Below, piece after piece: positions 1-64,000 of a stretch of 64,000 nucleotides of DNA. This DNA is from Klenkia terrae (GTDB taxonomy: Bacteria > Actinomycetota > Actinomycetes > Mycobacteriales > Geodermatophilaceae), in NCBI RefSeq assembly GCF_900491935.1, contig NZ_UEXK01000004.1, forward strand, positions 2,460,745-2,524,744, written 5' to 3'. The position numbers and the translations under genes are program-made. Within the stretch, counting starts at the first letter, position 1, and each line of letters opens with the position of its first letter. The notes beneath the pieces were generated by a model, which had not been told where the DNA came from, searched no databases, and was given only the letters and a program-made list of their open reading frames with translations.

Positions 1-93
1 TCTGCCTGTGTTTATTTGTCTGTACATAATCCGAGACCACCGAGATCTACACAAGGGGTATCGGCGGCAGCGTCCGATGTGTATAAGGAACAG
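1..93. other. Illumina Nextera adapter left on the contig end (not genomic)
   Basis: Bases 35-52 match the end of the Illumina P5 primer exactly (GACCACCGAGATCTACAC). Bases 53-60 sit where an 8-base i5 index belongs. Bases 61-74 match the Nextera read-1 adapter TCGTCGGCAGCGTC with one mismatch, and 75-93 match the transposase mosaic end AGATGTGTATAAGAGACAG with a few errors. The errors suggest a low-quality read extended the contig. Bases 1-34 look like noisy P5 or random sequence. Genomic sequence starts at about 94. Any protein called across this point has an artificial tail. Confidence 0.95.
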
Positions 94-328
94 GGGTCAG
101 CCCGCCCACGGCCACGGCACCCAGCCCGATCGCGGCGACCGGGGCCGCCGCGCGACGCCGCAGCCGGCGGGCGCTCGGGCGCCGGGTGACCCGGACCGGG
201 ACCGCGGGCGGCAGCACGGCCGCGGGGGTGATGACCGGCTGGGGGCCGGTGTCGGCGTGCTTGCCGTAGACCTCGGCGTCCTCGTCGAGCCACGGCTGGC
301 GTGCGTCGTCCTCGTCCGGTGCGCTCAT
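94..328 (-). CDS. Hypothetical single-span membrane protein, C-terminus cut by contig edge
   Basis: Reads leftward from ATG at 326-328. About 78 residues are genomic: an acidic N-terminus (MSAPDEDDARQPWLDEDAE), a proline-rich stretch, an arginine-rich patch ([15 protein letters not shown]), then the start of a hydrophobic segment (VAAIGLGAVAVGGL). That order suggests a cytoplasmic N-terminus, a positively charged anchor and one membrane helix, with the remainder outside. The frame continues into the adapter and gives a false ending, PYTHRTLPP, so the real C-terminus is missing. I do not recognise the family. The ribosome site is weak (a run of G about 10 bases upstream). It is divergent from the antiporter at 510, with 181 bp between them for both promoters. 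Confidence 0.6.
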
Positions 329-509
329 CAGGTGTTACCCCCCGTCCTGGATACCTCTCCATGGCACCACGGATCGCGCCGATACGCCCGTTGACCTGCG
401 CATTTGTCGCTGTGCGTCCACGGTCGGTCACCGTCCGGTGGGCGCGGCGGGCGCCCGGACCGGCACCGGGTGGGCCAGGATCACCGGGGACCACTGCGAG
501 AGGAGCCCT

Positions 510-2090
510 GTGGACGACGTCTCCGCCATCCTGCTGGCCGTCCTGGTGGGCGGTGTGCTGGCCGCCCTGGTCCGGCTGCCCCCGCTCCTGGGCTTCCTGG
601 CCGCAGGCTTCGTGCTGTACCCGCTCGGGGTGCAGGCGCCGCCCGCGCTGGGGACGATCGCCGACCTCGGGGTCACCGTGCTGCTGTTCGGCGTCGGGCT
701 CAAGGTCGACCTGCGGGCGCTGGTCCGCCGCGAGGTGTGGCTGACCTCCAGCGTGCACGCCTTGGTCAGCACCGGGATCACCGCCGGGCTGCTGGGGTTG
801 CTCGCCGTCCTCGGGGTGGGGCTGGCCGCCGAGGGCGGGCTGCGCTCGTGGCTGCTCATCGGGTTCGCGCTGTCGTTCTCCAGCACGGTGTTCGTGGTCA
901 AGGTGCTCGAGGAGCGCGGGGCCACGCAGACGCTGACCGGGCGGCTGGCCATCGGCGTGCTCGTCGTCCAGGACCTGCTCGCCGTGGTGTTCCTGGCCGT
1001 CGCCGAGGGCACGGTGCCCAGCCCGTGGGCCCTGCTGCTGGTCCTGCTGATCCCCGCCGCCCCGCTGCTGCGCCGGGTGCTCGTCCGGCTCGGGCACGAC
1101 GAGATGCTGCCGCTCTACGGGATCGTGCTGGCCCTGGTCCCCGGGTACGCGCTGTTCTCGGCCCTGGGGGTCAAGGGCGACCTGGGCGCCCTGCTGCTCG
1201 GCGTGCTGCTGGCCGGTCAACCGCGCTCGGCGGAGCTGGCGAAGTCGCTGTTCAGCATCAAGGACCTGCTGCTGGTCGGGTTCTTCGTCTCGATCGGGCT
1301 GGCCGGGCTGCCCACCGGCGGCGAGCTGGTCATCGCCGCGGCGCTGCTGCTGGTGCTGCCGGTGCAGGCCCTGGTGTTCGTCGTCCTGTTCTACCTGGCC
1401 CGGCTGCGCCGGCGGACCGCGGTGTTCACCTCGACGGTCCTCACCAACTTCTCCGAGTTCGGGCTGATCGTGGCCGTGGCGCTGCCCGACGACCTGCTCG
1501 ACCCCGGCTGGGCCGCGCCGCTGGCCGCGGCCGTGGCGGCGTCGTTCGTGCTGCCCTCGCTGATCGGGGACCGGCCCGACCGGCTGGTGGACCTGCTCCG
1601 GCGGTGGCTGCCGGACCGTCCCGACGAGCGGCTGCACCCCGACGACCGGCCGCTGGACCTCGGCGACGCGCAGGCCGTCGTCCTGGGGATGGGCCGGGTC
1701 GGGTACGCCGCGCACCGCCGGCTGACCGAGGAGTACCGGCTGCGGGCCATCGGCATCGAGGCCGACGGGCTGCGGGTGGCCGACCTGGCCGCCGACGGCG
1801 TGCACGTGATCGAGGGCGACGCCACCGACCCGCGGCTGTGGGAGGAGCTGGAGCTGCACCACGTCGAGCTCGTCCTGCTGGCGATGCCCGCGCACGACGC
1901 CAACCTGGCCACGCTCACCCGGCTGCGGGCGCACGGCTTCGAGGGCACGGTCGCCGCGGTCACCCAGTTCGACGACGACCTGGCCGAGGTGCTGACCGGC
2001 GGCGCGGACATCGGCCTGCAGCTCTACGAGGGCGCCGGCGCCGAGCTGGCCGACCGCGCCGTCGGACGCCTGCCCCCCACGCAGGCATAG
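510..2090 (+). CDS. CPA2-family cation:proton antiporter with RCK N (TrkA-N) domain
   Basis: Predicted inner-membrane monovalent cation/proton antiporter of the KefB/YbaL type (526 aa). Residues about 5-370 are almost continuously hydrophobic, the Na+/H+ exchanger fold. A soluble Rossmann domain follows, with the nucleotide-binding motif GMGRVG at about 393-398; such RCK domains gate the channel in response to NAD(H) or other ligands. I chose GTG at 510 because GAGAGGAG ends about 4 bases before it and the hydrophobic domain begins at once (VDDVSAILLAVLVGG). An earlier in-frame ATG at 438 would add 24 uncharacteristic residues. It is a single transcription unit that converges on the ABC permease gene and ends at a strong hairpin. 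The transported ion (K+ or Na+) cannot be read from the sequence. Confidence 0.88.
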   Translation: MDDVSAILLAVLVGGVLAALVRLPPLLGFLAAGFVLYPLGVQAPPALGTIADLGVTVLLFGVGLKVDLRALVRREVWLTSSVHALVSTGITAGLLGLLAVLGVGLAAEGGLRSWLLIGFALSFSSTVFVVKVLEERGATQTLTGRLAIGVLVVQDLLAVVFLAVAEGTVPSPWALLLVLLIPAAPLLRRVLVRLGHDEMLPLYGIVLALVPGYALFSALGVKGDLGALLLGVLLAGQPRSAELAKSLFSIKDLLLVGFFVSIGLAGLPTGGELVIAAALLLVLPVQALVFVVLFYLARLRRRTAVFTSTVLTNFSEFGLIVAVALPDDLLDPGWAAPLAAAVAASFVLPSLIGDRPDRLVDLLRRWLPDRPDERLHPDDRPLDLGDAQAVVLGMGRVGYAAHRRLTEEYRLRAIGIEADGLRVADLAADGVHVIEGDATDPRLWEELELHHVELVLLAMPAHDANLATLTRLRAHGFEGTVAAVTQFDDDLAEVLTGGADIGLQLYEGAGAELADRAVGRLPPTQA

Positions 2091-2091
2091 A

Positions 2092-2135
2092 AACCTCCGC
2101 ACCCCCGGACCGGACCGTCAGGGGGTGCAGAGGTT
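2092..2135. terminator. Bidirectional terminator between convergent genes
   Basis: 15-bp inverted repeat, 2092-2106 against 2121-2135, with one mismatch and a 14-base loop. It lies just after the antiporter stop (2090) and 26 bases before the stop of the convergent permease gene, so it can serve both. There is no U-tract, which is usual in GC-rich actinomycetes. Confidence 0.75.
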
Positions 2136-2160
2136 CCTCTGCCCCGGGCCGCCGCCGGGG

Positions 2161-4614
2161 TCAGCCGGCGATGGCGGCCACCGGGGCGGTGCGGGCCGCG
2201 CGGCGGGCCGGCAGCACGCTGGCCAGCAGCCCGGCCAGGGTCGCGACCACGACGATCGCGCCGACCTGCAGCCACGGGACCGAGATCACCGTGCCGTCGG
2301 CGGACAGCGACCCCAGCACCGACGCCGCGCCCACCACGCCGTACCCGCCGCCGAGCAGCACGCCCAGCACCGCGGCGACCCCGGCGACCAGCACGGCCTC
2401 CCAGGCGAGCAGCCCGCGCAGCTGGCCCCGGGTGAGCCCCAGCGCCCGCAGCAATCCGCTCTCCTGGCGCCGCTCGACCACCGACAGCGCCAGGGTGTTG
2501 CCCACCCCGATCAGCGCGATCAGCACGGCCACGCCGAGCAGGCCGGTGACCACCAGCAGCAGGGTGTCCAGGATGTCGTCGATCGCGGCGCGCTCGCTGG
2601 CGATGCCGGTCACGAACGCGGTGGGGACGGCGGTGCCGGCCAGCTCGGTGACGTCCTCGACCGCGGTGGCGGTGTCGGCTCCGTCGGCCAGCCGCAGCCA
2701 GACCTGGCCGATGCCGGCGTCAGGCACCAGGGCGGAGAGCTCGGTGCCGGTCAGCCGCGGGGAGGAGACGTCGTCGCTGCCCAGCACCGTGGTCAGGGTC
2801 AGCGACCGGTCGCCCGCGGTGAACGTCACCGGGTCGCCGCCGGAGACCCCGAACTGCTCGGCCAGGTACGGCGGCAGCACGACCTCGCCGAGGGCGGGGA
2901 GCTGCTGGTCGGTGGTCGAACGCAGCACCGGCAGGGTCGCCGCGGTGTCGAACCCGTCGGCCTGCCACGGCTGGCCGTCGGGTCCGGTGAGCTCGGCGGT
3001 CGTGACCCCGACGCCGGCGGTCACCCCGGTGACCTCCTCGAGCTGGCCCAGGAGCGGGGCCGGCAGCCCGGCGCCGAAGTCCTGGACGACGACGTCGGTC
3101 GGGTAGGCGGCGTCCAGCCCGGCCGAGGCGGTGGCCCGGGTGGAGGCGGCCCCGACCACCATCGCCGTCGTCAGGGTCACCCCGATGACGAGCGCGGTCG
3201 CGGTGGCCGCCGTCCGGCGGGGGTTGCGGGTGGCGTTGCCCGCGGCCAGCCGGCCGGGCACGCCGCCGAACCGGCCGAGCAGCCGGCCGGCCAGCGCCAC
3301 CACCGGCGGGACGGCGCGCTGGGCGAGCAGCAGGGCACCCAGGAAGCTCAGCACCCCGCCGGGCAGGGCGATCAGCACCTGGCCGACCTCCGCGCCGTAG
3401 AGCAGCAGCGCGACGCCGGGCACCAGCATCAGCAGGCCCACGACCAGGCGCAGCACGCCGCTCCGGGAGCGCAGCGGGGCGGCGTCGGTGGGTCGGAGGG
3501 CGGCCAGCGGGGCGACCCGGGTGGCGGCCCGGGCCGGGGCCAGCGCGGCGACGACGGTGGTCAGCAGACCGACGGCGAGCCCGGCGACGACGGCGATCCA
3601 CGGCACGGACACCCCGGACAGGGGGATGGGCGAGTCCAGCGCCCCGGCCAGCGCGGAGACGCCGGCGGCCAGGCCGATGCCGGCCAGCACGCCGAGCACG
3701 GAGGCGGCGAGCCCGGTGATCGCCGCCTCGCCGAGCACGCTGCGCCGGATCTGCCGCGAGGTGGCCCCGACGCAGCGCAGCAGCGCCAGCTCGCGGGTCC
3801 GCTGGGCCAGCAGGACGGCGAAGGTGTTGGCGATGACGAGCCCGGCGACGAGCACCGCGACGGTGGCGAAGACCAGCAGGACGACGGCGAGGGCGTCCGA
3901 GCTGCCGGTGATGGCGGCGGCAGCCAGCTCGGCGGCCTCCTCGCCGGTCGTCAGCCGGGTGTACCGCGTGGCGTAGGACGCCTGGAGCTCGGTGCGGTCG
4001 GGGTCGCCGGCGATGCGCAGCTCGGTGACGGTGGCGTCCCACGCCTGCGCCTGCTCCGGCGTCACGAAGCCCTGGGTGAACAGGCCTGCGGTGACCGAGC
4101 CGGACAGGTCGACCAGGCCGGTGACGGTGAGCTCGTCGGTGATCTCGTCGCCGGCGGCGTCGTAGGTGGTCACCGGGAGGGTGTCGCCGACCGAGACCCC
4201 CTCGGTCTCGCCGAGCAGGATCTCCCCCGGGCCGGTGGGGAAGGCGCCGGCGGACAGCTGCTGCCAGCGCAGCAGCGGGTCGTCGGCGAGGGCCGTGACG
4301 GCGACGTAGCGCGCACCGGCCCGGTCGGGCAGCACGGCCTGCACGGAGGTGTCCCACTCCGGGGCGACGGCCCGGACCCCGGGCACGCCGGACACCGGCC
4401 CGACGACGTCGGCCAGGGACTCCCCGTCCGTGGAGGTGAGCACCAGGTCGGTGCCCGCGTACTGGGCGCCGACGGAGTCGAGCACGGTGGACTTCGCGGT
4501 CTGGTTGAGCACGAGGGTGGCGACGACGAACGCGACCGCGATGACGATCGCGGTCATCGAGGCGATCAGCCGCCCGGCGTTGGCCCGGACCTGGGCGAGG
4601 AGGACCTGGTTCAC
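2161..4614 (-). CDS. ABC transporter permease, MacB/FtsX-like, two repeats
   Basis: Permease subunit (817 aa) of a type VII (MacB/LolCDE-like) ABC exporter. The layout is the family pattern twice over: an N-terminal helix (MTAIVIAVAFVVATLVL near residue 20), a large periplasmic-type domain, three helices with the FtsX signature (LAQRTRELALLRCVGATSRQIRRSV around 270), then a second copy ending in LPARRAARTAPVAAIAG. It starts at GTG 4612-4614, two bases after the TGA of the ATPase gene (4617-4619), so the pair is translationally coupled. Such pairs without a membrane-fusion protein are common in Gram-positive bacteria and export peptides, lipids or drugs. The substrate is unknown. Confidence 0.88.
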   Translation of the reverse strand: MNQVLLAQVRANAGRLIASMTAIVIAVAFVVATLVLNQTAKSTVLDSVGAQYAGTDLVLTSTDGESLADVVGPVSGVPGVRAVAPEWDTSVQAVLPDRAGARYVAVTALADDPLLRWQQLSAGAFPTGPGEILLGETEGVSVGDTLPVTTYDAAGDEITDELTVTGLVDLSGSVTAGLFTQGFVTPEQAQAWDATVTELRIAGDPDRTELQASYATRYTRLTTGEEAAELAAAAITGSSDALAVVLLVFATVAVLVAGLVIANTFAVLLAQRTRELALLRCVGATSRQIRRSVLGEAAITGLAASVLGVLAGIGLAAGVSALAGALDSPIPLSGVSVPWIAVVAGLAVGLLTTVVAALAPARAATRVAPLAALRPTDAAPLRSRSGVLRLVVGLLMLVPGVALLLYGAEVGQVLIALPGGVLSFLGALLLAQRAVPPVVALAGRLLGRFGGVPGRLAAGNATRNPRRTAATATALVIGVTLTTAMVVGAASTRATASAGLDAAYPTDVVVQDFGAGLPAPLLGQLEEVTGVTAGVGVTTAELTGPDGQPWQADGFDTAATLPVLRSTTDQQLPALGEVVLPPYLAEQFGVSGGDPVTFTAGDRSLTLTTVLGSDDVSSPRLTGTELSALVPDAGIGQVWLRLADGADTATAVEDVTELAGTAVPTAFVTGIASERAAIDDILDTLLLVVTGLLGVAVLIALIGVGNTLALSVVERRQESGLLRALGLTRGQLRGLLAWEAVLVAGVAAVLGVLLGGGYGVVGAASVLGSLSADGTVISVPWLQVGAIVVVATLAGLLASVLPARRAARTAPVAAIAG

Positions 4615-4616
4615 GG

Positions 4617-5384
4617 TCAGCCACCCAGCCCGCGGAGCGCGTCGATGACGGCGTCGGCGGTGGGGTGGTGGACCTCGCCGGCCAGCTGCCCGTCGGCCAG
4701 CAGCACGACGCGGTCGGCGTAGGCGGCGGCGACCGGGTCGTGGGTGACCATGACGACGGTCTGGCCGGTCTCCCGGACGCTGGAGCGCAGCAGGCCCAGC
4801 ACCTCGGCGCCGGCGCGGGAGTCCAGGTTGCCGGTCGGCTCGTCGGCGAAGACGACGTCGGGGCGGGGGAGCAGGGCCCGGGCGACGGCGACCCGCTGCT
4901 GCTGGCCGCCGGACAGCTCGTAGGGGCGGTGCCCGAGCCGGTCGCGCAGCCCCAGGCGGGCCACGACGTCGTCCATCCAGGCCCGGTCGGGGCGCCGGCC
5001 GGCCAGCTGCATCGGCAGCGTCATGTTCTCCGCGGCGGTGAGCACCGGCAGCAGGTTGAAGGCCTGGAAGACGAAGCCGATCCGGTCCCGGCGCAGCTTG
5101 GTGAGCTGGTCGTCGCGCAGGCTGGTCAGCTCGGTGTCGCCCAGCCAGACCTGGCCGGCGGTGGCGGTGTCCAGCCCGGCGAGGCAGTGCATGAGGGTGG
5201 ACTTGCCGGAGCCGGACGGGCCCATGATCGCGGTGAACCGGCCGCGCTCGAACCCGACGTCCACCCCGCCGAGGGCGTGCACGGCGGTCTCGCCCTTGCC
5301 GTAGGTCTTGCGCAGGTCGACGGCGCGGACGGCGGCCGTGGTGGGCGGCGCCTCGCCGGGGACGGTCATCACGGGCACGGACAT
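4617..5384 (-). CDS. ABC transporter ATP-binding protein, LolD/MacB family
   Basis: ATPase partner (255 aa) of the permease that follows it. Walker A GPSGSGKST lies at about 54-62, the ABC signature LSGGQQQRVAVARAL at about 157, and Walker B VVFADEPTG with the family-typical NLDS after it. The start is ATG 5382-5384 with GAGGAGA about 6 bases upstream; in-frame starts further upstream would add unconserved, proline-rich sequence. It reads leftward and is followed after 2 bases by the permease. A 149-bp gap separates it from the TetR gene upstream, room for its own promoter and operator. ATP hydrolysis here would drive mechanotransmission-type export rather than ordinary substrate pumping. Confidence 0.9.
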   Translation of the reverse strand: MSVPVMTVPGEAPPTTAAVRAVDLRKTYGKGETAVHALGGVDVGFERGRFTAIMGPSGSGKSTLMHCLAGLDTATAGQVWLGDTELTSLRDDQLTKLRRDRIGFVFQAFNLLPVLTAAENMTLPMQLAGRRPDRAWMDDVVARLGLRDRLGHRPYELSGGQQQRVAVARALLPRPDVVFADEPTGNLDSRAGAEVLGLLRSSVRETGQTVVMVTHDPVAAAYADRVVLLADGQLAGEVHHPTADAVIDALRGLGG

Positions 5385-5533
5385 CGGGGCTCTCCTCGGA
5401 CGGGGATCTCGGTCGCCGTCCAGCGTGGCCGTGGACACCCTCCACCCGCGTCGGAGCTGGGTCCTCACCGTCGGGACTCTGTGCTGCCCCCGTGGGCGGA
5501 CCCGGGTCATCCCGCAGGGGGACGCCCCGGAGC

Positions 5534-6130
5534 TCAGCCGACGGGCACGACCGGCAGCAGCACCCGGTCCACCAGCTCGCCGACCTCGGCCGCGGTGCGC
5601 GGCGCGGGGTCGGCCGCCGAGCGGTCCCACCACAGCGCCAGCACCAGCCGGCGCAGCAGCGCCCCCTGCCGGTCCGAGACCCGGTGCCCCCGGGCGGCGT
5701 GCCGGTCGACCACGGCGGTGACCGCGGCGTCCAGCGGTTCGACCACCGCGACCTGCAGGCCCACGCGCAGCTCCTCGCTGTGCCGGGCCTGGCCGACGAC
5801 GGCGGCCAGGGCCCGCTCGTCCCGGTCCATCGCCCGGGTCCAGGGGGCGAGCAGCGCGACCAGGTCACCGCGCAGGGACCCGGTGTCGGGGACGGCGGGC
5901 ACCGGGTGGCAGCGGCGCAGTGCCTCGGCGAGCAGCACCTCGGTGTTGGGCCAGCGTCGGTAGACCGCGGCCTTGCCGGCGCCGGTGGCGGTCACCAGGG
6001 CGTCGGCGTTGAACCGGTCCAGGCCCACCTCGGCCACCAGGTCGAGGGCGCCGGTCAGCAACCGGTCGGTCAGGCCGGCGTCCCGGGGGCGGCCCAGGCG
6101 CGCGCCCGGCCGGCCCAGCTCCTGCGTCAC
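5534..6130 (-). CDS. TetR-family transcriptional regulator
   Basis: About 198 aa. The N-terminal helix-turn-helix reads LVAEVGLDRFNADALVTATGAGKAAVYRRWP, with the TetR hallmark pattern ending in Y-R-W. The C-terminal half is helical (LLAPWTRAMDRDERALAAVV) and resembles the TetR_C domain of AcrR-type drug-response repressors. It lies directly upstream of, and on the same strand as, the LolD/MacB pair, so it probably represses that exporter, either as the first gene of the operon or through the 149-bp gap. I chose GTG at 6128-6130; an ATG at 6212-6214 is also in frame and would add 28 residues. The ribosome site does not decide between them. Confidence 0.8.
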   Translation of the reverse strand: MTQELGRPGARLGRPRDAGLTDRLLTGALDLVAEVGLDRFNADALVTATGAGKAAVYRRWPNTEVLLAEALRRCHPVPAVPDTGSLRGDLVALLAPWTRAMDRDERALAAVVGQARHSEELRVGLQVAVVEPLDAAVTAVVDRHAARGHRVSDRQGALLRRLVLALWWDRSAADPAPRTAAEVGELVDRVLLPVVPVG

Positions 6131-6244
6131 GGAGACTCGTTCCCAGGCGCCGCGCGCCTCGTCAGAGGTGGGTGCACCACCTCGCCGACGCCAGGCTCTT
6201 GACGCCCCGGCCACGCCGGTGGGGCGACGATACGACGACCGGGG

Positions 6245-7852
6245 TCATTCGTCGAAGAGGTCCCCCGGGCCGGTGCGCGTCACCGGCACCGGGGCGCCGT
6301 CGACGGGCAGCACGTCGAGCCGGCGTCCGTCGTCGGGGGTCGTGGTCGTGCCGCCCGGGCCGGTGAGCAGGACGGTGACCTGGGAGGTCCCGGACTCACG
6401 GTCGGCGACGACGCAGCGGGCGGCCAGCACGACGGCGGCCGGGTCGGTGCCGGCCGGGAACGCCCGGGAGCCGCAGCCGACCTGCTGCAGGGTGCCGTCG
6501 GCCAGCCGGTCGGCCCAGGCCGTGCTCACCACCAGGGCTCCGCCGGGCAGCGGGACGGCGAGCACCACCGCGTCCACCTCGCCGCCCACCGGGCGCGGCA
6601 GCGGGCCGGCCCAGACCAGCACCGGTGCCAGCGCCGCGGGGTCGAGCCCGGTGGGCGCGGTGACGGCGCCCAGCGCGGCGTCCGCGGCCGCCTGCCGGGC
6701 GCCCCCGTCGGCGGGCGACCCGCGCAGCGGCGGACCCACCGCGGCCGGCGCCGTCGCGCCCGCGGACCCGGCCCGGGTCACCGGCACGTCGGCCAGGGCG
6801 ACCGGGGAGACCTCCCCGGTCCGGGCCACCTGCACCCGGACGGCGAGGCCGCCGGGGTCGGGTGCGGCCAGCTGCAGCGCCGCCACGCCGTCGTCCACCG
6901 GCTGGGCGCGGTAGACCCGCTGCACCGCACCGGAGGGGCCCACGACCTGGCCGGCCGAGACCCGGACGCCCTCGTCGGGGTCGGCGACCACGACCAGCGC
7001 GGTGTCCAGCAGCAGGGCTGCCGGGCGGTCGGCGCGCAGGGCAACCGGCTGGTTGGCCGGCTCGAGGTCGGCGGCGGGGGCGCCGGTCGCCGCGGTGGAC
7101 CACTGGCCGACCAGGCCGTCGGCGGTGTCGCCGACCACCAGCACGACGCGGCGGTCGAGCAGGTCGCCGGCGAGGACGACGCGCCGGTCCGCCGGCGCCG
7201 CCCGCCCGGCCCACGGCGCGTCCCGGGCGGCGGCGAGGAAGGCGGTGTCGTCGGCCAGCGAGCCCCGGGCCGGTCCGTCGAACCGGCCGGCGGCCGCGGC
7301 GGCCGCGGGGGTCGGGGCCGTACGCGGGAGCTGGGTGGCCAGCACCGCGACCACCGCCAGGACGGCGACCGCGAGCGCCGGGCGTGCCCACCGCGCCCGC
7401 CGGTGGGCGGCGACGACGGGGACCGCGGCGGCGTCGTCCCGGACCGGGGGGCGGCGGACGGCCAGCAGGCCGGCCAGCGCCGCCGACGGGTCGGGCAGCG
7501 CCGCCCGGGCCCGGGCCAGCCGGTCGGGGTCGGCCGGCAGGTCCTCGTGCGCGCGGACCAGCGCGGTCCGGTCGGCGGGTGCCAGCCCGGCGAGGACGGC
7601 GGCGGTGCGCCGGGCGGCGGTCAGCTCGGCGGGGGAGACCCACCAGGGATCCGGGCCGGCCTCGGTGATCCGGCCCCGTCCCGGCCGGGTCCGCAGCAGG
7701 GCGCGGACCGCCGCGGCGTGGTCGTCGGCGGGGGACAGGCGGGCCAGCGCGCGGTCCACCCGCTCCTCGGCGGACCGCTCGTCGCCGGTCAGCAGGAACG
7801 CCGTCCCGAGCAGCGCGGTGCGGTGCCGGCGCACGACCGCGGGGACGTCCAC
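6245..7852 (-). CDS. Membrane protein with degenerate ECF-sigma-like N-terminus
   Basis: 535 aa. The first 45 residues (VVRRHRTALLGTAFLLTGDERSAEERV...) follow the region-2 pattern of ECF sigma factors, where a line such as 'hr..l...A.lltGd...AEdlvQ' is typical. The region-4 helix-turn-helix cannot be recognised: the following 100 residues keep only fragments like LAPADRTALVRAHEDLP. A single membrane helix (RPALAVAVLAVVAVLATQL) lies near 180, and about 340 residues outside the membrane follow, rich in Ala, Val, Asp and Pro, with no family I recognise. It looks like a sigma factor turned into a membrane-tethered protein with an external domain, but that is inference. The start is GTG 7850-7852. 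It is divergent from the mycosporine cluster, with 195 bp between. Confidence 0.65.
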   Translation of the reverse strand: MDVPAVVRRHRTALLGTAFLLTGDERSAEERVDRALARLSPADDHAAAVRALLRTRPGRGRITEAGPDPWWVSPAELTAARRTAAVLAGLAPADRTALVRAHEDLPADPDRLARARAALPDPSAALAGLLAVRRPPVRDDAAAVPVVAAHRRARWARPALAVAVLAVVAVLATQLPRTAPTPAAAAAAGRFDGPARGSLADDTAFLAAARDAPWAGRAAPADRRVVLAGDLLDRRVVLVVGDTADGLVGQWSTAATGAPAADLEPANQPVALRADRPAALLLDTALVVVADPDEGVRVSAGQVVGPSGAVQRVYRAQPVDDGVAALQLAAPDPGGLAVRVQVARTGEVSPVALADVPVTRAGSAGATAPAAVGPPLRGSPADGGARQAAADAALGAVTAPTGLDPAALAPVLVWAGPLPRPVGGEVDAVVLAVPLPGGALVVSTAWADRLADGTLQQVGCGSRAFPAGTDPAAVVLAARCVVADRESGTSQVTVLLTGPGGTTTTPDDGRRLDVLPVDGAPVPVTRTGPGDLFDE

Positions 7853-7959
7853 ACCCGCGATGGTGCACCGCTCCGGCGGGCGGAGGGGGCCCTCCGGTGG
7901 TCCACTGAGGTCGGACCGCCCGTCGCCCGTCTGGCAACCAGCTGAACATTTCCCGCTCA

Positions 7960-7991
7960 GCCTGCTTAAACAGGCCTTACCTGGCTACAGT
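7960..7991 (+). promoter_or_regulatory. Candidate promoter/operator of the mycosporine cluster
   Basis: The gap before the first cluster gene contains an unusually A/T-rich patch. GCTTAA (7964-7969) and GGCTAC (7983-7988), 13 bases apart, resemble the GTTTAA / GGGTAT boxes of SigB/SigF-type stress promoters of actinomycetes. Overlapping them is the small inverted repeat GCCTG-N6-CAGGC (7960-7975), a possible operator. Spacing and matches are imperfect. Confidence 0.25.
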
Positions 7992-8047
7992 CCTCGCACC
8001 GCCGCGGCCGATCGAGCGTGCCCGGCCACAGACAAGCGAGGTCCTGC

Positions 8048-8707
8048 GTGTCCGCTCTCCTGTTCGGTTCCATCAGCACCATCGCCGACACCTCCGAGCT
8101 CCAGCGGGAGTCGTTCAACGAGGCGTTCGCCGCCCACGACCTCGACTGGCGCTGGGAGACCGACGACTACCGCGAGATGCTCCGCGGCAACGGCGGGGCC
8201 GACCGGGTCGCCGGCTACGCCGCGCAGCGCGGCCAGGACGTCGACGCCGCCGCCGTGCACGCCACCAAGTCCGAGCTGTTCCAGCAGAAGCTCGGCCGCG
8301 GCGGGCTGACCGCCCGCCCGGGCGTGCTCGAGGCCCTCCGCAGCGCCAAGCAGGCCGGCGGCAAGGTCGCCCTGGTGACCACCACCTCGCCGGAGAACGT
8401 CGTCGCGCTGGTGCAGGGCGTCGACGACCTGCAGCTGTCGGACTTCGACCTGGTGGTCGACAACTCGGTGGTGCAGCAGTCCAAGCCGGACCCGGCCGCC
8501 TACGCCTACGCGCTGCAGACCCTCGGCGAGGACGCCGCGGACGCCGTGGCCGTCGAGGACAACGTGGGCGGTGTCGAGTCGGCCACCGCCGCCGGCGTCA
8601 CCTGCCTGGCCTTCCCGAACACCAACACCGCCGGGCACGACTTCGGCGACGCCCGGGTGGTCGACCGGCTGGACCCGGCCGACCTGCCCGCCGGGCTGCA
8701 GGCCTGA
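8048..8707 (+). CDS. HAD-superfamily phosphatase, first gene of the mycosporine cluster
   Basis: 219 aa, HAD-IA (beta-phosphoglucomutase/phosphoglycolate-phosphatase-like). The usual first motif DxDGT is replaced: the N-terminus reads SALLFGSISTIADTSELQRESFN, lacking the nucleophile aspartate pair, although the cap-domain entry 'T..L...SFN.AF' is typical. Motif II (VTTTSPEN), the motif III lysine (SKPDPAAYAYAL) and motif IV (AVAVEDNVGGVESATAAGV) are present. It is therefore either a catalytically altered HAD or a binding/regulatory homologue. GTG 8048 is preceded by GCGAGG. It ends 10 bases before mysA on the same strand, so it is very likely co-transcribed. A HAD protein could act on sedoheptulose-phosphate-derived or damaged intermediates, but no such role is established for the canonical four-gene pathway. 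Confidence 0.75.
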   Translation: MSALLFGSISTIADTSELQRESFNEAFAAHDLDWRWETDDYREMLRGNGGADRVAGYAAQRGQDVDAAAVHATKSELFQQKLGRGGLTARPGVLEALRSAKQAGGKVALVTTTSPENVVALVQGVDDLQLSDFDLVVDNSVVQQSKPDPAAYAYALQTLGEDAADAVAVEDNVGGVESATAAGVTCLAFPNTNTAGHDFGDARVVDRLDPADLPAGLQA

Positions 8708-8717
8708 GGGACCGGGG

Positions 8718-9950
8718 ATGACCACCGTCAGCTCGTCCGTCACCCGCACCGACGGCGGGTTCTCCGTCGAGGCCGTGCACCGCACCGAGTACCGCCTGGT
8801 GCCGGTGGACGGCGTCTTCGCCCTGCACAACCCGCAGCTGGCCGACTGCTACCGCGCCGCCGGCCGCTGCCTGGCCGTCGTCGACGAGAACGTGCTGGCC
8901 CGCCACCGCGACGCGATGCAGGCCTACTTCGACGCCGCCGGGGTCGAGCTCACGATCATCCCGGTGGCCATCGCCGAGACCGACAAGACGATGAGCACCC
9001 TGGAGCGGCTGGTCGACGCGTTCGGCGCCTACGGCCTGCTGCGCACCGAGGCCCCGTTGGTCGTCGGCGGCGGGCTGGTCACCGACGTGGCCGGGTTCGC
9101 CTGCGCGTCCTACAAGCGGTCCACGCCCTACATCCGGATCCCCACCACGCTCATCGGGCTGATCGACGCCAGCGTCTCGATCAAGGTCGCGGTCAACCAC
9201 GGCAAGGCCAAGAACCGGCTCGGCGCCTACCACGCGTCGTCCACGGTGTTCCTGGACTTCTCGTTCCTGGCCAGCCTCGCCGAGGACCAGGTCCGCAACG
9301 GCATGGCCGAGCTGATCAAGATCGCGGTGGTCGCCAACCGGACGGTGTTCGACCTGCTCGACGAGCACGGCGAGGAGCTGCTGCGCACCCGCTTCGGCCA
9401 CCTCGACGGGAACCCCGAGATCCGCAAGGTCGCCGACCAGGTGACCGACGAGGCGATCGACACCATGCTCCAGCTCGAGGTGCCCAACCTCGCCGAGCTG
9501 GACCTGGACCGGGTGATCGCCTACGGCCACACCTGGAGCCCGACGCTCGAGCTGACGCCGGACATCCCGTACTTCCACGGGCACGCCATCTCCGTCGACA
9601 TGGCGTACTCGGCCACCCTGGCCGCCGAGCGGGGCTACATCTCCGTCGCCGACCGGGACCGGATCCACGCCCTGATGAGCCGGCTGGGCCTCACCGTGGA
9701 CAGCCCCTACCTGACCGCGGACCTGCTGCGCGACTCCACCAAGTCGATCCTGCAGACCCGGGACGGGCTGCTCCGCGCGGCGGCGCCCAAGCCGATCGGG
9801 GAGTGCACGTTCATGAACGACGTCGGGGACGACGAGCTCGTGCAGACCCTGGAGCTGCACCGCGAGGTGGCCGCCGCGCTGCCGCGCGGGGGCGCCGGGG
9901 TCGACGCGTTCATGGTGCCGCGCACGAGCCCGGTCGTCGCCGCGCCGTGA
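8718..9950 (+). CDS. mysA: Desmethyl-4-deoxygadusol synthase (sugar-phosphate cyclase)
   Basis: First committed enzyme of mycosporine-like amino acid synthesis: cyclises sedoheptulose 7-phosphate to demethyl-4-deoxygadusol using NAD+ and a metal. 410 aa, the usual length of MysA. It has the dehydroquinate-synthase fold: the glycine-rich NAD loop VVGGGLVTDVAGFACASYKR, and metal ligands E198 (NGMAELIKI), H271 (AYGHTWSPTLEL) and H287 (FHGHAISVDMA). The GHTWSPTLEL and FHGHA versions fit the sedoheptulose-phosphate cyclases rather than AroB, and the mysB/C/D neighbours favour the DDG synthase over 2-epi-5-epi-valiolone synthase. ATG 8718 follows GGGACCGGGG. The stop overlaps the mysB start (GTGA). 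Confidence 0.92.
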   Translation: MTTVSSSVTRTDGGFSVEAVHRTEYRLVPVDGVFALHNPQLADCYRAAGRCLAVVDENVLARHRDAMQAYFDAAGVELTIIPVAIAETDKTMSTLERLVDAFGAYGLLRTEAPLVVGGGLVTDVAGFACASYKRSTPYIRIPTTLIGLIDASVSIKVAVNHGKAKNRLGAYHASSTVFLDFSFLASLAEDQVRNGMAELIKIAVVANRTVFDLLDEHGEELLRTRFGHLDGNPEIRKVADQVTDEAIDTMLQLEVPNLAELDLDRVIAYGHTWSPTLELTPDIPYFHGHAISVDMAYSATLAAERGYISVADRDRIHALMSRLGLTVDSPYLTADLLRDSTKSILQTRDGLLRAAAPKPIGECTFMNDVGDDELVQTLELHREVAAALPRGGAGVDAFMVPRTSPVVAAP

Positions 9951-10741
9951 CGTCGTCCACCGCGCACGGGCTGCGTCCGGTCACGCCGCTGGGGATCCTG
10001 GCGGCGCGGCTGGACGCGCTCTGCGCCCGGCCGGACGGCCTCCCGGCGGACCTACGGGCCGAGCTGGAGGCCGTCCGCGACCTCGCGGTCGGCTTCGAGC
10101 CCTACCTGGAGGAGCACTCTTCGCCGGAGTCCCCGGGGCTGGCCCGGCTCGCGGACCGCACCCGGTCGGCGGCCTGGGCCGGCACCCTGGAGGCCGAGAT
10201 GCTCTCCGGGCACGTCGAGGGCGTGTTCCTGTCCTTCCTGCTGTCGATGACCCGCGCCCGGCGGGTGCTGGAGATCGGCATGTTCACCGGCTACGGCGCC
10301 CTGGCGATGGCCGAGGCGCTGCCCGAGGACGGGCAGGTGGTGGCGTGCGAGCTGGACCCCGAGGTCGCCGCCTTCGCCCGGGAGTGCTTCGCCGAGTCCC
10401 CCGCCGGGGCGCGGATCGACGTCCGGGTCGGGCCGGCCGGGGACACCCTGGCCGCGCTGGCCGTCGAAGGTCAGCAGTTCGACGTCGTCTTCGTCGACGC
10501 CGACAAGGCCGGGTACGCCGGCTACCTCGACGCGCTGCTGGAGACCGGTCTGCTCGCCCCGGGCGGGCTGGTCGCGGTGGACAACACGCTCATGCAGGGC
10601 CAGCCCTGGGCCGGCGAGCGCACCGCGAACGGCGAGGCCATCGCCGCGTTCAACCGCCAGGTCACCGCCGACCCCCGGGTCGAGCAGGTGCTGGTGCCCC
10701 TCCGCGACGGCATCACGCTGGTCCGCCGCGCGACCACCTGA
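9947..10741 (+). CDS. mysB: O-methyltransferase making 4-deoxygadusol
   Basis: SAM-dependent methyltransferase (264 aa) expected to methylate demethyl-4-deoxygadusol to 4-deoxygadusol. It shows the class I, metal-dependent caffeoyl-CoA-OMT-like pattern: an N-terminal helical part (LEEHSSPESPGLARLADRT), SAM motif I VLEIGMFTGYGALAMAEAL at about 105, the acidic SAM-ribose position CELDPE, and the metal/catalytic motif FVDADKAGYAGYLDALL at about 183. GTG 9947-9949 overlaps the mysA stop by 4 bases, so translation is coupled. The stop is followed by a strong AGGAGA for the oxygenase gene. A generic O-methyltransferase call would be possible out of context; next to mysA the role is clear. Confidence 0.9.
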   Translation: MTSSTAHGLRPVTPLGILAARLDALCARPDGLPADLRAELEAVRDLAVGFEPYLEEHSSPESPGLARLADRTRSAAWAGTLEAEMLSGHVEGVFLSFLLSMTRARRVLEIGMFTGYGALAMAEALPEDGQVVACELDPEVAAFARECFAESPAGARIDVRVGPAGDTLAALAVEGQQFDVVFVDADKAGYAGYLDALLETGLLAPGGLVAVDNTLMQGQPWAGERTANGEAIAAFNRQVTADPRVEQVLVPLRDGITLVRRATT

Positions 10742-10749
10742 GGAGATCC

Positions 10750-11562
10750 GTGCACACCACCACCCTGCAGCCGCTGGGCGCCGAGGTCACCGGCCTGGAC
10801 ATCGCCGCGGCCACCGACGAGGACGTCGTGGCCCTGCGCCGCCTGCTGGCCGACCGGGGCGTCGTCGTGCTGCGCGACCAGCACGTCGACGACACCGTCT
10901 TCCTGGGCTTCCTGCGCAGCTTCGGCGAGCTCACGTTCACCGCCGGCGAGACCCCGGTCGACGGGTTCCCCGACCTCAACGTGATCAGCAACGTCGGCCG
11001 GGCCGAGCCGCCCCGCAGCACCTTCCACGTCGACAGCTCCTACCTGTCGACGCCGCCGGCCTACACCGCGCTGCGGGCGGTGCAGATCCCCTCGCAGGGC
11101 GGGGAGACGGTCTTCACCGACCAGTACCGCGCGCTGGAGACGCTGCCGCTGGACCTCCGGGCGCAGGTCGAGGGCCGCAGCATCCGGCACGTCGTCACCG
11201 GCATCGACCCCGGGCTGCTGACCGAGGACGACGAGACGGAGGCCGAGCACCCGATCGCCCGGCCGCACCCGCTCACCGGCCGCCCGGCGCTGTACCTGAC
11301 CACGCCCAAGCGGTGCGCCGGCATCAGCGGGCTGGACGACGACACCTCCGCCGGGCTGGTCGCCGAGCTCTACGCGCACTCCACCACCGCGGAGAACAGC
11401 CTGGCCCACGCGTGGTCCCCGGGCGACGTCGTGGTGTGGGACAACGCCTGCGTGCTGCACCGCGGCGACCACTCCGTCGTCGTCGGCGACCGGGTGATGC
11501 ACCGCGGCATGGTCCGCGACCACGGCCCGGCCGCCGCCGACGCCGCGGGGAGCGGGCACTGA
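10750..11562 (+). CDS. TauD/TfdA-type Fe(II)/2-oxoglutarate oxygenase inside the mycosporine cluster
   Basis: 270 aa, double-stranded beta-helix oxygenase. The facial triad is visible: H93 and D95 (STFHVDSSYLS) and H237 (DNACVLHRGDHS). R252 in VMHRGMVRD matches the 2-oxoglutarate-binding arginine of TauD. The N-terminus (LQPLGAEVTGLDIAAATDEDVVALRRLLADRGVVVLRDQ, read in two parts) is the standard TauD entry. Start GTG 10750 with AGGAGA 4 bases upstream. It sits between mysB and mysC, and its stop overlaps the mysC start. Predicted role: oxidative tailoring (hydroxylation, demethylation or decarboxylation) of a mycosporine or of the amino-acid building block. The characterised MAA oxygenase MysH belongs to the phytanoyl-CoA-dioxygenase group, a different branch, so this appears to be an independent recruitment. 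The substrate is inference. Confidence 0.85.
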   Translation: MHTTTLQPLGAEVTGLDIAAATDEDVVALRRLLADRGVVVLRDQHVDDTVFLGFLRSFGELTFTAGETPVDGFPDLNVISNVGRAEPPRSTFHVDSSYLSTPPAYTALRAVQIPSQGGETVFTDQYRALETLPLDLRAQVEGRSIRHVVTGIDPGLLTEDDETEAEHPIARPHPLTGRPALYLTTPKRCAGISGLDDDTSAGLVAELYAHSTTAENSLAHAWSPGDVVVWDNACVLHRGDHSVVVGDRVMHRGMVRDHGPAAADAAGSGH

Positions 11563-12923
11563 CCGCCCCGGCCGCGGCGCCCCCGCGGACCGCGGGCGGC
11601 GCGCCCGCCCGGCCGCGGCCCACGCCGTGGCGGTCGGTCGCCGCGCTGGCCGGGCTCGCGCTGACCCTGCCGGTGGACCTCGCGGTCACCGCGGTGGCGC
11701 TGGCCACCACCCGGGCACCGCGGCCGGCCCCGGCGGCGCAGCCGCGCACGGTGCTGATCAGCGGCGGCAAGATGACCAAGGCCCTCCAGCTGGCCCGGTC
11801 CTTCGCCGCCGCGGGGCACCGGGTCGTGCTGGTGGAGAAGGACACCTACCGGTTCACCGGGCACCGGTTCTCCCGGGCGGTGGACGCCTTCCACGTCGTC
11901 CCCGACCCGCGCGACCCCGGGTACGCCCAGGCCCTGCTGGACGTCGTCCGGACCGAGGGCGTGGACCTGTACGTGCCGGTCTGCTCCCCGGTGGCGTCGG
12001 AGTTCGACGCCGCGGCCGCCGACCTGCTGGCCGGGCACTGCGAGGTGCTCAGCCTGGACGCCGAGATGGTCCGCACGCTGGACGACAAGCACCGGTTCAC
12101 CGAGCTCGCCGCCTCGCTGGGCCTCTCGGTCCCCGACACCCACCTGGTCACCGACCCGCAGCAGGTGCTCGACCACGACTTCACCGGGGCGACGAAGCCC
12201 TACGTGCTCAAGTCGATCGCCTACGACCCGGTGCACCGCCTGGACCTCACCCACCTGCCGCTGCCCACCCACGCGGCCACCGAGCGCTTCCTGGCCGGCA
12301 AGCCGATCAGCCCGGAGAACCCCTGGATCCTGCAGGAGTTCGTCACCGGCGAGGAGATCTGCACGCACTCCACCGCCCGGGACGGCGTGGTCACCGTCTG
12401 GTGCTGCTGCCCGTCCTCGGCCTTCCAGGTCAACTACGCGCAGGTCGACCGGCCGCGGGTCCGGGAGTGGGTGACCACGTTCGTCCGGGAGCTCGGGCTC
12501 ACCGGCCAGGTCTCCTTCGACTTCCTGGTCGACGACGACGGCCGGCCCTACGCCATCGAGTGCAACCCGCGCACCCACTCGGCGATCACGATGTTCCACG
12601 ACCACCCCGCCCGCCCGGGGCTGGCCGACGCCTACCTGGCCGCGCGGGACACCCCGCTCGAGCCGCTGCCGGGCAGCCGGCCCACCTACTGGCTCTACCA
12701 CGAGCTGTGGCGGGCGCTGAGCGCACCGCGGACCGCGGCGGACCGCTGGCGGGTGGTCCGGGCGGGCAAGGAAGCCGTCTTCGACCGGGCCGACCCGCTG
12801 CCCTACCTCGTGCTGCACCACGTGCAGATCCCGCTGCTGCTGTGGGGGAACCTGCTCGCGGGGGGCGCCTGGCGCAAGATCGACTTCAACATCGGCAAGC
12901 TCGTGCAGCCGGCGGGCGACTGA
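11559..12923 (+). CDS. mysC: ATP-grasp ligase forming mycosporine-glycine
   Basis: ATP-grasp enzyme (about 454 aa) expected to join glycine to 4-deoxygadusol, giving mycosporine-glycine. A short hydrophobic N-terminus (SVAALAGLALTLPVDLAVTAVAL) precedes TVLISGGKMTKALQLARSFAAAGH, the nucleotide-binding start of the enzyme. Later come the ATP-binding lysine strand (KPYVLKSIAYDP), ILQEFVTGEEICTH and the Mg2+-binding IECNPRTHSAITMF. The length matches characterised cyanobacterial MysC. The frame opens at the TauD stop, and the only start that keeps the hydrophobic N-terminus is CTG 11559-11561, overlapping that TGA. Alternatives are internal GTGs around 11671 and 11694, which would remove part of that segment. 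The stop overlaps mysD by one base (TGATG). Confidence 0.9.
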   Translation: MTAPAAAPPRTAGGAPARPRPTPWRSVAALAGLALTLPVDLAVTAVALATTRAPRPAPAAQPRTVLISGGKMTKALQLARSFAAAGHRVVLVEKDTYRFTGHRFSRAVDAFHVVPDPRDPGYAQALLDVVRTEGVDLYVPVCSPVASEFDAAAADLLAGHCEVLSLDAEMVRTLDDKHRFTELAASLGLSVPDTHLVTDPQQVLDHDFTGATKPYVLKSIAYDPVHRLDLTHLPLPTHAATERFLAGKPISPENPWILQEFVTGEEICTHSTARDGVVTVWCCCPSSAFQVNYAQVDRPRVREWVTTFVRELGLTGQVSFDFLVDDDGRPYAIECNPRTHSAITMFHDHPARPGLADAYLAARDTPLEPLPGSRPTYWLYHELWRALSAPRTAADRWRVVRAGKEAVFDRADPLPYLVLHHVQIPLLLWGNLLAGGAWRKIDFNIGKLVQPAGD

Positions 12924-13951
12924 TGGCCCGGGTGCTGCACCTGGTCGGCTCGCCCACCACGACGTTCATGGACGACCTGTCCCGGCTGTACGCCGCGGAC
13001 TGCCTGGCCAACGTGGGCGGGGAGCACGAGCACGTCGTGGCGCACGTGTCGCCCGACGGCTCGTGGCGGTTCCCGGCGTCGCTGGACGCGCTGGCCGACG
13101 CGGAGCCGCTGGCCCTGGGCCCGGCGCTGGCCCGGCTCACCGCGCTGGACGTCGACGTGGCGCTCCCGCAGATGTTCTGCATCCCCGGCATGACCTCCTA
13201 CCGGGCCCTGCTCGACGTGCTCGGCATCCCCTTCGTCGGCAACCCGGCCGACGTCATGGCGCTGGGCGCGCACAAGGCCCGCGCCCGCGCGGTGGTCGCC
13301 GCGGCCGGCGTCCGCGTCCCGGCCGGCGAGGTGCTGACCCCGGGTGCGCAGCCGACGCTCGCCCCGCCGGTGGTGGTCAAGCCGGTGGACGCCGACAACT
13401 CCGCCGGGGTCTCCCTCGTCCGGTCGGCCGGGGAGTTCGCCGCCGCGCTGGCCACCGCCCGCGCGGAGTCCACCGACGTGCTGGTGGAGGCGTTCGTGCC
13501 GCTGGGCCGGGAGGTGCGCTGCGGCGTCGTCGTCCGGGACGGGGAGCTCGTGGCGCTGCCGCTGGAGGAGTACGGCTTCGCCGAGGGCGCCGCCGTCCGC
13601 ACGGCCGCGGACAAGATCCAGCGGGCGGACGACGGCCGGCTGGGGCTCATGGCCAAGGACACGCCGACCGTGTGGATCGTCGACCCCGCCGACCCGGTCA
13701 CCGCCGTGGTGCAGGAGGCGGCGCTGGCCTGCCACACCGCCCTGGGCTGCCGGGACTACTCGCTGTTCGACTTCCGGGTCGACCCCGACGGCGTCCCCTG
13801 GTTCCTCGAGGCCGGGCTCTACAACTCCTTCGCCCGGCAGAGCGTGGTCCCGACGATGGCCCGCGCGGCCGGGGTCGAGCTGCCCGAGCTGTTCGCCGCC
13901 GGGGTCGCCGCCGCACTGGCCCGTCGTCCGGGCGGGCCGGGCCGCTCGTAG
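12923..13951 (+). CDS. mysD: D-Ala-D-Ala ligase-like enzyme forming di-substituted mycosporines
   Basis: ATP-grasp ligase (342 aa) of the D-alanine-D-alanine ligase family that condenses a second amino acid onto mycosporine-glycine, giving shinorine/porphyra-334-type compounds. Visible features: MQ-type loop replaced by LPQMFCIPGMTSYRALLDVL (substrate-binding N-domain), the ATP-grasp lysine strand VVVKPVDADNSAGVSLV at about 151, VLVEAFVPLGREVRCGVVV, and the C-terminal metal/phosphate loop FLEAGLYNSFARQS. ATG 12923 overlaps the mysC TGA by one base. It is the last gene of the cluster; a 35-base gap and a small unknown gene follow. The second amino acid (Ser, Thr, Ala or Gly) cannot be predicted reliably from the sequence. 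Confidence 0.9.
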   Translation: MARVLHLVGSPTTTFMDDLSRLYAADCLANVGGEHEHVVAHVSPDGSWRFPASLDALADAEPLALGPALARLTALDVDVALPQMFCIPGMTSYRALLDVLGIPFVGNPADVMALGAHKARARAVVAAAGVRVPAGEVLTPGAQPTLAPPVVVKPVDADNSAGVSLVRSAGEFAAALATARAESTDVLVEAFVPLGREVRCGVVVRDGELVALPLEEYGFAEGAAVRTAADKIQRADDGRLGLMAKDTPTVWIVDPADPVTAVVQEAALACHTALGCRDYSLFDFRVDPDGVPWFLEAGLYNSFARQSVVPTMARAAGVELPELFAAGVAAALARRPGGPGRS

Positions 13952-13986
13952 GGTGTCGGGGTGCACCTCCACACCCCGCGACGCCG

Positions 13987-14304
13987 GTGAGGCCCTCGCT
14001 CCTCGGGATCTGGACGGCCGACGAGCTGGAGGTCGCGCTGGTCCGGACCGCCTGCGGCGACCCGCAGCTGGAGACCGCCCTGGACATGGCCGTCCACGAC
14101 GGCCCCGGGGTCTTCGCGCTGCTGTCGGCCGGGCTGCTGCGGGTCCAGCCCGACGTCGACGAGCTCGGCGGCGGGCTGTGGGCCGAGGTCGAGTGGGCCG
14201 ACGTCGAGGACGCCGTCATCACCGGCCGGCTGCGGGTGACCGGTGAGCAGCTGGGCGCCCTTCGCCGGGCCGCCCGCACCAGCGGGATGCTCCCCGGCAC
14301 CTGA
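13987..14304 (+). CDS. Hypothetical small acidic protein
   Basis: 105 aa from GTG 13987, with no family that I recognise. It is acidic (DELGGGLWAEVEWADVEDAV), soluble, with predicted helices at the N-terminus (IWTADELEVALVRTA) and C-terminus (TGEQLGALRRAARTSG). It follows mysD by 35 bases on the same strand and could be the tail of that transcript, but nothing links it to mycosporines. The codon pattern is that of its neighbours. The long hairpin at 14325 lies 20 bases after the stop. Confidence 0.55.
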   Translation: MRPSLLGIWTADELEVALVRTACGDPQLETALDMAVHDGPGVFALLSAGLLRVQPDVDELGGGLWAEVEWADVEDAVITGRLRVTGEQLGALRRAARTSGMLPGT

Positions 14305-14324
14305 CCGGCGGGTCCCCGGCACGG

Positions 14325-14424
14325 GCCCGGCGTGGATCAGGTGGGACGAGCAGTGTGCGTCCCCCGCCACCGACGTCGGGTAGGGAGGACGCACAGTCGT
14401 CGTCCCACCTGATCCACGCCGGGC
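14325..14424. repeat. 100-bp imperfect palindrome (long hairpin), repeat family member
   Basis: Two 38-base arms, 14325-14362 and 14387-14424, are reverse complements apart from a few central mismatches, around a 24-base centre. The outer part contains GGCGTGGATCAG and its complement CTGATCCACGCC, the same 12-mers that flank the hairpin at 35486-35577. It lies between convergent units (the mycosporine side and the two-component side), so it can act as a terminator, but it is much longer than a terminator needs to be. Confidence 0.8.
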
Positions 14425-14443
14425 GGGGCGGGCGGCGGTGCGG

Positions 14444-14674
14444 TCAGGTGCCGCCGCGGAGGGCGTCGACCGGCTCGATCCGGGCCGCGCGGCGGGCCGG
14501 GATGCCCCCGGCGAGCAGGCCGAGCACCACGCCCAGCAAGGTGCCGCCCAGTGCGATCCACGGGTCCACCACCGGCGTCCAGCCGCGCACCACCGAGATG
14601 CCCAGGACGGCGAACACGCCCACCGCGGCGCCGATCAGCCCGCCGAGCAGGCCGATGTCGGATTCGTGCGTTCT
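14444..14674 (-). pseudogene. C-terminal remnant of a MacB-type ABC permease
   Basis: 76 codons read leftward to TGA 14444-14446. They carry only the end of a MacB/FtsX permease: two membrane helices (GLLGGLIGAAVGVFAVLGI and LGGTLLGVVLGLLAGG) and the conserved family ending IPARRAARIEPVDALRGGT. Before them stands RTHESDIGLLGG, which looks like the 'RTxEIGLRRALG...' loop joined directly to the next helix, as if about 30 or more residues were deleted. There is no proper start, and upstream the frame runs into the response-regulator gene. It lies just downstream of a two-component pair, an arrangement in which a linked ABC exporter is common, so it is probably the ruin of the regulated transporter. 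Confidence 0.7.
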
Positions 14675-14706
14675 CGGATCCCCCGGCGGGCGGACCCGCA
14701 GGACGG

Positions 14707-15420
14707 TCAGCCCGCGGCGTCGCGGAGCAGGTCGCCGGGGTGCACGAGACCCGAGCGGAAGGCCAGCACGACGGCCTGCACCCGGTCCCGGCTGCCGGTC
14801 TTGGCCAGCACCCGGCCGACGTGGGTCTTCACCGTCGCCTCGCTGACGAACAGGCCGCGGGCGATCTCGGTGTTGGAGGCGCCGTAGGCCATCTGCACCA
14901 GCACCTCGGTCTCGCGCGGGGTGAGCTCGGCCAGGGCCGGGTCGGGCTGGCCGGGTGCGGTCGACGCACCGCCGCGCAGCATCGGGGCGACGTGCTGCAG
15001 CAGCCGGCGGGTGGAGCTGGCCGCGATCACCGAGTCGCCGGCGTGCACCGTGCGCAGCGCGGCCAGCATCTCCTCCGGGGCGGCGTCCTTGAGCAGGAAT
15101 CCGCTGGCCCCGGCCCCGATGGCGGCCACCACGTACTCGTCGAGGTCGAACGTCGTGAGGACGACGACCCGGGGCGGGGCGGGCAGCGCGGTGACCTGCC
15201 GGGTGGCCTCGATCCCGTCGGTCCCGGGCATGCGGATGTCCATCAGGACGACGTCGGCGGCCGTGCGCCGGAGCAGCTCGACCGCCGCGGCGCCGTCCCC
15301 GGCCTCCCCGACGACGGTCAGGTCGGGCTGGGAGTCGATGACCATGCGGAAGCCGGCGCGGACCATCTGCTGGTCGTCCACGAGCACGACGCGGACCGGG
15401 CTCGACGGCGGGGTGGTCAT
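14707..15420 (-). CDS. NarL/FixJ-family response regulator
   Basis: 237 aa. The receiver domain (VRVVLVDDQQMVRAGFRMVI) has the acidic pair DD, the phosphorylated Asp in VVLMDIRMPG at about 59, the switch Thr in VVVLTTFD and Lys in GFLLKDA. The C-terminal LuxR-type helix-turn-helix reads LTPRETEVLVQMAYGASNTEIARGLFVSEATVKTHV, split here for description at the GASN turn. ATG 15418-15420 overlaps the TGA of the upstream histidine kinase by 4 bases (ATGA). The pair is a DesKR/LiaRS-like system. The ABC permease remnant downstream suggests it once controlled an exporter, as these systems often do in antibiotic or envelope-stress responses. The present targets are unknown. Confidence 0.9.
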   Translation of the reverse strand: MTTPPSSPVRVVLVDDQQMVRAGFRMVIDSQPDLTVVGEAGDGAAAVELLRRTAADVVLMDIRMPGTDGIEATRQVTALPAPPRVVVLTTFDLDEYVVAAIGAGASGFLLKDAAPEEMLAALRTVHAGDSVIAASSTRRLLQHVAPMLRGGASTAPGQPDPALAELTPRETEVLVQMAYGASNTEIARGLFVSEATVKTHVGRVLAKTGSRDRVQAVVLAFRSGLVHPGDLLRDAAG

Positions 15421-16637
15421 CGCCGTCGACCGTAGGGCAGGACCGCGTGCACGCCGAACCCGCCGCCGTGCCGCGGCCCGACCGCCAGCCGTCCGCCGTG
15501 CAGCTGGGCCCGCTCCCGCATGCCGAGCACCCCCTGCCCGTCGCCGTCGGGGGCCAGCATCGCGGCCGCACCCCGGCCGTCGTCCAGCACGGAGACCTCC
15601 AGCGCCTCGGGCCGCCACTGCAGCCGGACCCACGCCCGGCTGGCCGGGCCGGCGTGCTTGAGCACGTTGGTCAGCGACTCCTGCACGATCCGGTAGGCGG
15701 CCAGCTGCGGGCCCGAGGGCAGGTCGACGGGCTCGCCGTCCTGGACCAGGTCGACGTCCAGCCCGCTGCGCCGCACGTCCTCGACCAGCGCACCGATGGC
15801 GGCGACGTCGGGCTGCGGGGCGAACTCCTGGGCGTCCCCCTCGCGCAGCACGCCCAGCAGCGAGCGCATGTCGGCCAGCGCCTGCCGGCCGGTGGCCGAG
15901 ATCTGCTCCAGCGCGCCCACGGCGGCCTCGGGGTCGGCGCGGCCGGCGTACCGGCCGCCGTCGGCCTGGGCGATGACCACCGACAGGGAGTGGGCCACGA
16001 CGTCGTGCATCTCGCGGGCGATCCGCGCCCGCTCGGTGGAGGCGGCCAGCCGCAGCTCCTGGTCGCGCTCGAGCTCCAGGAGCACCGCGCGCTCGCGCAT
16101 CGCCGCCTCCCGCTGCAGGCGACCGCGCTTGACCAGGCCCATCGCCCAGCTGGCGACGACCAGCACACCGATCGCGCCGGCCACGAAGGCGAGCTGGAAC
16201 GGGTCGATCCCGGTCGAGATCCAGACGCCCGAGTCGTCGCGGTAGTACGGGCCGTAGTAGCGCACCGTGGCCAGCACGGCCCCGAGCAGGCCGGTGGCCA
16301 GCCCGGCCCGCTCGGCCCAGCGCGGTGCGTAGGCGGCCAACGCGTAGACCATCGCCGGGGCAGCCACGTTCGCGGCGAGGAACTGGTCGGTGAGCAGGAG
16401 CTCGGCCAGCCCGGTGACCACCACGACGGCGGCGGCCGGGACCGGGGCCCGCCGCCGCCAGGCCAGCGGACCCAGCAGGCCCGCGGTCAGCAGCCAGTCC
16501 GCGGGTCCGTAGCTCGCGGTGGAGCCGAACAGCACGAGGAGGGCCAGCCCGAGCAGTGCCGCCAGGGCGATGTCGACCTCGAACGGCCGCGCGCGCAGCC
16601 GGTCGGCGAACCGGCTCAGCGGCGGGGCGGGCTCCAC
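15417..16637 (-). CDS. Sensor histidine kinase, HisKA_3 (NarX/DesK) type
   Basis: 406 aa membrane sensor. The N-terminal 160 residues hold about five hydrophobic segments (e.g. IALAALLGLALLVLFG, APAMVYALAAYAPRW, LAFVAGAIGVLVVASWAMGL). The dimerisation/phosphoacceptor box follows with the H in RARIAREMHDVVAHSLSVV at about 210, and then a HATPase domain (YRIVQESLTNVLKHA, VSVLDDGRGAA, GQGVLGMRERAQLHGG). Signals are probably read in or near the membrane since there is no large external loop. GTG 16635-16637 is the first good start. The stop overlaps the response regulator. HxlR lies 58 bases upstream on the same strand. Confidence 0.9.
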   Translation of the reverse strand: MEPAPPLSRFADRLRARPFEVDIALAALLGLALLVLFGSTASYGPADWLLTAGLLGPLAWRRRAPVPAAAVVVVTGLAELLLTDQFLAANVAAPAMVYALAAYAPRWAERAGLATGLLGAVLATVRYYGPYYRDDSGVWISTGIDPFQLAFVAGAIGVLVVASWAMGLVKRGRLQREAAMRERAVLLELERDQELRLAASTERARIAREMHDVVAHSLSVVIAQADGGRYAGRADPEAAVGALEQISATGRQALADMRSLLGVLREGDAQEFAPQPDVAAIGALVEDVRRSGLDVDLVQDGEPVDLPSGPQLAAYRIVQESLTNVLKHAGPASRAWVRLQWRPEALEVSVLDDGRGAAAMLAPDGDGQGVLGMRERAQLHGGRLAVGPRHGGGFGVHAVLPYGRRR

Positions 16638-16695
16638 GGGTCCGACGGTAGGGAGTGCGCGGGGCGCCGTCGTCGCCCTGGGGGATGAGCCGGGG

Positions 16696-17040
16696 TCAGC
16701 CCGCAGGGGCAGGCTCGGCCTCGACGGCCCACTTCCGGCCCCACTGCTTCAGCGCCCCGATCACCGGCACCAGCTCCTGGCCGGCCTCGGTCAGGTGGTA
16801 GTCCGACCGGGGCGGGCTGTCGGAGTACGGCCGCCGCTCCAGGACGCCGGCGGCGACCAGGTCCTTGAGTCGGGCGGCCAGCCGGTCCCGGGGGGCACCG
16901 GTGCCGGCGAGGATGTCGGAGAACCGGTGCGCGCCCAGGTGGATCTCGCGGACGGCGAGCAGCGCCCACCGGTCGCCGACCACCTCGAGGGCAGCGGCGG
17001 CGGGGCAGGGACGCCCGGGGAGCTGCGACAGCACGACCAC
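16696..17040 (-). CDS. HxlR-family winged-helix regulator
   Basis: 114 aa. Typical HxlR layout: the N-terminal conserved Cys in GRPCPAAAALEVVGDRWALL (redox or quinone sensing in some members), the winged-helix segment FSDILAGTGAPRDRLAARLKDL, and the wing ERRPYSDSPPRSDYHLTEAG. It starts with GTG 17038-17040. It is upstream of, and co-oriented with, the histidine kinase and downstream of the HAD gene (59-base gaps on both sides), so its target is not obvious. It could form part of one long leftward transcript or regulate itself. Confidence 0.85.
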   Translation of the reverse strand: MVVLSQLPGRPCPAAAALEVVGDRWALLAVREIHLGAHRFSDILAGTGAPRDRLAARLKDLVAAGVLERRPYSDSPPRSDYHLTEAGQELVPVIGALKQWGRKWAVEAEPAPAG

Positions 17041-17099
17041 ACCGACAAGGTTTGCACGTCCAACCGACCCACCGCCACCGCGGTGGGCCGGCCGGCCGG

Positions 17100-17792
17100 T
17101 CAGGCGAGGGTGACGGTGATCCCGGCCGGGGTGCTGCTGAACCGGACGTGCCCGAGGTCGGGCGCGTAGGCGTCGGCCTCCAGCTCGCTGTGGTGGTGGG
17201 TTGCGCCCACGGCGAGGGTCGCGCAGCCGGCGGCCCGCCCGGCGGCCAGCCCGGCCGGGGCGTCCTCGACGACCAGGCAGCGGTGCGGGTCGACGCCGAT
17301 CCGGTGCGCGGCCAGCAGGAACGGGTCCGGGGAGGGCTTGCCGTTGGCGATGTCGTCGACGCAGACCACCTCGCGCGGCGGGCGCATGCCGGAGGCGGCC
17401 AGCCGGGCGGCGAGCAGCGGGCCGGTGCAGGAGGTTACGACGGCGACCCGGTTGGCCGGCAGCGCGCCGAAGGCCTCGACCACGCCGGGGAGCACCTCGA
17501 TGCCCTCGCCGGCCGCGGCGACCTCGAGCTCGTGGATGCGGGCCAGCGCGGAGACCTGTCGGTCCTCGGCGACCAGCTCGGCCACGATCCGGGACGCCGG
17601 CAGGCCGCCGAGCGCGCCGAGCGCGGCGGGGTCGACGCCCAGCTCGTCGGCCCAGGTGCGCCAGGCCGCCAGCGAGCTGCCCATCGAGTCGATGAGCGTG
17701 CCGTCCATGTCGAACAGGACGCCGTCGAAGGTGCGACCGGTCAGCGCGTCGATGTCGAGGAAGGCGCCGGGGGGCGCGGAGATGTGTTGCAC
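17100..17792 (-). CDS. HAD-IA sugar-phosphate phosphatase
   Basis: 230 aa, an intact HAD hydrolase unlike the one at 8048. Motif I FDGVLFDMDGTLIDS (nucleophile D in DMDGT) lies at about 19, motif II VVTSCTGPL, motif III lysine in NGKPSPDPFLLAA and motif IV CLVVEDAPAGLAAGRAAG. This set is characteristic of the beta-phosphoglucomutase-like group that dephosphorylates small sugar phosphates (glycerol-3-phosphate, 2-deoxyglucose-6-phosphate, mannitol-1-phosphate types). The start is GTG 17790-17792. A 106-bp gap upstream holds the promoter. The specific substrate cannot be assigned. Confidence 0.85.
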   Translation of the reverse strand: MQHISAPPGAFLDIDALTGRTFDGVLFDMDGTLIDSMGSSLAAWRTWADELGVDPAALGALGGLPASRIVAELVAEDRQVSALARIHELEVAAAGEGIEVLPGVVEAFGALPANRVAVVTSCTGPLLAARLAASGMRPPREVVCVDDIANGKPSPDPFLLAAHRIGVDPHRCLVVEDAPAGLAAGRAAGCATLAVGATHHHSELEADAYAPDLGHVRFSSTPAGITVTLA

Positions 17793-17898
17793 GGGATCAA
17801 TGGTCGCACCACCGACCTGTGCGTCGGTGTCCGAGCGGGGGCGTGGGGATGACCAAGGGTTGACAGGATGTACCGGACCGATTCGTACCGTTGACCGG

Positions 17899-18357
17899 TC
17901 AGGGGACGACGGTGACCGGCCAGCGCCCGGCCCGCACCAGCCGGACGGCGATCGAGCCGACCCACCGGTGACCGGCCTGCTCGGAGGTGCCGACCACCAC
18001 GGCGTCGGCCAGGAGCTCGTCGGCGACCCGGGTGATCTCCACCGCCGGGTCCCCGGCGGCCACCACGTACTCCACCGGGATGCCCACGTGCGCGGCACCG
18101 CGGTCCACCAGCGCCCTCACCTCGTCGGCGATCTCGCCGGCCGTGCCCGACGCGACCGCCGCCGACCCGGGCACCAGTCCGGCCAGCGGGGTGAACGGCG
18201 AGCGCACGTGCACGACCACCAGGCGGGAGTGCTGCCGGCGGGCGAGACCGGCGGCGTACGCGGCGGCCCGCAGGGACGGGTCGGAGCCGTCGACGCCGAC
18301 CAGCACGACCTTCGGTCCGTCGGTGCCGCGCTCGAAGACCCCCTCGACGCCTGCCAC
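17899..18357 (-). CDS. Universal stress protein (UspA domain)
   Basis: 152 aa, one UspA domain. The start strand VVLVGVDGSDPSLRAAAYAA is canonical, followed by LVVVHV. The ATP-binding loop G-2x-G-9x-G is only partly conserved at the C-terminus (VGTSEQAGHRWVGSIAVRLVRAGRWPVTVVP): GSIAVRLVR corresponds to the usual GSVS.xLL, so ATP binding is possible but weakened. The start is GTG 18355-18357. It is downstream of the Rieske gene and the small ORF on the same strand. Actinobacterial UspA proteins are typically induced by dormancy, hypoxia or desiccation. Confidence 0.85.
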   Translation of the reverse strand: MAGVEGVFERGTDGPKVVLVGVDGSDPSLRAAAYAAGLARRQHSRLVVVHVRSPFTPLAGLVPGSAAVASGTAGEIADEVRALVDRGAAHVGIPVEYVVAAGDPAVEITRVADELLADAVVVGTSEQAGHRWVGSIAVRLVRAGRWPVTVVP

Positions 18358-18381
18358 GCCCCGATCCTGCCCCCAGGACCG

Positions 18382-18576
18382 CTACCGGGTGCGGGTGCCC
18401 CCGCCGGGTCGGCGGCTGCCCGGGTCCGCCGACCGCCGGCCGGCCGACGTCGTGCGGGACGCGGGTCCGGCGTCCAGCCCGTGGTCCAGCGAGAGGCGGA
18501 CCAGCACCGGCGGGTCCCAGCGCGCCTCGCCGTCGGGCAGTGCCTCGGGTCGGGTGGGTTCAGGCAGCGGCCACAT
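18382..18576 (-). CDS. Small hypothetical protein, 64 aa
   Basis: Starts at ATG 18574-18576 with a strong GAGGAGG 6 bases upstream; both lie inside the last codons of the Rieske gene, which it overlaps by 17 bases. Sequence MWPLPEPTRPEALPDGE, then a strand-like stretch (PPVLVRLSLDHGLDAG), then an Arg/Ser/Gly-rich tail. No family recognised. The ribosome site and coupled position make it more credible than a chance frame, but I have no homology evidence. It sits 25 bases upstream of uspA in the same direction. Confidence 0.5.
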   Translation of the reverse strand: MWPLPEPTRPEALPDGEARWDPPVLVRLSLDHGLDAGPASRTTSAGRRSADPGSRRPGGGTRTR

Positions 18577-19840
18577 CGGTGTCCTCCTCGGTCGTGCGCA
18601 CGGTGGTGTCCTGGACGGTGGTGGATCCCTCGGCCCGTCGGGCGGCGACCAGGAAGTCGGCCAGCACCCGGCGCAGCGCGACCCCGGGGGCGTCGGTCGC
18701 GACGTGCACCTCCTCGCGGAGGGTCAGCGGCAACCCGGCGGTGCCCGTCCAGCGCCGGTCGGTGACGACGTCGGCCAGCTCGGCGCCCAGCCGGTCGACC
18801 TCGGCGGCCAGCGCCGCCCGCGACGCCGGTGCGGCGGCGCCCTGGACGAAGGCGCCGAGGTGGATCCGGGTGGCGTCGGCGTCCTCGGGCTGGACCAGCA
18901 GCACCGCCCAGCGGACCGACCCGTCCGGGAGGTCCTCCCGCCGGACCAGCTGCAACGGGGCGCCCAGCTGCACGGACACCGCGGCGTCGGCGTCCGTCCA
19001 GCGGGCGGTGAACCCGCCCCGGCCGGTGGTGACAGCCGGCACGGAGGGCACCCGTCCACCGCGGGCGGGGTCGAGGAAGGCGTCGACGACCACCGCGGCC
19101 GGGGCGCTGGTGCGCACCGGGGACAGCCAGCGGGAGCGGATGCCCGGGGCGGAGGGGACCTCCACCTCCTCGCCGACCGGCCGGTCCGGTGCCAGCCAGA
19201 CCACCCCGAGGTGCTCGCGCACCCCCCAGGCGGCGGGCCCGGCGTCCAGCCGGCCCTCCCGGCGCTCGACGGTCCAGGTGCGGCCGAGCAGGCGGACGGC
19301 GAGCCAGCCGCCGTCGTCCAGCTGGTCCGCCAGGGCTACGGGGTGCCAGGCGTGGGCGAGCGCCGGCTCCAGGTTGCCCACCACCGGACCGGCCGGGGCG
19401 GGCAGCTCGGGCACCGGTTCGGCGGTGGTCGCGGCCGCCGCCCGCGGCGGGCGGTGGTGCAGGGTGCGGTCGGGGGCGATCCAGACCCAGCCGTCGCGCT
19501 CCTCGACCGCCCACGGCGCCGACAGGTCGGCCCGCGGTGGCGGTGCGGCGTCGGGGCCGAGGGCGGGGATGTCCCGGCAGCGGCCGTCGGCGGTGAACCG
19601 CCAGCCGTGCCGCGAGCACTGCAGCAGGCCATCGACGACGGTCCCGTCCGTCAGCGGGGCCAGCCGGTGCGGGCAGCGCGGGGACAGCGCGGTGACCTCC
19701 CCGCCGGGCCGCAGCCGGACGACGACCCACGGCCGGTCCCCGGCGCCCACCGCGACCGGGGCGGTGCCGACGTCGGCGGACCGGGCGACCGGGAACCAGC
19801 CGGTGCCGCCGGGGGAGGGGGGAGTCCTCGAGAGGGCCAT
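18560..19840 (-). CDS. Rieske [2Fe-2S] domain oxygenase-like protein
   Basis: About 426 aa. The Rieske cluster is intact: C56-P-H58 (SPRCPHRLAPL) and C76-x2-H79 (LLQCSRHGWRF), 17 residues apart, preceded by GWFPVARSADVG as in vanillate demethylase/phenoxybenzoate-type oxygenase alpha subunits. The C-terminal 300 residues show START-like features (PVALADQLDDGGWLAVRL, VVVDAFLDPARGG), but I do not see a clear D/E-x-x-H-x-x-x-x-H iron site, so mononuclear iron oxygenase activity is uncertain. No reductase or ferredoxin partner is adjacent. I chose ATG 19838-19840; a GTG at 19886-19888 would add 16 residues. Neither has a well-placed ribosome site. Confidence 0.75.
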   Translation of the reverse strand: MALSRTPPSPGGTGWFPVARSADVGTAPVAVGAGDRPWVVVRLRPGGEVTALSPRCPHRLAPLTDGTVVDGLLQCSRHGWRFTADGRCRDIPALGPDAAPPPRADLSAPWAVEERDGWVWIAPDRTLHHRPPRAAAATTAEPVPELPAPAGPVVGNLEPALAHAWHPVALADQLDDGGWLAVRLLGRTWTVERREGRLDAGPAAWGVREHLGVVWLAPDRPVGEEVEVPSAPGIRSRWLSPVRTSAPAAVVVDAFLDPARGGRVPSVPAVTTGRGGFTARWTDADAAVSVQLGAPLQLVRREDLPDGSVRWAVLLVQPEDADATRIHLGAFVQGAAAPASRAALAAEVDRLGAELADVVTDRRWTGTAGLPLTLREEVHVATDAPGVALRRVLADFLVAARRAEGSTTVQDTTVRTTEEDTDVAAA

Positions 19841-19984
19841 GACCCAGTGGACCGCCTCCGCGTTCCCGTCGCGTTGCCCGCACATCACGAGTTCGGGTCG
19901 ATCCGGGCAGGACCGGTCCTACGCCGGTGCCCGATCGCTAGTGTCGGCGATCACACAGCGGATCCACAGTGAGGTGCCACCCCC

Positions 19985-20341
19985 GTGACCGAACCCGAAC
20001 GCCGCCTGCTGACCCCCGAGGAGTACCGGCAGGCCCAGGACTCCCCGGAGTTCACCGAGCTCAAGCGCCGCTTCCGGCGCTTCGCCGTCCCGATGACCGT
20101 GGCCTTCCTGGCCTGGTACCTGCTCTTCGTCCTGCTCTCCACCTACGCGGTGGACCTGATGAACACCCACGTGTTCGGCAACGTCAACCTCGGCGTCCTG
20201 CTCGGCCTGGGCCAGTTCGTGACGACGTTCCTCATCACCCAGCTCTACGTCGCGTACTCCGCGAAGAACACCGACCCGATCGCCGACGAGATGCGCGGCC
20301 GGCTCGAGGCCCACGAGTACCGCGCGGAGGGCCAGCAGTGA
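19985..20341 (+). CDS. DUF485 membrane protein, ActP partner
   Basis: 118 aa, the YjcH-like small protein that almost always precedes acetate symporter genes. It has a charged N-terminus (TPEEYRQAQDSPEFTELKRRFRRF), then two helices (VPMTVAFLAWYLLFVLLSTYA and LGVLLGLGQFVTTFLITQLYVAY) with the family-typical Y-x-x-x-A-x-x-x-x-D end (VAYSAKNTDPIADEMRG). GTG 19985 is preceded by GTGAGG. The stop TGA overlaps the actP GTG by 4 bases. Its molecular role is not well defined; it is expected in the membrane with ActP. Confidence 0.92.
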   Translation: MTEPERRLLTPEEYRQAQDSPEFTELKRRFRRFAVPMTVAFLAWYLLFVLLSTYAVDLMNTHVFGNVNLGVLLGLGQFVTTFLITQLYVAYSAKNTDPIADEMRGRLEAHEYRAEGQQ

Positions 20342-21963
20342 CCATCGGGAACCCCGCCGTCAACATCTCGATCTTCGGCGTCTTCGTCCTCATCACGCTG
20401 GTCATCACCTTCCGGGCCAGCCGCAGCAACGCCAGCGCGGCGGACTACTACGCGGCCGGCCGCAACATCTCCGGCACCCAGAACGGCCTGGCCATCGCCG
20501 GGGACTACCTGTCGGCCGCCTCGTTCCTGGGCATCGCCGGCGCCATCGCGGTCTACGGCTACGACGGCTTCCTGTACTCGATCGGCTTCCTGGTCGCCTG
20601 GCTGGTGGCGCTGCTGCTGGTCGCCGAGCTGCTGCGCAACACCGCCCGGTTCACCATGGCCGACGTCCTGGCCTTCCGGATGCGGCAGGGCCCGGTCCGG
20701 ACGGCGGCGGCGCTGTCGACGCTGGCCGTCTCGTTGTTCTACCTGCTGGCCCAGATGGCCGGCGCCGGTGGTCTGGTCACCCTGCTGCTGGGGATCAGCG
20801 GTGCCGGGGCGCAGGCCGCCACGGTGGTCGTGGTCGGCGCGCTGATGATCTTCTACGTGCTGGTCGGCGGCATGCGCGGCACCACCTACGTGCAGCTGAT
20901 CAAGGCCACGCTGCTGATCATCGGCGCGTTCGTCATGACGATCTGGGTGCTGGGCAAGTACGGGTTCAACCTGTCCTCGCTGCTCGGCGGGGCCGCCGAC
21001 ACCGCGGCCCAGCAGGCCACCCCGCGCGACGTGCTCTCCCCGATGGGCCAGTACGGCGCCACCGGGACCTCCAAGCTCGACTTCGTCTCCCTCGGGCTCG
21101 CGCTCGTGCTGGGGACGGCAGGCCTGCCGCACGTGCTCATGCGCTTCTACACGGTGCCGACGGCCAAGGACGCCCGGAAGTCCGTGGTCTGGGCGATCTG
21201 GCTGATCGGGTTCTTCTACCTGTTCAGCCTGGTCATCGGCTACGGCGCCGGTGCCCTGGTCGGGGCCGACGAGATCCTCGCCGCCCCCGGTGCGGTCAAC
21301 TCCGCGGCCCCGCTGCTGGCCTTCGAGCTGGGCGGCACCGTGCTGCTGGGCATCATCGCCGGCGTCGCGTTCGCCACCATCCTGGCCGTCGTGGCCGGGC
21401 TGACGATCACCGCGTCGGCGTCCTTCGCGCACGACATCTACAACTCGGTGATCAAGAAGGGGACCGCGAGCGGCACCCAGGAGGTCCGGGTCGCCCGGAT
21501 CACCTCCTGCGTCATCGGTGCCGTCGCCATCGGGCTGGGCATCCTGGCGCTGCAGGCCGGGCTGAACATCGCCTTCCTGGTGGCGCTGGCCTTCGCCGTC
21601 GCGGCCTCGGCGAACCTGCCGACGATCCTCTACACGCTGTTCTGGAAGCGGTTCACCACCCAGGGCGCGCTGTGGTCGATCTACGGCGGGCTGATCTCCT
21701 GCCTGGTGCTGATCCTGTTCTCCCCGGTGGTCTCGGGCGCGCCGGTCAACCCGTTGACCGGCAAGTCCACGTCGCTCATCCAGGACGTCGACTTCTCCTG
21801 GTTCCCGCTGAACAACCCGGGCCTGGTGTCGATCCCGCTGGCGTTCTTCCTCGGCTGGCTCGGCACCATGCTGAGCAAGGAGAAGCCGGACGTCGACAAG
21901 TACGCCGAGCTCGAGGTGCGCAGCCTGACCGGCATCGGCGCCGAGAAGGCCACCCCGCACTAG
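20338..21963 (+). CDS. actP: Cation/acetate symporter
   Basis: 541 aa member of the sodium:solute symporter family. It has the short-chain monocarboxylate signature: AADYYAAGRNISGTQNGLAIAGDYLSAASFLG after the first helix (described here in two halves, the second beginning NGLAIAGDYL), GLPHVLMRFYTVPTAKDARKS, and about 13 hydrophobic segments. It imports acetate (and in relatives pyruvate, propionate or glycolate) with a cation. It is coupled to the DUF485 gene by a GTGA overlap. The operon ends at a double hairpin. Acetate taken up would feed the acetyl-CoA pool shared with the acyl-CoA genes that follow. Confidence 0.92.
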   Translation: MTIGNPAVNISIFGVFVLITLVITFRASRSNASAADYYAAGRNISGTQNGLAIAGDYLSAASFLGIAGAIAVYGYDGFLYSIGFLVAWLVALLLVAELLRNTARFTMADVLAFRMRQGPVRTAAALSTLAVSLFYLLAQMAGAGGLVTLLLGISGAGAQAATVVVVGALMIFYVLVGGMRGTTYVQLIKATLLIIGAFVMTIWVLGKYGFNLSSLLGGAADTAAQQATPRDVLSPMGQYGATGTSKLDFVSLGLALVLGTAGLPHVLMRFYTVPTAKDARKSVVWAIWLIGFFYLFSLVIGYGAGALVGADEILAAPGAVNSAAPLLAFELGGTVLLGIIAGVAFATILAVVAGLTITASASFAHDIYNSVIKKGTASGTQEVRVARITSCVIGAVAIGLGILALQAGLNIAFLVALAFAVAASANLPTILYTLFWKRFTTQGALWSIYGGLISCLVLILFSPVVSGAPVNPLTGKSTSLIQDVDFSWFPLNNPGLVSIPLAFFLGWLGTMLSKEKPDVDKYAELEVRSLTGIGAEKATPH

Positions 21964-21965
21964 AA

Positions 21966-22064
21966 GGACCCTCTCGCCCCCCGACCCACGCTCCGCCCGG
22001 CCCGGGACCCTGCGAGAGGGCCGGTACAGCAGGGCCCGACGTCCTCGGACGCCGGGCCCTGCTG
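21966..22064. terminator. Double hairpin terminator between actP and the convergent ligase gene
   Basis: Two hairpins in the 100-base gap. The first pairs 21966-21977 with 22012-22022 (11 bp, one bulge). The second pairs 22027-22044 with 22047-22064, 18 bp with one mismatch and a very tight turn. The second stem ends three bases before the stop of the convergent gene, so termination can occur from both sides. Confidence 0.75.
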
Positions 22065-22066
22065 CG

Positions 22067-23761
22067 TCAGCGGGGGGCTGCGGACAGGTCGGCCGCGGCG
22101 TCGTCGTAGAGGTCGGACATCGCCTGGCGGAGCTTGTACTTGAGCACCTTGCCGCCGACGGTCTCCGGCAGCGCCTCGCTGAAGAGCACCGCCTTGGGCG
22201 TCTCGAAGCCCGCCAGCCGGGTGCGGCACCAGTCGACCAGCTCGGTCTCGGTGATCGTCGCCCCGGGCGCGCGGACGACGACCGCGGTCACCGCCTCGCC
22301 CCACCGGTCGTGCCGCAGCCCGACGACGGCGGCCTTGGTGACCTGCGGGTGCTCGTGCAGCAGGGCCTCGACCCGGATGCTGGACACGTTCTCCCCGCCG
22401 CTCTTGATGATGTCCTTGTAGCGGTCGACCATGATCCGCAGGCCGTCCTCGTCCACCACGCAGCTGTCGCCGGAGTGGAACCAGCCGTACCGGAAGGCCT
22501 CCTCGGTGGCGGCCCGGTCCCGGTAGTAGCCCGCCGTGACGGCCGGCGATCGGTAGACCGCCTCGCCGGGGACGCCGGGGGCGTCCATCAACGAGCTGCC
22601 GTCGACGTCCATCACGATCGAGGCCAGCAGCGGGTTGGGGATCCCGACGTAGTTGAGCGATGTCCCGGCCGCGGCGACCTTCGCCTCCTCGGTGGCCGGC
22701 CAGAACCGGTGGCAGCTGATCGCCTCCGTCTGGCCGAAGATGCCCATCAGCGACAGGTCGCCCCCGCAGCTGGACCGCAGGGACGCCGTCACGCCGGCCT
22801 CGACCGCCCCCCAGCCGTAGACCAGGACGCGCAGCGAGCTGGGTGGGCCGGAGCCCACCGCGGCCGCGAGCTCGGCCGCGAACGCCTTGACCAGCTGGGG
22901 TGAGCCACCCCAGATCGAGGTCGCCCGCTCGCGCTGCACGGCGGCCGCCATCTCGGCCGGGACGGGCCGCCGGCCGATGACCAGGCGGCCCCCGGCCAGG
23001 AACACCGACAGGGACAGGCACTGGTCGGCCACGTGGTAGACGATCGGCAGGAAGGCGACCTGCACCAGGTCGGCCTCCAGGGCGAGACCGCGGGTCAGGG
23101 ACACGGCGAAGGAGTAGGCACCGAAGTACGCGTAGTGGTGCGACAGCATCACGCCCTTGGGCAGGGCCGTGGTCCCCGAGGTGAAGAGGATCTCCCAGAT
23201 GTCGTCGCCGTGGACGGTGGCACCGGCGTCGGTGGTCGGCTGACCGGCGACGAAGTCGGCGAAGGAGACGCTGCCGGCGGCCGGACCGCCGCCGATGGTG
23301 ATCGTCACGTCGACCGCCAGCCCCTGCTCGGCGAACGCCGGCTGCACGTGCGCCCAGAGCTCGGCGTCGACGACGGCGAAGCGCGGCTGGGCCAGCTCGA
23401 CCAACCGGCTGACGACGTCGGGGGCCAGGGACGGGTTCAGCGGCACCGACACCAGCCCGGCCCGGGCCGCGCCGAGCTTGGTCAGGTAGGCCTCGACGGA
23501 GTTCTCGCAGACCAGCAGCACCCGGTCGCCGCGCTGCAGGCCCGCCGCCAGCAGGCCGTTGGCCACCTGCTCCACGACCGTCGCCGCCTGCCGGTAGGTC
23601 AGCCGCTCGTACCCCGGGTCGCCGAACGCGCCCGCCCAGCCGGTGATCGCCACCCGGTCGGGCCGGCTGTGGGGCAGCCGCTCGAGCACGTCGCCCACGC
23701 TGGTCCGGTTCCACCGGTCGTCGGCCCGGCGGTCGTACAGGCTGTCCACGTCGATGACCAC
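22067..23761 (-). CDS. Acyl-CoA synthetase (AMP-forming), divergent to the catabolic operon
   Basis: 564 aa, ANL superfamily. The P-loop-like motif EILFTSGTTALPKGVMLSH lies at about 195, the adenylate-binding GIFGQTEAISCH (usual YGxTE), the hinge GWFHSGDSCVVDEDGLRIMVDRYKDIIKSGGENVSS region, and the C-terminal lysine VGGKVLKYKLRQ at about 543. The start is GTG 23759-23761 with GAGGAG 6 bases upstream. It is transcribed away from the acyl-CoA dehydrogenase gene, and the 182-bp shared promoter region carries a repeated operator-like element. It probably activates the carboxylic acid whose CoA ester enters the operon. The chain length is not predictable. Confidence 0.9.
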   Translation of the reverse strand: MVIDVDSLYDRRADDRWNRTSVGDVLERLPHSRPDRVAITGWAGAFGDPGYERLTYRQAATVVEQVANGLLAAGLQRGDRVLLVCENSVEAYLTKLGAARAGLVSVPLNPSLAPDVVSRLVELAQPRFAVVDAELWAHVQPAFAEQGLAVDVTITIGGGPAAGSVSFADFVAGQPTTDAGATVHGDDIWEILFTSGTTALPKGVMLSHHYAYFGAYSFAVSLTRGLALEADLVQVAFLPIVYHVADQCLSLSVFLAGGRLVIGRRPVPAEMAAAVQRERATSIWGGSPQLVKAFAAELAAAVGSGPPSSLRVLVYGWGAVEAGVTASLRSSCGGDLSLMGIFGQTEAISCHRFWPATEEAKVAAAGTSLNYVGIPNPLLASIVMDVDGSSLMDAPGVPGEAVYRSPAVTAGYYRDRAATEEAFRYGWFHSGDSCVVDEDGLRIMVDRYKDIIKSGGENVSSIRVEALLHEHPQVTKAAVVGLRHDRWGEAVTAVVVRAPGATITETELVDWCRTRLAGFETPKAVLFSEALPETVGGKVLKYKLRQAMSDLYDDAAADLSAAPR

Positions 23762-23807
23762 GCGCGCTCCTCGTCCCGCGCCGGCGTCGTCGCGCGGCGT
23801 CGTTGGG

Positions 23808-23824
23808 AGTGAACCGTCGACCAC
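23808..23824 (-). promoter_or_regulatory. Operator-like repeat, copy 1 (near the ligase start)
   Basis: AGTGAACCGTCGACCAC, identical at 16 of 17 positions to copy 2 at 23913-23929. The two copies start exactly 105 bases apart, close to ten helical turns, on the same face of the DNA. Each has dyad elements GTGA...(T/C)CAC typical of TetR operators. This copy is 47 bases upstream of the leftward ligase start. Confidence 0.6.
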
Positions 23825-23912
23825 TGGAGGGGCTGCCGTCAAGCCCCGGATGTGAGCTGGGTCGCCGCAGGCGGTGGTGCAGGCGACCACACCGCGCTAC
23901 GGTGGCGGTGTT

Positions 23913-23929
23913 AGTGAACCGTCGATCAC
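23913..23929 (+). promoter_or_regulatory. Operator-like repeat, copy 2 (near the dehydrogenase start)
   Basis: AGTGAACCGTCGATCAC, containing the imperfect dyad GTGA-N8-TCAC. It lies 15 bases before the GTG of the acyl-CoA dehydrogenase gene. The likeliest binder is the TetR-type regulator at 33640 at the end of the same operon, which would then control both divergent units; this is inference. Confidence 0.6.
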
Positions 23930-23943
23930 ATCGGAGTGGCCAC

Positions 23944-25098
23944 GTGGAGTTCGCCGAGAAGCCGGAGCTGCAGGCCCTGCGCGAGACCGTGGGGCAGATC
24001 GCCGCCCGCTACGGCAGCACCTACTACGTGGAGCGCGCTGCGAAGCACGAGCCGCTCACCGAGCTCTGGGCGGACCTGGCCAAGGCCGGCTTCATCGGGA
24101 TCAACGTGCCCGAGGAGTACGGCGGCGGGGGCGGCGGCCTGGTCGAGCTGGCGATCGTCTGCGAGGAGATCGCCGCCCAGGGCTGCCCGATGCTGCTGCT
24201 CCTGGTGTCCGCGGCCATCTCGGCCGAGGTCATCACCCGGTTCGGCGACGACGAGCAGAAGCAGCGCTGGCTGCCCGGCCTGGCCGACGGCACGTCCAAG
24301 GTGGTCTTCGCGATCACCGAGCCCGGCGCCGGATCCAACAGCCACCAGCTCGCCACCAGCGCCCGCCGCGACGGCGACGACTGGCTGATCTCGGGCACGA
24401 AGTACTACATCTCCGGCGTCGACGAGGCGCAGGCGCTCATGGTGGTGGCCCGCACCGGCACCGACGAGGTGACCGGCAAGGCGCAGATGTCGCTGTTCCT
24501 GGTGCCCACCGACGCCCCGGGGCTGGTGGCCCAGCCGTTGCCGGTGGACGCGATGCTGCCCGAGCGGCAGTTCACCCTGTTCTTCGACGACGTCCGGGTC
24601 GGCCCGGAGATGGTGGTCGGCGAGGTGGGGGCCGGGTTCGCGCAGGTGTTCCACGGGCTCAACCCCGAGCGGATCACCGGTGCGGCCCTCTGCGTGGGCA
24701 TCGCGCGGTTCGCGCTGGCCAAGGCTGCGGACTACGCCAACCAGCGCACCGTCTGGAAGGCCCCGATCGGCAGCCACCAGGGCGTGTCCCACCCCCTCGC
24801 CAAGGCCGCCATCGAGACCGAGCTGGCCGCGCTGATGACCCGCAAGGCCGCCTGGGCGCACGACTCCGGCGTCCCGGCGGGGGAGGCCTCGAACATGGCC
24901 AAGTACGCCGCCGCCGAGGCCGCGCTCGGGGCCGTGGACGCCGCGATCCAGACCCACGGCGGCAACGGTCTGTCCACCGAGTACGGCCTGGTGCCCTACT
25001 GGGGGCTGGCCCGGTTGCTGCGGATCGCCCCGGTGAACCGGGAGATGGTCCTCAACTTCGTCGCCCAGCACACCCTCGGCCTGCCCCGCTCGTACTGA
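23944..25098 (+). CDS. Acyl-CoA dehydrogenase, isovaleryl/citronellyl-CoA-like
   Basis: 384 aa flavoprotein (FAD) that introduces the alpha-beta double bond in an acyl-CoA. The FAD motif FAITEPGAGSNSHQLATSA is intact. The C-terminal position that holds the catalytic Glu in medium-chain enzymes reads RIAPVNREMVLNF and lacks it. Instead E242 in the helix-G sequence HGLNPERITGAAL aligns with the catalytic base of isovaleryl-CoA and long-chain dehydrogenases (GLDLER). That favours a branched substrate, as for LiuA or AtuD. GTG 23944 has GGAG 8 bases upstream. It is the first gene of a tightly packed operon. Electrons would pass to ETF, not encoded nearby. Confidence 0.9.
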   Translation: MEFAEKPELQALRETVGQIAARYGSTYYVERAAKHEPLTELWADLAKAGFIGINVPEEYGGGGGGLVELAIVCEEIAAQGCPMLLLLVSAAISAEVITRFGDDEQKQRWLPGLADGTSKVVFAITEPGAGSNSHQLATSARRDGDDWLISGTKYYISGVDEAQALMVVARTGTDEVTGKAQMSLFLVPTDAPGLVAQPLPVDAMLPERQFTLFFDDVRVGPEMVVGEVGAGFAQVFHGLNPERITGAALCVGIARFALAKAADYANQRTVWKAPIGSHQGVSHPLAKAAIETELAALMTRKAAWAHDSGVPAGEASNMAKYAAAEAALGAVDAAIQTHGGNGLSTEYGLVPYWGLARLLRIAPVNREMVLNFVAQHTLGLPRSY

Positions 25099-25108
25099 GG
25101 AGCCCGCG

Positions 25109-26700
25109 ATGCCCACCCCCCTGCAGGACAACCTGGTGCACCGGGTCAACGTCGGCGACACCCTCACCCGCACCGCCGACCGGCTGCCGGACAAGGTCGC
25201 GGTCGTCGACGGGGACCGGCGGATCACCTACCGCGAGCTGGACGACTGGACCGACCGGCTGGCCCGCGGGCTGGTCGACCGCGGCTACGCCCCCGGCGAC
25301 TCGCTGGCCCTGGCCTCGGGCAACAGCGCCGAGTTCCTCGCCGTCTACTACGCCTGCGCCAAGGCCGGCGTCGTCTGCGTGCCGCTCAACCTGGGCTGGC
25401 GCCCCGACGAGGCGGGCTACGTCCTCGGGCACGCCGGCGTCCGCGGGGTCGTGGTCGAGACCCAGCTCGCCGACTGGGTGGGTCAGGCCCTCGACGGTCT
25501 GGACGGCGTCACCGACGTCGTCGTCGCCCCCGGCACGGGAGGACCGGTGCCGGAGACCCTCGCCGGGCGGACCACCGTGACGACGGCCGCGTTCGAGGGC
25601 GCCGCCGGTCCGGTCGAGGAGCTGGTCGAGGACCGGGCGCCGGTCACCTACCTCTACACGTCGGGCACGACGTCGGCGCCCAAGGGCGTGGTGGGCAACC
25701 ACGTGGCCGTCGTCGTGGAGTCGCTGACCATGGCGCTGGAGGCGCGCTGGACCGACGACGACCGGTTCGTCGCGATGATGCCGATGTTCCACACCGCCCA
25801 GCTCAACTGCTTCTGCACCCCCGCGGTGATCCTGGGCGCGACGCTGGTCGTGCACCGCGGCTTCGACGCCGACCGGCTGCTGGACACCATCGAGTCCGAG
25901 CGGATCACCCAGGTGTTCGGGCTGCCGATGATGCTCCGGGCCCTCACCGAGCGCCCCGACATCGCCGACCGCGACCTGTCCACGCTGCGCCGGGCCTGCT
26001 ACGCGATGGCGCCGATGCCCGAGTCGCAGCTGCGCCGGGCGATCGAGGTCCTCGGCTGCGAGCTCTTCCTGCTCTTCGGGCAGACCGAGATGAGCCCCAC
26101 CACCACCCTCTTCCGGCCCGAGCACCAGCTCACCCACGCCGGCGCGGTCGGCACCCCCACCGTCAGCGTCCGGGTGGCGCTGATGGGCCCGGACGGCGAG
26201 CGGGTGGCCCCCGGCGAGGAGGGCGAGATCGTCTACCGCAGCCCGCAGGCGCTCACCGGCTACCTGCACGACGAGGCCGCCACCGAGGCCGCGTTCGCCG
26301 GGGGCTGGTTCCACTCCGGGGACATCGGCCGCTTCGACGACGACGGTGTGCTCTGGTTCGCCGACCGCTCCAAGGACGTGATCAAGACCGGCGGGGAGAA
26401 CGTCGCCTCGATCGAGGTGGAGAGGGCGCTGTACGCCGCGGACCCCCGGATCGCCGAGGTCGTCGCCGTCGGCCTGCCGCACGAGCGCTGGACCGAGGCG
26501 ATCACCGCCGTGGTCGTCGCCCAGCCCGGGGCGGTCATCGACGAGGCCGAGCTGCTCGCCGCCGTCCGCACCCGGCTGGACGGCTACAAGGTGCCCAAGG
26601 CCGTCGTCGTGCTGCCCGACCTGCCCCGGACCTCCACCGGGAAGGTGCAGAAGAACGTGCTCCGCCAGCGGCTGGCCGACCACTACGCCGAGGGGACCCG

Positions 26701-26704
<4 letters not shown>
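25109..26704 (+). CDS. Acyl-CoA synthetase (AMP-forming)
   Basis: 531 aa, second ligase of this locus. Motifs: TYLYTSGTTSAPKGVVGNH (about 175), LFGQTEMSPTTTLF (about 318), GWFHSGDIGRFDDDG, DRSKDVIKTGGENVAS and the C-terminal lysine in RTSTGKVQKNVLRQ (about 513). It resembles caiC/crotonobetaine-CoA-ligase-like and AtuH-type enzymes. ATG 25109 has GAGGAG 7 bases upstream and lies 10 bases after the dehydrogenase stop. Its last four bases overlap the carboxyltransferase start (ATGA). With the divergent ligase it gives the locus two activation enzymes, perhaps for different acids of one pathway. Confidence 0.9.
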
Positions 26705-28328
<1,624 letters not shown>

Positions 28329-28332
<4 letters not shown>

Positions 28333-30320
28333 GCGCGATGCCGAACCGTCCGCCGATCACCAAGCTGCTCGTGGCCAACCGCGGGGAGATCGCGCTGCGG
28401 GTCATGCGCACCGCCCGCGAGATGGACGTCGCCACCGTCGCGGTCTTCTCCGACCCCGACGCCGACGCCCCGTTCGTGCACGCCGCCGACGAGGCCGTCC
28501 GGCTGCCGGGGGCGAGCCCGGCCGACACCTACCTGCGCGGGGACCTGGTCATCGCCGCGGCGCTGGCCACCGGCGCCCAGGCGGTGCACCCCGGCTACGG
28601 GTTCCTGTCCGAGAACGCCGGGTTCGCCCGGGACTGCGCGGCCGCCGGTCTGGTCTTCGTCGGCCCGACCCCCGAGGCGATCGACGCGATGGGCTCCAAG
28701 ACCGCGGCCAAGGAGCTGATGGCCGCCGCGGGGGTGCCGGTGCTGCCCGGCGTCGTCGTGGGCGAGGACGTCACCGACCTGCCCGCGCAGGCCGCCGGCA
28801 TCGGCTACCCGGTGCTGGTCAAGGCCGCGTTCGGCGGGGGTGGCCGGGGCATGCGGATCGTCGCCGGCCCGGACGAGCTCCTGGACGCCGTCGACAGCGC
28901 CCGCCGGGAGGCGGTCTCGGCGTTCGGCGACGGGACGGTGTTCCTGGAGCGCTACGTCGAGCGGCCCCGGCACGTCGAGGTCCAGGTCGTCGGGGACACC
29001 CACGGCACGGTGGTGCACCTGTTCGAGCGCGAGTGCTCGATCCAGCGCCGCTACCAGAAGGTGCTGGAGGAGGCGCCGTCCCCGGCGGTGGACGACGCGC
29101 TGCGCGCCCAGCTGGGCGCGGCCGCGATCGCCGCCGCCCAGGCCATCGGGTACGTCGGCGCGGGCACGGTCGAGTTCGTGCTCGCCCCCGACGGCGACTT
29201 CTTCTTCCTCGAGGTCAACACCCGGCTGCAGGTCGAGCACCCGGTGACGGAGCTGGTGACCGGCCTGGACCTGGTCCGGGTCCAGCTGCAGGTCGCCGAG
29301 GGGCTACCGCTGCCCCCGGAGGTGCTCGACGCCCGGGTCACCGGGCACGCGATCGAGGCCCGGCTCAACGCCGAGGACGTCCCGGCCGGGTACCTGCCGG
29401 TCACCGGCACCGTGCACCGGTTCGCCGTCCCCGCCCTGCCCGGGGTCCGGGTCGACAGCGGCGTTGCCGACGGCTCGGTGGTCGGCGTGCACTACGACTC
29501 GATGCTGGCCAAGGTGATCGCGCACGGCGCCACCCGGGACGAGGCCTGCCGCCGGCTGGCCCGCGCGCTGGCCGAGACCCGGGTGCACGGCCTCACCACC
29601 AACCGGGACCTGCTGGTCGCCGTGCTGCGCGAGCCCGAGTTCCGGGCCGGCGAGATCGACACCGGCTACCTGGGCCGGCACCCCGAGCTGACGTCCCCTG
29701 CCGTGGACGCCGACGTCCTCGCCCGGCACGCCGCGGCCGCGGTGCTGGCCGACCAGGCGGCCCGCCGGGACGCCGCCCGGGTGCAGCGCCCGGTGCCCAC
29801 CGGCTGGCGGAACGTGCCCAGCGGCGACCAGGTCGCGGTCCTCGCGCACGGGGACGACGAGCTGGAGGTCCGCTACCGGCGCACCCGGGACGGCTGGCGG
29901 GTGGCGGTCGGGGACACCCGGCTCGCCGTCGAGGCGGTGGACGCGACACCGGAGCGGGTCGTGCTCACCGTGGACGGGGTCCGCCGGTCGCTGGCCGTGC
30001 ACCGGGTCGGGGACGACGTCTTCGTGGACGGGCCGGGCGGCTCGACGTCGTTCACCGAGCGGCCGCGCTTCCCTGAGCCGGGCAGCCAGGCCGGGGAGGG
30101 GTCGCTGCTGGCACCCATGCCCGGCACCGTCGTCCGGGTCGCGGTGGCCGAGGGCGAGTCCGTGACCGCGGGGCAGACCGTGCTGGTGCTGGAGGCGATG
30201 AAGATGGAGCACGTGGTGGCCGCACCCACCGACGGCGTGGTCGGCGAGCTGCAGGCCGTCGTCGGCGACACCGTGGACACCGGAGCCGTGCTGGCCGTCG
30301 TGACGGCGGTGGAGGCATGA
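28329..30320 (+). CDS. Acyl-CoA carboxylase, biotin carboxylase + BCCP (alpha) subunit
   Basis: 663 aa. Biotin carboxylase domain 1-450: KLLVANRGEIALRVMRTARE, the ATP-grasp glycine loop VKAAFGGGGRGMRIV, ERYVERPRHVEVQVVGD, and FLEVNTRLQVEHPVTE. A linker follows, then a C-terminal biotinyl domain with the biotinylated K625 in VLEAMKMEHVVAAP. This fused layout is that of MccA/LiuD/AtuF. The start overlaps the beta-subunit stop (GTG 28329 within ATGTGA); an ATG at 28338 is a possible alternative. It ends in an ATGA overlap with the hydratase gene. The alpha-beta adjacency gives a complete two-gene carboxylase. Confidence 0.92.
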
Positions 30321-31081
30321 GCGGGGTGGTCACCTACGAGGTGGTGCGCCGGGTCGCCTGGCTGACCATCGACCGGCCCGAGGCCCGCAACGCGCTGTCC
30401 GCCGAGGTCCGCCGCCTGCTGACCGAGGGCTTCGAGCGGTTCGCCGCCGACGAGGACGCCGCGGTCCTGGTGCTCACCGGCACCGGGGACAAGGCGTTCT
30501 GCGCCGGCGGCGACCTGCGGGAGATGGCCGACACGGCGCTGACCGTGCCGCCGCCGGACTTCGTGCCCCAGCCCGGCCGGACCATCGAGCTCACCAAGCC
30601 GGTGGTCGCCGCGGTGAACGGGATCGCCTACGGCGGGGGGTTCCTGCTGGCCCAGCAGTGCGACCTGGTGCTGGCCGCCGAGCACGCCCGGTTCGCCGTC
30701 AGCGAGGCCAAGGTCGGCCGTGGGGCGCCGTGGGCCGCGCCGCTGTCCTGGCTGGTGCCGCCGCGGGTCGCCATGCAGCTGCTGGTCACCGGTGACCCGA
30801 TCTCCGCCCAGCGGGCCAGGGAGGTCGGCCTGGTCAACGAGGTCCACCCCGCCGCGGAGCTGCACGACGCCGCACAGGCGCTGGGGGAGCGGATCGCGGC
30901 CAACGCGCCGCTGTCGGTCGCCGCGGCCAAGCAGACCGTGCGGCTGATGGCGGCCGACCGGTTCGCCGAGGCCTACGCCGCGGCGGAGGCCCTGTGGGGC
31001 CCGGTCTACCTCTCCGCGGACGCCCAGGAGGGCCCGGCCGCGTTCCGGGACAAGCGCACCCCGGTCTGGACCGGCCGCTGA
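30317..31081 (+). CDS. Enoyl-CoA hydratase/isomerase (crotonase) family
   Basis: 254 aa crotonase. The oxyanion-hole strands are GTGDKAFCAGGDLREMAD (about 57) and PVVAAVNGIAYGGGFLLAQQCDLVLAAE (about 95). Of the two catalytic Glu positions of classical hydratases, the second (SEAKVGRGAPWAAPLSWL) is not in the standard form, as in methylglutaconyl-CoA and isohexenylglutaconyl-CoA hydratases (LiuC/AtuE). It follows the carboxylase with an ATGA overlap and precedes the TIGR03084 gene with TGATG, so it is in the heart of the operon. Expected reaction: hydration of the carboxylated glutaconyl-CoA-type product. Confidence 0.88.
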   Translation: MSGVVTYEVVRRVAWLTIDRPEARNALSAEVRRLLTEGFERFAADEDAAVLVLTGTGDKAFCAGGDLREMADTALTVPPPDFVPQPGRTIELTKPVVAAVNGIAYGGGFLLAQQCDLVLAAEHARFAVSEAKVGRGAPWAAPLSWLVPPRVAMQLLVTGDPISAQRAREVGLVNEVHPAAELHDAAQALGERIAANAPLSVAAAKQTVRLMAADRFAEAYAAAEALWGPVYLSADAQEGPAAFRDKRTPVWTGR

Positions 31082-31866
31082 TGGCCGCCGACATGGCCGC
31101 GTTGACCGCGGACCTGGCCGCCGAGTCCGCCGACCTGGACCGGGTGCTGGCCGCCCTGCCGGACGACGCCTGGTCCACCGCCACCCCGGCCGCCGGCTGG
31201 TCGGTCGCCGACCAGGTGGTGCACCTGGCCCACTTCGACGAGACCGCCACCGCGGCCGCCGTCGACCCCGACCGGTTCCGCGCCGAGGCCGCGGCGCTGA
31301 TGGCGCACGGCGACGACTTCACCGAGGTGGTGGCCCGGGCCAACCGCGGCCGGTCGCCCGCGGACCTGCTGGGCTGGCTGCGCTCGGCGCGGGCGGAGTA
31401 CCTGCGGGTCTTCGCCGCCCTGGAGCCCGGGACGACGCTGCCCTGGTACGGCCCGCCGATGAGCGCGGCCTCCTCGGTGACCGCCCGGCTGATGGAGACC
31501 TGGGCGCACGGCCAGGACGTCGTCGACGCCGTCGGTGCCCGCCGCGAGCCCACGTCACGGCTGCGGAACGTCGCGCACCTCGGCGTCGCCACCCGCGGCT
31601 GGAGCTCCCGGGTGCACGGCGAGGAGCCGTCGTCCGTACCGGTCCGGGTCGAGCTCACCGCCCCCGACGGCACCGTCTGGACCTGGGGCCCGGACGACGC
31701 CGCCGACCGGGTCACCGGACCGGCGCTGGACTTCTGCCTCCTCGTCACCCAGCGCCGGCACCGCGCCGACCTCGACCTGACCGCCACCGGCCCGGTCGCC
31801 GACCACTGGCTGGACCTCGCGCAGGCCTTCGCCGGCCCGCCCGGCCCCGGGAGGGCACCCGCATGA
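31081..31866 (+). CDS. TIGR03084-family protein, DinB/mycothiol-isomerase fold
   Basis: 261 aa. The N-terminal four-helix part resembles the mycothiol-dependent maleylpyruvate isomerase/DinB fold, with the metal-binding pattern H (DQVVHLAHFDETA, about 42) ... H (METWAHGQDVVDA, about 143). The C-terminal third carries a strand-rich region (VPVRVELTAPDGTVWTWGPDD). The family is actinobacterial, of unproven function, and is often encoded beside AtuA-type genes, as here. One may guess a metal- or thiol-dependent step on an intermediate. ATG 31081 overlaps the preceding TGA by one base, and its own stop overlaps atuA by four. Confidence 0.82.
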   Translation: MAADMAALTADLAAESADLDRVLAALPDDAWSTATPAAGWSVADQVVHLAHFDETATAAAVDPDRFRAEAAALMAHGDDFTEVVARANRGRSPADLLGWLRSARAEYLRVFAALEPGTTLPWYGPPMSAASSVTARLMETWAHGQDVVDAVGARREPTSRLRNVAHLGVATRGWSSRVHGEEPSSVPVRVELTAPDGTVWTWGPDDAADRVTGPALDFCLLVTQRRHRADLDLTATGPVADHWLDLAQAFAGPPGPGRAPA

Positions 31867-33626
31867 CCGCGCCCCGCCGACCCGTCCGGATCGCCAACTG
31901 CTCCGGCTTCTACGGCGACCGGCTCGCCGCCGCCCGGGAGATGGTCGAGGGCGGGCCGATCGACGTCCTCACCGGGGACTACCTGGCCGAGCTGACCATG
32001 CTCATCCTCTACAAGGCCCGGCAGAAGGACCCCGACGCCGGCTTCGCCCGTACCTTCCTCGGCCAGCTCGAGGAGGTGCTGGGCACCTGCCTGGACCGCG
32101 GCATCAAGGTGGTCAGCAACGCCGGCGGGCTGAACCCGGCCGGCCTGACCACCCAGATCGGCGCGCTCGCCGAGCGGCTCGGGCTGCACCCGAGGGTCGC
32201 GTACGTGCACGGCGACGACCTGCTGCCGCGGCTGCCGCAACTGCTGGCCGACGGCGTGGACCTGGCGCACCTGGACACCGGGCAGCGGCTGGCCGAGGCC
32301 GGGGTCGACCCGGTCTCGGCGAACGCCTACCTCGGCGGCTGGGGCATCGCCGAGGCGCTCACCGCCGGGGCGGACGTCGTGGTCACCGGCCGGGTGACCG
32401 ACGCATCGGTCGTCGTCGGGCCGGCGGCGTGGTGGCACGGCTGGTCGCGCACCGACTGGGACGCCCTGGCGGGTGCGGTGGCCGCAGGCCACGTCGTCGA
32501 GTGCGGTCCGCAGGCGTGCGGGGGCAACTACGCATTCCTCGAGGAGGTCGTGGACCGCCGGTACCCGGGGTTCCCGATCGCCGAGGTCGCCGCCGACGGG
32601 TCCAGCGTGATCACCAAGCACGCCGACACCGGTGGGCTGGTCTCGGTCGGCACGGTCACCGCCCAGCTGCTCTACGAGATCGACTCCCCGGTCTACGCCA
32701 ACCCCGACGTCGTCGCCGACTTCGGCACCTGCGAGCTGACCCAGCAGGGGCCGGACCGGGTGCTGATCTCGGGCACCCGCGGGTCGGCGCCCTCGGACCA
32801 GCTGAAGGTCGCGCTGAACCACCTGGGGGGCTACCGCAACACCATGACCCTGGTGCTGACCGGTCTGGACCTGGCGGAGAAGGCGGCCTGGGCCGAGGCC
32901 GAGCTGTTCGGCATCCTCGGCGGCCGGGACTCCTTCGCCGACACCGACGTCTCCCTGCTCCGCTTCGACACCCCCGATGCGCCGACCAACGTGCAGGCCA
33001 CCGCCCACCTGCGGATCACGGTCAAGGACGGCGACCGGCAGAAGGTCGGCCGGCGGTTCTCCGACGCCACCATGCAACTGGCCCTGGGCGGCTACGCCGG
33101 CTTCCACACCACCACGCCGCCGACCTCGGAGAGCGCCTACGGCGTCTACTGGCCGGCGCTGGTGCCCCGTGACCTCGTCGAGCACGTCGTCGTGCTCCCC
33201 GACGGCGGGTCCCGCGTCGTCGAGCACCCGCCCGCGGGGCCGCCGTCGGCGCCGGCGGAGGTCCCCGTGCCCGGCTGGTCCGCCGACGGCCCCACCGAGC
33301 GGGTGCCGCTGGGCCGGCTGGTCGGGGCGCGGTCCGGGGACAAGGGCGGCAACGCCAACGTCGGCCTCTGGGCCCGCGACGACGAGACCTGGGCCTGGCT
33401 GGCCGCGACGATGACCGTCGAGCGGTTCCGGGAGCTGCTGCCCGAGGCCGAGGGGCTCGCCGTCCGCCGGTTCGAGCTGCCGCACCTGCGCGCGCTCAAC
33501 CTGGTCGTCGTCGGGCTGCTCGGCGAGGGCGTGGCCTCGGCGACCCGACCGGACCCGCAGGCCAAGGGCCTGGGGGAGTACCTGCGGTCCCGGACGCTCG
33601 AGGTGCCGGTCAGACTGCTGCGGTGA
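31863..33626 (+). CDS. atuA: AtuA-family (DUF1446) acyclic terpene utilization protein
   Basis: 587 aa. Family landmarks: the N-terminal RIANCSGFYGDRLAAAREMVEGGPIDVLTGDYLAEL region (seen in two parts), VVSNAGGLNPAGLTTQI, YLGGWGIAEALTAGADVVVTGRVTDASV, ECGPQACGGNYAFLEEV and the C-terminal LGRLVGARSGDKGGNANVGLWAR, which forms a second small domain. AtuA is required for citronellol/geraniol growth in Pseudomonas, but its reaction is unproven. Homologues occur with acyl-CoA carboxylase genes in many actinomycetes. Coupled to the preceding gene by ATGA. The length agrees with AtuA proteins that include the C-terminal domain. Confidence 0.9.
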   Translation: MTAPRRPVRIANCSGFYGDRLAAAREMVEGGPIDVLTGDYLAELTMLILYKARQKDPDAGFARTFLGQLEEVLGTCLDRGIKVVSNAGGLNPAGLTTQIGALAERLGLHPRVAYVHGDDLLPRLPQLLADGVDLAHLDTGQRLAEAGVDPVSANAYLGGWGIAEALTAGADVVVTGRVTDASVVVGPAAWWHGWSRTDWDALAGAVAAGHVVECGPQACGGNYAFLEEVVDRRYPGFPIAEVAADGSSVITKHADTGGLVSVGTVTAQLLYEIDSPVYANPDVVADFGTCELTQQGPDRVLISGTRGSAPSDQLKVALNHLGGYRNTMTLVLTGLDLAEKAAWAEAELFGILGGRDSFADTDVSLLRFDTPDAPTNVQATAHLRITVKDGDRQKVGRRFSDATMQLALGGYAGFHTTTPPTSESAYGVYWPALVPRDLVEHVVVLPDGGSRVVEHPPAGPPSAPAEVPVPGWSADGPTERVPLGRLVGARSGDKGGNANVGLWARDDETWAWLAATMTVERFRELLPEAEGLAVRRFELPHLRALNLVVVGLLGEGVASATRPDPQAKGLGEYLRSRTLEVPVRLLR

Positions 33627-33639
33627 CCGGGGGCCCGCG

Positions 33640-34227
33640 ATGAGCAGCAGCGAGGGGGTGCGCACCCGCGACCCGGACCGGCGGGTGCGGATCCTGCGGG
33701 CGGCCACCTCGCTGCTGGCCGAGCGCGGCTTCCACGGCGTCTCGATGGCCGACATCGGCGGCGCCGCGGGCATCGTGGGGTCCGGGGTCTACCGGCACTT
33801 CGACAGCAAGTCCGCCGTGCTCGTCGCGCTGCTGGACGAGGTCATGGACCGGCTGCTGCGGACCGCGTCGGACGCCGCCGGCTCGGGCCGGGACGAGCGC
33901 GAGGTGCTGGCCGACCTGGTCCGCGGCCAGGTGCTCTTCGCCGTCGACGACCGGGCGCTGCTGCAGCTCTACCAGCGCGAGGTGCACAGCCTGCCCGACA
34001 CCGACCGGCGTCGGCTGCGCCGTTCGCAGCGGCACTACGTCGAGGAGTGGGTGCACGTGCTGCTCGAGCTGCGCCCAGAGCTGACCGACGGCGTCGCCCG
34101 CGCCTGCGTGCACGCCGCCATCGGCGCCGTCCAGTCGGTCGCCACGTACGACGGCGGCCTGCCCCGGGACGACGTGGTCGACCTGCTCACCCGGGCGGCC
34201 TACGCCTGCCTCGGCGTCGCGCCGTGA
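33640..34227 (+). CDS. TetR-family regulator of the atu-like operon
   Basis: 195 aa. The helix-turn-helix is clear: ILRAATSLLAERGFHGVSMADIGGAAGIVGSGVYRHFDSKSAVL, here in order as helix 1, turn and recognition helix ending YRHF. The C-terminal ligand domain (LLQLYQREVHSLPDTDRRRLRRSQRHYV) resembles the FadR/KstR2-like acyl-CoA-responsive group. It begins 13 bases after atuA on the same strand, so it is made with the operon it probably represses, like AtuR. The candidate operators are the two repeats at 23808 and 23913. Its stop overlaps the next gene (GTGA). Confidence 0.87.
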   Translation: MSSSEGVRTRDPDRRVRILRAATSLLAERGFHGVSMADIGGAAGIVGSGVYRHFDSKSAVLVALLDEVMDRLLRTASDAAGSGRDEREVLADLVRGQVLFAVDDRALLQLYQREVHSLPDTDRRRLRRSQRHYVEEWVHVLLELRPELTDGVARACVHAAIGAVQSVATYDGGLPRDDVVDLLTRAAYACLGVAP

Positions 34228-35468
34228 GCACCGTCGTCTGCGTCGACATCGGGTCCACCTTCACCAAGGCGGCGCTGGTCGGCGTCGGCACCGGCGAGCT
34301 GCTGGGTACCGCGCAGGCGCCGACCACGCTGGACGACGTCGTCCGCGGGGTGCTGAACGCGACCGCCGGCTTCCCCGACGTCCCGGTGCTCGCCTGCTCC
34401 TCGGCCGGCGGCGGGCTGCGGTTGGCCGTGGTCGGCTACGAGGAGCTGATCAGCGCCGAGGCCGGCCACCGGGCCGCGCTGTCCGCCGGCGCCCGGGTCG
34501 TGCACATCGCGGCCGGCCGGCTCGACGCGACCGGGCTCGCCGCCCTCGCCGACGCCCGGCCCGACGTCCTGTTGCTGGTCGGCGGCACCGACGGCGGGGG
34601 CACCGCCGTCCTGCGGCACAACGCCCGCGCGCTGGCCGGGTGGGACCGGTCCGTCCCCGTCGTGCTGGCCGGCAACGTGCAGGTCCAGGACGAGGTGGCC
34701 GTGCTGCTGCGGGACGGCGGCCTGCCGGTCACCGTCTGCGCCAACGTGCTGCCCGACATCGGCGAGCTGGCCCCGGAGTCCGCGCGCGCCGGCATCCGGG
34801 CGGTCTTCCTCGAGCACGTCATCGGCGGGGACAAGCTCTCCACCGACCCCCGGCTGCGGCAATGGGTCCGCGCGGTCACCCCGGACGCCGTGCTGGACGG
34901 CGTCGTGGTGCTGGCCGGTCTGCGGGCCGCCGCGGAGGTGCCCGGCGTGGTGGTGCTGGACGTCGGCGGGGCGACCACCGACGTCTACTGCGTGCCCGAC
35001 CTGGACGCCGAGCAGGCCGCGCTGCGCCGGGAGGCCGTCGGCGTGCCCGCGCACCGGCGCACCGTCGAGGGCGACCTCGGCGTGCACCACGCCGTCGCCG
35101 ACCTGCGCGCCGCGGCGCACGCCGAAGGGCTGCCCCCGCTGGCCGACGACGCGCTGGCCCTCGGCGAGGCGGCGGCCACCGTCGCGCTGCGCCGGCACCT
35201 GCGCGCCGAGGCGGCCTACGGCCCGGGCGGGTCCTCGGCCCAGGGGGTGGGCCTGGTCGTGCTGTCCGGCGGGGTCTTCCGGCACGCCGCGCCCGCCGAC
35301 CGGGACGCCGTCGTCGCCCGCCTGGCTGCCGACCGCGGCGGGGCCGGCGGCGTGCTGGGCGGCACCGAGGTCGCCGTCGACAGCGCCTACGTGCTGGCCG
35401 CCGTCGGCCTGCTGGCCCGCGACCACCCCGACGCCGCCCGCGCCCTCGCCGCCACCCTTCTGCCCTGA
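34224..35468 (+). CDS. GlmL/MutL-type ATPase of the glutamate mutase-associated family
   Basis: 414 aa, ASKHA-fold ATPase. N-terminal phosphate-1 loop CVDIGSTFTKAALVGV, an inner motif LLVGGTDGGGTAVLRHNA, the phosphate-2 region VVVLDVGGATTDVY (about 247) and the adenosine loop VVLSGGVFRH. This is the family encoded between mutS and mutE in clostridial glutamate mutase loci, thought to reactivate or assemble the B12 mutase. It is not the DNA mismatch-repair MutL. No mutase subunit gene is in the window. The GTG start overlaps the TetR stop, so it belongs to the atu-like transcript, which is unusual. The hairpin element at 35486 follows. Confidence 0.85.
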   Translation: MSTVVCVDIGSTFTKAALVGVGTGELLGTAQAPTTLDDVVRGVLNATAGFPDVPVLACSSAGGGLRLAVVGYEELISAEAGHRAALSAGARVVHIAAGRLDATGLAALADARPDVLLLVGGTDGGGTAVLRHNARALAGWDRSVPVVLAGNVQVQDEVAVLLRDGGLPVTVCANVLPDIGELAPESARAGIRAVFLEHVIGGDKLSTDPRLRQWVRAVTPDAVLDGVVVLAGLRAAAEVPGVVVLDVGGATTDVYCVPDLDAEQAALRREAVGVPAHRRTVEGDLGVHHAVADLRAAAHAEGLPPLADDALALGEAAATVALRRHLRAEAAYGPGGSSAQGVGLVVLSGGVFRHAAPADRDAVVARLAADRGGAGGVLGGTEVAVDSAYVLAAVGLLARDHPDAARALAATLLP

Positions 35469-35485
35469 CCGGCCGCGCCCTGACC

Positions 35486-35577
35486 GGCGTGGATCAGCTC
35501 AGCTGATCGGAGGCCGTCCTGGCTCACCGGCGTCGGTGAGCCAGGACGCACGCCGGTGAACCCAGCTGATCCACGCC
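35486..35577. repeat. Nested-hairpin intergenic element, related to 14325-14424
   Basis: Outer arms GGCGTGGATCAGCT (35486-35499) and AGCTGATCCACGCC (35564-35577) are exact reverse complements. Inside, 35516-35529 and 35534-35547 form a second perfect 14-bp stem with a 4-base loop. The outer 12-mers are identical to those of the element at 14325. Again it separates convergent genes and could terminate transcription from both sides. Confidence 0.78.
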
Positions 35578-35593
35578 GCGAGAGAGCCGGGCG

Positions 35594-36229
35594 TCAGCGG
35601 GCGACGCGGATGCCCAGGTGGGCGGCCATCCCCGGGGACCAGCCGGCCAGCTGGGCGGCGCTGATCGTGGCGCCCTGCAGGCCGGTGACGCCGTCCAGGT
35701 CGGGCAGGCCGGCGTCGGTGAGGTCGACGTCGCGGCAGCGCGTGCCCGACGTGTGCAGCGTGCCCAGCTCGCCGCCGCGGACGGTCACCCGCCGCAGGTC
35801 CGCCCCGCCCAGGTCGAGCTCGCCGAGCACGCAGTCGACCAGCTCGACCTCGACCAGGGTGGCGCCGCGCAGGTTGACGTAGTCGGCCCGGACGCCGGTC
35901 AGCGTGACCCGGGTCCAGTGCGCCCCGTGCGCGGTGAAGGCGCCGAACCGGCCGCCCTCGACCACGGTGTCCAGCCAGGTGCCGTCCCCGGCGAGCAGCT
36001 CGGTGGACCGGCAGCGCAGCAGGCCGACCGTGGCCAGCCGGGCGCGGGTGAGCGCCAGCCCGTCGAGCGCGCAGTCCTCCAGCAGGCACTCCAGCAGCGC
36101 CGCCCCGGTGGCGTCGCCGGTCAGCTCCAGCTCGGCGAACCGCAGTCCGTCCGCCGTCCCGCCGGCCAGCTCGTGCGGGCCGGCGTCGGTGAGGTCGGGC
36201 AGGGGTGCGAGCAGTGCGGCGACGTCCAC
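35594..36229 (-). CDS. Pentapeptide-repeat protein
   Basis: 211 aa, right-handed quadrilateral beta-helix protein. Repeats of the A(D/N)LXX type run through most of the chain, for example LDGLALTRARLATVGLLRC, ADYVNLRGATLVEVELVDC, LGELDLGGADLRRVTV and CRDVDLTDAGLPDLDG. No enzymatic motif is seen. Some family members mimic DNA and protect gyrase (Qnr, MfpA), but there is no specific evidence for that here. GTG 36227-36229 is the start. It lies 22 bases downstream of the MFS gene on the same strand and could share its mRNA. Confidence 0.85.
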   Translation of the reverse strand: MDVAALLAPLPDLTDAGPHELAGGTADGLRFAELELTGDATGAALLECLLEDCALDGLALTRARLATVGLLRCRSTELLAGDGTWLDTVVEGGRFGAFTAHGAHWTRVTLTGVRADYVNLRGATLVEVELVDCVLGELDLGGADLRRVTVRGGELGTLHTSGTRCRDVDLTDAGLPDLDGVTGLQGATISAAQLAGWSPGMAAHLGIRVAR

Positions 36230-36251
36230 CGGGTCAGCCTCCCAGCCGGGG

Positions 36252-37712
36252 TCAGGCGGCGGACGGCGCGGGTTCGGCGGTGGCGCGCACCCCGGGGATG
36301 AGCAGCGCGATCACCGCACCGAGCAGGGCGGCCCCGGCGCAGACGGCGAACAGCACCCGGTAGGCGGTCAGCGACGGCAGCACCGCCGTCCCCAGCGTGA
36401 TCGTCGAGGCGGCCAGCAGCGTGCCGCCGACCGCGCTGGCCAGCGAGCTGCCGACCGAGCGGGCCAGCGTGTTGAGGCCGTTGGCCGCGGCCAGCTCGGA
36501 CGCCGGCGCGGCCCGCAGCACCAGGCTGGGCATCGCGGCGTAGGCGATGCCGGTGCCGGCCCCGGCGACGGTGGTGAACACGACCACCTCGGTGAACGAC
36601 CCGGTGAACAGGATCCGGCCGAGGAAGCCAACGGCGATGACCGCTGCCCCCAGGGCGAGGGTGACCTTGGGGCCGAAGCGGGCCGAGAGCTTCGCCGAGA
36701 CCGGCGACAGCAGGATCATGGCCACGCCCGAGGGCAGCAGGCACAGCCCGCTGGCCAGCACCGACGAGCCGAAGCCGTAGCCGGAGGCGGCCGGCGCCTG
36801 GACGTAGGACGCCGTCCCGATCAGGCTGGCGAACAGGGCGAAGCCGACGCACACCGAGGCCACGTTGGTGAGCAGCAGCGCCGGCCGGGCGTTGGTGACC
36901 ATGTCCACCAGCGGGGACGCCGTCCGGCGCTCGACCAGCACGAAGGTGACCAGCAGGACGGCGGCGAGCACCAGCAGCCCGATCGTCCACGGGTCCGCCC
37001 AGCCCCAGCGGGAGGCCTGGGCCAGGGGCAGCAGCAGCGAGACCAGCGCGGCGGCCAGCAGGACCGCGCCGGGCAGGTCCATCCGGCCGCTCGCCACCGT
37101 GGGCACCTCGCGGAGCACGGCCAGGATCCCGGCCACCGCGACCGCCCCGCCGGCGACGCAGATCCAGAACAGCACGTGGTAGTCGGTGTGCTGGGCGACG
37201 AAGGCGGCCAGCGGCAGCCCGAGCGCCCCGCCGATGCCCAGGGTGGCGCTGACCAGCGCGATGCCGGTGCCCGCCCGCTTCGCGGGGAGCACGGTGCCGA
37301 TCAGGCTGATGCCCAGCGGGATCGCCGCCGTGGACAACCCGGTGACCGCCCGCCCGACGATGAGCCACGGCAACGTGTCCGACAGCGCGCAGATCAGCGA
37401 GCCGACGGTGAGCGCGGCGGCGGCCAGCACCAGCATGCGGCGCTTGCCGTACAGGTCGGCGAGCCGGCCCACGACCGGGACGGCGACCGCGCCGACCAGC
37501 AGGGTCGAGGTCAGCAGCCACTGCGTGCTCTGCCCGAGCTGCGCGGCCAGCTCGGGCAGGATCGGCACCAGCAGCGAGGTGGTCAGGGCGACGATCACCC
37601 CGAGGACGGCGACGACGGTGAGCGCGGTGACCTGGGCCGCGGTCCAGCCCTCGTCGGTGGTGTCCGGGGTCGACTCGGTGGCGCCGGGGACGGTGGGTGC
37701 GGACACGGGCAT
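36252..37712 (-). CDS. MFS drug transporter, DHA2 (EmrB/QacA) type
   Basis: 486 aa with about 14 hydrophobic segments. Motif A GRLADLYGKRRMLVLAAAA follows helix 2; motif C-like ALVSATLGIGGALGLPLAAF lies in helix 5, characteristic of drug/proton antiporters. ATG 37710-37712 with GTGGAG upstream; in-frame sequence further upstream would run across the operator region and is not protein-like. It is divergent from a TetR gene, and the 88-bp gap carries two tandem 17-bp operators, so the pump is expected to be induced when a drug-like ligand binds that regulator. The substrate is unknown. Confidence 0.9.
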   Translation of the reverse strand: MPVSAPTVPGATESTPDTTDEGWTAAQVTALTVVAVLGVIVALTTSLLVPILPELAAQLGQSTQWLLTSTLLVGAVAVPVVGRLADLYGKRRMLVLAAAALTVGSLICALSDTLPWLIVGRAVTGLSTAAIPLGISLIGTVLPAKRAGTGIALVSATLGIGGALGLPLAAFVAQHTDYHVLFWICVAGGAVAVAGILAVLREVPTVASGRMDLPGAVLLAAALVSLLLPLAQASRWGWADPWTIGLLVLAAVLLVTFVLVERRTASPLVDMVTNARPALLLTNVASVCVGFALFASLIGTASYVQAPAASGYGFGSSVLASGLCLLPSGVAMILLSPVSAKLSARFGPKVTLALGAAVIAVGFLGRILFTGSFTEVVVFTTVAGAGTGIAYAAMPSLVLRAAPASELAAANGLNTLARSVGSSLASAVGGTLLAASTITLGTAVLPSLTAYRVLFAVCAGAALLGAVIALLIPGVRATAEPAPSAA

Positions 37713-37739
37713 GCTCCACGGGGATGCGGACGGATAAAG

Positions 37740-37773
37740 TGGCACAAACTGCCAGATGGCACCGTATGCCAGA
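37740..37773. promoter_or_regulatory. Tandem operator for the divergent TetR/MFS pair
   Basis: Two adjacent copies of a 17-base unit, TGGCA-N5-TGCCAGA, at 37740-37756 and 37757-37773, each an inverted repeat with 5-bp arms. A third TGG begins right after. The unit is 17 bp, so the two dyads lie on roughly opposite faces of the helix, which would allow two dimers to bind one site from both sides as reported for QacR. It lies in the only shared promoter region of the pair. Confidence 0.75.
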
Positions 37774-37800
37774 TGGTTGCCCGATGCACCGGTCCGCCGC

Positions 37801-38397
37801 ATGACGTGGACCACAACCGGAGGGGTGAGGGCGGTCGAGGGCCTGCGGGAGCGCAAGCTGGCCGAGAGCCGGGCCCGGGTGGTGGACGCCGCGTTCGGGC
37901 TCTTCGCCGAGCGCGGCTTCGACGCCGTCACCGTGGCCGAGGTCTGCGCGGCGGCCGACATCGCCCCGCGCACGTTCTTCCGCTACTTCCCGACCAAGGA
38001 CGACCTGCTGGCCGAGCCCGCCCGGGTGATGTCGGCGCGGATGCGGGCGGCGCTGCAGGACGTGCCCGTCGACCAGCCCGACGCTGCCGCGCTGCGCACG
38101 GCGGTGCTGGCCCTGGGCGAGGCGGTCGTGGCCGACGCCGACCGCACCGCCCGGCTGCTGCGGGTGGTCCGGTCCAGCGACGCCGCCCGGCCGCACCCCT
38201 TCCTGCGCCTGGCCGACCGCGAGCGCGAGCTGGCCGAGCTGCTGGCCACCCGCTCCGGCCGCACCCCGGCCGACTGGCGCACTCGCCTGCTCGTCGCCCG
38301 GGCGACGGCGGCGTTCCGGGTCTGGCTGGACGACCTGGTCGACGGGGCCGTGGACGACCCGCTGCAGCACCTGGCCGAGGTGCTCGACGCGCCCTGA
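37801..38397 (+). CDS. TetR-family regulator of the MFS pump
   Basis: 198 aa. N-terminal helix-turn-helix FGLFAERGFDAVTVAEVCAAADIAPRTFFRYFPTKDDLL, with the FFRYFPTK recognition helix end typical of TetR/AcrR proteins of actinomycetes. The C-terminal domain is helical (ALGEAVVADADRTARLLRVV) with the MftR_C-like pattern. I chose ATG 37801; GTG 37825 is an alternative but has its GGAGG only one base away. It is divergent from the MFS gene and separated by the tandem operator, the classic self-regulated pump/repressor pair. Confidence 0.87.
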   Translation: MTWTTTGGVRAVEGLRERKLAESRARVVDAAFGLFAERGFDAVTVAEVCAAADIAPRTFFRYFPTKDDLLAEPARVMSARMRAALQDVPVDQPDAAALRTAVLALGEAVVADADRTARLLRVVRSSDAARPHPFLRLADRERELAELLATRSGRTPADWRTRLLVARATAAFRVWLDDLVDGAVDDPLQHLAEVLDAP

Positions 38398-38445
38398 CCG
38401 TCTCCTCCGGTGGCGCCCGGCCCCGGGTTCCGAGACGGTGAGGGC

Positions 38446-38634
38446 ATGGAGTGGACGACGTTCCTGAGCCGGCTGACCCTCTGGGCGTTCGCGGGGGCGG
38501 CGGTGGGGCTGCTCGTCGGGCTGGTCCTGCTCGGCCTCGACGTGGTGGACAACCCGTTCTGGTGCGTCTCCGGCGGCATCCTCGTGGCCGCGGTCGCGAT
38601 GCCGATGCGGGAAGCGGTCAGCCGGGACCGCTGA
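38446..38634 (+). CDS. Small two-helix membrane protein
   Basis: 62 aa from ATG 38446 (GGTGAGGG upstream). It has two hydrophobic segments: FAGAAVGLLVGLVLLGLDVV and CVSGGILVAAVAMPM, joined by VDNPFW. Probably an inner-membrane hairpin. Function unknown. An 8-bp inverted repeat (38397-38404 with 38432-38439) lies in front of it and may limit read-through from the TetR gene. Its last 17 bases overlap the stop of the convergent PH-domain gene. Confidence 0.65.
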   Translation: MEWTTFLSRLTLWAFAGAAVGLLVGLVLLGLDVVDNPFWCVSGGILVAAVAMPMREAVSRDR

Positions 38635-40093
38635 GGGCCTCGGCCCACCGGCCCGACGCCGCCACCGCGAACGGGACGGCGTCCCCGGCCGCGATGTCCA
38701 GCGCCTGGTAGCCGCCGGCACCGGCGCCCACGGCCGCCACCACCGTGGCCACACCCTGCCGGCGCTGGGAGAACGACTGCTGCACCTGCCAGCCGACCAC
38801 CGCCCGGCGCTGCAGGACCGCCTGCTCGCGGACCAGCCAGCCCGAGCGCACCGAGAAGGTCCGCGGCCCGGTCGCGTGCCCCAGCGATGCGTACCGGCCC
38901 AGGCCGACCGGCACGCCGAGCGCGGCCAGCACGAGGCCGACCAGCAGCACCCACCAGAGCCCCAGCGTCGCGGTGAGCACCACCCCGGCGACGGCGACCA
39001 CGGCCCCGGGCAGGATCGCGCGCACCAGGCGTCGCCGGCGGGCGGCCGGCGGGTGCGGGCGCAGCGGACCGGGGTCCTCGACCAGCCGGCCGGTCACCGC
39101 CCAGGCCTCGGTGCGCGGGCCCAGCGGCAGCAGCTGGCCGCGCCGGGCGGCGTCGCCCAGCCCGGTGACCAGCGCGGTGGCCCGCGCCGCGCGCACCCAC
39201 CGCATGCCGAGGCCCTCGGTGACCGTGCCGCCGCGGATGCGGTCGATCTCCAGCTCGGTGTGCCGCCGGTTGAGCAGCCCCCGGACGGCGATGAGGGAGC
39301 CACCGCGCCGGACCAGCCGGAACCGCCAGTTGACCAGGGCGCTGCCGACGATCGACCCCACGACCAGCAGCACCGCCATGGCCCCGAGCGCCCCGGCCAG
39401 CACGGCGGTGTCCGTCAGGTCCGGTCGGCCGAGGTCCGGGCGCCAGCGCCGAGGCAGCTCGTCGGCCAGCCGGAACAGCGCCCCCACCGCGGCCAGCGGG
39501 ACGGCCAGGTAGCTGCCGACCAGCGGCGCGTACAGCAACCAGCGGTCGTCGAAGCGGGCGAACTCCTCCTCGGCCGGGTCGCCGGCGGAGTCCGGCGCCG
39601 GGACCTCGGCGCCCCGGCGGGCGAGCAGGTGGGTGCGCAGCCGGTCGGCCTCGGCCCGGGGCAGCCCGTCGACGACGAGCTCCTCCTCGTCGGACTGCAC
39701 GGCGCCGGCCGCGGCGTCGATCCGCACCCGGACCAGGCCGAGCAGGCGGTGCAGCGGCGGCGCCTCGACCTCCACCCCGCGGACCCGGTCCAGCGGCACG
39801 GTGCGCACCGAGCGGGACAGCAGGCCGCGGGTCACCACGACCGCCGTCGGCCCGGGTGCGTACCGGAACCGCGACCACGCCAGGACCGCCGAGCCCAGCG
39901 AGACCGCGGTGACCACCGCGACGATCACCACCACCGCCCACGGCCCGTCGGTGAAGCCGCGGAAGGCGCCGAACGCCAGCAGGGCCGGCACCCACTGCCG
40001 GGCCTGCCGGAAGGTGATCGTGTGCGCCAGCACGATCCGCCACGACGTCCGCCGCGCCACCACCTCGGGGGGCAGGTGCCACTCGGGGGTCAC
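38618..40093 (-). CDS. Large bacterial PH-domain (DUF304) membrane protein, YdbT-like
   Basis: 491 aa with two or three bacterial PH (bPH2) repeats separated by membrane helix pairs. PH-type strands: TAVVVTRGLLSRSVRTVPLDRVRGVEVEAPPLHRLLG near 75, RRGGSLIAVRGLLNRRHTELEIDRIRG near 245 and FSVRSGWLVREQAVLQRRAVVGWQVQQSFSQRR near 420 (quoted in overview only as the repeat cores RGLL, RGLL and SGWL). Helix pairs lie at about 35-60, 165-235 and 335-385. GTG 40091-40093 overlaps the stop of the smaller PH gene, a YdbS-YdbT pair. In Bacillus such a pair affects resistance to antimicrobial peptides; the role here is unproven. Confidence 0.85.
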   Translation of the reverse strand: MTPEWHLPPEVVARRTSWRIVLAHTITFRQARQWVPALLAFGAFRGFTDGPWAVVVIVAVVTAVSLGSAVLAWSRFRYAPGPTAVVVTRGLLSRSVRTVPLDRVRGVEVEAPPLHRLLGLVRVRIDAAAGAVQSDEEELVVDGLPRAEADRLRTHLLARRGAEVPAPDSAGDPAEEEFARFDDRWLLYAPLVGSYLAVPLAAVGALFRLADELPRRWRPDLGRPDLTDTAVLAGALGAMAVLLVVGSIVGSALVNWRFRLVRRGGSLIAVRGLLNRRHTELEIDRIRGGTVTEGLGMRWVRAARATALVTGLGDAARRGQLLPLGPRTEAWAVTGRLVEDPGPLRPHPPAARRRRLVRAILPGAVVAVAGVVLTATLGLWWVLLVGLVLAALGVPVGLGRYASLGHATGPRTFSVRSGWLVREQAVLQRRAVVGWQVQQSFSQRRQGVATVVAAVGAGAGGYQALDIAAGDAVPFAVAASGRWAEALSGPG

Positions 40094-40581
40094 GTGGCCT
40101 CGTCGCGGACGAGCTCGGCGCGGCGGGCCAGGTCGTCGGCCACCCGGGCGGCGATGTCGGCGTCCAGGTGCGGGATCCGGACGGTGCCCTGCGAGGACGC
40201 CGTCAGCACCGCCACGCTGGCCAGCCCGAACAGCTGCTGCACCACCCCGCGGGTGACGTCGACGGTCTGGATCCGGGAGATCGGCACCAGCGTCCAGGTG
40301 CGGGACAGCCAGCCGGTGCGGGTGAACACCGCCTCGGCGGTGACCTCCCACCGGTGCACCCGGTACCGCAGCCGGGGCCGGAACCCGATGGTCACCACGG
40401 CCTCGACCAGCACGAGCACCGGCAGCAGCACCGCCAGCCAGGTCGGCAAGGGCAGCATGACCTCCAGGCCGACGACGACGGCGGCCAGCACCAGGGCGCC
40501 GAGGACCCCCTCGACGGCCCACAGGCCGATCGCGTTGCGGGCCGGTGACCAGGCCGGCGTCCGGGCGGGGTCGGGGTGCAT
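40090..40581 (-). CDS. Small bacterial PH-domain (DUF304) membrane protein, YdbS-like
   Basis: 163 aa. Two helices (LWAVEGVLGALVLAAVVVGL and WLAVLLPVLVLVEAVVTIG) precede one bPH2 domain: RYRVHRWEVTAEAVFTRTGWLSR and the family-typical LVPISRIQTVDVTRGVVQQLFGLASVAVLTAS segment. I chose ATG 40579-40581, which has GGGAGG 9 bases upstream; another ATG at 40588-40590 is too close to it. The stop overlaps the larger PH gene's start by four bases, so the two proteins are probably made together and work as a complex in the membrane. Confidence 0.85.
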   Translation of the reverse strand: MHPDPARTPAWSPARNAIGLWAVEGVLGALVLAAVVVGLEVMLPLPTWLAVLLPVLVLVEAVVTIGFRPRLRYRVHRWEVTAEAVFTRTGWLSRTWTLVPISRIQTVDVTRGVVQQLFGLASVAVLTASSQGTVRIPHLDADIAARVADDLARRAELVRDEAT

Positions 40582-40617
40582 GGACCCCATCCTCCCGGGT
40601 GGGACACCATGGGCGGC

Positions 40618-40953
40618 GTGACGATGCCGCAGCAGGTCCCGACCGTGCCCGCCCGCGAGGTCCCCGAGGACGCCGTCGTGCTCGACGTCCGGGAGGACGA
40701 CGAGTGGGTGGCCGGCCACATCGAGGGCGCGACGCACATCCCGATGGGCCAGGTCCCGGCGCGCCTGGACGACCTCCCCGAGGGCGACCCGCTGTACGTG
40801 ACCTGCCGCGGCGGCGGCCGGTCGGCCCGGGTGGCCGCGTGGCTGAACCAGAACGGCTACGACGCGGTCAACGTCGGCGGCGGCATGGGCGAGTGGCAGG
40901 ACGCCGGTCGGCCCATGGTCAGCGAGACCGGGTCCGCGCCGACGGTGGCCTGA
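40618..40953 (+). CDS. Rhodanese-domain protein, single domain
   Basis: About 111 aa, GlpE-like sulfurtransferase. Hallmarks: VVLDVREDDEWVAGHIEGATHIPMGQ and the active-site loop YVTCRGGGRSARVAAWLNQNGY, with the persulfide-forming Cys at about 61 (loop CRGGGRS). It would transfer sulfane sulfur from thiosulfate or persulfides to a thiol acceptor. The start is uncertain: GTG 40618, ATG 40609 and ATG 40624 are all in frame and none has a good ribosome site. It is divergent from the PH pair and ends at a strong hairpin. Confidence 0.85.
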   Translation: MTMPQQVPTVPAREVPEDAVVLDVREDDEWVAGHIEGATHIPMGQVPARLDDLPEGDPLYVTCRGGGRSARVAAWLNQNGYDAVNVGGGMGEWQDAGRPMVSETGSAPTVA

Positions 40954-40974
40954 GCCGGCCCGGCCTGAGCCGGC

Positions 40975-41006
40975 GACGGGGGCGCCGGGGATCCGGCGCC
41001 CCCGTC
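40975..41006. terminator. Terminator between rhodanese and DUF1059 genes
   Basis: Perfect 12-bp stem (40975-40986 with 40995-41006) and 8-base loop GGGGATCC, located between two convergent stops (40953 and 41014), so likely bidirectional. Confidence 0.8.
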
Positions 41007-41013
41007 GGGCGCG

Positions 41014-41187
41014 TCAGGCGGCCGCGGTGATGCGGGCCCGGACCTGGGCGACCAGGGCCGGGGGCACGTCGACGAGCCCGTGGTCGGCGGCGGCGTGCGC
41101 GGCCACCTGGGCCAGGATGCCGTCCTCGTCGTCGGCGGTGAACGCACGACCGCAACCGGGGACGACGTCCCCGCAGGCGAAGCTCTT
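41014..41187 (-). CDS. DUF1059 small protein
   Basis: 57 aa: MKSFACGDVVPGCGRAF, then TADDEDGILAQVAAHAAADHG and a helical end (PALVAQVRARITAA). The conserved Cys-x6-Cys pair and the H-x3-DHG pattern near the middle are the DUF1059 signature and suggest metal binding. ATG 41185-41187 has GAGGAGA 6 bases upstream, which supports it as a real gene despite its size. Function unknown; the family is common in archaea and actinomycetes as a stand-alone small protein. Confidence 0.85.
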   Translation of the reverse strand, partial: KSFACGDVVPGCGRAFTADDEDGILAQVAAHAAADHGLVDVPPALVAQVRARITAAA

Positions 41188-41253
41188 CATCAGGTCTCTC
41201 CTCGTTCTGTGGTGCTCGACCTCGCGAGTCTCTGCACGAGGGGGTCTGGGGGG

Positions 41254-42417
41254 TCAGCCGGTCCGGCGGTCGTCCTGCTCGGCCAGCCGGGTCAGCAGGT
41301 GCTCGACGAGGACGACGCCCAGCACGGCGCCGACGTCGTCGACGCACACGACGGGGTCGAAGCGGGTGTCCTCGGGCCGGGTGACCACCCGGCGGGCGAG
41401 CTCGGCCACCCCGGTGGAGGCCGCCGCCCGCAGCGAGACCGGCGCGGCGCGGTGCCCCGGTCGGTCGTCCCCGCGCCGCAGCGGCAGCAGGACGGCGACC
41501 GGGCGGCCGAGCCCGTCGACCCGGACGGCCGGACCGGGTCCGGACGGCTCGGCGTCGCCGGCCACCAGCTCCACCCGCTCGACCAGGCTCGCGATGTTCT
41601 CCCGCAGCAGGCCCTGGGCGTGCGACCGGCGCAGCCGGTCGGCCACCGCGGGGTCCAGCGACGACCACGGCGGCGCCGGTCGGCCCAGCAGGAAGCCCTG
41701 GGCCAGCGGGACGCCCAGCCGCGAGAACGCCTCCATCTCGCCCCAGGTCTCCACGCCCTCGGCGAGCAGCCAGGCGTCGATGCGGGCACCGAACTCACCG
41801 AGCAGGGTGGCCAGGGCGAGCTTCACCGGGTCGGCGTCGGCGCCGTCCACCAGGGCCCGGTCGAGCTTGATCAGCTGGGGGCGGAAGGCGGTCAGCTGCT
41901 GCAGCCCGGAGTACCCCGACCCGGCGTCGTCCAGCGCCACCAGCGCGCCGCGGTCGCGCAGGGCGTCCTGCACGGCCAGCAGCGGCCGGACGTCGGCCAC
42001 CGCCTGGTGCTCGGTCAGCTCCAGGACCAGCGGGGACAGGTCGCCGGCGCCCAGCAGCAGGTCGGCGAGCTCGGGATCGGTCAGCAGGTGCGGGCTGACG
42101 TTCACCGTCAGGAAGCAGTTCGGGGGCAGGTCGGCGCGCAGCTGCAGGCAGCGGGCCACGACCAGCGCCTCGACCCGGGCCCCGATGCCGGCGGCGTCGG
42201 CCGCGGCGAACCAGCGGTCCGGGGTGGCCGGGCTGGGCGAGCCGTCAGCGGACCGGAAGCGGGCCAGCGTCTCGTAGCCGGCGACGACGCCGCGGGCGAC
42301 GTCGACGATCGGCTGGAAGACCAGCCGCAGGGTGTCCGGGTCGGTGGCCAGCCGGTCGAGCTCGGCGGCCCAGTCGATCGCGGGCGCGGGGGGCGGCAGC
42401 GGGGCGAGCGATGTCAC
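41254..42417 (-). CDS. EAL-domain c-di-GMP phosphodiesterase with C-terminal CBS-like region
   Basis: 387 aa. The EAL domain covers about 25-265: FQPIVDV, E49 in the EAL-loop variant ETLARF, NVSPHLL, LELTEHQAV, the metal-binding DDAGSGYSGL, KLDRAL, LLAEGVETWGE and QGFLLGRP. All the usual catalytic acidic positions appear kept, so it should hydrolyse c-di-GMP to pGpG. After a linker, the C-terminal 100 residues (PVSLRAAASTGVAELARRVV ... FDPVVCVDDVGAVLGVVLVEHLL) look like a CBS-pair fragment, possibly a nucleotide sensor. Start GTG 42415-42417. No membrane helix, so it is cytoplasmic. The GGDEF gene at 46348 could supply its substrate. Confidence 0.87.
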   Translation of the reverse strand: MTSLAPLPPPAPAIDWAAELDRLATDPDTLRLVFQPIVDVARGVVAGYETLARFRSADGSPSPATPDRWFAAADAAGIGARVEALVVARCLQLRADLPPNCFLTVNVSPHLLTDPELADLLLGAGDLSPLVLELTEHQAVADVRPLLAVQDALRDRGALVALDDAGSGYSGLQQLTAFRPQLIKLDRALVDGADADPVKLALATLLGEFGARIDAWLLAEGVETWGEMEAFSRLGVPLAQGFLLGRPAPPWSSLDPAVADRLRRSHAQGLLRENIASLVERVELVAGDAEPSGPGPAVRVDGLGRPVAVLLPLRRGDDRPGHRAAPVSLRAAASTGVAELARRVVTRPEDTRFDPVVCVDDVGAVLGVVLVEHLLTRLAEQDDRRTG

Positions 42418-42484
42418 CCCCCGGACGTCGGCCGCCCGGCACCGGGGCTGGAGCCGGGCGGGACGAGATCGCCCGGAAGGGGTG

Positions 42485-42519
42485 GGGGTCGCGGCGCCGA
42501 CGGGCGGCGCCGCGACCCC
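42485..42519 (-). terminator. Terminator after the acyl-CoA ligase gene
   Basis: Perfect 14-bp stem (42485-42498 with 42506-42519) and 7-base loop, 9 bases downstream of the ligase TAG (42528-42530) in the leftward direction and before the EAL gene start. It separates the two leftward genes into different transcripts. Confidence 0.8.
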
Positions 42520-42527
42520 GTCCCGGT

Positions 42528-44150
42528 CTAGCTGGGCTGGTAGTCCGCGAACCGGGTGCGCAGGTCCTTCTTGGAGAACTTGCCGACGCTGGTCTTGGGC
42601 ACCTCGTCGATGAACTCCACGGCCGAGGGCAGCCACCACTTGGCCACCATCGGGGTGATGTGCGCGATCACCTCGTCGGCGCTGAGCTCCTCGCCCTCGA
42701 CGACCACGACGCAGGCCAGCGGCCGCTCGTCCCACTTCGGGTCGGGGATGCCGATGACGGCGGCCTCCTTGACCTTCGGGTGGCTCATGATCGCGTTCTC
42801 CAGGTCCACCGAGCTGATCCACTCGCCGCCGGACTTGATCAGGTCCTTGGTCCGGTCGGCGATGCGCACCGAGCCGGTGGCGTCGATCGCGGCGACGTCG
42901 CCGGTCTTCATCCAGCCGTCCGGCGTCGCCAGCTCCACGCCCGCGTCGGGCTTGTAGTAGTCCAGCGCGGTGGTCGAGCCACGCACCTGCAGCTCGCCGG
43001 TGGCGACGTCGTCCCAGGGCAGCTCGTCGGTGGTGCCGGCCTCGACGATCCGCACCTCGACGCCCATGAACGGGACGCCGGCGCGGGCGCGGTAGGTCGC
43101 CTTGTCCTCGTCGGAGCCGTCGAACAGGCGGCGGGGCAGCCGGGCCGAGGTGGCCACCGGGTGGGTCTCGGTCATGCCCCAGGCCTGCAGGATCGGCAGG
43201 CCGACCCGCTCCCGGTAGGCCTCCGACAGCGCCTTGGGGACCGCGGAGCCACCGCAGCCGATGTCGCGCAGCTTGTGGTCGCGGCCGGCCAGCTCGGGGA
43301 GCACGCCCTGCCAGATGGTGGGCACCCCGGCGGTGAAGGTGACGCCCTCGTCGACGATCAGGTCGGCCAGCGCCTTGGGCTGCATCATCGGGCCGGGGAA
43401 GACCATGGCCGCACCGACGGCGGGGCCGGCCTGGGCCAGGCCCCACGCGTTGGCGTGGAACATCGGAACGACCGGCATGACGACGTCGGTCTCGGCCATC
43501 CCGAACACGTTGGGCTGCACCACGGCCATGGTGTGCAGCACCGTCGAGCGGTGGCTGTAGAGCACGCCCTTGGGGTTGCCGGTGGTGCCCGAGGTGTAGC
43601 ACATGCTGGCCGCGGTGTTCTCGTCCTCGACCCGGAAGTCGATCGGCTCCGCGGCGGCGATCAGGTCCTCGTAGAGGGAGACGCGCTCGTCGTCGGGGAT
43701 CTCGTTGTCGCCGCCGTCGTCCATCACCACGACGTGCCGCACGGTGGTCATCGTGTCGATCAGCGGCCACAGCAGCGGCAGGACCGTGCGGTCGACGAAG
43801 ACCGCCTCGTCCTCGGCGTGGTTGGCGATGTAGGTCAGCTGCTCGGGGAACAGCCGGATGTTCAGCGTGTGCAGCACCCGTCCGGTGCTGGGGACGGCGA
43901 AGTAGAGCTCCAGGTGGCGGGCGGAGTTCCAGGCGAAGGTGCCCACCCGGCCGTCCGCGCTGATCCCGAGGGTGTCCAGCACCCCGCCGAGCTTGCGGGT
44001 GCGCACCGCCCACTCGGCGTACGTCGTCCGCACCGGACCGGTGGGGGAGTTCGTGACGATCGTCTTGTCGCCGTGGTGTCGCTCCACGTAGCGGAAGATC
44101 GAGTCGATCGTCAGGGGCGTCTGCTGCATCAAGCCGCGCATGAGCGGCAT
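42528..44150 (-). CDS. Long-chain fatty-acid-CoA ligase (FadD-like)
   Basis: About 540 aa, ANL superfamily. Starts MPLMRGLMQQTPLTIDSIFRY, the typical entry of medium/long-chain ligases (AlkK-like). Motifs: MCYTSGTTGNPKGVLYSH (about 180), QAWGMTETHPVATSA (about 325), GWMKTGDVAAID, DRTKDLIKSGGEWISSVDLE and the C-terminal Lys in PKTSVGKFSKKDLR. The GEWISS variant is usual for this group. I chose ATG 44148-44150. GTG 44169-44171 is possible but its purine stretch touches the codon. It is independent of the atu-like locus, terminated by its own hairpin, and follows the P450 gene by 38 bases on the same strand. Confidence 0.9.
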   Translation of the reverse strand: MPLMRGLMQQTPLTIDSIFRYVERHHGDKTIVTNSPTGPVRTTYAEWAVRTRKLGGVLDTLGISADGRVGTFAWNSARHLELYFAVPSTGRVLHTLNIRLFPEQLTYIANHAEDEAVFVDRTVLPLLWPLIDTMTTVRHVVVMDDGGDNEIPDDERVSLYEDLIAAAEPIDFRVEDENTAASMCYTSGTTGNPKGVLYSHRSTVLHTMAVVQPNVFGMAETDVVMPVVPMFHANAWGLAQAGPAVGAAMVFPGPMMQPKALADLIVDEGVTFTAGVPTIWQGVLPELAGRDHKLRDIGCGGSAVPKALSEAYRERVGLPILQAWGMTETHPVATSARLPRRLFDGSDEDKATYRARAGVPFMGVEVRIVEAGTTDELPWDDVATGELQVRGSTTALDYYKPDAGVELATPDGWMKTGDVAAIDATGSVRIADRTKDLIKSGGEWISSVDLENAIMSHPKVKEAAVIGIPDPKWDERPLACVVVVEGEELSADEVIAHITPMVAKWWLPSAVEFIDEVPKTSVGKFSKKDLRTRFADYQPS

Positions 44151-44188
44151 CCAACCAGTGACGACCGACACCTTCTACCCGTGGGTAG

Positions 44189-45394
44189 CTAGGGGGTCAG
44201 CGCGAGGGGCAGCCCGGCCAGGCCGCGGATGACGAACTCGGGACGGCGACGGGCCTCCCCGGCCAGCTCCAGCGACGACGTCCGGGACAGCAGCGCGCCG
44301 AAGGAGGCCTGCAGCTCGACCCGGGCCAGCGGGGCGCCGATGCAGAAGTGCACCCCGGCGCCGAAGGAGATGTGCGGGTTGTCGGTGCGCCCGACGTCCA
44401 GGGTGTCCGGGGCGTCGAACACCGCCGGGTCGTGGTTGCCCGACCCCAGCAGGGCGGCGATCTTCTGGCCCTGCTGCACGGTCACCCCGCCCAGCTCGAC
44501 GTCGGCGGTGGCGGTGCGCTCGAACAGCTGCAGCGGGGAGTCGAAGCGCATCAGCTCCTCGATCGCGGTCGGCAGCAGCGCGGGGTCCGCGCGCAGCCGG
44601 GCCAGCTGGTCCGGGTGCTGCAGCAGGGCGAGCAGGCCGTTGCCCGTGACGTTGACGGTGGCCTCGTGGCCGGCGTTGAGCAGCAGGATGCAGGTGGTGA
44701 CCAGCTCGTCCTCGGTCAGCCGGTCGCCGTCGGCGTCCCGGGCGGTGACCAGGTGGGTCAGCAGGTCCTCCCCGGGCGCGGTGCGCCGCTGCTCGGCCAG
44801 GTCGCGCAGGTAGGCCACGAACTCGCCGGCGGCGACCTCGGCGGCGTCCTCGGTCTCGCTGGTCCGGCCGTACTCGTACATCTTCACGATCGCGTTGGAC
44901 CAGGGCCGCAGCAGCGGGCGGTCGGCCTGCGGCACACCCAGCAGCTCGGCGATCACCTCGACCGGCAGCTGCTCGGCCATCCCGGTGAACAGGTCCACCG
45001 GCTCGCCGGCCACCGACCGCTCGACCATGCCGTCGACCAGCGACCCGGCCAGCTCCTCGACCCAGGGCCGCAGCCGCTCCACGTGCCCGCGGGCGAACGC
45101 GGCGCTGATCAGCCGGCGCAGGCGGGTGTGGTCCGGCGGCTCCATCTCCAGGATGGCGTTGCGGTGGATCAGGTTGAACTGGCCGAACCGCTCCGCCGGG
45201 GCGCGGTCGGTCCAGATCCGGCCCAGCGCCCGGGTGCGCAGCACCGCGTTGGCCTCGGCGTGCCCGTAGGCCAGCCACATGCCCAGCCCGTCGTCCCACT
45301 GCACCGGCGCCTGCGCGCGGGCCGCGGCGAAGGCGGGGTAGGGGTCGTGGACGAAGGCGGGGTCGGTCAGGTCGAGCACCGCACGAGTCTGCAC
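44189..45394 (-). CDS. Cytochrome P450
   Basis: About 401 aa soluble bacterial P450 (class I type). Heme loop FGAGVHFCIGAPLARVEL with ligand C351; ExxR in EELMRFDSP; I-helix NAGHEATVNVTGN, where the usual acid-Thr pair of the oxygen-activation groove reads H-E-A-T. N-terminal DPAFVHDPYPAFAAARAQAPVQW is standard. It most resembles CYP107-type enzymes of actinomycetes by eye. No ferredoxin gene is adjacent. The start is uncertain: GTG 45392-45394 gives a normal length; an ATG at 45422-45424 would overlap the start of the divergent DUF5926 gene. Substrate unknown; it is co-oriented with the fatty acyl-CoA ligase. Confidence 0.88.
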   Translation of the reverse strand: MQTRAVLDLTDPAFVHDPYPAFAAARAQAPVQWDDGLGMWLAYGHAEANAVLRTRALGRIWTDRAPAERFGQFNLIHRNAILEMEPPDHTRLRRLISAAFARGHVERLRPWVEELAGSLVDGMVERSVAGEPVDLFTGMAEQLPVEVIAELLGVPQADRPLLRPWSNAIVKMYEYGRTSETEDAAEVAAGEFVAYLRDLAEQRRTAPGEDLLTHLVTARDADGDRLTEDELVTTCILLLNAGHEATVNVTGNGLLALLQHPDQLARLRADPALLPTAIEELMRFDSPLQLFERTATADVELGGVTVQQGQKIAALLGSGNHDPAVFDAPDTLDVGRTDNPHISFGAGVHFCIGAPLARVELQASFGALLSRTSSLELAGEARRRPEFVIRGLAGLPLALTP

Positions 45395-45422
45395 CCCGCC
45401 GGTCGCCGCATAGGGTCGGGGC

Positions 45423-46361
45423 ATGGCCCGCACCGCATCCAAGCGCCGTCCCGCCGCCCCCGCCGCACCCGCCGGGGAGCAGAACCCCAAGGCGCCGTGC
45501 GCGTGCGGCTCGGGCCGCAAGTACAAGCACTGCCACGGCTCGGCCTACGCCCCGGCGGTCGCCCGGCCCTTCGAGGGCCTCCCCGGCGAGGTGCACTGGG
45601 TCGCCCTGCGCGAGCTGGTCCCGGCGGCCACCGCCGTGCTGACCACCACCGACGGCCGGACGGCGACCCTGGCCAGCGTCCTGCCCGGCGGCGCGCCGGC
45701 GCTGGTGCGGGCCGGCGGCGAGGTGGTCGTCGGCGTGCAGCTCGCGACCTCCTCCGACGACGTCAGCCGCGACCTGGGCACCGCCCTGGCCGCCGCCCTC
45801 GACGCGCCGGCGGGCAGCCCGGTCGACCCGGGCCCGATCGGTGCCGAGGGCTCGGCCGGCCCGCGGTTGCAGGAGCTGCTGGACCCCGCCGCCGAGATCG
45901 AGGTGACCGTGCACCCGGACTTCGGCTTCTGGCTCGAGGGCACCGGCGCCAACGCCGCCGCGATGGCCGGCCTCGAGCAGGCCAACGAGGCGATCATCCC
46001 GACGGTCCGGCTCGAGGGCCTGGGCGCCGCCTACTGGTGCCGGCCGGCCGTCGACCGCGCGCACCTGCGCTGGGTGCGGCCCGAGCCCGAGGAGCAGCTG
46101 CTGGACGCGCTGGCCCGGCTGGGGGCGGCCGAGCAGCTGACCCTGGGGGAGGGCACGAAGTACGCCGGGGCCTTCCGGGCGCACGGCCTCGTCGTCCCGG
46201 TGTGGGACGTCCCGGCCGACGTGCCGGCCACCGACTGGACCGGTCCGGCCGCCGAGCTCGACCAGCGGCTGACCGCGGCGCTGGCCGTGACCGACCCGCT
46301 GACGACCGACGAGCGGCGCTCGCGCGCCGGGCTGCTGTCCCGCCAGATCACGCTGCGCTGA
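45423..46361 (+). CDS. DUF5926 protein with N-terminal SEC-C zinc motif
   Basis: 312 aa. The N-terminus is basic/Ala-Pro rich, then PCACGSGRKYKHCHG gives the SEC-C zinc-binding motif (C-x-C-x8-C-H) found at the SecA C-terminus. The rest is an actinobacterial conserved domain (ALRELVPAATAVLTT, PDFGFWLEGTG, LTLGEGTKYAGAFRAHGLVVPVWDV). Function unknown; SEC-C motifs often mediate protein or ribosome contacts. ATG 45423. It is divergent from the P450 gene and its end overlaps the stop of the convergent GGDEF gene by 14 bases. Confidence 0.87.
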   Translation: MARTASKRRPAAPAAPAGEQNPKAPCACGSGRKYKHCHGSAYAPAVARPFEGLPGEVHWVALRELVPAATAVLTTTDGRTATLASVLPGGAPALVRAGGEVVVGVQLATSSDDVSRDLGTALAAALDAPAGSPVDPGPIGAEGSAGPRLQELLDPAAEIEVTVHPDFGFWLEGTGANAAAMAGLEQANEAIIPTVRLEGLGAAYWCRPAVDRAHLRWVRPEPEEQLLDALARLGAAEQLTLGEGTKYAGAFRAHGLVVPVWDVPADVPATDWTGPAAELDQRLTAALAVTDPLTTDERRSRAGLLSRQITLR

Positions 46362-47454
46362 GCGGGCCCGTCGGGGTGGTCGTGGCCGCGACGGCGCGGT
46401 CGCGGCCGCCGCGCTTGGCCTCGTAGAGCGCGCGGTCGGCGGTGCTGTAGAGCTCCCGGGGGTCCCGGGCGTGGGTGGGCGACTGCGCCACGCCCACGCT
46501 GACCGTCATCGGCAGGAAGCCGCCGTCGGCCAGCGGCAGCGGGTTGGCCCGCACGGCGGCGACCAGGTCGTGCGCGCGGCGCTCGGCGACGTCCACCGGG
46601 CACGACGAGAGCAGCACGGCGAGCTCGTCGCCGCCCAGCCGGCTGACGATGGCGTCGCCGTCGCGCACCGCCCGGCGCAGCACCTCGGCCAGGTGCCGCA
46701 GCGCGTCGTCGCCGACCGGGTGGCCGCGCTGGTCGTTGATGGTCTTGAAGTGGTCGACGTCGACCAGCACGAGCGCGGTCCCGTGCCCGGAGCCGCCGCC
46801 GACCGCGCCGGCCATGGCCGCGTCCAGGACGTGCCGGGTGACCAGGCCGGTCAGTGCGTCGACGGTGGCCTGCTCGCGCAGCTCGGCGACCAGGCGCTCC
46901 TGCCGGTGCCCGGCGTGCACCAGCAGCGCGGTGGCCATCGAGAGGGTGGCGGCCACGAAGGCGGCGTCGGGGATCGCCCGCTCCAGCGGCTCCAGGTGCA
47001 GCACGAGGACGGCGTTGGAGATGCCGGACAGCCCGGCGACCAGCCAGGCCCCGGGTGCCCGCAGCTGCGAGGCGGCCCAGAGGGTGGGCAGGACGGCGAA
47101 GACCTGGGCGGCGGCCGAGGTGTCGCTGGTGACCCAGTTCAGCGTGGACAGGATGACCGCGCCGCCGAGCGGGATGAGCGCGAGGACGCCGCGGGCGTCC
47201 AGCTGCTGCGGGTCGACGCGGGCGAGCGCGGCGCTGGCGGCCAGCAGCACCGCGACGGTCAGCCAGGACCCGACGTCGGCGACGAGGCCCTGGTCGACGA
47301 GCAGCGCGAACCCGGCCTGGACGGCGGCGGCGGGCAGCATCACCCAGACGGCCAGGCGGGCGGCCGAGCGGGGGTCGCGGGTGCCGAACCAACGTTGCAG
47401 GCGGCCGCGTGCCCGGGCATCCGGGGCGGCGTCGGTCACGGGCGGGGTGGTCAC
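46348..47454 (-). CDS. Membrane GGDEF-domain diguanylate cyclase (GGDEL variant)
   Basis: 368 aa. About six hydrophobic segments occupy residues 25-195 (e.g. VWVMLPAAAVQAGFALLV, SWLTVAVLLAASAALA, GVLALIPLGGAVILS). The GGDEF domain follows: ATVDALTGLVTRHVLDAA, VLVDVDHFKTINDQRGHPVGDDAL, and the active-site loop SRLGGDELAVLL at 274-278, with Leu in place of the final Phe, a change seen in some active cyclases. The substrate-binding D/N and metal Asp positions look intact. It ends AKRGGRDRAV as usual. GTG 47452-47454 has GGAGA 4 bases upstream. It should make c-di-GMP in response to a membrane signal, opposing the EAL protein at 41254. Confidence 0.87.
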   Translation of the reverse strand: MTTPPVTDAAPDARARGRLQRWFGTRDPRSAARLAVWVMLPAAAVQAGFALLVDQGLVADVGSWLTVAVLLAASAALARVDPQQLDARGVLALIPLGGAVILSTLNWVTSDTSAAAQVFAVLPTLWAASQLRAPGAWLVAGLSGISNAVLVLHLEPLERAIPDAAFVAATLSMATALLVHAGHRQERLVAELREQATVDALTGLVTRHVLDAAMAGAVGGGSGHGTALVLVDVDHFKTINDQRGHPVGDDALRHLAEVLRRAVRDGDAIVSRLGGDELAVLLSSCPVDVAERRAHDLVAAVRANPLPLADGGFLPMTVSVGVAQSPTHARDPRELYSTADRALYEAKRGGRDRAVAATTTPTGPLSAA

Positions 47455-47857
47455 AGGGTCTCCGGTCTCGGCGGGGCGGGGTCCGGTCGTCTCAGGGCCC
47501 GTCCTGGTGCTGGGGCTGTTGTCGGCCGGCCCGCGGCCCGGGTTGAGCGGGGCCGCCGGGGCCCACCCGGACGGGTGGGTCGGGTGCGCCGGGTGGGGGG
47601 CCCGCTTCGATCCGTTCCGGTGGGCATGCGGGCATCCGATCCGCAGGTCAGCGGGCCGATCCCCACGAACGGAACCATCCGGGCCCACATCGAGGTTTCA
47701 CGCGGGCGACCCCTTCGTTACGAGAACGTGACCGCTGGACGCGCCCAGACCCTTGACGCGGGTGTGTTGTTAGCGTTCACAATGTGAGCGCTCGCACAGA
47801 TGCGGGCCTGAGCGCCGAGATGTGTACGGCGGCAGACGTCTCGTAGAGGAGATTGCA
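47455..47857. promoter_or_regulatory. 403-bp divergent intergenic region; sugar-importer promoter
   Basis: No gene is supported here. The left 230 bases are GC-rich, with local inverted repeats but no clear motif. On the right, TTGACG (47753-47758) is a good -35 box for the rightward importer operon; a -10 would fall at about 47776-47781, inside the LacI-type operators, so repressor binding should block RNA polymerase. Leftward, the region must also carry the GGDEF gene promoter, which I cannot pinpoint. Confidence 0.5.
47768..47796 (+). promoter_or_regulatory. Two adjacent LacI-family operators before the sugar importer
   Basis: TGTTAGCGTTCACA (47768-47781) and TGTGAGCGCTCGCA (47783-47796) match the perfect palindrome TGTTAGCGCTAACA found before araB (53069-53082) at 12 and 11 of 14 positions. 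They are 15 bp apart and cover the expected -10 region. The central AGCG(C/T)T core with flanking TGT...ACA is typical of LacI/GalR-family sites. Confidence 0.75.
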
Positions 47858-49015
47858 GTGAGCAACAAGCTCAGGTTGACCGCACTGGGTGCCGCGCTGG
47901 CATTCGGCTTGACCGCCTGTGGTGGCGGTGGCGCCGGCAGCGGCGGCGGGAACGACACCGCGGACGCGGCCCCCGAGGACCTCACGATCGGCGTCTCGAT
48001 GCCGACCCAGACCTCCGAGCGCTGGATCGCCGACGGCGACAACGTCCAGTCCCAGCTCGAGGACGCCGGCTACCAGGTGGACCTCCAGTTCGCCAACGAC
48101 GACATCCCCACCCAGTCGCAGCAGATCGACCAGATGATCACCCAGGGCGCTGACCTGCTGATCGTCGCCGCCATCGACGGCACCGCCCTCAGCTCGCAGC
48201 TGCAGGCCGCCGCCGACGCGAACATCCCGGTCATCTCCTACGACCGCCTGATCCGCGACACCGACAACGTCGACTTCTACGTCACGTTCGACAACTTCGC
48301 GGTGGGCCAGGCGCAGGCCAACGCCCTCCTCGTGGGCCTCGGCCTGCAGAACGCCGACGGCTCGGCCGGCTCGGCCACCGGTCCGTTCAACATCGAGCTG
48401 TTCGCCGGCTCGCTGGACGACAACAACGCGTTCTTCTTCTTCAACGGTGCGATGGACGTCCTCCAGCCCCTGATCGACGACGGCACGCTCGTCGTCCCCT
48501 CGGGCCAGACCGACATCGAGCAGGCCGCCACGCTGCGCTGGCAGCAGGAGACCGCCCAGTCGCGCATGGAGACCCTGCTCACCGGGTCCTACAACGACGG
48601 CACGGTCGTCAACGGCGTCCTGTCGCCCTACGACGGCATCTCGCGCGGCATCATCACCGCCCTGCAGAACGCCGGCTACGGCCCGAACCTGGACTCCACC
48701 CCCCGTGCGCTGCCGGTCGTGACCGGGCAGGACGCCGAGATCGCCTCGGTCGCCCTGATCGACCAGGGTGTCCAGAGCTCGACCATCTTCAAGGACACCC
48801 GCAACCTGGCCGAGCAGGCCGTCACGGCTGCCAAGGCGTTCCTCGAGGGCGACGAGCCCGAGGCGAACGACACCGAGACCTACGACAACGGCAACAAGGT
48901 CGTCCCCTCGTACCTGCTCCCCGTGGAGACGGTCTTCAAGGCCGACATCCAGTCCGTGCTCGTGGACTCCGGCTACTACACCGAGTCCGAGGTCCAGTCC
49001 GGCCAGGCCGACTGA
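47858..49015 (+). CDS. chvE: Sugar-binding lipoprotein of an ABC importer (ChvE-like)
   Basis: 385 aa periplasmic-binding-type lipoprotein. The signal peptide (KLRLTALGAALAFGLTAC) ends in the lipobox LTAC, with the modified Cys followed by a Gly/Ser linker. The mature part has the type I sugar-binding pattern: TIGVSMPTQTSERWIADGDN, QIDQMITQGADLLIVAAIDG, IPVISYDRLI and VLSPYDGISRGIITAL. The SERW and SYDR motifs are those of ChvE/XylF-like binding proteins for L-arabinose, xylose, galactose or glucose. GTG 47858 has AGAGGAGA 6 bases upstream. First gene of the importer operon; co-regulation with araBDA argues for L-arabinose as a ligand. Confidence 0.9.
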   Translation: MSNKLRLTALGAALAFGLTACGGGGAGSGGGNDTADAAPEDLTIGVSMPTQTSERWIADGDNVQSQLEDAGYQVDLQFANDDIPTQSQQIDQMITQGADLLIVAAIDGTALSSQLQAAADANIPVISYDRLIRDTDNVDFYVTFDNFAVGQAQANALLVGLGLQNADGSAGSATGPFNIELFAGSLDDNNAFFFFNGAMDVLQPLIDDGTLVVPSGQTDIEQAATLRWQQETAQSRMETLLTGSYNDGTVVNGVLSPYDGISRGIITALQNAGYGPNLDSTPRALPVVTGQDAEIASVALIDQGVQSSTIFKDTRNLAEQAVTAAKAFLEGDEPEANDTETYDNGNKVVPSYLLPVETVFKADIQSVLVDSGYYTESEVQSGQAD

Positions 49016-49028
49016 CCCTCCCCTGAAC

Positions 49029-49068
49029 CCGGCCGGGCCTGGCAGCGCATGCTGCCGGGCCCGGCCGG
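49029..49068 (+). terminator. Intra-operon hairpin after the binding-protein gene
   Basis: 18-bp stem with one mismatch (49029-49046 with 49051-49068) and a GCAT loop, 14 bases after the binding-protein stop and about 100 bases before the ATPase start. In importer operons such hairpins cause partial termination or protect the upstream mRNA, so that binding protein is made in excess over the membrane parts. Confidence 0.7.
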
Positions 49069-49170
49069 CTCCACGGAGGGCGCCGCACGACCCAGCACGA
49101 CCCGCGCCACCGAGTCCCACCAGCACGACCTCACGAACCACAGACCCACCGAGTGAGACGACGGAGTCCC

Positions 49171-50705
<1,535 letters not shown>

Positions 50706-50709
<4 letters not shown>

Positions 50710-51971
50710 CGCGCAGTGTCGGCCCCACCTCGGAGCCCCAGGCAGAGGACGCCACCGCGCCCAAGGACGTCGCGCCCGCGGCGGCCCTCGGCGTCGGCAC
50801 CAGCGACATCCGGACGCTGCTGACCCGCAACCTGCGCACCAGTGGCATCTACATCGCGTTCGTCGTGGTGGTCGCGCTGTTCGCGATCCTCACCGGCGGG
50901 ACGTCGCTGTCGCCGGGCAACATCACCAACATCGTCCTGCAGTACGCCTACATCCTGATCCTGGCGATCGGGATGGTCATCGTGATCATCGCCGGGCACA
51001 TCGATCTGTCGGTCGGCTCGGTGGTCGCGGTCACCGGGGCGACGTCCGCGGTGCTGGTCATCCGGCACGACCAGCCGTGGTGGGTCGGCGTGCTCGCCGC
51101 CCTCGGCGTCGGTCTGCTGATCGGTGCCTGGCACGGGTTCTGGGTCGCCTTCGTCGGCATCCCGGCCTTCATCGTCACCCTGGCCGGCATGCTGCTGTTC
51201 CGCGGCCTCACGCTGCAGGTGCTCAGCAACGTCTCGCTCTCCCCGTTCACCCCGGAGTACGGCAAGATCGCCTCGGGCTTCAGCAACGGGCTGCTGGGCG
51301 GCAACGGCTTCGACGCCTTCACCATCCTCATCTTCGTGGTCGCCGTGGTGGCCTACGCCTACAGCCAGTTCCGCACCCGGGTCGCCCGGGTCCGCTACAA
51401 CCAGCCGGTCCCGTCGTTCCCGCTGTTCGTCGCCCAGATCGTGGTCGTCGCGGCCGTCGTCATGGCCTTCGCCTACCAGCTGGCCACCGCCCGCGGCCTG
51501 CCCTACGTGCTGGTCATCCTGGCCGTGCTGATCATGGTCTACGGCGTGGTCACCAAGCGGACCGTCTTCGGCCGCCAGGTCTACGCCATCGGCGGCAACC
51601 TGGCCGCGGCCACGCTCTCGGGCGTCAAGGTCAAGGCGGTCAACTTCTGGATCTTCGTGAACATGGGCTTCCTGGCCGCCGTGGCCGGTGTCGTGTTCTC
51701 GTCCCGGTCCAACGGTGCCCAGCCCGGCGCCGGCAACAGCTTCGAGCTGGACGCCATCGCCGCGGCCTTCATCGGCGGCGCCGCCGTCACCGGTGGTGTG
51801 GGCACGGTCGTCGGCGCCATGGTCGGTGGTCTGCTCGTCGGCGTCATGAGCAACGGCATGCAGCTCATGGGCATCGACCAGTCGATCCAGTCGATGGTCA
51901 AGGGCCTGGTGCTGCTGCTGGCCGTCGCCTTCGACGTCTACAACAAGCGCCGCGCCGGCTCCAGCCGCTGA
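50706..51971 (+). CDS. gguB: Sugar ABC importer permease (GguB/XylH-like)
   Basis: 421 aa permease of the BPD_transp_2 family. About ten or more helices; hallmark sequences [66 protein letters not shown] and [34 protein letters not shown]. The long inserted segment between helices ([22 protein letters not shown]) is typical of the ChvE-GguAB and XylH subgroup. It begins with ATGA overlap to the ATPase gene and works as a homodimer in the membrane. The LacI regulator follows after 26 bases. Confidence 0.93.
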
Positions 51972-51997
51972 TCGACCGGGCCGGGGAGGAGCGGCAG

Positions 51998-53035
51998 GTG
52001 TCCACCGAGACGCACGGCTCCGCCCCGGCCCGCCCGCTGGTGATGAGCGACGTCGCCGCCCGCGCGGGGGTGTCGCACCAGACGGTGTCCCGGGTGGTCA
52101 ACGGGCACCCGAACGTCGCCCCGCTGACCCGGGCCCGGGTGCAGCGGGCGATCGAGGAGCTCGGCTACCGGCCCAACGCCGCCGCGCGGGCGCTGGTCAC
52201 CGGCTCCTCGCGCACCATCGGCCTGGTCACCATGAACGTGAACCAGTACGGCCCGGCGCAGACCATGATCGGCCTGGAGCAGGCTGCCCGGGTGGCCGGC
52301 TACTCGCTGTCGGTCGCCATCGTCGAGGGCGCCGGGGTGGGAACCATCGCCGAGGCGGTGGACCGGTTCGTCGGCCAGTCCGTGGACGCCGTCGTCGTGC
52401 ACACCGCCGACCTGGAGGCCGTGGCCGCGCTGGGTGCCCTCGACCCGCCCGTGCCGCTGGTCGCCGTCCAGATGGGCGGTGAGGAGCTCGGCCCGACCGT
52501 CACCGTGGTCCAGGAGGCCGGGGCCCGGCTGGTCGTGCGGCACCTGCTCGCCCTCGGGCACACCACGGTGCACCACCTGTCCGGCCCGGAGCACTCCATG
52601 GAGTCCCGCCGGCGCGTGGAGGGCTGGCGGGACGCCCTCGCCGAGGCCGGCGCCCCGCCGGGGGAGCTGTGGCACGGCGACTGGTGGCCGTCGTCGGGCT
52701 ACGAGGTCGGGACGGCGGTGGCCGCGCGCATCCGGGCCGGCGAGCCGATCACGGCGCTGTTCGCCGGCAACGACCAGATGGCGCTGGGCCTCATGGTCGC
52801 GCTGCACGAGCAGGGCCTCACCGTGCCCGGCGACGTCAGCGTCGTGGGCTTCGACGACGTCCCCGGGGCGCCGTACTTCAGCCCGCCGCTGACCACCGTG
52901 CGGCAGGACTTCGCGGAGCTGGGCCGGCGCGGGGTGCAGCTGGTGCTGGCCCGCCTGGCCGGGGAGGACTGCGAGCCCGACCAGGTGCAGCCCCTGCTGC
53001 TGGTCCGCCGGTCGACGGCGGGACCCCGGCGCTGA
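51998..53035 (+). CDS. LacI-family repressor of the arabinose regulon
   Basis: 345 aa. The helix-turn-helix VMSDVAARAGVSHQTVSRVVNGHPNV lies at about 15-40, with the hinge helix ELGYRPNAAARALVTG. The ligand-binding domain has TIGLVTMNVNQYGPAQTMIGLEQAA, GPEHSMESRRRVEGW, ITALFAGNDQMALGLM and VSVVGFDDVPGAPYFSPPLTTVRQDF. GTG 51998 has GGGGAGGAG 6 bases upstream. It sits between the importer and araBDA. Three close palindromes (47768, 47783, 53069) are its probable sites, with L-arabinose or a derivative as inducer. This is unlike AraC-type control in enteric bacteria. Confidence 0.9.
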   Translation: MSTETHGSAPARPLVMSDVAARAGVSHQTVSRVVNGHPNVAPLTRARVQRAIEELGYRPNAAARALVTGSSRTIGLVTMNVNQYGPAQTMIGLEQAARVAGYSLSVAIVEGAGVGTIAEAVDRFVGQSVDAVVVHTADLEAVAALGALDPPVPLVAVQMGGEELGPTVTVVQEAGARLVVRHLLALGHTTVHHLSGPEHSMESRRRVEGWRDALAEAGAPPGELWHGDWWPSSGYEVGTAVAARIRAGEPITALFAGNDQMALGLMVALHEQGLTVPGDVSVVGFDDVPGAPYFSPPLTTVRQDFAELGRRGVQLVLARLAGEDCEPDQVQPLLLVRRSTAGPRR

Positions 53036-53068
53036 CCCGGAGGGGCCGGGTGTGTTCCGAACCACTGT

Positions 53069-53082
53069 TGTTAGCGCTAACA
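53069..53082 (+). promoter_or_regulatory. LacI-family operator before araB
   Basis: TGTTAGCGCTAACA is a perfect 14-bp palindrome, 34 bases after the repressor gene stop and 38 bases before the araB GTG. It shows that araBDA has its own regulated promoter rather than depending only on read-through from the importer and repressor genes. Confidence 0.85.
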
Positions 53083-53119
53083 TGACCGCCGGACCCGCAC
53101 CGAGCGCAGGAGGAACGTC

Positions 53120-54886
53120 GTGAGCGAGCAGTACGTGGTGGGCGTCGACTACGGCACCCTGTCGGGCCGGGCGGTCGTCGTCCGGGTGTCCGACGGGGCC
53201 GAGCTGGCCAGCGCCACCCACCCCTACCCGCACGCCGTGGTCGACCGGGAGCTGCCCGGCACCGGTGAGCAGCTGCCGCCGGACTGGGCCCTGCAGGTGC
53301 CCGCGGACTACGTCGACGTGCTGCGGACGGCGGTGCCGCTCGCGGTGCGCGACTCCGGCGTCGACCCGGCCGACGTCATCGGCATCGCCACCGACTTCAC
53401 CGCCTGCACGATGGTCCCGACCACGGCCGACGGCACCCCGCTGTGCGAGCTGCCGGAGTTCGCCGGGCGCAAGCACGCCTTCGTCAAGCTGTGGAAGCAC
53501 CACGCCGCCCAGCCGCACGCCGACCGGATCAACGCCCTGGCCGCGCAGCGCGGGGAGCCGTGGCTGCCGCGCTACGGCGGGCTGATCTCCAGCGAGTGGG
53601 AGTTCGCCAAGGGCCTGCAGCTGCTGGAGGAGGACCCCGAGGTCTACGCCGCCACCGAGCACTGGGTCGAGGCCGCCGACTGGATCGTCTGGCAGCTGTG
53701 CGGCAAGTACGTCCGCAACGCCTGCACGGCGGGCTACAAGGGCATCCGGCAGGACGGCGCCTACCCCTCGCGGGAGTTCCTGGCCGCGCTGAACCCCGAC
53801 TTCGCCGGCTTCGTCGACGACAAGCTCGACCACCGGATCGGCGAGCTGGGCGAGCGGGCCGGCGGGTTGACCCGCGAGGCGGCGGCCTGGACCGGCCTGC
53901 CCGAGGGCATCGCGGTCGCCGTCGGCAACGTCGACGCGCACGTCACCGCCCCGGCCGCGCAGGCCATCGACCCGGGCCAGATGGTCGCCATCATGGGCAC
54001 CTCGACCTGCCACGTCATGAACGGCGAGACCCTCGCCGAGGTCCCGGGCATGTGCGGGGTCGTCGAGGGCGGCATCACCGCCGGGCGCTACGGCTACGAG
54101 GCCGGCCAGAGCGGCGTCGGCGACATCTTCGGCTGGTTCGTCGACACCTCGGTGCCGCCGGCCTACGTGCAGGCCGCCGGCGAGCGCGGGATCAGCGTGC
54201 ACCAGCTGCTCACCGAGCTGGCTGCCCAGCAGGAGGTCGGCGAGCACGGCCTGGTGGCCCTGGACTGGCACAACGGCAACCGCTCGGTGCTGGTCGACGC
54301 GGAGCTCTCGGCCGTGGTGCTCGGCCAGACCCTGGCCACCCGCCCGGAGGACACCTACCGCGCCCTGCTGGAGGCCACCGCCTTCGGCACCCGCACGATC
54401 ATCGAGGCCTTCGAGGGGTCCGGCGTCCCGGTCACCGAGCTGGTCGTCGCCGGCGGGCTGCTCAAGAACACCTTCCTGATGCAGCTGTACTCCGACATCT
54501 GCCGCCGACCGCTGTCCACGATCGACTCCGAGCAGGGGCCGGCGCTGGGCTCGGCCATCCACGCCGCCGTCGCCGCCGGGGCCTACCCCGACGTGCCGGC
54601 CGCGTCGCGGGTCATGGGCAAGGTGCTGCGCGGGGTCTACACCCCCGACGACGAGCGGGCCGACCGCTACGACGCCCTGTTCGCCGAGTACCGCCGGCTG
54701 CACGACTTCTTCGGCCGCGGCGAGGACCAGCCGGGCGGGGGCAACGACGTCCTGCACCGGCTGCGCGCGCTGCGCCGCGAGGCCGCCGCCCGCCGCACCG
54801 GCGGTGCACCCACCACCTCGACCCCGGTCGTCCCCGAGGTCGAGGCCCCCGCGATCGAGGAGCAGCCCGATGTGCTCGGCGTGTGA
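53120..54886 (+). CDS. araB: L-ribulokinase
   Basis: 588 aa FGGY-family kinase that phosphorylates L-ribulose to L-ribulose 5-phosphate with ATP. N-terminal phosphate-binding VVGVDYGTLSGRAVVVR, where the TLSGR form is specific to ribulokinase; ATDFTACTMVP; the ATP-domain motif AIMGTSTCHVMN; and VVAGGLLKNTFLMQLYSDI. A tail of about 50 extra, Pro/Thr/Glu-rich residues ([18 protein letters not shown]) extends beyond the usual end and carries the araD ribosome site. GTG 53120 has AGGAGG 6 bases upstream. The araD start lies within its last 17 bases. Confidence 0.93.
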   Translation: MSEQYVVGVDYGTLSGRAVVVRVSDGAELASATHPYPHAVVDRELPGTGEQLPPDWALQVPADYVDVLRTAVPLAVRDSGVDPADVIGIATDFTACTMVPTTADGTPLCELPEFAGRKHAFVKLWKHHAAQPHADRINALAAQRGEPWLPRYGGLISSEWEFAKGLQLLEEDPEVYAATEHWVEAADWIVWQLCGKYVRNACTAGYKGIRQDGAYPSREFLAALNPDFAGFVDDKLDHRIGELGERAGGLTREAAAWTGLPEGIAVAVGNVDAHVTAPAAQAIDPGQMVAIMGTSTCHVMNGETLAEVPGMCGVVEGGITAGRYGYEAGQSGVGDIFGWFVDTSVPPAYVQAAGERGISVHQLLTELAAQQEVGEHGLVALDWHNGNRSVLVDAELSAVVLGQTLATRPEDTYRALLEATAFGTRTIIEAFEGSGVPVTELVVAGGLLKNTFLMQLYSDICRRPLSTIDSEQGPALGSAIHAAVAAGAYPDVPAASRVMGKVLRGVYTPDDERADRYDALFAEYRRLHDFFGRGEDQPGGGNDVLHRLRALRREAAARRTGGAPTTSTPVVPEVEAPAIEEQPDVLGV

Positions 54887-55592
54887 CGGCAGCACCCCCA
54901 CCCGGCTGACCGTGCGCGCGGCGGCGGCGTCCGAGCAGGGCACCCACCGCGAGCTGCGGGAGCACGTCGCCGCGCTGCACGGCCTGCTGGTGACCAACGC
55001 GCTGGTCACCTGGACCGCCGGCAACGTCAGCGAGCGGGTGCCCGGCAATGACCTGTTCGTGATCAAGGGCAGCGGGGTCGAGTACGACACGCTGACCTGG
55101 GAGGGCATCACGGTCTGCGACCTGGACGGCAACGCCGTCGACGGCGTGCGGGCCCCGTCCTCGGACACCGACGCGCACGCCTACGTCTACCGGAACATGC
55201 CCGAGGTCAACGGCCAGGTGCACACGCACAGCACCTACGCCGCGGCCTGGGCGGCGCGCGCCGAGCCGGTGCCGTGCGTGCTCACCGCGATGGCCGACGA
55301 GTTCGGCGGGCCCATCCCGATCGGCCCGTTCGCCCTGATCGGCGACGACTCGATCGGCCGCGGCATCGTGGAGACGCTGGCCGGGCACCGCTCGCCGGCG
55401 GTGTTCATGCAGAACCACGGCGTGTTCACGATCGGGAAGAGCGCCAAGGCCGCGGTGAAGGCCGCCGTCATGGCCGAGGACGTCGCCCGCACGGTGCACA
55501 TCTCCCGGCAGCTCGGCGAGCCCGTCCCGATCCCCCAGGCCGACATCGACGCCCTGTACGAGCGCTACCAGAACGTCTACGGACAGAAGTGA
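54870..55592 (+). CDS. araD: L-ribulose-5-phosphate 4-epimerase
   Basis: 240 aa class II aldolase-fold epimerase giving D-xylulose 5-phosphate, which enters the pentose phosphate pathway. Motifs: [27 protein letters not shown] (phosphate and metal region), the zinc histidines in [12 protein letters not shown], and [22 protein letters not shown] 54870 has GAGGAG 7 bases upstream, inside araB. The N-terminus [13 protein letters not shown] is unusual: a C-x-x-C pair before the normal domain start, which could be chance or an added metal site. The TGA overlaps the araA GTG. Confidence 0.92.
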
Positions 55593-57115
55593 GCACCGAC
55601 ATGACCAGCGAGTCCCCGTTCCCCGACCAGGAGATCTGGTTCTTCACCGGCAGCCAGGACCTCTACGGCGAGGAGACCCTGCAGCAGGTCGCCGAGCAGT
55701 CCCAGCGGGTCGCCGCGACGCTGGACGACGCGGCCGTCGTGCCGGTGCGGATCGTCTGGAAGCCCGTGCTCAAGGAGCCGGCCGCGATCCGCCGCGCGAT
55801 GGGCGAGGCCAACGAGAGCGCCGCCTGCATCGGTGTCATCACCTGGATGCACACCTTCAGCCCGGCCAAGATGTGGATCGCCGGCCTGGACGCGCTGCGC
55901 AAGCCGCTGCTGCACCTGCACACCCAGGCCGACGCCGCCCTGCCGTGGGCGACGATCGACATGGACTTCATGACCCTCAACCAGGCCGCGCACGGCGACC
56001 GGGAGTACGGCTACGCCCTGACCCGGCTGCGGGTGCCGCGCACCCCCGTGGCCGGGCACGCCTCCAACCCCGCCGTGCAGGCCCGGGTCGGTGGCTGGGC
56101 CCGCGCCGCGGTGGCCGCCGCCGACGCGCGCTCGCTCAAGCTGGCCCGGTTCGGCGACAACATGCGCAACGTCGCGGTGACCGAGGGCGACAAGGTCGAG
56201 GCCCAGCTGCGCTTCGGCGTCTCGGTGAACACCTACGGCATCAACGACCTGGCTGCCGTCGTCGACGCGGTGGAGGACGCCGCGGTGGACGCGGTGATCG
56301 CCGAGTACCTGGACCTGTACTCCGTCGCCGAGGACCTGCGGCCCGGCGGCGACCGGCACCACTCGGTGCGCTACCAGGCCACCCTGGAGGTCGCGCTGCG
56401 CACCTTCCTCACCGACGGCGGGTTCGGCGCCTTCACCACCAACTTCGAGGACCTGGGCACGCTGCGCCAGCTCCCCGGCCTGGCCGTGCAGCGGCTGATG
56501 GCCGACGGCTACGGCTTCGGCGGCGAGGGCGACTGGAAGACCTCGGCCCTGCTCCGGGTGCTGAAGACCGCCGGCCGCGGCCTGCCCGGCGGCACCTCCT
56601 TCATGGAGGACTACACCTACGACCTGTCCTCGGAGACCCCGAAGATCCTCGGCGCGCACATGCTGGAGGTCTGCCCGACGATCTCCGGCGAGCAGCCCTC
56701 GCTCGAGGTGCACCCGCTGGGCATCGGCGGCAAGGAGGACCCGGCACGCCTGGTCTTCTCCGCCGCTCCCGCCGAGGGCGTCGTCATCGGCTGGGCGGAC
56801 CTGGGGGAGCGGTTCCGCTGGGTGGCCAACGAGATCGACGTCGTCCCGCCGTCCGAGCCGCTGCCGAACCTGCCGGTCGCACGGGCGGTCTGGGAGCCCC
56901 GGCCGGACTTCGCCACCTCGACCGAGGGCTGGCTGACCGCCGGCGGTCCGCACCACACGGTGCTGACCACCCAGCTGACGTCGGCCGAGCTGACCGACCT
57001 GGCCGACGTCTTCCGCACCGAGCTGGTGGTCATCGACGCCGACACCACCCGTCGGGGGCTGGCCAAGGAGCTGCGCTGGTCGGCGGCCTACCACCGCCTG
57101 GCCCAGGGCCTGTAG
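55589..57115 (+). CDS. araA: L-arabinose isomerase
   Basis: About 508 aa enzyme converting L-arabinose to L-ribulose, the first step of the pathway. [23 protein letters not shown] is the typical start; metal ligands and substrate contacts lie in [12 protein letters not shown] (Glu), SFMEDYTY (Glu), and H in [11 protein letters not shown] and [19 protein letters not shown]. The length agrees with the family (about 500). GTG 55589 overlaps the araD stop by 4 bases; ATG 55601 is an alternative four codons in. It ends the operon at a perfect 15-bp hairpin. The order araB-araD-araA matches other actinomycetes. Confidence 0.94.
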
Positions 57116-57121
57116 CGCTCG

Positions 57122-57165
57122 GGTGGAGTCGCAGCGCTCGGTTCACGATGCGCTGCGACTCCACC
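57122..57165. terminator. Bidirectional terminator after araA
   Basis: Perfect 15-bp stem (57122-57136 with 57151-57165), 14-base loop, placed between the araA stop (57115) and the convergent DUF4383 stop (57169). Confidence 0.85.
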
Positions 57166-57168
57166 ACG

Positions 57169-57861
57169 TCAGGACTGCGCCATCCAGACGCGGCGGCGGC
57201 CGGCCTTGGTGCGCTCGGCGGCCATCGCCTGGACCCGGCGGTGCTGCTCGGGCGTCGCGCGGTGCTCGGTGACGGCGACCTCGGCCTCGCGCATCTCGCG
57301 CTCGGCGCGCAGCTCCTCGGCGGTGGCCGGGGGCAGCTCGGGCTCCTCGTCGATGCCGACGTCCTGGCCGGGGCCCGGGCGGTAGGGGTTGTCCTCGGGG
57401 AGGTTGCCGCTGACCCGGCCGTACAGGCCCAGGGTGAGCAGCAGCAGGCCGACGACGATCGAGAAGATCACGTTGGACATCTCGAAGGCCAGCACGTTCA
57501 AGCGGCTGTTGAGCACGAACAGGTGCCAGAAGGCCGAGAGCAGGAAGGCGATCCCGACCCCGGTCATCACGATGCCGGCGATCCGGCCGCCCTTGAGCGC
57601 GGCCGCGACGAGCACGGCGGCGGTGAGCAGCGAGATGGCCGACAGCAGGCCGTTGCTGGACAGCCCGGCGACGCTGCCACCGGTGGTGTCGAAGAAGGCC
57701 AGGCCGCCGACGAAGCCGAGGAGGCCGAAGACGGCGAGCACCCCGGCGACGGCGAAGGCGCCGATCCGGTGGACGACGACCACCCGGCGTGCGGTGGCGG
57801 TGTCCACCACGTCCTCGTGGGCACGCGGCGGTCGTCCTGGGGTGGTGTCCGTGGTGGTCAC
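57169..57861 (-). CDS. DUF4383 membrane protein
   Basis: 230 aa. Four hydrophobic segments: IGAFAVAGVLAVFGLLGFVGG, LLSAISLLTAAVLVAAAL, IAGIVMTGVGIAFLLSAFWHLFVL and VIFSIVVGLLLLTLGLYG, as in the DUF4383 family common in actinomycetes. The C-terminal 60 residues are charged and cytoplasmic (ELPPATAEELRAEREMREAEVAV). Function unknown. GTG 57859-57861 has AGGAGGAA about 5 bases upstream. Monocistronic, between the ara terminator and the TetR-SMR operon. Confidence 0.88.
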   Translation of the reverse strand: MTTTDTTPGRPPRAHEDVVDTATARRVVVVHRIGAFAVAGVLAVFGLLGFVGGLAFFDTTGGSVAGLSSNGLLSAISLLTAAVLVAAALKGGRIAGIVMTGVGIAFLLSAFWHLFVLNSRLNVLAFEMSNVIFSIVVGLLLLTLGLYGRVSGNLPEDNPYRPGPGQDVGIDEEPELPPATAEELRAEREMREAEVAVTEHRATPEQHRRVQAMAAERTKAGRRRVWMAQS

Positions 57862-57948
57862 TGCTTCCTCCTGCGCTCTGGGCTGAACGGCAGAGCGCAC
57901 CTACCCCCGTGGTGCACCAGGTAACCGCGATTTACGCCGTTCGGGTGC

Positions 57949-58542
57949 TCACCAGCGGCGTCGGCGGCTGAGCAGGTCCGTGACGGCCTCCTCGGCGGCG
58001 GCCCGGGCGTGGCCGTCCCGCTCGACGAGCGCGGACACCACCGTCCCGTCGACCACCGCGACGACGACGGCGACCGGGACCTCCCGGTGCTCCCCGCCGG
58101 TCAGCAGCTCCCCGACCAGGCCGTGCAGCCGGGCGCCGGCGGCCTGCAGCACCGGCCGCACGGCGGGGTGCCGCCCCCCGGCCAGCAGGCGTTCGTAGTG
58201 CGCCTGCAGGTCGGCGTCGGTGTGCCGCCCGGTCCCCAGCAGGACGTCGGCCACCAGACCCGCCGTGGTGCGCGCGGACCGTCGGCCCCGGCCCGCGGCG
58301 GCCACGACGGCCTCGGCGCCGGCGACCTCGGCGGCGGACACCCGGTCGACCGCGGCCACGAGCAGGTCGGTGAGGTCGCGGAAGTAGTAGGTGGTGGCCG
58401 CCAGGGGCAGCCCGGCCGCGGCGGCGACCGAGCGGTGGGAGACGGCGTCGGGTCCGTGCCCGGCCACCAGCTCGGCCGCCGCGGCCACCAGCGCCTCCCG
58501 GCGGGCCTCTCCCTTGGGCGTGGTGCCCGTGGGGGCCGCCAT
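57949..58542 (-). CDS. TetR-family regulator of the SMR pump
   Basis: 197 aa. Helix-turn-helix REALVAAAAELVAGHGPDAVSHRSVAAAAGLPLAATTYYFRDLTDLL, with the YYFRD ending of the recognition helix. The ligand domain is of the type found in several actinobacterial drug regulators (VLLGTGRHTDADLQAHYERLL). ATG 58540-58542 overlaps the SMR gene stop by one base (TGATG), so both are made from one leftward mRNA. The two palindromes at 58890-58925, just upstream of the SMR start, are the expected operator: autoregulation with the pump. Confidence 0.87.
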   Translation of the reverse strand: MAAPTGTTPKGEARREALVAAAAELVAGHGPDAVSHRSVAAAAGLPLAATTYYFRDLTDLLVAAVDRVSAAEVAGAEAVVAAAGRGRRSARTTAGLVADVLLGTGRHTDADLQAHYERLLAGGRHPAVRPVLQAAGARLHGLVGELLTGGEHREVPVAVVVAVVDGTVVSALVERDGHARAAAEEAVTDLLSRRRRW

Positions 58543-58868
58543 CAGTGGGCCGACGAGGGGGCGAGGTTGAGGCCGATCACCCCGGCGACGATGAGCACGA
58601 TGGACAGGATGCGCAGCGTGCCGACCGGGTCGCCGAGCAGCCACATGCCGATCACCGCCGTGCCGGCCGCGCCGATGCCGGTCCACACGGCGTAGGCGGT
58701 GCCCACCGGCAGCGTGCGCAGCGCGATGGTCAGCAGCGTGAAGCTGATCCCGGCGCAGACGATGAAGGAGATCGTCCACCACAGCCGGCTGAACCCCTCC
58801 GAGTTCTTCAGCGAGACGGCGAACGCGGTCTCGAACAGACCGGCCACGACGACGAGCACCCAGGCCAC
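58542..58868 (-). CDS. Small multidrug resistance (SMR) family transporter
   Basis: 108 aa, four helices. E13 in VAGLFETAFAVSLK is the membrane-embedded glutamate shared by the SMR family (EmrE E14). The helix 3 motif GTAYAVWTGIGAAGTAVIG with W-T-G-I-G is typical. FETAFAVSLKNSEGF resembles the SugE/Gdx (guanidinium exporter) subgroup, where W-x-x-x-(K/L)xS.GF is seen, more than EmrE; the distinction is tentative. GTG 58866-58868 has AAGGAGG 6 bases upstream. It is encoded as a single gene, so it would act as a dual-topology homodimer. Confidence 0.88.
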   Translation of the reverse strand: MAWVLVVVAGLFETAFAVSLKNSEGFSRLWWTISFIVCAGISFTLLTIALRTLPVGTAYAVWTGIGAAGTAVIGMWLLGDPVGTLRILSIVLIVAGVIGLNLAPSSAH

Positions 58869-58889
58869 GACGGCCTCCTTCCGTTGATC

Positions 58890-58925
58890 GGTACGACCGT
58901 ACCAGTCATCTGGTACGCCTGTACT
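58890..58925 (-). promoter_or_regulatory. Paired palindromic operators before the SMR-TetR operon
   Basis: GGTACGACCGTACC (58890-58903), a near-perfect palindrome, and the related GGTACGCCTGTACT (58912-58925), centres 22 bp apart. They lie 22 bases upstream of the SMR start and 52 bases before the divergent alditol oxidase start, so the regulator might affect both. Confidence 0.72.
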
Positions 58926-58976
58926 GAACAGTCGGGCGCCTACGGTGGGGGGACGACCACCCCCAGGAGGACCTGC

Positions 58977-60188
58977 GTGCAGAGCGACTGGGCGGGGACC
59001 TACGAGTTCACCGCCCCGATCCACCGGCCGACCGACGTCGAGCAGCTGCAGGAGGAGGTGGCGCGGGCGACGGCCGTGCGGGCGCTGGGCACCCGGCACA
59101 CCTTCAACGGGCTGGCCGACTCACCCGGCGTGCTGCTGGACCTGACCGCGCTGCCCGACCGGGTCGACGTCCGAGACGACGGCACGGTCGCGGTGAGCGC
59201 CGGGACGACGTTCGGTGCGCTGGCCCGCGAGCTGCAGCGGCACGGGCGGGCTCTGCACACCATGGGCTCCCTGCCGCACATCTCGGTCGGCGGCGCGGTC
59301 GCCACCGGGACGCACGGCTCCGGCGACCGGGCCGGTGCGCTGGCCACCGCCGTCCGGGCGTTCACCCTGGTCGGCCCGGACGGCGCGCTGCGCGAGGTCG
59401 CCGGAGCCGACGTCGAGGCGCAGGCCGTCGCACTGGGGTCGATCGGCGTGGTCACCGAGTTGGTGCTGGCCACGGAGCCGACCTACCAGGTCCGTCAGGA
59501 CGTCTACCGCGGCCTGCCCGTCGCCGGCGTCCACGAGGCGTTCGGCGTCGGCGACAGCGTCAGCGCGTTCACCCGCTGGGAGGGCACCGCCGACCTGTGG
59601 GTGAAGACCCGGCTCCCGGCCGACGTGCCCGACGAGGTGCTGGGCGCTCCGCGCGACCCGGTGAGCCGGGACCGGATCACCGACGAGATCGTCGGCAACG
59701 TGACCCCGCAGGGCGGGGAGCCGGGGCCGTGGCACGAGCGGCTGCCGCACTTCCGGCACGACGCGACCCCCAGCAACGGCGACGAGATCCAGTCGGAGTT
59801 CTTCGTCGACCGGGCCGACGCGGCCGCCGCGATCGCCGCCGTGGCGGCCGTGGGCCACCGGATCCGGGAGCACCTGGTGGTCAGCGAGCTGCGCACGGTG
59901 GCCGCCGACCGGCTGTGGCTGTCGATGGCGCACGGCCGGGACTCCCTGGCGGTGCACTTCACCTGGCGCAAGACCGCCGGTGCCCGCGAGGTGGGCATCC
60001 CGCTGGTGGGCGAGGTGCTCGCCGCGTTCGGCGCGCGTCCGCACTGGGGCAAGGCGCACGCCGGGGCCGACCTGGCCGCGGTCGTGCCCCGGCTGGCCGA
60101 GGCCCGGGCGTTGTTCGACGCCCTGGACCCCGGCCGGGTGTTCAGCTCACCGCACGTCGAGGCGCTCGGCGTCCGCTCAGGCCGGTAG
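58977..60188 (+). CDS. Alditol/xylitol oxidase-like FAD flavoprotein
   Basis: 403 aa, vanillyl-alcohol-oxidase fold. H41 in [13 protein letters not shown] aligns with the histidine that carries covalent FAD in Streptomyces alditol oxidase (H46 there). The PP-loop and flavin site read [22 protein letters not shown] and [19 protein letters not shown]. The C-terminal ALO domain ends [37 protein letters not shown], quoted here only for the HWGK motif typical of AldO/gulonolactone-type oxidases. It oxidises polyols such as xylitol or sorbitol at C1, making H2O2. GTG 58977 has CAGGAGG 6 bases upstream. Its last 12 bases overlap the convergent arcA stop. Confidence 0.88.
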
Positions 60189-61397
60189 GGGGTCGCGGAC
60201 CACGGGGCAGCTCATGCACCGTGGTCCGCCGCGGCCGCTGCCCAGCTGGTCCCCGGCGATCGCCACGACCTCGATGCCCGCGGCCTCCAGCGCCTTGTTG
60301 GTGACCGTGTTGCGCTCGTAGGCCACGGCGAGGCGGGGGCCCAGGGCGAGGGTGTTGTTGCCGTCGTCCCACTGCTCGCGCTCGGCGGTGACCGGGTCCA
60401 GCCCGGTGTCGATCAGCCGGAGCCGGTCGATGCCCATGGCCGCCGACGCGGCGGTGAGGAACGGGGCCGGTCCGCTGACCTGCAGGTCGACGGTGTCGTC
60501 GTCGTCGGGCAGGTCGGCCCCGGCGCGCACCGTCCAGGCGACGAGGGTGTCGGCCACCGCGGGGTACATGACCATCGCGTCGACGTCGACCATCGTGGCG
60601 ATGGTGTCCAGGTGCATGGTGGCCCGCTCCTGCGCGATCGGTACCACCAGCACCGTGTGCGCCAGCCCGCGGGCGAAGACCCGGCGGGCCAGCCGCTCGG
60701 CCCCGCCGGCTGTCGTCCGCTCGCCGACGCCCACGGCCAGCACGCCGGGCGCCAGCGCCAGCACGTCGCCGCCCTCCAGGTGCTCCAGGGACGGGTCGTA
60801 CAGCCGCTGCGGCCCGCCGAAGCGGGGGTGGTGCTGGTAGATCGCCCCGGTGATCGTGGACTCCCGGTGCCGCGCGGGCATAGCCAGCGAGGTGATCGCC
60901 ACCTGGTCGCCCACCCAGACGCTGGAGTCGCGGGTGAACAGCAGGTTCGGCAGCGGCCGGACGACGAAGTCGCCCTGGCCCATCAGCTCCCAGGCCAGCC
61001 CGCGGGCGCCGGGGAGCTCGTCGTGGGCGAGCCCGCCGATCAGCGCCGCGGCCAGGTCGGTCGAGGCCAGCCCGGACAGGTGGTCCACGCAGGCGTGCTG
61101 CAGGGTGGCCCCGATCCGCGGGTCGTCCACCGCCGCGGCGACCAGCTGCTCCCGGGCCGCCGGCACGTCGAGCACCTCGGCCAGCAGCCGGTCGACGTAG
61201 AGCACCTCGACCCCGCGCTCGGTCAGCGCGCCGGCGAAGGCGTCGTGCTCCTCCTGCGCGCGGGCCACCCACGGCACGCCGTCGAAGAGCAGCTCGTCGT
61301 TGTTGCGCGGCGTCAGCCGGCGCAGCTCGGCGCCGGGCCGGTGCAGGACGACGGTGCGCAGCCGGCCGACCTCGCTGGTCACCAGGGGGGAACTCAT
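60177..61397 (-). CDS. arcA: Arginine deiminase
   Basis: 406 aa guanidino-modifying enzyme converting L-arginine to citrulline and ammonia. Motifs: [50 protein letters not shown], the catalytic H in [15 protein letters not shown] and nucleophile C394 in [11 protein letters not shown] near the C-terminus. No arcB or arcC is in the window, so it stands alone, as in several actinomycetes, where a complete fermentative pathway is not needed. ATG 61395-61397 is opposite the ATG of the small membrane protein (they share the CATG). Confidence 0.92.
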
Positions 61398-61659
61398 GGG
61401 GGAACGATCCCAGACGGGGCAGACTGTCCCGGTGGAGCCCGAGGAGCAGCAGCAGCAACCCGCTTGGTTCGTCGTCGTCCTGGGCCTGGGGCTGGCCGTC
61501 GCGGTGGCCGCGATCTGCTTCTTCGCCCTAGCGGCCCTGGGAGCCCAGCAGGTCGGGACGGGCTTCGTCGTCCTGGTCGGGGTGCTCTCGGCCGTCGTCG
61601 GCGGCTTCGCCTCCCGCAGCCTGGCCGACAAGCTGCCCCCGGTGCGCCGGACGCGCTGA
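61396..61659 (+). CDS. Small two-helix membrane protein, antisense to a transporter tail
   Basis: 87 aa from ATG 61396, with AGGGGGG 5 bases upstream. N-terminal EPEEQQQQP, then two helices ([26 protein letters not shown] and [22 protein letters not shown]). Family unknown. The start codon overlaps the divergent arcA start, and the last 132 bases overlap the 3' end of the EamA transporter on the other strand, so one of the two reading frames may be extended by accident. The hydrophobic design favours this small gene over the hydrophilic transporter tail. Confidence 0.55.
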
Positions 61660-62517
61660 CCCGACCAGCACCCCGGCGACCACCAGCGCCCCCCAGGCCA
61701 GCTCGGGGGCCGACGTCGGCTCGCCGAGCAGCGCCCAGGCGGCGCCGATGCCCACCACCGGGACCAGCATCGAGAACGGCGCCACCGCCGACGACGGGTT
61801 GCGGCTCATCAGGGCCGCCCACAGTCCCGAGCCCAGCAGGGTGCCCACCAGGACGGTGTAGACCAGCCCACCCAGGGCGAGCAGGCCGGGGGTCGACGTC
61901 AGCCCGGTGAACCCCTGGCCGATCCGCGCCGGGCCCTCGACCAGCAGCGACGCCGCCAGCATCGGCAGCGGCGGCACCACCGACATCCACAGCGTGAGGC
62001 GCAGCGGGTGGGGTGCCCGGGCCTGCCGGGTGGCCAGGTTCCCCAGCGCCCAGCCGAGCCCGCCGCACAGCGTCAGCAGCACCGGCAGCAGCAAGGTGCC
62101 GCCGTCGACCTCGGCCCGGTGCACCGCGATGCCGCCCAGCCCGACCAGCGCGACGGCCACGCCCAGGCCCTGCCGGCCGGTGAGCCGCTCGCGCAGCAGG
62201 ACGCCGGCCAGCAGCACGGTGAACGGCGCCGAGGACTGCAGCACCAGCGAGGCCAGCCCGGTCGGCATGCCGACCGCCATCGCCAGGTAGAGGAAGAGGA
62301 ACTGCAGGACGCCGAACCCCACCCCGTAGCCGAGCACCCAGCGCCACGGGACGCCCGGGCGGGGAACCAGCAGCACCGTCGGGACGGCGATGACCGCGAA
62401 CCGGAGGGCGACGAGGAAGAACGGCGGGAACTGCTCGAGCGACAGGTGGATGGCCACGAAGTTCAGGCCCCAGCAGACGGCGACGACGCAGGCCAGCAGG
62501 CGGTCACGGGTGCTCAC
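61528..62517 (-). CDS. EamA/DMT-family transporter
   Basis: 329 aa with ten hydrophobic segments in two EamA repeats: [21 protein letters not shown] opens repeat 1, [22 protein letters not shown] and [23 protein letters not shown] fall in repeat 2, followed by the family-typical [27 protein letters not shown]. It resembles amino-acid/metabolite exporters such as EamA (O-acetylserine/cysteine). The last 44 residues are hydrophilic and antisense to the small protein above, suggesting an original stop near 61660 was lost. GTG 62515-62517. It is divergent from a LysR gene, a frequent pairing. Confidence 0.87.
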
Positions 62518-62544
62518 ACCGGTCACCCTGCGGCCCTCGGGCGT

Positions 62545-62564
62545 GCAGCACCAGCGAATGCTGC
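62545..62564. promoter_or_regulatory. LysR-type operator candidate between eamA-like and lysR genes
   Basis: Inverted repeat GCAGCA-N8-TGCTGC in the 72-bp divergent gap, the size and position expected for a LysR recognition site controlling both genes. Confidence 0.5.
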
Positions 62565-62589
62565 TCACCTGTCGATGTAGCGTCGCTTC

Positions 62590-63492
62590 ATGGACGTTCG
62601 GGCGTTGCAGACCCTGCGCGCGGTGCGCACCCAGGGCGGGGTGACCGGGGCGGCCGCCGTCCTGCACCTCACGCCGTCCGCGGTGTCCCAGCAGCTGGCC
62701 GGGCTCACCCGGGACGCCGGGGTCCCGCTGACCGAGCGGGTCGGCCGCGGGCTGCGGTTGACCGCGGCCGGCGACGCGCTGGCCGACGCCGCCCTCGACG
62801 TGGCCGTCGCCCTGGAGCGAGCCCGCAGCGCTTGCGCGGAGTTCGCCGGCTCGCCGACCGGCACGGTGCGGGTGTCGGCGTTCCAGAGCGCGGCCCGGCT
62901 GCTGCTGCCCGGCCTGCTCACCCGGGTCGCGGCCCGCGGCGGCATCGCCGTGGAGTGCGCGGACGAGGACGTCGCACAGGACGCCTTCCCTGCGTTGGCC
63001 GACCGGCACGACGTGGTCGTGGCGCACCGGCCGGCCGAGGGCCCGGCGGGATGGGGCGACGGCGTGCGGGTGGTCCCGCTGCTGCGCGAGCCGATGGACG
63101 TCGCCGTCCCCGTCGACTCACCGCTCGCCGCCCGGGCGGCACTGGCCCCGGCCGACCTCGACGGCGCCGGGTGGATCGCCGTGCGCGAGGGGTTCCCGGT
63201 GGCCCGGGTGCTCGACGACATCGGGGTCCGGGCGGGCACCGTGCCGCGGGTGGTGCAGCGGATCAACGACTTCCACGTCGTGGAGGCGCTGGTGGCCGCC
63301 GGGCACGGGATTGCGCTGCTGCCGCGCTACAGCTGCGGGGGGCACCCCGGGGTGCGGCTGGTCCCGCTCGCCGGCGTGCGGGCCGGGCGGCAGGTGGACG
63401 CCCTCGTCCGTCCGGACGTCGCCGAGCGCCGGGTGGTGGGCGTCGTGCTCGACGAGTTGGTGGCGCTGGCCGCCGAGCTCAGGCGGGCGTGA
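62590..63492 (+). CDS. LysR-family transcriptional regulator
   Basis: 300 aa. Winged helix at the N-terminus: LQTLRAVRTQGGVTGAAAVLHLTPSAVSQQLAGL, then PLTERVGRGLRLTAAGDAL. The inducer-binding domain begins GTVRVSAFQSAARLLLPGLL and ends with GIALLPRYSCGGHPGVRLVPL. ATG 62590. It is divergent from the EamA transporter, with a dyad between them, so it probably activates that exporter when its substrate accumulates. Its last 14 bases overlap the convergent STAS gene. Confidence 0.9.
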   Translation: MDVRALQTLRAVRTQGGVTGAAAVLHLTPSAVSQQLAGLTRDAGVPLTERVGRGLRLTAAGDALADAALDVAVALERARSACAEFAGSPTGTVRVSAFQSAARLLLPGLLTRVAARGGIAVECADEDVAQDAFPALADRHDVVVAHRPAEGPAGWGDGVRVVPLLREPMDVAVPVDSPLAARAALAPADLDGAGWIAVREGFPVARVLDDIGVRAGTVPRVVQRINDFHVVEALVAAGHGIALLPRYSCGGHPGVRLVPLAGVRAGRQVDALVRPDVAERRVVGVVLDELVALAAELRRA

Positions 63493-63820
63493 CGGGGGCC
63501 GGCACCGAGCGGAACACCCGGTTCAGCCCGGTCTGGTTGAGCAGCAGCCGCAGCGACGTCGGGGGCTCGATGACCTCGAGCTCGGCGCCGGCCCGCTTCT
63601 GCTTGCGGGCCAGGTGCACCATCAGCTCCAGCCCGGCCGAGCTCATGAAGGTGACCTCGCGGGCGTCGACGCGACTGGGCCAGTCGGCCGGGCGCACCAT
63701 CAACCGGAAGTGCCGGACGACGTCCTTGTCGATCTCGCCGGTGAACACGAGCAGCTGCCCGTCGTCGGCGAGCTCGATGGATCCGTGCCCGGGCGCGCTG
63801 TTCTCGACGTCCTGGCTCAT
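63479..63820 (-). CDS. STAS-domain protein (anti-anti-sigma factor-like)
   Basis: 113 aa. SIELADDGQLLVFTGEIDKDV is the STAS start, followed by VDAREVTFMSSAGLELMVHLARK, where MSSAGL corresponds to the phosphorylatable DSSGL loop (Ser at about 61). The loop keeps Ser but the Asp before it is Met, so phospho-switching may be altered. ATG 63818-63820. Likely part of a partner-switch controlling a SigB/F-type factor, but no anti-sigma kinase gene is adjacent. Stand-alone copies are frequent in actinomycetes. Confidence 0.82.
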   Translation of the reverse strand: MSQDVENSAPGHGSIELADDGQLLVFTGEIDKDVVRHFRLMVRPADWPSRVDAREVTFMSSAGLELMVHLARKQKRAGAELEVIEPPTSLRLLLNQTGLNRVFRSVPAPVTPA

Positions 63821-63867
63821 GGGCGGCACTGTGTCCACGCTGGGCCCACGCCAAACCCGACACGCGG

Positions 63868-64000
63868 TCAGGACGGCAGCAGCACCCCCGGGTTGCAGAT
63901 GCCGGCGGGGTCCAGCGTGGCCTTGACCGCCCGCAGCACGTCGACCCCGCGCGGGCCGATCTCGCGGTCCAGCCACGGCCGGTGGTCCGCGCCGACCGCG
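63868..64000 (-). CDS. FAD-linked oxidase (GlcD/AGPS-like), C-terminus only
   Basis: The last 43 codons of a leftward gene that continues beyond the right edge. The visible sequence includes ADHRPWLDREIGPRGVDVL, RAVKATLDPAGICNPGVLLPS and the stop TGA (63868-63870). The 'lraiK..lDP.gilNPGkl' ending is the hallmark of the FAD-linked oxidase C-terminal domain (glycolate/D-lactate oxidase or alkyldihydroxyacetonephosphate-synthase type). Substrate cannot be told from the fragment. Confidence 0.8.
   Translation of the reverse strand, partial: AVGADHRPWLDREIGPRGVDVLRAVKATLDPAGICNPGVLLPS

Follow-up and report, generated by a model that had tools for sequence, protein, structure and literature searches.

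The closest described counterparts of the oxygenase studied here come from the biosynthesis of mycosporine-like amino acids (MAAs). According to PMC10510106, MysH, a member of the phytanoyl-CoA dioxygenase (PhyH) family, hydroxylates an amino-acid arm of the MAA, with loss of glycine and formation of palythine. In the same paper (2023), a TauD/TfdA dioxygenase encoded in the mysFIE clusters of cyanobacteria is named MysI; it is distinct from the PhyH-type MysH and is proposed to hydroxylate a glycine arm toward a palythine-type intermediate; convergence of MysH and MysI is already put forward there. For actinobacterial MAA clusters, the GATOR-GC study (PMC11888242, a 2025 preprint) reports a haloacid dehalogenase (HAD) protein and a TauD/TfdA oxygenase as two conserved genes and lists the HAD as a possible MAA enzyme, and its authors state that, to their knowledge, no earlier MAA cluster with HAD and TauD was known. 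The preprint also relays, from an unpublished 2018 meeting abstract, that the R. fascians D188 operon, which includes HAD and TauD, yielded shinorine, palythine and palythine-serine in S. coelicolor M1152. In S. albidoflavus, mycosporine-glycine was obtained with no more than the R. fascians mysABC genes (PMC11284840), and TauD and HAD are therefore not needed for that product in that host. TauD is stated to be absent from cyanobacteria in PMC11888242, possibly because the core genes were required in one search interval and mysFIE lies apart from them. In the open-licence literature, mycosporine together with haloacid dehalogenase and dehydroquinate synthase was found only in PMC11888242, whereas mycosporine and TauD are mentioned together in three further papers.

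The window, by which we mean the whole stretch of 64,000 nucleotides of Klenkia terrae DNA that was analysed, carries a compact operon on the plus strand (8048-13951) with the order HAD-mysA-mysB-TauD-mysC-mysD (Table 1). The order from mysA to mysD is the one given in the original prediction, whose coordinates leave out the HAD gene that opens the operon, 10 nt before mysA. In Pfam, MysA matches DHQ_synthase, MysB Methyltransf_3 and MysD Dala_Dala_lig_C, while MysC exceeds the cut-offs of both ATP-grasp_3 (24.8 vs 23.2) and NF005315 (429.3 bits vs 406). By analogy with known MysC, the first ligase would add glycine, and MysD would, again by analogy, add the second amino acid.

Table 1. Genes of the mys operon in the window
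Feature	Position	Strand	Basis
CbbY-like HAD protein	8048..8707	+	Pfam HAD matches, CbbY structure matches, motif counts
mysA, desmethyl-4-deoxygadusol synthase type (DHQ-synthase superfamily)	8718..9950	+	PF01761, PF24621, cluster-wide homology
mysB, O-methyltransferase, GTG start	9947..10741	+	PF01596 (Methyltransf_3), junction
TauD/TfdA-family Fe(II)/2OG oxygenase, GTG start, TGA stop	10750..11562	+	PF02668, alignment, AF2 model
mysC, ATP-grasp ligase, start codon uncertain	11559..12923	+	NF005315, start codon scan
mysD, D-Ala-D-Ala ligase-like	12923..13951	+	PF07478 (Dala_Dala_lig_C), junction

Most junctions had been predicted to overlap, a wording that proved a little generous. Overlaps are found between mysA and mysB (4 nt) and between mysC and mysD (1 nt), but mysB and TauD are separated by an 8-nt gap, GGAGATCC, that resembles a ribosome-binding site. 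The 4-nt overlap between TauD and mysC needs an unusual CTG start at 11559, because the ATG, GTG and TTG codons of the mysC frame all lie farther off (GTG 11436 and others upstream of it, or GTG 11673 and others downstream); the frame is open through 11559 and its stop ends at 12923. A start at CTG 11559 would retain an N-terminal hydrophobic stretch.

All the partners of the actinobacterial MAA-cluster TauD, namely the DHQS, O-MT, ATP-grasp, D-Ala ligase and HAD genes, stand in one cluster with the oxygenase gene of the window, and the operon resembles the R. fascians cluster and the others in PMC11888242 in this gene content as well as in phylum. Rhodococcoides fascians A44A (L105) carries an oxygenase of the same clade, 53% identical to the window TauD; its gene follows mysD, whereas in the window it lies between mysB and mysC. 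The nearest named loci, among the best 80 of 587 relatives, belong to Klenkia species (Geodermatophilaceae).

As predicted, the oxygenase is TauD/TfdA-like and differs in family from the PhyH-type MysH: it matches PF02668 only, and not PhyH (PF05721), and PhyH is matched twice in the genome, at distances of about 0.25 and 2.2 Mb from the cluster. MysI belongs to the same TauD/TfdA family as the window protein, and its proposed hydroxylation of a glycine arm (PMC10510106) would suit a MysI ortholog in the window, which would remove the C3 glycine before further methylation (the aplysiapalythine route). We consider such orthology improbable. By its description in that paper, MysI sits in mysF-mysI-mysE, apart from mysABC and accompanied by MysF and the Gly-specific NRPS MysE, whereas the window TauD adjoins mysB and mysC, and the six operon genes scanned include a MysD-type ligase and neither MysF nor MysE. 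No TauD product name occurs among the 36 features of the plasmid cluster of Nostoc sp. HK-01, which holds mysABC and a D-Ala ligase, and a tblastn search against plasmids found no MysI sequence among the matches listed (60 of 434 records).

We then consider the linkage of the oxygenase to mys genes. For the best 80 of 587 relatives, every one of the 80 named loci has mysC no farther than 4 kb from TauD; clade members away from mys genes could still occur among the weaker relatives. On this linkage in the best 80, chance placement of TauD is rejected. The place of the gene between the methyltransferase and the first ligase, which had been taken as distinctive, is real in the window and is one of several orders: in the same best 80 of 587, TauD ends the cluster after mysD (HAD-A-B-C-D-TauD) in 51 loci, stands between mysB and mysC in 17 (16 and one truncated locus), and belongs in the remaining 12 to partial or rearranged loci, including some with TauD upstream of HAD and on the opposite strand. 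In a tree of 45 of the 81 clade sequences and 11 other TauD proteins, the clade was set apart from these ordinary TauDs with support of 100/100. Sequence set A1 comprised 16 of the order's 20 clade members (L004, L012, L017 and L020 were left out, their match having run over a stop); in A2 the window was joined by 42 of the 80 loci, and in A3 by 40 of 75. The proposal that the oxygenase is dedicated to the MAA pathway is supported by the linkage and the tree together.

The genome searches scored a subset of the first-look candidates in each genome. Of the 298 genomes drawn from the order, 20 had the clade at 57% identity or above, other listed matches reaching at most 37%, and all 20 were among the 23 genomes with MysC at at least 55%; the chance of this co-occurrence is about 3e-28 assuming independent genomes, which they are not. 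In a phylum-wide draw, MysC was found in 7 of 396 genomes, 6 of which had TauD in the cluster. Four of the 28 MysC genomes of the two surveys (G083, G150, G267 and G505) are without the TauD clade, and the TauD step is therefore accessory. Replacement of TauD by a PhyH protein in these four was considered and rejected: in G150, G267 and G505 PhyH is on the same contig and far from mysC, and G083 has none.

The window TauD belongs to the TauD/TfdA Fe(II)/2OG oxygenases by PF02668 (186.7 bits vs a Pfam cut-off of 27) and is the sole match to this family in the genome. The alignment comprised the window protein with 80 cluster homologs (81 clade sequences), E. coli TauD and 10 further TauD homologs. 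H93, D95 and H237 align to the iron ligands H99, D101 and H255 of E. coli TauD, each in 81 of 81 clade sequences, and the iron triad is intact as had been claimed. T120, R248 and R252 align, likewise in 81/81 each, to TauD T126, R266 (11 residues after the last His) and R270. In TauD we take R266 to be the 2OG arginine, R270 the arginine that holds the sulfonate of taurine, and T126 a 2OG contact. The window protein has both the HxD...H triad and a 2OG arginine, although the latter is R248, the R266 counterpart, and not R252, to which the original prediction had assigned it.

The taurine pocket of TauD presumably consists of H70, Y73, N95, F159, F206 and R270. Of these only R270 is kept in the window protein, as R252, and across the 81 clade sequences H70, Y73, N95, V102, S158, F159 and F206 are replaced in most or all (the alignment of the clade with TauD is gapped near S158/F159). 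R252 is not specific to the clade: each of the 11 comparison proteins has this arginine too. The position of F206 is an arginine (R188) in 81/81 clade sequences and F in all 11 comparison proteins, that of N95 is R or K in 76/81, and that of H70 is H in 10/10 other homologs and variable in the clade. E. coli TauD and the window protein differ at H70, N95, F159 and F206, and they share the Fe and 2OG ligands, the second arginine (R270/R252) and the fold: an AF2 model of the window TauD (43 sequences, pLDDT 94.8), when superposed on 1gy9 (E. coli TauD), gave Z 32.9 and an rmsd of 2.1 over 256 residues, several relatives being tied within 1 Z unit. We propose that R188 lies in the substrate pocket, which may have been altered for a carboxylate-bearing substrate such as shinorine.

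A housekeeping sulfonate or herbicide-type dioxygenase that stands in the cluster by chance is scarcely credible. The TauD family is broad, and the taurine dioxygenase model NF007104 is matched with E 2.4e-34, yet at 118.8 bits vs a cut-off of 313; against such a role stand the mysC cluster found at every one of the best 80 of 587 loci, the presence of MysC in 20 of 20 clade genomes of one order, and the loss of every taurine contact except R270. A taurine or herbicide function is accordingly rejected on the NF007104 score and the lost contacts.

With the linkage to the cluster, the intact cofactor site, the altered pocket residue and the TauD fold observed as described above, the window TauD is probably a dedicated MAA oxygenase, whose most likely reaction would be hydroxylation of the alpha-carbon of an amino-acid arm, leading to palythines. 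For the substrate, the arm or site attacked and the products, we infer, or draw on second-hand reports, as follows. A disubstituted MAA, the shinorine-like product of MysD, would be held by its carboxylates through R252 and the clade-specific R188; an Fe(IV)-oxo species would hydroxylate the alpha-carbon adjoining the ring nitrogen of the arm; the resulting carbinolamine would collapse with cleavage of the C-N bond, leaving the ring with a bare amino group (palythine or palythine-serine type) and releasing an alpha-keto acid. The mechanism would parallel that of taurine dioxygenase, in which hydroxylation beside the acid group is followed by fragmentation, and that of ScoE/Rv0097, which oxidise an N-carboxymethyl group. 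TauD, having been recruited from a different part of the Fe/2OG superfamily, would then be a functional counterpart of the PhyH-type MysH.

The widespread replacement in the clade of TauD H70, Y73, N95, V102, S158, F159 and F206 (most or all of 81 sequences), and the recognisable relationship to ScoE and Rv0097 (NF049937, E 1e-23; structures with Z 26.7-28.0), would also suit an oxygenase that makes another MAA, either a stable ring- or arm-hydroxylated compound or one whose arm is oxidised further, for example by ScoE-like action on the glycine arm. We hold this to be unlikely, considering that the heterologous products relayed in PMC11888242 are shinorine, palythine and palythine-serine, with none other mentioned in the relaying passage. 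In view of the same products, the earlier suggestion of an undescribed compound as the probable product is not supported. Palythines could also arise otherwise, because that passage mentions no tauD deletion.

Action early in the pathway, with 4-deoxygadusol or the free glycine donor as substrate, is suggested by the place of the window gene between mysB and mysC. The position after mysD in 51 of the best 80 of 587 loci speaks against it, and at the Microlunatus flavus locus, where HAD-TauD-mysC-mysD occurs without mysA or mysB, the evidence is neutral or contrary. Distances between TauD proteins correlated best with those of MysD (0.75 over 70 loci; next best 0.61), and they did so in both gene orders, with TauD next to mysD (50 loci; 0.80 vs 0.74 for HAD) as well as not next to it (16 loci; 0.78 vs 0.72 for MysA), these being descriptive correlations with small margins. 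The pattern is compatible with an enzyme that would act after MysD. An early role is thus very improbable, and processing of the free glycine donor, which had been among the original suggestions, finds no support.

A pathway-specific oxygenase was the right idea, and its novelty is mostly taken: the TauD-MAA association is already published, and a TauD-type MAA oxygenase, which the original prediction had held to be undescribed, was reported as MysI (PMC10510106) and as the actinobacterial TauD (PMC11888242). The present analysis adds the pocket arginine and the probable HAD pseudo-enzyme. Our reading of the oxygenase as a palythine-forming enzyme suggests that the palythine step was apparently invented at least twice, from PhyH-type and from TauD-type oxygenases, and R188 and R252 are concrete residues for testing.

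The HAD protein may matter more to the specialist: it is probably no phosphatase, so the search for its role is redirected. Its nearest solved structures are CbbY 4uat and 4uar (4uat: Foldseek E 2.3e-19, 35% identity), and a profile search matched CbbY with E 1.4e-55. CbbY, a xylulose-1,5-bisphosphate phosphatase, is the best structure match and shares the positions of motifs II-IV (T111, K146 and E170), but it has both motif-I aspartates, which the HAD has lost. Motif I reads FGSISTIADTS in the window and F/L-D-x-D-G in relatives, so that the nucleophile Asp is replaced by Gly7 and the acid/base Asp by Ile9 (GSIS vs DxDG). We compared 76 sequences (75 loci, from the best 80 of 587, and the window), of which 75 were readable at motif I, L112 (144 aa) being without that region. 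The nucleophile position was Gly in 75/75 and the acid/base position Ile (73) or Leu (2), while T111, K146 and E170 were invariant (76/76). Of the nine next-best homologs (L143-L151), L144-L146 were matched in parts that start beyond the motif; the other six, which include it, all read DCDG or DVDG there. The HAD is probably a pseudo-phosphatase, unable to act as a phosphatase.

At least 21 of the order's 298 genomes hold this HAD clade (at least 54% identity, nearly full length), and each of the 21 also has MysC; among the matches listed, the next-best in the order reached 38%, and shorter partial ones up to 46%. In the phylum-wide draw of 396 genomes, the HAD at E 1e-35 coincided with MysC, the two being found in one and the same set of 7. 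The HAD is present without TauD in G267 and G505, and each of the 5 loci without HAD among the best 80 of 587 starts where its contig does. The HAD thus follows the mys core more closely than TauD does. Natural clusters that do without it also occur, namely the two mysABCD clusters of G083 and G150. In S. albidoflavus the HAD was not strictly required, because mysABC worked without it (PMC11284840).

As to its role, binding, gating or scaffolding is our guess. Tentatively, and with more doubt than confidence, we envisage a near-obligate, non-catalytic partner that would bind a sugar phosphate or the Mys enzymes and thereby gate or activate ring formation, while the TauD with its two-arginine clamp would finish the molecule. 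The CbbY-derived HAD would, in this tentative scheme, have kept the phosphate-gripping motifs and swapped DxDG for GSIS, with a ligand such as sedoheptulose 7-phosphate, the substrate of MysA.

Several loci were unusual in composition. Two records, L046 and L082, have mys genes of the actinobacterial type on short contigs under the labels Melainabacteria and Spirochaetes; the L046 contig equals in length that of G005, a genome assigned to the same order as the window, so that these labels may be binning errors. In Mycobacterium gordonae (L053:3651-8789) there is no mysB between mysA and mysC, and the best match elsewhere in the genome is partial (41%). For the Microlunatus flavus locus mentioned above (L055:7292-11234), the genome offers a single MysA match, of 31% identity, and none for MysB at 1e-15. 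In L090:2699-3877 and L121:11065-12168, MysA is 36-39% identical to that of the window and the other five proteins 50-60%, which suggests a different synthase lineage within otherwise similar clusters. Finally, one Nocardioidaceae MAG holds two mys loci (L065:2799-8762 and L037:101-4043), of which L065 looks mosaic, with HAD, MysA and MysB 73, 86 and 69% identical to the window and MysC, MysD and TauD 60-62%, which would point to a mixed bin or to an exchange of cluster halves by recombination.
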